A stretch of DNA of 21,231 nucleotides from the IMG/VR virus record IMGVR_UViG_3300008117_000355, positions 1 to 21,231 of that record. One strand, given 5' to 3'. The position numbers and the translations under genes are program-made. Numbering within the stretch: position 1 is the first letter of the stretch; each line of letters opens with the position of its first letter. Positions 1-21,231 of this stretch are shown here, in pieces. Source of the DNA: a virus. The notes under the pieces are model-generated. The model was not told the origin of the DNA and ran no database searches. It saw nothing but the letters and a program-made list of their open reading frames with translations.

Positions 1-161
1 AATTCCTTGCGTGTTAATTTACGTTTAATATTGTGAAATAACACTTTTTTCCCAATATACGATACTCCGCTCGGTATATGAGTAGTAATGTAAATAAACC
101 CATATATGTTGGGAGGAAAATCGTCTAATTTTTCTATAACCTTATTATTATATAACCACAT
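1..161 (-). CDS. GIY-YIG nuclease-like protein, N-terminal part only (runs off the left edge)
   Basis: An open frame starts with ATG at 161 and stays open to base 1, giving the first 53 residues. It starts directly after the TAA of the upstream gene (stop at 162-164), as expected of a tightly packed tail operon. Residues 21-39 contain the family's signature: a G-F-I-Y block (21-24) and a Y-I-G block (35-37) with ten residues between, followed by two lysines. This is the nuclease core of the GIY-YIG superfamily, which cuts DNA at a metal-dependent active site. From memory, T4-like phages often carry a stand-alone protein of this type that begins with Trp and is Lys-rich after YIGKK, near the structural/terminase genes. 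Whether it acts in packaging, host DNA degradation or as a mobile endonuclease cannot be told from this fragment. The catalytic Arg and Glu would lie beyond the window. Confidence 0.75.
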   Translation of the reverse strand, partial: MWLYNNKVIEKLDDFPPNIYGFIYITTHIPSGVSYIGKKVLFHNIKRKLTRKE

Positions 162-1112
162 TTATCTATCTATGTTTACCAGTATTGTCGTATCAGTTGT
201 TGCTGATGTTGGGAGGGGTTGAGCGAGTTTACCAATAGCTAAAAGATTTTGACTATCATCGTAGAAGCCTATTGTAGTTACGTAGGGGGTAAAGGATGAC
301 CCTGTCACGTTACTGTTTAGCTCTCCTCCTCTAGGTTGATAAAAGCTACTAGTTTGTAAAGCGGGAAAAGTTACTAATGAACCACTTAGCTCGGCTGAAG
401 GATTTAACGTAAAGTTAAATTCGCTTTCTCTAATAGTACACTTAAACTGTGTTTCGTATATTGTAAGAGACGAATTAAACGAGCAGGTAACAGCAGATGA
501 ATTTACAAAATTTGAAATATCCGATCCACTCGTTATAACTGCTATCCCGTGGTAGTAAAAAATATTACCGCATATTGAAGTTCCTCTTATTAAATTACCT
601 TCTCCGTCATCTGTAATAGATACACTGCTCGACTTCCATAGAAACGTACCTGGCTGTATGTAGTTTCCAAATAAACGAGACGGTATAGATACTACTCCAA
701 TAGTAGAGTTAGCGGCAGTTGGAAAATTTCTAGCAAATGTGAGATCTGTTTGCTTATAGTTATAGTACCTACCCTGAGAAGAACCTGATCCTACCAACAC
801 ATCCCCCTCTGGATCAGCCCCAGGAACTATGTATCCTATATTGGGTGAGTCTCCGTAACTTGAACTCAAGTAATTTGAGTAATAAAGATGTTTTATTGAA
901 TTATAAACTAAACGTTGGTATTTAGTAGATACCTGACCTGTAGTAGAGTCGATAGCGAGATTAAACAGGGAACTTGTATTAAGTCCTAAAAATCTATCTA
1001 TAGAAACGTTTGACGCCGTTAAAGCTGCTGCTCCTTCAAAAGTAAACGATTTGTTTACTTCAAATGGAGTAATGATTACATCGGAGGCTAAAAGTTGTTT
1101 GTAAGCGCTCAT
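162..1112 (-). CDS. Tail/baseplate-associated structural protein, paralog of its upstream neighbour
   Basis: This 316-residue protein is rich in Ser, Thr, Gly and Asn and has no signal peptide or membrane segment, as expected of a beta-rich virion protein. It is a clear paralog of the 335-residue product of 1118-2125. Shared C-terminal features are S-E-[YF]-N-[YF] followed by N-P-S, then T-T-[VI]-G-[LF]-Y-[ND]-D and L-L-A-[VI]-[GA]-K-L with a Q/R-P-L-P ending. The N-termini also align loosely (a SDV/SDF block, then an ALT block). It lies 5 bases downstream of that paralog and abuts the GIY-YIG gene, so it is probably in the same operon. The upstream sequence has no Shine-Dalgarno motif. I recognise the type as a conserved structural protein of marine T4-like phages but cannot assign a T4 counterpart; a fibre or baseplate-decoration role is inference from position. 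Confidence 0.8.
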   Translation of the reverse strand: MSAYKQLLASDVIITPFEVNKSFTFEGAAALTASNVSIDRFLGLNTSSLFNLAIDSTTGQVSTKYQRLVYNSIKHLYYSNYLSSSYGDSPNIGYIVPGADPEGDVLVGSGSSQGRYYNYKQTDLTFARNFPTAANSTIGVVSIPSRLFGNYIQPGTFLWKSSSVSITDDGEGNLIRGTSICGNIFYYHGIAVITSGSDISNFVNSSAVTCSFNSSLTIYETQFKCTIRESEFNFTLNPSAELSGSLVTFPALQTSSFYQPRGGELNSNVTGSSFTPYVTTIGFYDDSQNLLAIGKLAQPLPTSATTDTTILVNIDR

Positions 1113-1117
1113 TCATT

Positions 1118-2125
1118 TTAGAAATCTAACTTAACACGGATCAATGCTTCCTTGGTAAAGTCTTTAGGTAGTGGTCTAGATAACTTAGCTACTGCTAATA
1201 GTTCGTTTGTATCATTATACAAACCTACAGTTGTAATGTAAGTTCTAGGTGTATTTATAAAGCTATTAAATACGATCTCTCCTGTTGAACCTGATATGAA
1301 AGAAGGATTTTCAGAATAATTATATTCTGAACTTCTAGCTCTTATGAAGATATAATTTGATGAGATTGTTTCGTTCGAGTTTAATGTAAAGCTTGCTCCC
1401 CCGCTTATTGCTGTGAACAGAGATAAGTTTGGGGATACATTAGGAGTTACAGTAGCAGATGAAGCACTATATAAAAAATTCATTCCCCCACTTGCTGGTG
1501 TAGAAGCTAAGGCTCTAGGATTTAATAATAGGGTTCCTATATCAGGTAAAAACCACCCATAAGAACCACTATTAGTAGTAACCCCACTACTATTAAGACC
1601 TGTATTAATAGCACCTGCGGACCCAGAAACTAATTGATACACTCTATTACTACCCTTAAATGATAAAACATTACCATTAGTAAGGGTTAAAGAATTAGAA
1701 CCACTAGCAAGCCTAAGTGTTAAGGAATTTACCAATAAAGATTCCTTAAATCTAGCTCGTTCAAAAGTAACAGCAAAAAATTCATTTGTAGTAAGACTAC
1801 CAAAATCAAAATCCGTATTTTCATCCCCTAATATTAAGTCTTGATATTGCCCATATATTGTAGAAGTAGGAGAATTAGAACTAACAGAACTATTATAAGC
1901 TAAACTACCACTGCCTATAGAATTACCATAAGCTATATCAAACTGAGGAACAGTTAAACTTGAGCTATGATAAACTGTTAAATAAAATTTACCTGATGAT
2001 CCCGCAATTTGCCCTGATGATGAAAAAAAGGTAGTTAAAGCAGGGGATCCGTTTGACCACAATGTAGACGATATTGCATCTGAACTTAATACAAAGTCTG
2101 ATGTTTCTAATCTGTTAAATGCCAT
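1118..2125 (-). CDS. Tail/baseplate-associated structural protein, first copy of a tandem pair
   Basis: A 335-residue, Ser/Gly/Asn-rich, probably all-beta protein with no cysteine-rich or membrane region. It is the upstream member of a tandem pair with 162-1112; the best conserved block is the last 80 or so residues, where the motif T-T-V-G-L-Y-N-D-T-N-E-L-L-A is nearly repeated. The C-terminus carries a positively charged patch (A-L-I-R-V-K-L-D-F), matched by T-I-L-V-N-I-D-R in the copy. The start is preceded by an all-A/T leader with no Shine-Dalgarno. The gap to the 218-residue gene upstream is 10 bases, so co-transcription is likely. Function is not known; the context says virion component, perhaps trimeric fibre or baseplate periphery. 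Confidence 0.8.
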   Translation of the reverse strand: MAFNRLETSDFVLSSDAISSTLWSNGSPALTTFFSSSGQIAGSSGKFYLTVYHSSSLTVPQFDIAYGNSIGSGSLAYNSSVSSNSPTSTIYGQYQDLILGDENTDFDFGSLTTNEFFAVTFERARFKESLLVNSLTLRLASGSNSLTLTNGNVLSFKGSNRVYQLVSGSAGAINTGLNSSGVTTNSGSYGWFLPDIGTLLLNPRALASTPASGGMNFLYSASSATVTPNVSPNLSLFTAISGGASFTLNSNETISSNYIFIRARSSEYNYSENPSFISGSTGEIVFNSFINTPRTYITTVGLYNDTNELLAVAKLSRPLPKDFTKEALIRVKLDF

Positions 2126-2135
2126 ATTTTATATT

Positions 2136-2792
2136 TTAAGTATTTATTTTAGTTACTGTAATAGGAACAGTTATACGGGCCCCTGAATCCCTACCTTCTA
2201 TTGTTATAGTTGCTGTTAATGAATTAACAGAACCAAATAATGTATTAATTGTAGTTGCTCTCATATTAATTGTAGTTCCTACAACAGTTTTAGACACTGC
2301 GGTTCCTAAAGAAGGTATAGGCGAAGTATTAAGAGCTTGTGCTTGTGGTGTATTTATCCCAACCCCATTAAACTCAGAAAATAATCTAGCATCTGAAACT
2401 GTAACTGTATAACCGCTAGATTCAATAGTATTTCCTCCTAAATAATTTAAGGTTTGGGGAGTAATAAATTGTGATTCTCCTTGTTTGAGATTATATAAAG
2501 AATTTACACCTCCTATAATAGGCAGTCTAGCTGTGCCTCTGGGTAATGTAGCTAGCTTATATTTCATCATTTGTGTTTCCTGAGGGAAAGCTTCAAGTAG
2601 AGGCATATTTTCAATAGCTTCACCGTAGTATGCAGAACCTGAAGGATGATTTGGGTTATACAATGTATAATCTATTTCATCGTCTGCTAAAGCAAACTGT
2701 GTTATATTAAAATTTCCTTGTGCTAGTAATTGGCGGCCTTTTGTTGTCAAAATAGCGTCTACCGTAACTACCGAATTGTCTAAATATCCCAT
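2136..2792 (-). CDS. Conserved phage structural protein with beta-rich C-terminal domain
   Basis: This 218-residue protein starts with a distinctive conserved segment: V-D-A-I-L-T-T-K-G-R (residues 11-20), L-L-A-Q-G, then F-A-L-A-D-D-E-I-D-Y (33-42) and a Y-N-P-N-H-P-S-G block. I recognise this N-terminus from tail-module proteins of T4-like marine phages, where it is annotated only as structural or hypothetical. The last 45 residues alternate hydrophobic and polar residues (T-A-T-I-T-I-E-G-R and R-I-T-V-P-I-T-V-T), as in an immunoglobulin-like strand pattern. The ATG at 2790-2792 follows a 50-base non-coding gap, one of the larger ones in the left module. That gap contains an A/T-rich box (2817-2826) shared with two other genes, so a transcript could start here. 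Confidence 0.8.
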   Translation of the reverse strand: MGYLDNSVVTVDAILTTKGRQLLAQGNFNITQFALADDEIDYTLYNPNHPSGSAYYGEAIENMPLLEAFPQETQMMKYKLATLPRGTARLPIIGGVNSLYNLKQGESQFITPQTLNYLGGNTIESSGYTVTVSDARLFSEFNGVGINTPQAQALNTSPIPSLGTAVSKTVVGTTINMRATTINTLFGSVNSLTATITIEGRDSGARITVPITVTKINT

Positions 2793-2816
2793 TTTTGTTA
2801 AATTTTACTATGTGGT

Positions 2817-2826
2817 TATAAATATA
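2817..2826. promoter_or_regulatory. Shared A/T box TTATAAATAT, copy 1
   Basis: The plus-strand sequence TTATAAATAT lies in the 50-base gap upstream of the 218-residue gene, 24 bases before its start codon. The same ten bases occur in the gaps at 13291-13300 and 16100-16109, and I found them nowhere else in the window. The box contains TATAAATA, the core of T4 late promoters, but on the strand opposite to the genes. It may be a regulatory signal, or chance in A+T-rich DNA. Confidence 0.35.
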
Positions 2827-2842
2827 TGTGCTTTTACTTTCT

Positions 2843-5293
2843 TTAAGTGTTTAAACCCGGTAATATACTCTCTACTACTTTTTTAGCGGTATCTGCTATA
2901 TATTCAGGAACCAATACCCCATCGCTAGTCTGGCCTGCGGGTTTAGTAATATCTAAAATTATATTCCCAGGATCTACCACATACCTCCTTAAGAGAAAAT
3001 AGTTTAAATTCGTACCGTTAGGTATATCGTTATCTAAATTAAGCTGTAATTGCCCTGTAGCAGATTGAGTTATACTTGTAACACTGAATGATAAATTTTC
3101 CAACCCTTGAAATCTTATTTCATCACTGGGTTGAGGGTTAAAGGCTAAGGTGATAGGGTCAAAGCCGCTATTATTAATATCTTTTTGTTTAAACCCTATA
3201 AATTGATTTAAGCCCCCAGCAGATACAGACCCTGTACTAGCTAGTAGAGTATTAGAGGAAGAACCCGTATTCCAAAATAAAGTACAACTAGTAGAAGTTT
3301 GATTAAATGTGGCTGCTGGGTATTGTCTTACTATAAAAGTAGGTTCATCTAATATTAAAGATTGCCCTGAAGGAATATCAGGAGCTATAACTGCTAATCT
3401 GTATAAAGATGAGGTAGTAGCGTTTCTTTCAGTATAGGCAAATTGACTATTAGCAGTACTAGTGTATTGGATGCGTTGATTAGTACCGGTATATATAACT
3501 TGTGGAGATGTAAATAAATTACTCCAACTACTTCCTCCATTTGTAGATTTTTGTAAAATATATGTAACTTTGCTACCATTAAAAGTAGACCTGGTTTTCA
3601 TATCAAAAGAAAAATACAATATATACCCTGAAGAAGAAAGGCTTCCTAAGGATCCTGTTGGTTGATACCAATATTGTACTGGAGATGATCCTGAAAAGAA
3701 ACTAGCAGAATTACCTATACTTTGAAGGTTTGATCTAGTTGAACCAAACGGTATTACGTATGTTCCTGAAGTATCGGCTAGAATACTGAACGATATATTT
3801 CCTGCTGTACTGGCCGTAGCTATTGTTAAATTTCTAGCTCCTAAAACATATGCGCTATAATTATTAGACCCTGTAGATAGAGTTTGCCCGTCTGGTTGAG
3901 TGAAGTTTATAGATCCTGTAAAGCCGAACCCTATAACGTTTCCGCTACTATCATAACTAGCAGTTTGAGTATAGAGTATAGGTTTAATTCTTTGACCTAC
4001 TCTAAATACAGGTACAGTATTGTTTACCGAATCTAAATTAACTCCAAACGAATCAGGGTTAGCTAAAAGTAAAGTAGCGTTACTCCCCCCAAAAGTTTGT
4101 TCAAGAATTCCCAAGTTTATCCCTCTTTCATCTAAAACGGGTATAATTTCTACACCATTTTCATCGACAATGGACTTAACACTTACATTAGTCCTACCGA
4201 TATTGTTATTTCCCCATTCAGGAGTCGTTCCTCCTAACCAGTTGAACCTTACGAAATATGATTTTGGATTAGATACGTTTGGAGTTTTACTAGGAGCAAT
4301 ATCCGTACTAGACCATACGTTAAGTTTAGCTGATTGTAATTGCTTTCCAGTATACCTAGAGCTTATAACACGTTGTGTTGTATAGTTTGAATCTTGTATT
4401 TGAGCTGGAGTTGCAGATCCTGACATCAGCGCTATCAAATTTATAGGGGTATTTAAACTGTCTGCATAATCTACATCCATAAAGTCCTCGCTAAGTCTAT
4501 TCTCGGAAGCATTGTTGATTATTGCGTTATAATCCGAATTAACAAATGGAACTGTAATGTATGGTTCTAAAACAGTTTGTGCGCCTATGCCTGCTGCTGG
4601 AGCAGTGGATTGAGATATTTCGAATTCAAAGTTGTTAAACACTAGTCCGGCACCGGGTGTAGAACTGGATATAGACATCCACATTGTATAAAATCCATTT
4701 TCAATCGGATATATACTTACTGATCCTGAAAAAGATGCGGATTGAGCGCTACCAGAATTATTGGGGGTAGTAAATGTGGCTAAAATACCGCTACCTGTAT
4801 TGAAAGAATCATACATTGTGAATACCCCGGCTCTTGCATCTGATCCTGCACCGGACCCTGTGTAATTAAATCTTATTTTAAGAGTGAGCGGTATGTTTGG
4901 AGTGTAGTTCGGTTGGTACCAGCCCCCGAGTTCGTTAAAATTTAACCCGGGATCCGATACTTCTGTTAAATTTGTTATTTGTACGAACCCGTCTTGCTGC
5001 CTTAGTGTACCGGGTACCGATCCGGTTGCTATATTTGACGATTTACTTGCCGATACAGAATGTGAAGGTATAAAGTTATTTGTACTGGAGGTTATGTTAG
5101 TAGTTGCGGTTTGATATAAAAAATATGTTGAATATTCTGTTATAGTAGCTATAGGGTATTCTATGATACCCACATCGTTAGTTCTAATTCTAATTTTATC
5201 TAATTCGCGTAATGATGTGTAATTATCATTCCCGTTAGCATCATAACGAGCTATTTTTATATACTTGACTCCTGATCCTATGTATGATCCCAT
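2843..5293 (-). CDS. Large beta-rich tail/fibre structural protein (816 aa)
   Basis: An 816-residue protein with many Ser/Gly/Asn/Thr-rich turns, including repeated S-G-S, G-S-S-S and T-G-S stretches, consistent with a chain of beta-sandwich domains. Internal segments such as F-R-V-G-Q-R-I-K-P and Y-I-L-Y-F-S-F-D-M-K look like jelly-roll strands, but I cannot name a domain. The last 100 residues are the most ordered: D-E-I-R-F-Q-G, a long strand-rich stretch, then F-L-L-R-R-Y-V-V-D-P-G and a C-terminal helix (I-A-D-T-A-K-K-V-V-E-S). The ATG at 5291-5293 follows an A/T leader (AACTAATTAAAATG), 10 bases after the stop of the 1275-residue gene. Position beside the 1275-residue protein suggests a baseplate-periphery or fibre component. 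The 5' half of the gene is visibly richer in CpG than the 3' half. Confidence 0.8.
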   Translation of the reverse strand: MGSYIGSGVKYIKIARYDANGNDNYTSLRELDKIRIRTNDVGIIEYPIATITEYSTYFLYQTATTNITSSTNNFIPSHSVSASKSSNIATGSVPGTLRQQDGFVQITNLTEVSDPGLNFNELGGWYQPNYTPNIPLTLKIRFNYTGSGAGSDARAGVFTMYDSFNTGSGILATFTTPNNSGSAQSASFSGSVSIYPIENGFYTMWMSISSSTPGAGLVFNNFEFEISQSTAPAAGIGAQTVLEPYITVPFVNSDYNAIINNASENRLSEDFMDVDYADSLNTPINLIALMSGSATPAQIQDSNYTTQRVISSRYTGKQLQSAKLNVWSSTDIAPSKTPNVSNPKSYFVRFNWLGGTTPEWGNNNIGRTNVSVKSIVDENGVEIIPVLDERGINLGILEQTFGGSNATLLLANPDSFGVNLDSVNNTVPVFRVGQRIKPILYTQTASYDSSGNVIGFGFTGSINFTQPDGQTLSTGSNNYSAYVLGARNLTIATASTAGNISFSILADTSGTYVIPFGSTRSNLQSIGNSASFFSGSSPVQYWYQPTGSLGSLSSSGYILYFSFDMKTRSTFNGSKVTYILQKSTNGGSSWSNLFTSPQVIYTGTNQRIQYTSTANSQFAYTERNATTSSLYRLAVIAPDIPSGQSLILDEPTFIVRQYPAATFNQTSTSCTLFWNTGSSSNTLLASTGSVSAGGLNQFIGFKQKDINNSGFDPITLAFNPQPSDEIRFQGLENLSFSVTSITQSATGQLQLNLDNDIPNGTNLNYFLLRRYVVDPGNIILDITKPAGQTSDGVLVPEYIADTAKKVVESILPGLNT

Positions 5294-5303
5294 TTTAATT
5301 AGT

Positions 5304-8300
5304 TTAAAATCCGCTGAACTTAGGTGAATTTGGATTTACACCTCTAAAACTTCCAGTATCGTATAATAAATATATTTCTCCATTATTTGGTGAAGTTCTT
5401 CTGTCTAAAAAATTACCGCCAGGTGTTATGCTAGTATTATAATACGAAGCAGTGTAGGCTAAGGCTACAGTACTTGGATTTAAAAAGGGGTTGCTCCCGT
5501 TTAAATCTCCGTCCGTAACTAATATAACTGAACCGCTCAGTTCCCCGCTATAAAACTCTTCCTGAGTAGATCGTACAAACGGTATTGAGCCGCTTGGACT
5601 TATATTAGCGCCTCCCCAGCTTTGTGTTACAGCGAAACTGTAATTCGAAGGTAAAATTACACCCGACGTCCTACCTTCTAGATTAGGGAACGAACCTGCA
5701 TTACTTCCGGTGATTGTATACATTTGTATACCTGCTCCTGATATTAATAAATCTTGAAACGTAAACGGGGAATTCCAGGTTATATTGCCACTTCCGCTCC
5801 CCTGTGTTGCTATAGGGGTTCGAGTAGCCATTTGAGGGGTAGGGTATTTATTTCTCTCTAGTAAATGCTGCTTTATAACAACTCCGGTTGATAGTCCTGC
5901 TCTAGCAGGTACAAAATCCTTGATTAACTTAAATAACGAATTATCAAAGTACTTAATTAATCTAATAAAATCATTATAGTTATAATTTTGAATATATTTT
6001 TGGAAATATTCGTTCCTTAATGTGTCTAAATCGGGGTATGATTGAGCTGATGATGATACTAATCTAGGATCTCCTATGTATTCCCCCATATTAAAGAATC
6101 CGATTTGTGAGGTAATGTCGTCGTTTATTTCGTTTTGAGGTGAAAACGCTACTTCAACGTAATTTACATCTCTTGTATAACTTTGACTTATCGGATAATC
6201 TTGCTGTATCGAATCAAACGTAGAAAGTACCTTGTTATCAGGTATGTTAGGTAAGTTGCTACTATAAGGTAGTAGGGTGTTCTGCAGTTTAATTTTATCG
6301 GATATGGGGTTCTTTATGCCTGCTGGAAATTGGTCAAAAAATATAGACTGGCTGTTTGCTGTAAATAGAGAACCGGAATTAATTATAAATAAACTATCTG
6401 TATTAAAAGACTGAGTAATATTCCATGATCCGGTTACTTTGGGGTGTATAGAATTTCCTATATACCTTTCAGAAGTCGTTAAATAATCGTATCTGCTTCT
6501 TAAACAACTAATAACGGTTTCTTCTACTGCTCCGGCTGCATTTGATCTGCTATTGTAAAAATTCCACACCCAAGTAGGTTCATCTAAAGCAGTATATAAT
6601 TCTCCACCTAAAGATGCTCTAAAGGCAAGTTGATTTGGACTTTGATTTATCCCGTTTCCTTCAATGGAATTAGGATTCATTACATAATCGTCAAATACAC
6701 TTTCGTTTATTGCTGTATTGTAGTATCTGATTTCTTGAAATGAGCCTGAAAAATTAGCCCAATTTGAACCTTTACCCGGAATATTCAGTGTAAATTCTTT
6801 ACCAAAACTACAGGATGAATTAGCAGCATCATTCATCCAACCATTTTGGTACCCTGATATGCTACTTGAGGCTTGAAATCCTATTTGATTTCCATCATAC
6901 CCATTATATATAGAATTTTTAGAATATAAGTTGAATCCCCCACTACCACTGGTTATCATTACAGACCACCACTCTCCATCAAAAAACGGAAGATATATAC
7001 TAGCAGAATTAGCGCCATTTCCTGTATAATAATCAGGGATAAAAGATAAAGTAGCATATTGATAATATGGATCTATAATTGATCCTGAATAAGAGGCACT
7101 AGTATACCCTGATCCACTATAGGATAAGGTTATTAAGCCTGTAGCAAAGCTTGAAGTGTTTGCTCCGTTTCTAATCCACAAACTTTGGGAGTATGGTATA
7201 TTAGATGTAGGCAACCCGTTAGTCTTAAACCTGAACATCAAAGTTGCAGGAACATTATTAGGGGACGCCCAATTTGAGTTTAACGTCCAGAAAGATGAAA
7301 TGAAATTATTTCCATTTTGCTTATAAGCGTAGTTATATTCATCATACCAGTAATCCCAGTCGTTAGCATTGTTCTTATCCTTCCCCCCATATTCGTTAAC
7401 TCTTAATATAGTATCAGGGATACCATATGAAGTAATTAGATTTTTTAATCCTACTACTGTTCCTTTTTTCTTAAGTAATAGAGGTAAATTATGGTATAAA
7501 CGTTTATATAGTCTTTTATTAATATCGTCTAAGGGAATGCCACTATTAGACGAAGTAACATATTGGTTTATATATTCAAAATCAGTTGGGGTAGGGAGAG
7601 AACTTGTAGTATTAGGAAATAATAGTGAACTACCTTGGGAAGTAAGTCCTAAAAGTGAAGTGTATATATTATTTTCACTAAAATTGTTTTGGTATATATT
7701 AATTCCTGCATCTCTTAATGCTTGGGCTACTATGTCTTTTGATATACCATAATTTATCCTATTATCCGCATTAAATTTATTAGGTATATCTTTAATATAA
7801 ACCCAAATATTGTCGTATATTTGCCCTAACATATCAACAAACAAATCAAGATTATCATTATTTGGGTCTTCCCTTAAGTATCCAGGAATAGCATTTATTA
7901 AAATGTTTTGATTGTCTTGATCATATAAAGAAGCAGATATTGAACTACTTGCTAACCAATTTAAAGTAGGTGTACTTCCTGTAGAGGCTAGAATATATGG
8001 TTTTGTAGAATTGGTTTTAGGATAAGCATATGAACTACTTTCATAATATAAATAATATTCATATCCATCAAAGTTGGTAATTAAATCATTAATTTTATTC
8101 TCTATAATAGTTTTACTTCCTATAACAGCTAAAGATGATGAAGTAGAACCCGTGATTTGAGTATTAATAATATTAATATCATTTTGATACGATTCAATTA
8201 ATTTAACTTTATTATAAAAATTATTTATCCTTTGTTCTATACTTGAAAAAAATACAAAATCACTATAATTAGTATAATCTATATTAATTTCTATTCCTTT

Positions 8301-9131
8301 TTCTTCTAAAATACTATTTAAATTATATAGGGGCCTTCTAGAACCTGATAAATTTATATTAGCTGACCCTGTTAAAATATTATAATTTACGTATTGGGTA
8401 GAATTATTAATTTGGTCTTTTAAATTAATGTTAGTATTTGGTCCTTTTATATAGACATTATCATCTATAGGATCAAAAGTAGTATTAATATCTATGTTGT
8501 ATGCTAATGGATCTGATAATTGTTCTACAATCCAACATTCACTTTTTAAATTAAAGTTATCTGGAAGGGGTTCATATAATTTTATTAAAATTGTAGGATC
8601 CCCAGGATTAGAATTATCTAATAAAATATTATTAGCTATTACTAATTGGTTACTTCCAAAATCTAAATAAAAATCAAAATAATCTGCCTGAGATTCTTGG
8701 ATTTGCTGGATAAAGTTATTAACTGAAGAAATTAAATTTTCATTAGATATAACTGTGGTATTTAATCTAACCTCAGTTCTATCTGAACTAATTTCATCTA
8801 TATAATATCTATCTAAAGGGGAAGAAAATAAGAGTTTTCGTAAAAAATTATATACAGTATTATATTGCCCTACAGAATACCCAGATGACTTTAAATTATT
8901 TTCGGGATCAATTGTAACCTTATTATCAACTAAAATATAATTAGAAAAATTTACATTCCCCGCAATTATCTTATTATTTAAATTATATATAAAATATTCT
9001 AAATAATCTGTAGTAGGATTAAATAATACATTAACTTCATTAGATATAATTAATGAAGTATCTGAAACAGAATAGTTCTGTAATTCAAATGTTGTGGGGT
9101 CAATATTTTGTATGTTAATTATTTCCGCCAT
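5304..9131 (-). CDS. Giant baseplate/tail protein with LamG-like region (1275 aa)
   Basis: At 1275 residues this is the largest product here. Residues about 1-440 are Asn/Ile/Asp-rich and strand-rich. Residues about 445-600 are helical and more conserved in type: a D-M-L-G-Q-I-Y-D-N-I-W-V-Y segment, then L-L-L-K-K-K-G-T, L-I-T-S-Y-G-I-P and E-Y-G-G, a pattern I associate with phage tail/baseplate proteins. Around residue 715-740 the block D-G-E-W-W-S-V-M-I followed by S-G-G-F-N-L-Y resembles a concanavalin/LamG-type sandwich, which would bind sugars or act as a structural sandwich. The rest is Ser/Gly/Asn-rich. The ORF overlaps the upstream 138-residue gene by 17 bases. Coming a few genes after gp6 and being very long, it occupies the place of T4 gp7 (wedge protein), but I have no sequence proof of homology. 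An adhesin role is the main alternative. Confidence 0.8.
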   Translation of the reverse strand: MAEIINIQNIDPTTFELQNYSVSDTSLIISNEVNVLFNPTTDYLEYFIYNLNNKIIAGNVNFSNYILVDNKVTIDPENNLKSSGYSVGQYNTVYNFLRKLLFSSPLDRYYIDEISSDRTEVRLNTTVISNENLISSVNNFIQQIQESQADYFDFYLDFGSNQLVIANNILLDNSNPGDPTILIKLYEPLPDNFNLKSECWIVEQLSDPLAYNIDINTTFDPIDDNVYIKGPNTNINLKDQINNSTQYVNYNILTGSANINLSGSRRPLYNLNSILEEKGIEINIDYTNYSDFVFFSSIEQRINNFYNKVKLIESYQNDINIINTQITGSTSSSLAVIGSKTIIENKINDLITNFDGYEYYLYYESSSYAYPKTNSTKPYILASTGSTPTLNWLASSSISASLYDQDNQNILINAIPGYLREDPNNDNLDLFVDMLGQIYDNIWVYIKDIPNKFNADNRINYGISKDIVAQALRDAGINIYQNNFSENNIYTSLLGLTSQGSSLLFPNTTSSLPTPTDFEYINQYVTSSNSGIPLDDINKRLYKRLYHNLPLLLKKKGTVVGLKNLITSYGIPDTILRVNEYGGKDKNNANDWDYWYDEYNYAYKQNGNNFISSFWTLNSNWASPNNVPATLMFRFKTNGLPTSNIPYSQSLWIRNGANTSSFATGLITLSYSGSGYTSASYSGSIIDPYYQYATLSFIPDYYTGNGANSASIYLPFFDGEWWSVMITSGSGGFNLYSKNSIYNGYDGNQIGFQASSSISGYQNGWMNDAANSSCSFGKEFTLNIPGKGSNWANFSGSFQEIRYYNTAINESVFDDYVMNPNSIEGNGINQSPNQLAFRASLGGELYTALDEPTWVWNFYNSRSNAAGAVEETVISCLRSRYDYLTTSERYIGNSIHPKVTGSWNITQSFNTDSLFIINSGSLFTANSQSIFFDQFPAGIKNPISDKIKLQNTLLPYSSNLPNIPDNKVLSTFDSIQQDYPISQSYTRDVNYVEVAFSPQNEINDDITSQIGFFNMGEYIGDPRLVSSSAQSYPDLDTLRNEYFQKYIQNYNYNDFIRLIKYFDNSLFKLIKDFVPARAGLSTGVVIKQHLLERNKYPTPQMATRTPIATQGSGSGNITWNSPFTFQDLLISGAGIQMYTITGSNAGSFPNLEGRTSGVILPSNYSFAVTQSWGGANISPSGSIPFVRSTQEEFYSGELSGSVILVTDGDLNGSNPFLNPSTVALAYTASYYNTSITPGGNFLDRRTSPNNGEIYLLYDTGSFRGVNPNSPKFSGF

Positions 9132-9531
9132 TGGTTGATAAAGATGATATTACAGATGATATATTATTTGATTGTTGATTTGATAATTCTAAAACTTGTT
9201 GTTGCAATTCGTTATTTTCTTCTCGCAATTGATTTACTTCTTCAGTTAAAGCTTCTATTAAAGGATCAACTATTTCTTTTCCAATATATTCTTTACTTGT
9301 TCTGATTAAATATTCATGTGAATTTATTTCTCCTAATTTTGGGATATCAAAAAATAAATTTTGGTATTGATTAAAAAATTGATTAACCTGTACTTCAGTA
9401 GAAGGAATAGAAGCAGCTATATTTTCGACACTAGGTGTAAAAACCAATTGACTAAACTGTGTATCAATTACTTTTGTGTATTGATTCTTATTATATACAG
9501 TTTTAGTTAAATTAACTATTTCTTTAGCCAT
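9115..9531 (-). CDS. Small tail-module protein with C-terminal coiled coil
   Basis: A 138-residue protein. Residues 58-85 form a conserved-looking block (F-F-D-I-P-K-L-G-E-I-N-S-H-E-Y-L). Residues about 91-119 form a coiled coil with heptad Leu/Val spacing (L-I-E-A-L-T-E-E-V, L-R-E-E-N, L-Q-Q-Q-V-L-E-L). The end is a Ser/Asn/Gly-rich tail. It overlaps both neighbours, by 8 bases upstream and 17 bases downstream, so it is very likely translated together with the DNRLRE-like protein and the 1275-residue protein. Trimerisation or anchoring of a fibre to the baseplate would fit, but this is inference. I recognise the I-N-S-H-E-Y-L block from phage hypothetical proteins without a known function. 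Confidence 0.8.
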   Translation of the reverse strand: MAKEIVNLTKTVYNKNQYTKVIDTQFSQLVFTPSVENIAASIPSTEVQVNQFFNQYQNLFFDIPKLGEINSHEYLIRTSKEYIGKEIVDPLIEALTEEVNQLREENNELQQQVLELSNQQSNNISSVISSLSTNGGNN

Positions 9532-10657
9532 TGGTTACTTTAAATAAATAATTATTATTTAATATTTTTGTAGTTCCCCCTATAGTAGTTTGCACTAATA
9601 TAGTATAATATCTTTCAGGCTCCAACCCATTCATGTAAATATCAAAATAATTACTATCTGAATCTGCACTTATTTTAGTATAAGTTGTATCAAAATCTAT
9701 TACATACTCATTTGTATCTAAATCTTTTACAGCATAATATGAAGCAGTAGGTAAATAATAATTAGTAGTATAAATAGATGAGGTTTGAAATACTCTATTT
9801 GGGTATTGTGGTCTTACATTTAGTCTAAATCTTTGTATACTTTCACTATAATACACCCCAGGATTATTTTCTAATGAAATATATACTTGGGGATTAGTTA
9901 TTATAGTTTGAATAGAAGAACCTGTATTCCATATAAAATCATTCCATTTAAATTCTAAACATGGAGGATATATGGTGTGAGTATCTCTAGAAAAATATTT
10001 TAAAGTTATTTGTTCATTAATATTATTTACAAATTCTTGAGAAGGGGTTTGTCTAACAATAAATCCATAATTGGGCCAAGCACTTCCAGTCCACTGTTGA
10101 ACAATAGATTTAACATCAAAATTTAAATCTAAATTTGAATAATATGAAAAAGACTGAGAAGCTTGAGAACCTGTCCACCATACTCCCCCTCCTGAAGAAC
10201 TAGGATTAGTAGATAAATTATATGAACCTGTAGAACCCGCACCAAACCCACTGGTTAACCAAGCATTGCTTCCGGATTGGGTTCTCCATCTCCAAGATAC
10301 TCCATTTTGGGTTTCAGGATTATCCATAAAATGCCCTGTTCCCATTTCCCAGGATTGTGATAAAGCATTTACTAATACTGTAGTAGTTTTGGTAAGCCCT
10401 TCAATATTGGCTACATATAATTTTAAATTAGAAGTCCATTGATTAGTTCTTATTAAAGAAGAACTTATATAGGATATTTCATTAGAATCAAATTGAATTA
10501 AAAAACGAGAGGATTGGGGCAATTCTCCATTCTCTCTTAAAGGGCCAGTTTTAAAATCTGTAGTTGCTTCCAAAATTTCATCTAACCCTGTATTCATAGC
10601 AGGGTAAGCCGAATATATGGTAGCGTCTTGGGTTGGGAATAGTTTATATATTGCCAT
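9524..10657 (-). CDS. DNRLRE-like, probably carbohydrate-binding tail protein
   Basis: A 377-residue protein. The N-terminus (D-A-T-I-Y-S-A-Y-P-A-M-N-T-G) matches the opening of DNRLRE/disaggregatase-type jelly rolls, which begin with a D-x-x-I, then N-x-G pattern. Further marks of that fold are L-K-L-Y-V, a Trp-rich centre (S-W-R-W-R, V-W-W-T-G), a D-V-K-S-I-V-Q-Q-W-T helix-strand and the late block P-P-C-L-E-F-K-W. The last 55 residues (N-G-L-E-P-E-R-Y-Y-T-I-L-V-Q) look like a fibronectin-III-type strand pair. DNRLRE domains are found in secreted carbohydrate-active proteins, so binding of a surface glycan is a reasonable inference. It lies directly after gp6 and before two proteins it overlaps with. 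It could alternatively be a structural baseplate protein in the position of T4 gp8. Confidence 0.75.
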   Translation of the reverse strand: MAIYKLFPTQDATIYSAYPAMNTGLDEILEATTDFKTGPLRENGELPQSSRFLIQFDSNEISYISSSLIRTNQWTSNLKLYVANIEGLTKTTTVLVNALSQSWEMGTGHFMDNPETQNGVSWRWRTQSGSNAWLTSGFGAGSTGSYNLSTNPSSSGGGVWWTGSQASQSFSYYSNLDLNFDVKSIVQQWTGSAWPNYGFIVRQTPSQEFVNNINEQITLKYFSRDTHTIYPPCLEFKWNDFIWNTGSSIQTIITNPQVYISLENNPGVYYSESIQRFRLNVRPQYPNRVFQTSSIYTTNYYLPTASYYAVKDLDTNEYVIDFDTTYTKISADSDSNYFDIYMNGLEPERYYTILVQTTIGGTTKILNNNYLFKVTNG

Positions 10658-10662
10658 GGTTT

Positions 10663-12519
10663 TTAAAATGATACTGATCTGCCTTGAATGTCTGTATTAG
10701 GATATTTTACTTCAAACACCATAGGATCAAGTGATGGGTATAATACTCCATTTATTGTTGCCCCTTTAGTATCATATGCAAATTCACTATACCCTAAAGC
10801 AGTTCCTACTTTATTTGTAATTTCTATATTTTTTACGGTTTGTACTCCTTCAATTCTATCTAATAAAGCATATATATCTCTAAAAATTATAGGTTGATTA
10901 ATTTGCCATTTATCTATCGCAAAATAATTTTGTAAAGATAATAAACATTTAGATAATATTTCATTAATATTATAATTAGGTAATACTATAATATCAAAAT
11001 TTACTCCAATATTGATAATAAAAGCATCTTTAACTCTAATAGAATCACCAACTATTCTATGTTGGGATAGATATGTAGTTAAATTTTGTTTTAAAGTAGT
11101 AGTAGTAGTAGTTAAGTTTTTATTTATATTATAAGTCAAAATATATAAATCCAATATATTAGGTATTTCTCCTGGTCCTGTATTTTGTAATTTAACAGGT
11201 TCAACAAAAGCTTTAGCTATATTACCATATTTAGAAGGCATAGATAAAGATCTAACTAAATAGTCATTAGCAGTTACATTTCTTAATTGAGTAGAAAAAT
11301 TAGCTACAGTATTTTGTCTAATATCTTCCACTGTATCTCCATCGTTCCCACCATCTGAAGCTTCAGGGTTATTAATTGCTAATGAAGTTAAGGCAGCATT
11401 GGCAGTGCTAGTTGTTAACCCAACAACCTTAAATGTAGGATTTCCTGAAAAGCTAGAAATAGAATTAGCAGGAACATTTGCTGTTACCCCTCCTCCGGTT
11501 AAATATCTAACTGTTAGGGTTGTGTTTGAAGGGGCAATACCGTATGTTTTGGTAAACATAAAATTTGTAGGATCATAAGCTGTATTAAGCTTATTTCTTT
11601 CAAATAACAATCCTAGTCCTACATTGTCAGGATTTGGAATTATTTCTTCATCATTATCATTAACATTTCCTGCCCCAAATTGTAGTTGTAAAGTAGTTTG
11701 ATTTAAAAATCTAGTTGTAAATCTTCTTTGTACTTTTTTAAGTTTTAATAAATATGGAACATCTCCAGAATTACTAGAATTATTAGGATCATTTGGATTG
11801 GTATTACGAATCGAATCATATACATTTTCTTGTGCTAAGTAATCTACTTCATACCACACATTACCATTACTATCAATTATATCTAATATACCTATGATTC
11901 TATTAGCATTAATTTCTACTGTTGCAAATTCTGTTGGTGATCCAAAAGAAAAAGTAGTAGTATTGATAGTAGCTGATATAGCTTTTCTAGATTTTTTTAA
12001 TAAAAATAATTGAGGAGAATTTCCTGAAACTTGATATACTGATATTTCTGTGGGGTCTGAAGAACTAGATACAGAAAAATCTATATCGTCTTGAACTAAA
12101 AAGCTTATAGGTGAAACTGCATTAGTAGAAACTACTGAGTTTTGTGGTATATATAAAGCATAATCATAATCCGGAACTTGTTCTCCTCCTGATGATTTAG
12201 CAGGAACTTGTTGGTAAAAATCAATTGTAGATGCTGCTACTCCTGTAACATTTGGTTTATACCCAAACATATAAGCTAATTCATATAAATTATTTGTTTG
12301 ACGAGCAAATTGTAAATAATTTTCCTGAACTTGATTATCAACATAAAATGATAAAACATCCCCTACATAAGCAGCCATTTCCATAAACATCATCCCAGGG
12401 GATGATGGGGAAAAATCATTATATGTTGTAGGAAAATAAGTACGAGCATAATTGATTAAATTAGCCCTTAACTCATTAAAATCCTTATTTATATAAGTTA
12501 TGTTTTTATTAGTTGCCAT
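10663..12519 (-). CDS. 6: Baseplate wedge protein gp6 (baseplate J family)
   Basis: At 618 residues the protein is close to T4 gp6 in size. Residues 9-70 carry the family's N-terminal signature: Y-I-N-K-D-F-N-E-L, then F-S-P-S-S-P-G-M-M-F-M-E-M-A-A-Y-V-G-D, and F-Y-V-D-N-Q. Near residues 395-440 is the baseplate-J core (E-D-I-R-Q-N, T-A-N-D-Y-L-V-R, P-S-K-Y-G-N-I-A-K-A). In T4, gp6 dimers link neighbouring wedges into the baseplate ring that holds the tail tube and sheath. The start overlaps the TAA of the gp25 gene (TAATG), so translation is probably coupled. A run of ACT-type codons at 11093-11112 encodes six consecutive Thr; it is a short in-frame trinucleotide repeat. Confidence 0.93.
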   Translation of the reverse strand: MATNKNITYINKDFNELRANLINYARTYFPTTYNDFSPSSPGMMFMEMAAYVGDVLSFYVDNQVQENYLQFARQTNNLYELAYMFGYKPNVTGVAASTIDFYQQVPAKSSGGEQVPDYDYALYIPQNSVVSTNAVSPISFLVQDDIDFSVSSSSDPTEISVYQVSGNSPQLFLLKKSRKAISATINTTTFSFGSPTEFATVEINANRIIGILDIIDSNGNVWYEVDYLAQENVYDSIRNTNPNDPNNSSNSGDVPYLLKLKKVQRRFTTRFLNQTTLQLQFGAGNVNDNDEEIIPNPDNVGLGLLFERNKLNTAYDPTNFMFTKTYGIAPSNTTLTVRYLTGGGVTANVPANSISSFSGNPTFKVVGLTTSTANAALTSLAINNPEASDGGNDGDTVEDIRQNTVANFSTQLRNVTANDYLVRSLSMPSKYGNIAKAFVEPVKLQNTGPGEIPNILDLYILTYNINKNLTTTTTTLKQNLTTYLSQHRIVGDSIRVKDAFIINIGVNFDIIVLPNYNINEILSKCLLSLQNYFAIDKWQINQPIIFRDIYALLDRIEGVQTVKNIEITNKVGTALGYSEFAYDTKGATINGVLYPSLDPMVFEVKYPNTDIQGRSVSF

Positions 12520-12926
12520 TATGTAAATTCAAGTTGAATAGTATCTACTACACTAGTGTCTATAACATTATATGTTAAACTAACTAATATAGAATTGTAA
12601 TCATTGTTAGGTATAATCTGTAAATCCTGAACTAGTACAGTAGGAAAAAATGATCTTATTTGTGATTCAATATTTTCTTTTAAAAATTCTAGATTTCCAC
12701 TTGTTATTTGTTCAAATATAAAAGCTCTTAAACCTGCCCCAAAAGTAGGATTCAAATATCTTTCAGAGGGATTAGTAAGAAAAAAATTAATTAAATTATT
12801 TTTAGTTGCATCTTTACTAATATAAGTTGAATTAAATACACCCGGGGCGTTAAATGACACAGATATACCTAGTGCTGTACTAGGTTTAAAATCTATAGGA
12901 TTTATTACACGTGCCCCAAATGCCAT
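12519..12926 (-). CDS. 25: Baseplate wedge protein gp25 (GPW/gp25 family)
   Basis: A 135-residue protein, the usual size of gp25. The diagnostic part is residues 46-72: an I-N-F-F-L-T-N-P-S-E-R block, then L-N-P-x-F-G-A-G-L-R and F-E. This is the conserved Arg/Asn-Pro core of the GPW_gp25 family of phage baseplates and type VI secretion (TssE). The C-terminal half (I-E-S-Q-I-R-S-F-F-P, then V-Q-D-L-Q-I-I) also fits. In the baseplate, gp25 contacts the gp6/gp53 wedge core and is needed to start sheath assembly. The gene overlaps both neighbours by TAATG, gp6 downstream and the 120-residue gene upstream. Confidence 0.95.
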   Translation of the reverse strand: MAFGARVINPIDFKPSTALGISVSFNAPGVFNSTYISKDATKNNLINFFLTNPSERYLNPTFGAGLRAFIFEQITSGNLEFLKENIESQIRSFFPTVLVQDLQIIPNNDYNSILVSLTYNVIDTSVVDTIQLEFT

Positions 12927-13288
12927 TATTTACCCCCTTTCATTAACCCCATTATCATATCTAATCCTACATTTCCTGAGGGTAAAGCTGAGCCTTCACC
13001 TACAGTATCCATACCGGGCCTTACTTGTAAAGTGTTAGCCATAATAGAAGCATCATTAGAATTAAACGATAAAGTATCCTGCCCTGGTGTAAAATCTCCC
13101 ATTATAGCTTGCATCATTGCTCGTTTATTAACCGAAGGAGCGGATGGAGTAATAGGAGATTGAATTTGTTCTGTAACTACAGCTGTTTTGGGGGAGCGAA
13201 TTGCTTCTAAAAGAATATCTTTTAATTCTTCTTGAATAGCTTCTTTTACAGCTTCTTTAATGATTTTTTTAAAGTCTTGGGTTTTCAT
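12926..13288 (-). CDS. Small helical tail-module protein
   Basis: A 120-residue protein with a charged amphipathic helix at residues 3-31 (F-K-K-I-I-K-E-A-V-K-E-A-I-Q-E-E-L), a Pro/Ser-rich hinge (residues 43-54), and a Gly/Met-rich end (V-G-L-D-M-I-M-G-L-M-K-G-G-K). It overlaps gp25 by a TAATG junction. The ATG at 13286-13288 is 16 bases from the stop of the upstream gene, and the shared A/T box (13291-13300) is only 2 bases away, so the leader has no Shine-Dalgarno. I recognise the N-terminal helix as common in T4-like phage hypothetical proteins. Placement between gp5-like and gp25 suggests an assembly factor or minor baseplate component, which is inference. Confidence 0.75.
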   Translation of the reverse strand: MKTQDFKKIIKEAVKEAIQEELKDILLEAIRSPKTAVVTEQIQSPITPSAPSVNKRAMMQAIMGDFTPGQDTLSFNSNDASIMANTLQVRPGMDTVGEGSALPSGNVGLDMIMGLMKGGK

Positions 13289-13290
13289 GA

Positions 13291-13300
13291 TTATAAATAT
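13291..13300. promoter_or_regulatory. Shared A/T box TTATAAATAT, copy 2
   Basis: The same ten bases as at 2817-2826, in the 16-base gap between the 391-residue and 120-residue genes, ending 2 bases before the start codon. That is too close to act as a promoter for the 120-residue gene itself. If functional, it serves gp25 and later genes, works in translation initiation, or drives transcription on the plus strand. Confidence 0.3.
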
Positions 13301-13304
13301 TAAA

Positions 13305-14480
13305 TTAGTAAGCTTTTAAATTATCTCTGTCAATAATAAGTTTAAGTTCGTCAATTAAAGTTTGATTGTTAGTTGTAAATGATAAAGGCGTTTCTATAAG
13401 TCTAATTCCGCTTTGATTAATTCCAACCGCTTTTCTACGAGTAACAGTAGGACTAAATGGTACTTCTTCAATTTCTATTATAAACCCTTGGTATGGGGTT
13501 TGATTTAAAGTTTCTTCTGCTATTTCTTGTCTGTTGCTTATATTTTGTAAATCTTCTGAGATAGGGGTTAGTTCATCTTTTATATCATTTTCTATTAAGC
13601 ATTTAAGTAAGAAAATATCTAATGTTCTTAATAATAAAATCGCTGTATTAATAGTAGTACTAATTACAGCTATAGGAGGAGCAACTGAATTTATAGCAGA
13701 TTCTAGTTTATCTATTTTTGGGGTTCCTGTTAAGGTGTATTTTTGTTGCTCTGCTACTATATCAATTTCAGATAAAGCACTTTGCAAACCAGCAGGCAAT
13801 CTTAAAGGAGGAACAAATAATGACAATTGTTTCCCTACTATTAAAATACTTAATTTAATTCCTCTTAAAGTTTTTAATATAGATTTAGATATTCTTAAAC
13901 CAATAGAGGCAATTGTTAAAGCAACTGTTATAGTTTGTAAAATTTGAGCTATTTTTTCTAATGAACCTAATAGATTATTTCTTGTATTAATAATATTTTT
14001 TAAAACAGGTTGTGGGGGGCAAGAAGGAGGAAATAGGATAATTAAAGTTGTTAATATTAATTTTCTTTGTTCAAAAGAAATAGCTTTAAGATTAATTTTT
14101 CCTGTAAACACATCCTCAATAAGTTTAGGATCAACAAAAGTAAGTTCACCTCCTAAATCACTTCCTAATTTAGTTATTGCGGGTTTAGAAAAATCTTTTT
14201 TTATAATAAAGTTTAATATAATAGGTCTAATATTAAGTTTACTTATTATAAGATTTGTTATAGCCGGGATAATAAAATTTTTAATTTGAGATATTTGTTT
14301 ATTTATAATATTAGGAAGTTTTTCAATTCCCTTAGATTTTAAAGCATCAGGCAATGAATTAAGAATAATATTAGGATCTGTTGTAGTTAATTTAATATTC
14401 AAATCATTTTGTAAAGCTTTATCTTTACTAGCCTGACTAAGAATATCAGCTTGCTGAATAGTAATTTTTTTAACTTCCAT
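13305..14480 (-). CDS. Hydrophobic helical protein of the baseplate module, function unknown
   Basis: A 391-residue protein rich in Ile, Leu and Lys and almost certainly alpha-helical, unlike the beta-rich proteins around it. At least two long apolar stretches stand out: about residues 175-200 (Q-I-L-Q-T-I-T-V-A-L-T-I-A-S-I-G-L) and about 268-300 (I-A-V-I-S-T-T-I-N-T-A-I-L-L-L). A Cys/Pro patch (P-P-S-C-P-P-Q-P) lies near residue 150. The start overlaps the gp5-like stop by TAATG. Lying between the spike and gp25, with membrane-like segments, it could be a hub, tape-measure-like or membrane-contacting protein. I recognise no family, and all of these are inference. Confidence 0.8.
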   Translation of the reverse strand: MEVKKITIQQADILSQASKDKALQNDLNIKLTTTDPNIILNSLPDALKSKGIEKLPNIINKQISQIKNFIIPAITNLIISKLNIRPIILNFIIKKDFSKPAITKLGSDLGGELTFVDPKLIEDVFTGKINLKAISFEQRKLILTTLIILFPPSCPPQPVLKNIINTRNNLLGSLEKIAQILQTITVALTIASIGLRISKSILKTLRGIKLSILIVGKQLSLFVPPLRLPAGLQSALSEIDIVAEQQKYTLTGTPKIDKLESAINSVAPPIAVISTTINTAILLLRTLDIFLLKCLIENDIKDELTPISEDLQNISNRQEIAEETLNQTPYQGFIIEIEEVPFSPTVTRRKAVGINQSGIRLIETPLSFTTNNQTLIDELKLIIDRDNLKAY

Positions 14481-15751
14481 TATGCTGTTCTTACACGTTT
14501 AGATAATAAAGAATAAGGATTTAATTTAGCAAGAGTATCATTTAGTTGACTAGCTGCTTGGCTAGTTAAAACTAATTTTCCTCCTCCGGGGGGTACTACA
14601 TCTACAGATAATGCAAAAGATAAATTAGATAACTGAATTAGTAATTTATTTAGTAACTCAACAGTTTGCTCACCTAATAAAACAGGTTCAGTTTCATTTT
14701 TACTACCTAAATAAACCCCACCTTCATTTTCCCAAGTAGTAGTAGATAAAACAATAGGGCCCGTTGTTTCTATATTTACACTACTAACAGCATTTAAATT
14801 AATAGACTTTTTAGAAGTTAACAATAAATGGTCTTGAGTAGTATTAAATACTAATCTACCTGAGTTTATTAGTATTTGTTTTCCTGAATAGTCTTTGGGG
14901 GATTGTGGTGGATTTGAGTTATAACTAACATAATTATTAGTACTGGAAATATTTATAGGAATTTTTTGGGTAGAAGCCAAATAGATAGAAGAATCATCGT
15001 TATTAATCAGCTCTGTTATAGGTAACCATCCTTCATTTGATGCTTCTCCTAAAGCTCCGGGGTCTTGACCTTGCCCATTTCTTAGGACAGTTATAGGATC
15101 CCCATTAGTTCCTGTTGATGACCATTCATTTGGTTCTATTTGTCCTTTAACTGTTGAGCCAAATCTAATACTATTTCCCCATCTTCCCTCCATTATTACA
15201 TCTCCTTCAAATGGTAAAAGAGGATGAATATTAGAACGTTCTTTAAAGGTTTTTCCTAAATTTATTTCAGTAGAATTATCGCTAACCCTCCTTACATTTC
15301 CAGCTTCTGTTAAAGGGTAATCTTGCTTTGAGTATTCTGGTAAATCTTCGTCATTTAAAACATTAGGAATAGCATTGTGGTGGGGATGGTTCCATATGGA
15401 AATGGGAGGAAAATAATATATTTCGCGTTGCCCTGTGTTTTCATTTATGTCTGAATTAACTAATCTAATACAATAAACTAATTCGTTTTTTAAGGGATAT
15501 ATTTTTATATTAGGAAATATGGGTTTGGCTAATGGGTAATTTAATTCATTCTGTATAGAATCATCTACACTATTAAAAACTATACTACCTAAACCATTCC
15601 ATTCTCCTGCTTCTGCAAATCTAGGATGGGATTCACTTAAAATAATATCAACTACTCTAGCATTAAAGGTTTGTGACTTTAAAGAATCAAAAAGATTATT
15701 TAAGCCTCTATTTTGTTTTCCTCTAACAAACCCATATCCAACCTTAGCCAT
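14480..15751 (-). CDS. 5: gp5-like baseplate hub/central spike protein
   Basis: A 423-residue protein. The N-terminal 125 residues are strand-rich and would form the OB-fold of gp5 (A-R-V-V-D-I-I-L-S near 31-39, L-V-Y-C-I-R-L near 91-97). Residues 176-202 carry the typical gp5 block: H-P-L-L-P-F-E-G-D, then G-R-W-G-N-S-I-R-F-G-S-T. The C-terminal third has short repeated strands (H-L-L-L-T-S-K-K-S-I-N-L-N-A, S-V-N-I-E-T-T-G-P-I-V-L) as in a trimeric beta-helix needle. T4 gp5 carries a lysozyme domain between OB-fold and helix; I see none here. The protein would form the membrane-piercing spike under the tail tube. Both junctions with neighbours are TAATG overlaps. Confidence 0.85.
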   Translation of the reverse strand: MAKVGYGFVRGKQNRGLNNLFDSLKSQTFNARVVDIILSESHPRFAEAGEWNGLGSIVFNSVDDSIQNELNYPLAKPIFPNIKIYPLKNELVYCIRLVNSDINENTGQREIYYFPPISIWNHPHHNAIPNVLNDEDLPEYSKQDYPLTEAGNVRRVSDNSTEINLGKTFKERSNIHPLLPFEGDVIMEGRWGNSIRFGSTVKGQIEPNEWSSTGTNGDPITVLRNGQGQDPGALGEASNEGWLPITELINNDDSSIYLASTQKIPINISSTNNYVSYNSNPPQSPKDYSGKQILINSGRLVFNTTQDHLLLTSKKSINLNAVSSVNIETTGPIVLSTTTWENEGGVYLGSKNETEPVLLGEQTVELLNKLLIQLSNLSFALSVDVVPPGGGKLVLTSQAASQLNDTLAKLNPYSLLSKRVRTA

Positions 15752-16080
15752 TACTCAGGTTTAAACTTGTTTATTTCATCAAGTAATTGTTGTTTTTCTT
15801 CTTCGGATATACCCAAAGATTCACTGTTCTGATTGCTCATCGCGCGTTGGGCTAGTGCCGCCATTTTAATGAGTAAATCATCATTTTTAACGCCAATTTC
15901 CATATATTCCTTAATTAATGGGACTATAAGAGTAGCGTCACCTATTTCTTCAATCATAGGTTTAAGTTCACCAATAAGCGCGGTGACTTGTTTATCTTTT
16001 TTCTTTTGGTTTTCGTATATTTCTTCTAAAATATTAGCGAATGTTTTTTTACCAAATACAACTTTATCAAATTGACTCAT
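15751..16080 (-). CDS. Small helical protein preceding the gp5-like gene
   Basis: A 109-residue, charged, helical protein. The N-terminus has a conserved-looking stretch (F-D-K-V-V-F-G-K-K-T-F, residues 4-14) followed by long helices (I-Y-E-N-Q-K-K-K-D-K-Q-V, then L-I-V-P-L-I-K-E-Y-M-E-I-G-V-K-N-D). I recognise this sequence type from T4-like aquatic phages, where it precedes gp5, but know no function. Its stop overlaps the gp5-like start (TAATG). It is the first gene of the structural block after the sigma-factor gene, with a 32-base gap upstream that holds the third A/T box, so it may head a transcript. Confidence 0.8.
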   Translation of the reverse strand: MSQFDKVVFGKKTFANILEEIYENQKKKDKQVTALIGELKPMIEEIGDATLIVPLIKEYMEIGVKNDDLLIKMAALAQRAMSNQNSESLGISEEEKQQLLDEINKFKPE

Positions 16081-16099
16081 ATCTATATTGTTAGTGTGT

Positions 16100-16109
16100 T
16101 TATAAATAT
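16100..16109. promoter_or_regulatory. Shared A/T box TTATAAATAT, copy 3
   Basis: The third exact copy of the ten-base box lies in the 32-base gap between the sigma-factor-like gene and the first gene of the baseplate block, 19 bases before the start codon at 16080. The position suits a promoter for the structural block, but the T4-late-like TATAAATA reads on the plus strand, away from these genes. Confidence 0.35.
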
Positions 16110-16112
16110 GAC

Positions 16113-16826
16113 TTACCCAAATTTCGTATATCCGTTTTCTAAATAAAATAAATAGTTTTTCTTAAATATTAAATTTAAATGATTAGCTATTTTAGTAATA
16201 CGAGGAGTTTTTACATCAATTTGTTCTCTAATATAAATGTAAAGAGCTTTTTTATTAAAAACATCAATGTCTTCTCTTTTTCTAAACAACTCTAAAATAG
16301 CATCCGCTACTTGGGCATCGTCTTTTTTAGGAAATAATTTAAATATATTATAGGTGCAATAATCAACATATAAATCTATAAATCCTGAGAGTTTATCGTT
16401 TATTGTATCGTGGATTTGCTCCTCTAAAGAATAAGTATGGGATTCGTCTTCTTCTAGTTCTGTAATTTCAACTTTATCTATTCTGCGTTTGTAATTTTGG
16501 GTATTATTTAATATCAAATAACGTTTTGCTATTGTTCCAAAATATGAATATGCTTTTGCTCCCTTAGAAGGATCGAATAAATGTATTTTAGAAAGAAGAA
16601 ATGTTATTACTTCGTGCTGTAGATCCTCAATATTTTCAACCTCCGTATAGTAAAACTTGAAAGTATGAATTATATTTTCGGTTAATTTGAAAAAAGGATA
16701 ATGAATATGTCTACTATAAATTAGACTTCGGGTGTGTTCATCAGCTGTATTGTTGTATTTAACAATAGAATCTTCAGTATCCTGTGTAAAATATTGCGTA
16801 CCTTTTTTGGGTTCTATTCCTATCAT
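16113..16826 (-). CDS. 55: Late-transcription sigma factor (gp55-like)
   Basis: A 237-residue protein with a sigma-70 region-2-like core at residues about 64-115: an acidic helix (E-N-I-E-D-L-Q-H-E-V), then F-D-P-S-K-G-A-K-A-Y-S-Y-F, I-A-K-R-Y-L-I and a basic N-Y-K-R-R. The F-D-P-x-K-G-x-x-A-[YF] motif is shared by sigma factors and T4 gp55. gp55 binds host RNA polymerase and directs it to late promoters (TATAAATA in T4), switching on structural genes. The gene sits directly upstream of the structural block it would activate. It overlaps the membrane-protein gene by ATGA. The rest of the protein is divergent, so other sigma-like functions are possible. Confidence 0.8.
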   Translation of the reverse strand: MIGIEPKKGTQYFTQDTEDSIVKYNNTADEHTRSLIYSRHIHYPFFKLTENIIHTFKFYYTEVENIEDLQHEVITFLLSKIHLFDPSKGAKAYSYFGTIAKRYLILNNTQNYKRRIDKVEITELEEDESHTYSLEEQIHDTINDKLSGFIDLYVDYCTYNIFKLFPKKDDAQVADAILELFRKREDIDVFNKKALYIYIREQIDVKTPRITKIANHLNLIFKKNYLFYLENGYTKFG

Positions 16827-17116
16827 AATTTAATGTTGTATGGTTTTAACATATCGCTCAATGCCTTGAGACGTTGGAAGAAAAAACCTACTTCATCATC
16901 GCTTTTAAAAGTACCAGCAGCATCTATTTTATCAATTCGTTCAGTCATAGTATAGATAACTTCTCCTAAACTATTAATATAAGTTTGGTATGAAACTATA
17001 ACGTCTTGACGTTTACCTAACTCATCTTCCTGTTTTTCAACTTTGCGTAGAAGGTTAAAGGTCGTGTATCCTAGGACCACGACCATTAACGCTAAAATTA
17101 TTGTTAAAATTATCAT
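16823..17116 (-). CDS. Small membrane-anchored coiled-coil protein
   Basis: A 97-residue protein. Residues 1-23 are one hydrophobic helix (I-I-L-T-I-I-L-A-L-M-V-V-V-L-G) with no clear cleavage site, so probably an inner-membrane anchor. The following 40 residues are charged and helical (L-R-K-V-E-K-Q-E-D-E-L-G-K-R). The C-terminal half (D-E-V-G-F-F-F-Q-R-L) seems globular. It overlaps both neighbours by ATGA: the HD-domain gene upstream and the sigma factor downstream. Function unknown; no spanin or holin pattern is evident. Confidence 0.75.
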   Translation of the reverse strand: MIILTIILALMVVVLGYTTFNLLRKVEKQEDELGKRQDVIVSYQTYINSLGEVIYTMTERIDKIDAAGTFKSDDEVGFFFQRLKALSDMLKPYNIKL

Positions 17117-17904
17117 ATACTATCTAATAGATTTTTTAAACCTTCACTTTTAAGTGTACTTAATGCTTTTTGTTGTTTGTTTATAGTAGGCTTAGTGTTG
17201 GACTTAGTGCTAGCGTCCAATGTAAAGTTCTTTTTAGGGGACTCCACGGAATTTTTAAATTTTGGTAACCATTCTCTTTCAAACTCAATTCTCGCTGCCA
17301 TTAAATCTGCTTGGTGTAAAACAAATGGAAGACAAGTACGTGGCTTTTGTTCGGGCATATAAGTCATAAGATATTTCTTGTTGCCTTCATCGTATAAACC
17401 ATCGTGGGTTTGGATAGCTATCATTTCATTAAATGAATATTGAACACCATGAGATTGAAGCAGATACAAACCACGATCAGGAACCGAAGCGAATGCTACT
17501 TTGTTGTTAAACATATAGTCTTCGCCTAGTTTATCTTTGCGCCATTGGTCTGTTTGGAAGACATAGGATTCGTTTGTTTCATCTCCCATTTTACCTAAAT
17601 CGTGGTTGATAGCAGAAAATACAAGTTCTTCAACTGTATATGTAGTTAAATCTGCCCCCATTTCACCCCACAAATTGTTGAGTTTAAGAGCACAATCTAC
17701 AACACGATTGACGTGTTCAATATAACCTCCTGGAAATGCATTGTGGTACTCTTTCTTGTGGGCTGCTGGCATTAGAATTAGACGATCTTTATATTGTTCG
17801 TAAAATTCTAGTAGTTTCTCTTTACGGGGAGAAGATAGCCATGTGTTGATATGTTGGATAAAATAACCCCAATTTTCTTGGATTTGTTCTGCGGTAAGTT
17901 TCAT
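17113..17904 (-). CDS. HD-domain metal-dependent phosphohydrolase
   Basis: A 263-residue protein with the HD-superfamily metal ligands in order: H64 (G-G-Y-I-E-H-V), H101-D102 (N-H-D-L-G-K), H167-D168 (Q-T-H-D-G) and D200 (H-Q-A-D-L). This H...HD...D pattern binds divalent metal and supports hydrolysis of nucleotides or cyclic nucleotides. The last 45 residues are Lys/Ser/Thr-rich and probably disordered. The gene overlaps the membrane-protein gene by ATGA. The substrate cannot be told from sequence: nucleotide-pool control, (p)ppGpp or cyclic-dinucleotide hydrolysis against host defence are all possible. The ATG follows an A/T stretch, AAAAAATAAATAGTT, without Shine-Dalgarno. Confidence 0.85.
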   Translation of the reverse strand: MKLTAEQIQENWGYFIQHINTWLSSPRKEKLLEFYEQYKDRLILMPAAHKKEYHNAFPGGYIEHVNRVVDCALKLNNLWGEMGADLTTYTVEELVFSAINHDLGKMGDETNESYVFQTDQWRKDKLGEDYMFNNKVAFASVPDRGLYLLQSHGVQYSFNEMIAIQTHDGLYDEGNKKYLMTYMPEQKPRTCLPFVLHQADLMAARIEFEREWLPKFKNSVESPKKNFTLDASTKSNTKPTINKQQKALSTLKSEGLKNLLDSI

Positions 17905-17917
17905 AACTATTTATTTT

Positions 17918-18094
17918 TTAATTTAACGCATCTCGCTGAATCATAGTTTTGAGATCATTAATAATTACCTCAGCACTTTCAATCAATTGTTTATACACAT
18001 CTGTGCCAACAGGGCGATCAATCATAACATACATGGTTTTTAATTTACCTTCAAGTTTTTCTAACTTGATCATAGCTAAGTCTTTGTTTCTCAT
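17918..18094 (-). CDS. Small helical protein of unknown function (58 aa)
   Basis: The frame can be extended to 18154 with a TTG start (78 residues), but I prefer the ATG at 18092-18094. It gives 58 residues and is preceded by AACAAACT, like other starts here, while the longer form would overlap the upstream gene by 17 bases. The protein is a helical, charged chain (K-L-E-K-L-E-G-K-L-K, then V-Y-K-Q-L-I-E-S-A-E-V-I-I) with a short V-M-I-D-R-P-V-G-T turn. I recognise no family. It precedes the HD-domain gene by 13 bases and is probably co-transcribed with it. Confidence 0.6.
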   Translation of the reverse strand: MRNKDLAMIKLEKLEGKLKTMYVMIDRPVGTDVYKQLIESAEVIINDLKTMIQRDALN

Positions 18095-18137
18095 AGTTTG
18101 TTTTTTGGGTTTAATATAATGGCAAAATACTAGAAAA

Positions 18138-18569
18138 TCAAGCTTTATTTGCAAATTCTCTAGATTTGTCTTGAATTTTTTTCAAATGGGCACATTTTTC
18201 ATATTCTTCTAGTCCTTCCCAATATGAAATAGCTAAATCAAAACATTTAATAAAGGTGTTGTTTGAATACATTTTAATAGCGTCTAAGTGGGTAGATTTA
18301 GATATATCTACTTTTGAAATAAACTCCCAACTTCTAGTGTATATCATAGAACTAGTAATCCCTTGAACATCAACATTTTGAGGTAAAATAGTATTTAATT
18401 GAAAATACAGAGAATTACTACTAGTAATGATTTTCTTAAACATTCCCAACCAAAATACAGGTGTATTTTTTAAATCAAAAAGCGTTTCAGTTTCACTATT
18501 AGTAAGAGGAGTATCGGAGGATTGGTCAAATAGCCCAAATATTTTATCTATGTCCATTCGTACATACAT
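18138..18569 (-). CDS. Hypothetical phage protein (143 aa)
   Basis: A 143-residue acidic, mostly helical protein without a signal peptide. Recognisable pieces are I-F-G-L-F-D near the start, F-W-L-G-M-F-K-K-I-I in the middle, and a C-terminal helix with E-E-Y-E-K-C-A-H-L-K-K. I know no function for it. The ATG at 18569 and an in-frame ATG at 18557 (M-D-I-D-K) are both possible; the second would remove a four-residue M-Y-V-R extension. It is the first protein gene after the tRNA array, with a 39-base A/T-rich gap upstream. In that gap the gene-sense strand reads AATAAATATTAC, loosely like a T4 late promoter. Confidence 0.7.
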   Translation of the reverse strand: MYVRMDIDKIFGLFDQSSDTPLTNSETETLFDLKNTPVFWLGMFKKIITSSNSLYFQLNTILPQNVDVQGITSSMIYTRSWEFISKVDISKSTHLDAIKMYSNNTFIKCFDLAISYWEGLEEYEKCAHLKKIQDKSREFANKA

Positions 18570-18608
18570 ATATACATTTCTTGGAAAAGTAATATTTATT
18601 TAAGTTAG

Positions 18609-18682
18609 TAGGAGAAGCGGGACTCGAACCCACAACCTCGTGCTCCCAAAGCACGTAATCTAACCAATTGATATATTCCCCT
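18609..18682 (-). tRNA. tRNA-Pro(UGG)
   Basis: The sense strand folds as a tRNA: a 7-bp acceptor stem (A1-U72 first pair, one G-U), anticodon stem CGTGC/GCACG, loop TTTGGGA giving anticodon UGG, and T-arm GTGGG/CCCGC with loop TTCGAGT. Discriminator A, followed by CTA rather than CCA. It is the last gene of the array in transcription order. Confidence 0.93.
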
Positions 18683-18689
18683 ATGTTTC

Positions 18690-18890
18690 CCCACCCTGAG
18701 ATTTGGGGTGAGTAGTCATTCCGGTTTTTTCCTATTGATAAAACCTACAGGGCATCCCCTATTAAAACAGTCACACTACGAAGGAGGGGCTGTGATTGGC
18801 ACCTTAACCCTAAGAACCGGCATTCCGCTGTCCGATTTAAGCGAGCCCATTGTTTAAGTCTTGAACTAAAGACTCTGAGTATCTCTTACT
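18690..18890. ncRNA. Probable structured RNA of unknown family between tRNA-Asp and tRNA-Pro
   Basis: This stretch holds no gene over 35 codons, yet is clearly richer in G+C (about 42-52% in 60-base blocks) than the flanking A+T-rich genes, like the tRNAs. It contains several inverted repeats: AGTCTT/AAGACT with a 6-base loop (about 18857-18874), GAGTA/TACTC (about 18877-18891), CAGTCACA/TGTGATTG with one G-U (18768-18798), CCGGTTTT/AGAACCGG with one U-G (18721-18820), and CACCC/GGGTG (about 18692-18710). The two wobble pairs would form only in plus-strand RNA, whereas the tRNAs around it are minus-strand, so the strand is left open. It does not match tmRNA, SRP RNA or RNase P RNA by eye. Confidence 0.35.
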
Positions 18891-18895
18891 CATTG

Positions 18896-18969
18896 CGGTT
18901 CGTATGGGAATCGAACCCATGACCTTCGCAGTGACAGTGCGATATTGTACCCAACTCTACTAACGAACC
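18896..18969 (-). tRNA. tRNA-Asp(GUC)
   Basis: Acceptor stem GGTTCGT/ACGAACC is perfect. The anticodon stem TCGCA/TGCGA encloses CTGTCAC, anticodon GUC. T-arm ATGGG/CCCAT with loop TTCGATT. Discriminator G, as usual for Asp; no CCA (next bases CAA). The D-stem is weak. Confidence 0.93.
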
Positions 18970-18973
18970 ATTG

Positions 18974-19046
18974 AGCGATAAACAGGACTCGAACCTGCAA
19001 CCTCCGACTTGGAAGGACGATGCTCTACCAATTGAGCTATTATCGC
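18974..19046 (-). tRNA. tRNA-Gly(UCC)
   Basis: Acceptor stem GCGATAA/TTATCGC, D-stem GCTC/GAGC, loop CTTCCAA giving anticodon UCC, T-arm GCAGG/CCTGT with loop TTCGAGT. Discriminator U, as expected for Gly. The anticodon stem has one U-U mismatch. Spaced 4 bases from tRNA-Asp; no encoded CCA. Confidence 0.92.
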
Positions 19047-19052
19047 AAATTG

Positions 19053-19125
19053 AGCGGCAAACTGGATTCGAACCAGCGACCCTAACCTTGGCAAGGTTAT
19101 GCTCTACCAACTGAGCTACTGCCGC
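19053..19125 (-). tRNA. tRNA-Gly(GCC)
   Basis: Acceptor stem GCGGCAG/TTGCCGC (one G-U), D-stem GCTC/GAGC, anticodon stem TAACC/GGTTA with loop TTGCCAA (anticodon GCC), T-arm GCTGG/CCAGT with loop TTCGAAT. Discriminator U. With the UCC copy it covers most Gly codons. Confidence 0.95.
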
Positions 19126-19130
19126 AACTG

Positions 19131-19203
19131 AGCTTCTTATCGGATTCGAACCAATGACCATCCGCTTACAAGGCGGGAGCTCTACCAACTGAGCTAAAGA
19201 AGC
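19131..19203 (-). tRNA. tRNA-Thr(UGU)
   Basis: Acceptor stem GCTTCTT/AAGAAGC, D-stem GCTC/GAGC, loop CTTGTAA with anticodon UGU, T-arm ATTGG/CCGAT with loop TTCGAAT. Discriminator U, followed by CAG. Five bases separate it from tRNA-Gly(GCC). Confidence 0.95.
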
Positions 19204-19209
19204 ATTTTG

Positions 19210-19283
19210 TGGACCGTACCGGAGTCGAACCGATGACCTTCTGAATGCAAATCAGACGTTCTAGCCAACTGAACTAACAGCCC
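19210..19283 (-). tRNA. tRNA-Ala(UGC)
   Basis: Acceptor stem GGGCTGT/ACGGTCC contains G3-U70, the identity pair of alanine tRNAs, which supports the call. D-stem GTTC/GAAC, anticodon stem TCTGA/TCAGA with loop TTTGCAT (UGC), T-arm ATCGG/CCGGT. Discriminator A, followed by CAA. Confidence 0.95.
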
Positions 19284-19288
19284 TTTTG

Positions 19289-19362
19289 TAGCGGGTGAGG
19301 GATTCGAACCCCCGATTCCTGGCTTATGAGACCTGGCGGATAGACCACTTCCATAACCCGCA
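19289..19362 (-). tRNA. tRNA-Met(CAU), initiator-like
   Basis: Six paired acceptor positions (GCGGGT/ACCCGC) plus an unpaired first position (U1-U72). Loop CTCATAA gives anticodon CAU, and the T-arm is GGGGG/CCCTC with loop TTCGAAT. The D-stem has G11-C24, a purine-pyrimidine pair typical of bacterial initiators. The 1-72 mismatch is also an initiator trait. Against this, the anticodon stem has G29-C41 and G30-C40 but U31-G39 and an A-A mismatch. The D-arm does not look like tRNA-Ile2. Confidence 0.88.
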
Positions 19363-19369
19363 ATATGTT

Positions 19370-19798
19370 TTAATTTTTAAAAATATTTTTACCCTCAGGA
19401 TTGAAATACATAAATTGATGTGTTTCTATATCTGATTGCCATTTATACTGAACAACAAGCCCATTATTGTTTTTATAACTATTATCACCTAAATTGTGGT
19501 GAGTTTCTATTATTCTTGTTAACATTGCCCTTGTTATATCATCAGATTTAGTTGCTTGGGTACACATAATGTTTTCAGTTCCACCCCACTTAAAAAAGTA
19601 CATAGTCATAAAATCAAAGTTGGGATCGACTGTATATATAACCCAATACTCCGATTGATTTAATCTTTCCCAATTTATTGTACCAAATTCAAGACGATTT
19701 CGTTCTTTGATTTCAGTAACAGTAAATCCAACCATTGGTTTTTGTGCAAACGCAGTTGAACTGAGTAACACAAATAGGATAATAAGTAGTTTTTTCAT
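19370..19798 (-). CDS. Small secreted protein embedded in the tRNA array
   Basis: A 142-residue protein with a classic signal peptide: M-K-K, then the hydrophobic core L-L-I-I-L-F-V-L-L, then S-S-T-A-F-A with likely cleavage before Q19. The mature part is about 124 residues, mixed alpha/beta, rich in Trp, Met and aromatic residues (W-V-I-Y, M-Y-F-F-K-W-G-G), with one Cys and an N-P-E-G-K end. No further membrane helix is seen, so it would be periplasmic. It sits between tRNA-Glu and the initiator-like tRNA-Met. The start has an A-rich leader (AAAAAACAAAAACT). I recognise no family; superinfection exclusion, periplasmic inhibition or a captured host gene are only possibilities. Confidence 0.8.
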   Translation of the reverse strand: MKKLLIILFVLLSSTAFAQKPMVGFTVTEIKERNRLEFGTINWERLNQSEYWVIYTVDPNFDFMTMYFFKWGGTENIMCTQATKSDDITRAMLTRIIETHHNLGDNSYKNNNGLVVQYKWQSDIETHQFMYFNPEGKNIFKN

Positions 19799-19813
19799 AG
19801 TTTTTGTTTTTTG

Positions 19814-19887
19814 TACTCCGTACGGGACTCGAACCCGTAAGCTTTCCCGTGAAAGGGGAATGTCCTAACCAATTAGACGAACGGAGC
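19814..19887 (-). tRNA. tRNA-Glu(UUC)
   Basis: Acceptor stem GCTCCGT/ACGGAGT (first pair G-U), D-stem GTCT/GGAC with one wobble, anticodon stem TTCCC/GGGAA with loop CTTTCAC (anticodon UUC), T-arm ACGGG/CCCGT with loop TTCGAGT. Discriminator A here rather than the common G. No encoded CCA. Confidence 0.93.
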
Positions 19888-19897
19888 GTATTAATTG

Positions 19898-19969
19898 CGT
19901 CCTGAGTAGGGGTCGAACCTACGGCCTAGCGGTTAACAGCCGCTTGCTCTACCACTGAGCTATCAAGAC
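19898..19969 (-). tRNA. tRNA-Asn(GUU)
   Basis: Acceptor stem GTCTTGA/TCAGGAC (one wobble), D-stem GCTC/GAGC, anticodon stem AGCGG/CCGCT with loop CTGTTAA (anticodon GUU), T-arm GTAGG/CCTAC with loop TTCGACC. Discriminator G, as in bacterial tRNA-Asn. Confidence 0.95.
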
Positions 19970-19972
19970 AAA

Positions 19973-20058
19973 TGGTACCGAAGGCGAGACTTGAACTCGC
20001 AATGCTATACAGCGCTGGTTTCTAAGACCAGTGTGACTACCAATTCCACCACTTCGGC
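19973..20058 (-). tRNA. tRNA-Leu(UAG), with encoded CCA
   Basis: Class II tRNA. Acceptor stem GCCGAAG/CTTCGGT, anticodon stem CTGGT/ACCAG with loop CTTAGAA (anticodon UAG), a long variable arm (CGCTGTATAGCAT), and T-loop TTCAAGT. Discriminator A at 19976 is followed by CCA (19973-19975), the only complete encoded CCA among the 18 tRNAs. An A/T hairpin lies just upstream. Confidence 0.94.
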
Positions 20059-20067
20059 ATAAATATA

Positions 20068-20086
20068 CAAAATAAATTTTATTTTG
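20068..20086. repeat. A/T-rich inverted repeat between tRNA-Leu and tRNA-Ser
   Basis: CAAAATAA and TTATTTTG form 8-bp arms around a 3-base loop, in the 41-base gap between tRNA-Ser(GCU) and tRNA-Leu(UAG). This is the longest gap between two tRNAs here apart from the protein-coding ones and the structured-RNA stretch. It may be a processing or promoter element; nothing shows function. Confidence 0.4.
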
Positions 20087-20099
20087 CCAAATTTATTTG

Positions 20100-20186
20100 C
20101 GGAAGATATTGGATTTGAACCAATGAACCAGTTACCCGATTAACACCTTAGCAGGGTGCCGCTTTAGACCACTCAGCCAATCTTCC
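20100..20186 (-). tRNA. tRNA-Ser(GCU)
   Basis: Class II tRNA with acceptor stem GGAAGAT/ATCTTCC, anticodon stem GCACC/GGTGT with loop CTGCTAA (anticodon GCU), a long variable arm, and T-arm with loop TTCAAAT. Discriminator G, normal for Ser. No encoded CCA (CAA follows). Reads AGU/AGC codons. Confidence 0.94.
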
Positions 20187-20191
20187 ATATG

Positions 20192-20265
20192 GGCGACCGA
20201 TGGGAATCGAACCCACCCGCACTAGAACCACAATCTAGCGCTCTACCAACTGAGCTACAGCCGCC
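20192..20265 (-). tRNA. tRNA-His(GUG)
   Basis: Acceptor stem GCGGCTG/CGGTCGC plus an extra encoded G(-1) opposite C73, the hallmark of histidine tRNAs. D-stem GCTC/GAGC, anticodon stem CTAGA/TCTAG with loop TTGTGGT (anticodon GUG), T-arm loop TTCGATT. It starts 2 bases after the stop of the RNase H-like gene. Confidence 0.95.
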
Positions 20266-20267
20266 AT

Positions 20268-20717
20268 TTAACGGCAGTGGTAATCTGCCGCTTTTGTAGC
20301 AATTTGAATATCAGGCTTGACATTCACTTTGTATCCCAACGATAAGGCCCAACCACGAGTTGCTCCTATAAGTTTGTGGCTAGGTGCAATTTCGTCTTGG
20401 TTATAGTCCATATCAATTTCAACATTTATGTTGATTTGTTGGGTAAACCATTCTGCCACTTCCAATGTACGAACACATTCATCAAATAATCTTGTGAACA
20501 TATCGCGCACTAGTGGAACTTTTTCTTTTGTATAGATATAGTGAACACCTCTGATACCAAAACGATATGCTATTACAGTTACATATGATGTTTCTAATCC
20601 TATATTTTGAGAATCAGTACCAATATGAACTTTTAGATTAGGATACCTTTTCATTATCTCTAAGGTGTGTTCAACAACATCTATTACTCTGTTGTCTACT
20701 GATTTGAACCTTTTCAT
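20268..20717 (-). CDS. RNase H-fold protein, YkuK (DUF458) family
   Basis: A 149-residue protein whose whole length matches the YkuK/DUF458 type of RNase H-like fold. Candidate metal-binding acids are D35 (H-I-G-T-D-S-Q), E100/D102/D104 (V-E-I-D-M-D-Y-N) and D145 (A-A-D-Y-H-C). Other conserved-looking stretches are Y-V-T-V-I-A-Y-R-F-G, V-H-Y-I-Y-T-K-E-K-V and T-R-G-W-A-L-S-L-G-Y-K-V. The fold suggests a nuclease or nucleic-acid-binding role, but the family has no firmly established substrate that I know of. It sits inside the tRNA array, with tRNA-Met 15 bases upstream and tRNA-His 2 bases downstream, so a role in RNA processing is tempting but unproven. The leader TTTAATAAA has no Shine-Dalgarno. 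Confidence 0.88.
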   Translation of the reverse strand: MKRFKSVDNRVIDVVEHTLEIMKRYPNLKVHIGTDSQNIGLETSYVTVIAYRFGIRGVHYIYTKEKVPLVRDMFTRLFDECVRTLEVAEWFTQQININVEIDMDYNQDEIAPSHKLIGATRGWALSLGYKVNVKPDIQIATKAADYHCR

Positions 20718-20732
20718 TTTATTAAATTTTAG

Positions 20733-20806
20733 TAGCGAAAAGCAGAATTGAACTGCTAACCTCAGGGATATGAATCCTGCGCTCTAACCAATTGAGCTAT
20801 TTCGCC
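20733..20806 (-). tRNA. tRNA-Met(CAU), elongator-like
   Basis: Acceptor stem GGCGAAA/TTTCGCT, D-stem GCTC/GAGC (C11-G24, elongator type), anticodon stem CAGGA/CCCTG with an A31-C39 mismatch, loop TTCATAT (anticodon CAU), T-arm AGCAG/CTGCT. It resembles flavobacterial elongator tRNA-Met as I remember it; a tRNA-Ile2 (lysidine-modified CAU) cannot be fully excluded. Confidence 0.9.
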
Positions 20807-20812
20807 GGGTTG

Positions 20813-20883
20813 CATAGGTGTAAGGATTCGAACCTCAAACTGCGGTTTTGGAGACCGTAATGATACCATTTCACCACACCTAC
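20813..20883 (-). tRNA. tRNA-Trp(CCA)
   Basis: Acceptor stem GTAGGTG/CACCTAT (first pair G-U), anticodon stem ACGGT/ACCGC with one A-C mismatch, loop CTCCAAA (anticodon CCA), T-arm TGAGG/CCTTA with loop TTCGAAT. Discriminator G, as in tRNA-Trp. Seventy-one bases, slightly short because of a small D-arm. Confidence 0.92.
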
Positions 20884-20893
20884 ATTATTTTAG

Positions 20894-20964
20894 AGGTACT
20901 GATTGGAATTGAACCAATATAAGAGCTTTTGCAGAGCTCCACCTTGCCAGTCGGACACAGTACC
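20894..20964 (-). tRNA. tRNA-Cys(GCA)
   Basis: Acceptor stem GGTACTG/CAGTACC is perfect. Anticodon stem GAGCT/AGCTC encloses CTGCAAA (anticodon GCA), T-arm ATTGG/CCAAT with loop TTCAATT. Discriminator U, the strongest identity base of tRNA-Cys. The D-arm is irregular. Confidence 0.93.
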
Positions 20965-20970
20965 AAATTG

Positions 20971-21042
20971 TAGCTCCTAAACGATTCGAACGTTTAACAC
21001 TTCGTCCGTAGCGAAGCAGTTTATCCATTAGCCTAAGGAGCC
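20971..21042 (-). tRNA. tRNA-Arg(ACG)
   Basis: Acceptor stem GGCTCCT/AGGAGCT (first pair G-U), anticodon stem CTTCG/CGAAG with loop CTACGGA (anticodon ACG), T-arm AAACG/CGTTT with loop TTCGAAT. Discriminator A. A34 would need conversion to inosine by the host TadA deaminase to read CGU/CGC/CGA. Confidence 0.92.
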
Positions 21043-21047
21043 TTGTG

Positions 21048-21121
21048 TTGGAATAGCCGGATTCGAACCAGCGACCTTTTGAATATCAGTCAAATGCTCT
21101 AACCAACTGAGCTATATTCCA
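21048..21121 (-). tRNA. tRNA-Ile(GAU)
   Basis: Acceptor stem TGGAATA/TATTCCA, D-stem GCTC/GAGC, anticodon stem TTTGA/TCAAA with loop CTGATAT (anticodon GAU), T-arm GCTGG/CCGGC with loop TTCGAAT. Discriminator A. Five bases separate it from tRNA-Arg. Confidence 0.94.
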
Positions 21122-21126
21122 ATGTG

Positions 21127-21208
21127 TGCCTGCAGAAGGACTCGAACCTCCGAACTCAAACGAGAACTAATTTACAGTCAGTTGCAATTGCCGCTATGCG
21201 ATACAGGC
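21127..21208 (-). tRNA. tRNA-Tyr(GUA)
   Basis: Class II tRNA with acceptor stem GCCTGTA/TGCAGGC, anticodon stem ACTGA/TTAGT with loop CTGTAAA (anticodon GUA), a long variable arm, and T-loop TTCGAGT. Discriminator A. It is the last complete tRNA before the right edge. Confidence 0.94.
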
Positions 21209-21231
21209 GTATTTGTGTGGTGAATGGTTGG

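Follow-up and report, generated by a model that had tools for sequence, protein, structure and literature searches.

A conserved, pseudoknotted RNA element between the tRNA genes of uncultured phages

The tRNA arrays of phages are usually regarded as a store for codon supply. Species C and D of the T4 tRNA cluster are stable non-tRNA RNAs that come from a phage tRNA operon. Among the RNAs of translation, tmRNA has a fold that contains a chain of pseudoknots. ROOL is longer than the 212-nt element described below. According to PMC12286853, ROOL and GOLLD are phage and prophage RNAs found near tRNA islands, their multimers use kissing loops, and many GOLLD RNAs exceed 800 nt. Theta ribozymes have their cleavage site at the 3' ends of phage tRNAs, with ~90% of hosts in the Bacteroidota (PMC10879173). 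In this report, we describe an element that is carried by many uncultured phages, usually once each, between tRNA genes. We place it among the tRNA-island phage RNAs, a known kind, as a new family that is uncatalogued in Rfam 15.

The spacer in the window and its relatives

The window, by which we mean the whole stretch of 21,231 nt analyzed from the viral record IMGVR_UViG_3300008117_000355, contains 18 tRNA genes, every one of which ARAGORN assigns to the minus strand; 17 of them are upstream of the element. It is the bounding tRNA-Asp and tRNA-Pro genes that fix the exact spacer (Table 1). A sequence-only reading had described this spacer as geneless, raised in G+C and rich in inverted repeats, and as a possible undescribed phage RNA antisense to the array; a search of Rfam and a covariation test among relatives were its proposed checks. 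Indeed, no ORF of at least 60 aa (ATG, GTG or TTG starts) lies inside it, and a single 100-aa frame over the tRNA genes overlaps its edge by 9 bases. The raised G+C was also borne out (0.448, against 0.331 for the window), but the adjoining tRNA block stands at 0.504. At least five inverted repeats had been claimed, and a seed-6 search gives three. Folded alone, the minus strand of the spacer gave an energy within chance (z -0.67, equalled by 47 of 200 shuffles), and the plus strand gave one that was somewhat low and not beyond chance (z -1.55; 12 of 200). Elsewhere in the window, an RNaseH_like protein (PF04308, 1.8e-20) is encoded within the tRNA array, and a hypothetical protein gives a weak match to sigma-70 region 2 (2.3e-4, 21.3 bits against a cut-off of 24).

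Rfam 15 (4227 families) includes GOLLD, ROOL, tmRNA, RNase P, SRP and the HDV-like ribozymes. It was searched over the window at the gathering score, over positions 18560-18980 at E<=10 and over 15 element loci at E<=0.5. No family reached its cut-off on the element, in keeping with the earlier view that it is not tmRNA, SRP or RNase P RNA; the one chance hit scored 10.7 bits where the cut-off is 34 (E 6.5), and other matches touch the element by 1-2 nt at most. Neither ARAGORN nor Rfam found a tmRNA in the window. A degenerate tRNA, a tmRNA and a group I intron were each considered for the element and set aside for lack of a match. At one other locus, a partial group I intron match (L162:1017-1158, minus strand; 34.2 bits against a cut-off of 50) is cut by the end of the stretch.

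Relatives were gathered from viral contigs through a baseplate protein search, from which the best 80 of 598 matches were taken, and through three exact-pattern scans that returned 96, 51 and 62 stretches. Among 270 loci (some contigs taken repeatedly), there were 151 near-full-length matches, amounting to 106 distinct sequences; across 100 distinct sequences, the median identity to the copy in the window is 70%, and the lowest is 54%. The spacer is 94% identical in one locus (L049) and 75% identical in the L012/L083 contig. In L004, a close relative, tRNA-Asp and tRNA-Pro stand 5 nt apart, and blast did not find the element in its 21-kb contig; the RNA may therefore be dispensable or located elsewhere there. 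Model R1 gives the window element 206.1 bits, a score that is high by construction because the sequence is part of the model. At the weak end, L077 probably holds a member at greater distance (30.9 bits), with poor alignment of the first hairpin, and six loci give a 28-bit match only (L090, L093, L108, L158, L163 and L175). In L093 (1713-1762, minus strand), tRNA-Asp and tRNA-Pro are separated by 50 nt that retain only the last hairpin, P8, a remnant that loss, relocation or recombination may have left; in L090 and L163, a spacing of 50 nt and a pattern match indicate the same kind of remnant. Three members (L091, L087 and L123) are ~55 nt longer than the others, with extra bases in the P3 region.

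Outside the uncultured viral contigs, matches were at most short and of chance level. When the window element, L172 and L153 were compared with named phages by blastn, 1, 3 and 0 records matched, each over 12-13% of the query (E 0.02 to 2), and against plasmids the window element gave 3 records (11-14% of the query, E 7) and L194 none. Two exact patterns had 0 occurrences in GTDB genomes, a search that would miss diverged copies. The gene order of the window resembles that of Flavobacterium phage immuto, whose baseplate wedge protein is 45% identical; immuto has no match to model R1, and the best E for that model on three named relatives was 0.28. A search of full-text literature through titles and abstract openings, with subscription journals and preprints scarcely covered, turned up no such RNA by name.

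Fold, covariation and strand

As drawn from the aligned relatives, the conserved fold comprises hairpins and at least two H-type pseudoknots on the tRNA strand (Table 1). It was assessed on a structure-blind MAFFT alignment (A4) of 63 of 77 distinct sequences, from which the three insertion members and 11 others, mostly near-duplicates, were left out; RNAalifold gave a poor fold on an alignment that included those three. A larger alignment holds 100 of the 106 distinct sequences, those above 235 nt, containing N or cut by contig ends having been dropped.

Table 1. Features of the window around the element, with conservation among relatives (minus-strand fold; percentages of paired cells from alignment A4 unless stated)
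Feature	Positions	Strand	Details
Whole RNA element	18683..18894	-	212 nt; relatives found
tRNA-Asp(gtc), upstream neighbor	18895..18969	-	ARAGORN
tRNA-Pro(tgg), downstream neighbor	18608..18682	-	ARAGORN
5' hairpin H1	18876..18892	-	6 bp, loop AGAGA; 97.9% paired; double changes in 3/6 pairs
Hairpin P2, loop enters pseudoknot 1	18857..18874	-	92.7-95.2% paired; double changes in 4/5 pairs
Pseudoknot 1	18845..18866 (18862-18866 with 18845-18849)	-	94.5% paired; double changes in 4/5 pairs; in the tree-aware test (100 sequences), E<0.05 for two pairs
Helix P3	18826..18843 (18841-18843 with 18826-18828)	-	88.9% paired; E<0.05 for two pairs (100 sequences)
Pseudoknot 2	18816..18836 (18832-18836 with 18816-18820)	-	77.5% paired; double changes in 5/5 pairs
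Helices P4 and P5	18781..18812 (P4, 18809-18812 with 18781-18784; P5, 18802-18804 with 18785-18787)	-	P4 89.6% paired, E<0.05 for one pair; in P5, E=0.025 for the 95% canonical pair 18804-18785 (100 sequences)
Pseudoknot 3, tentative	18792-18794 with 18772-18774	-	60% paired on MAFFT columns
Short hairpin P6	18750..18759	-	Triloop AUG/AAG closed by G-C or U-A; 97.4% paired; double changes in 3/3 pairs
Hairpin P7	18723..18745	-	93.7-97.2% paired
3' hairpin P8	18690..18712	-	Conserved loop AAUCUCA; 98.4% paired
Kissing contact, H1 loop with P8 loop	18698..18885 (18882-18885 with 18698-18701)	-	252/252 cells paired
RNaseH_like protein (PF04308)	20268-20717	-	
Weak sigma-70 region 2 match	16113-16826	-	

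On A4, the 48-pair structure is paired in 93.2% of 3007 cells, against 35.6-50.4% for versions of the structure slid along the alignment, and has a covariation score of 0.326, against 0.054-0.094 for the slid versions. Changes on both sides occur in 30 of the 48 pairs, and none of 500 column shuffles reached any of five measures. In an unguided scan of the column pairs of A4, the top five included pairs of the helices and of pseudoknot 1; four of the five were at least 90% canonical and the other, 135-146, was 56% canonical.

Because the structure was drawn from the same sequences, unpaired evolution was also simulated, using a tree-aware null of our own scripting rather than R-scape, with a FastTree tree and 40 simulated alignments; all column pairs were tested and compared with a list of structure pairs that had been widened from 48 to 65. 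In the 63-sequence test, all four pairs at E<=0.05 were on this list, three of them belonging to the 48. With 100 sequences, seven of nine were on the list and six belonged to the 48, the seventh, again 135-146, being only 65% canonical. The two pairs off the list were 91-110, which is 95% canonical and extends helix P5, and 143-179, which is 36% canonical and not a base pair. The strongest covariation in the column-pair scan and in both tree-aware tests was that of the P6 pair 18759-18750. The spacer thus shows compensatory changes beyond those that relatedness would give, as a structured non-coding RNA gene should.

Not every part of the fold is equally firm. The alignment of pseudoknot 2 is less sure, two of its pairs being 56-61% canonical in the 100-sequence alignment, and the tentative pseudoknot 3, convincing by eye in single sequences, was left out of the 48-pair structure. 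In the kissing contact of the H1 loop with the P8 loop, the changes are solely A to G opposite U (15 cells); as there are no double changes, the contact is strongly suggested rather than proved.

The counts of G-U against A-C combinations indicate the strand. The kissing loop has 15 G-U and 0 A-C, and the last helix contains a near-constant U-G pair (60 of 63 sequences), both of which favor the minus strand. The counts for helix P3 and for pseudoknot 1 point the same way, and those for pseudoknot 2 are balanced (26 vs 28). The sequence-only reading had placed an RNA on the plus strand from helices with G-U pairs, and an 11-bp helix of this kind is present in the window sequence, but it is not conserved among the relatives: taken as plus-strand RNA, 52% of its cells are paired over 11 pairs, and counted on minus-strand letters, nine of the pairs are 46.9% paired with covariation below that of shuffles. 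A plus-strand RNA was ruled out on this ground. The element is read from the minus (tRNA) strand and is not antisense to the array, a conclusion also favored by the strand of the neighboring tRNAs, 417 of 417 of which within 1.2 kb of 100 elements share that of the element (ARAGORN).

A small protein translated from a conserved AUG was likewise rejected, the peptides ranging from 2 to 56 residues in 91 of 100 sequences and the other 9 having no AUG. Of these 91 peptides, 40 have 14 residues and many start MSKRYS, features that we would put down to the conserved first hairpin.

Setting among tRNA genes and copy number

The element lies tightly between its neighbors. The acceptor stem of a tRNA or tRNA-like gene ends exactly 2 nt upstream in 62 of 77 distinct elements, and such a gene begins -3 to +1 nt from the element end in 65 of 77. 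Our script finds no tRNA-like fold upstream in 15 and downstream in 12; by eye, several of the missed upstream cases are tRNAs whose T loop is unusual, and several lack a tRNA, which means that not every element can be processed at both ends. For 86 of 100 elements, ARAGORN places a tRNA no more than 1.2 kb away. Among the flush neighbors there are 13 different ARAGORN labels in 39 upstream cases, one of the labels being undetermined, and 9 in 56 downstream cases, a range of isotypes wide enough that the element is not tied to one tRNA. At 18 loci with 3 kb on both sides, tRNAs are more numerous upstream in 10, downstream in 4 and equal in 4. A shared neighboring protein was sought at 77 loci, and the commonest cluster occurs at only 14 of them.

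Copy number is low. All of 20 contigs of 71.7-261 kb, chosen for holding the element and including some near relatives, have a single copy. Of 20 further contigs, 14, likewise chosen for holding it and with near relatives among them, have one full-length copy, 5 have a 28-bit match only, and 1 has none at E<=0.01, though a 39-nt 3' piece lies at the end of its locus, L154. Two extra weak matches accompany the full copy in G045, and L258 has two copies, of 128 and 63 bits. A tmRNA above the cut-off is present in 11 of the first 20 contigs, and the element is therefore not their tmRNA. In a related phage contig, the tmRNA (L009:1158-1546, plus strand) has the tag AEYAVAA.

Many of these contigs also contain tRNA-like genes whose acceptor stem (AGTCAGG/CCTGACT) and T arm are constant and whose D arm is often of Leu type, in which cores that vary greatly in sequence and length replace the anticodon and variable arms; three were folded. 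They occur in L198, L186, L181, L194, L210, L114, L122, L103 and others, and flank the element in many contigs. Their T-arm/acceptor pattern (1 mismatch allowed) is present in 19 of 20 element-bearing contigs, with up to 15 occurrences per contig, in neither of two named phages and nowhere in the window; the reversed control pattern has 0 occurrences. Separately, a freshwater-1 RNA (RF02979) lies 26 nt upstream of the element in L110 (295-356, minus strand; 71 bits against a gathering score of 72), and 45 bases upstream of the element in L151 are nearly identical to that region.

Proposed explanation, alternatives and known systems

The abutment of tRNAs on both sides and the low copy number point to an RNA gene released by tRNA maturation and acting in trans. 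With a probability of roughly 0.6, we propose that the tRNA operon holds in this spacer a gene for a non-coding RNA, one that is freed by the cuts that mature the tRNAs, stable and trans-acting. From the setting, we infer that the element would be transcribed together with the tRNAs, its 5' end arising when the upstream tRNA is trimmed to its mature 3' end and its 3' end from RNase P cleavage at the downstream tRNA. The freed RNA, of ~213 nt, would be stabilized by its locked loops and would act most likely on the translation machinery or the tRNA pool of the infected cell.

Given that theta ribozymes adjoin the 3' ends of phage tRNAs (PMC10879173), a cleaving ribozyme is a serious rival. A self-cleaving element of another fold that gives the upstream tRNA its mature 3' end would account for the exact spacing to that acceptor stem (62/77) and could make use of a pseudoknotted fold, and a window whose gene order resembles a Flavobacterium phage fits the predominance of Bacteroidota hosts (~90%) given there for theta ribozymes. 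We nonetheless consider it unlikely, as no HDV-like or other ribozyme family matches in Rfam, a single copy in contigs whose arrays hold many tRNAs is a poor fit to a general tool for tRNA ends, several elements have no upstream tRNA, and the tRNA abutting the 3' end would go unexplained. It is similarly doubtful that the element represents a new class of tRNA-end ribozyme or, alternatively, the constant component of a phage RNA system, with the hypervariable-core tRNA-like RNAs that surround it in many of these genomes as the variable components. A role in cis, as an antiterminator or processing signal for a long untranslated tRNA transcript, would agree with a position mostly beside tRNAs and on their strand, but the element can be anywhere in the array (10, 4 and 4 of the 18 loci above), and 17 of the 18 tRNAs of the window precede it, whereas an antiterminator would be expected near the array start; such a function is improbable, and an antiterminator at the array start is not favored given the varying position.

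The pairing of 252/252 loop-loop cells would also suit an RNA whose 5' and 3' loops kiss between molecules to build rings or cages, in the manner of ROOL and GOLLD, phage RNAs near tRNA islands that multimerize via kissing loops (PMC12286853). The same cells would be paired in an intramolecular contact, which sequence cannot separate from an intermolecular one, and the element is far shorter than either RNA; we regard self-assembly as rather improbable. A mobile or selfish DNA insert with hairpins as mere by-products would explain presence and absence between close relatives, the 50-nt 3'-hairpin stretch that takes its place in L093 (and, by spacing and pattern, in L090 and L163) and the many different neighbors. 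Its usual single copy per contig, the compensatory changes and the lack of an internal ORF of 60 aa make this very improbable.

The earlier suggestion of an undescribed phage RNA is supported, for an element that is conserved, covarying, set at tRNA ends and absent from Rfam 15. A conserved RNA, rich in knots and usually present once, that lies between their tRNAs suggests that phage tRNA arrays also deliver RNAs other than tRNAs, possibly made by host tRNA-processing enzymes. The family is large enough for probing and cryo-EM, and would extend the few known tRNA-island RNAs (ROOL and GOLLD).

Among known systems, the likeness to tmRNA is that of a chain of pseudoknots beside RNAs of translation, but no tmRNA matched on the element and 11 of 20 element-bearing contigs have a separate one over the cut-off. 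With T4 species C and D, compared by description rather than by sequence, it would share being a stable non-tRNA RNA of a phage tRNA operon. Like theta ribozymes (PMC10879173), it abuts the 3' end of phage tRNAs, with Bacteroidota phages as a common ground; it differs in having no HDV-like Rfam match, in its 212 nt, in being usually single-copy and in also butting onto the next tRNA. ROOL and GOLLD are both longer, and the element has no Rfam match. Yet these two are nearest to it in kind: according to PMC12286853, they too are phage-encoded near tRNA arrays, with an elaborate fold that includes kissing loops, and ROOL, like the element, has multiple pseudoknots.
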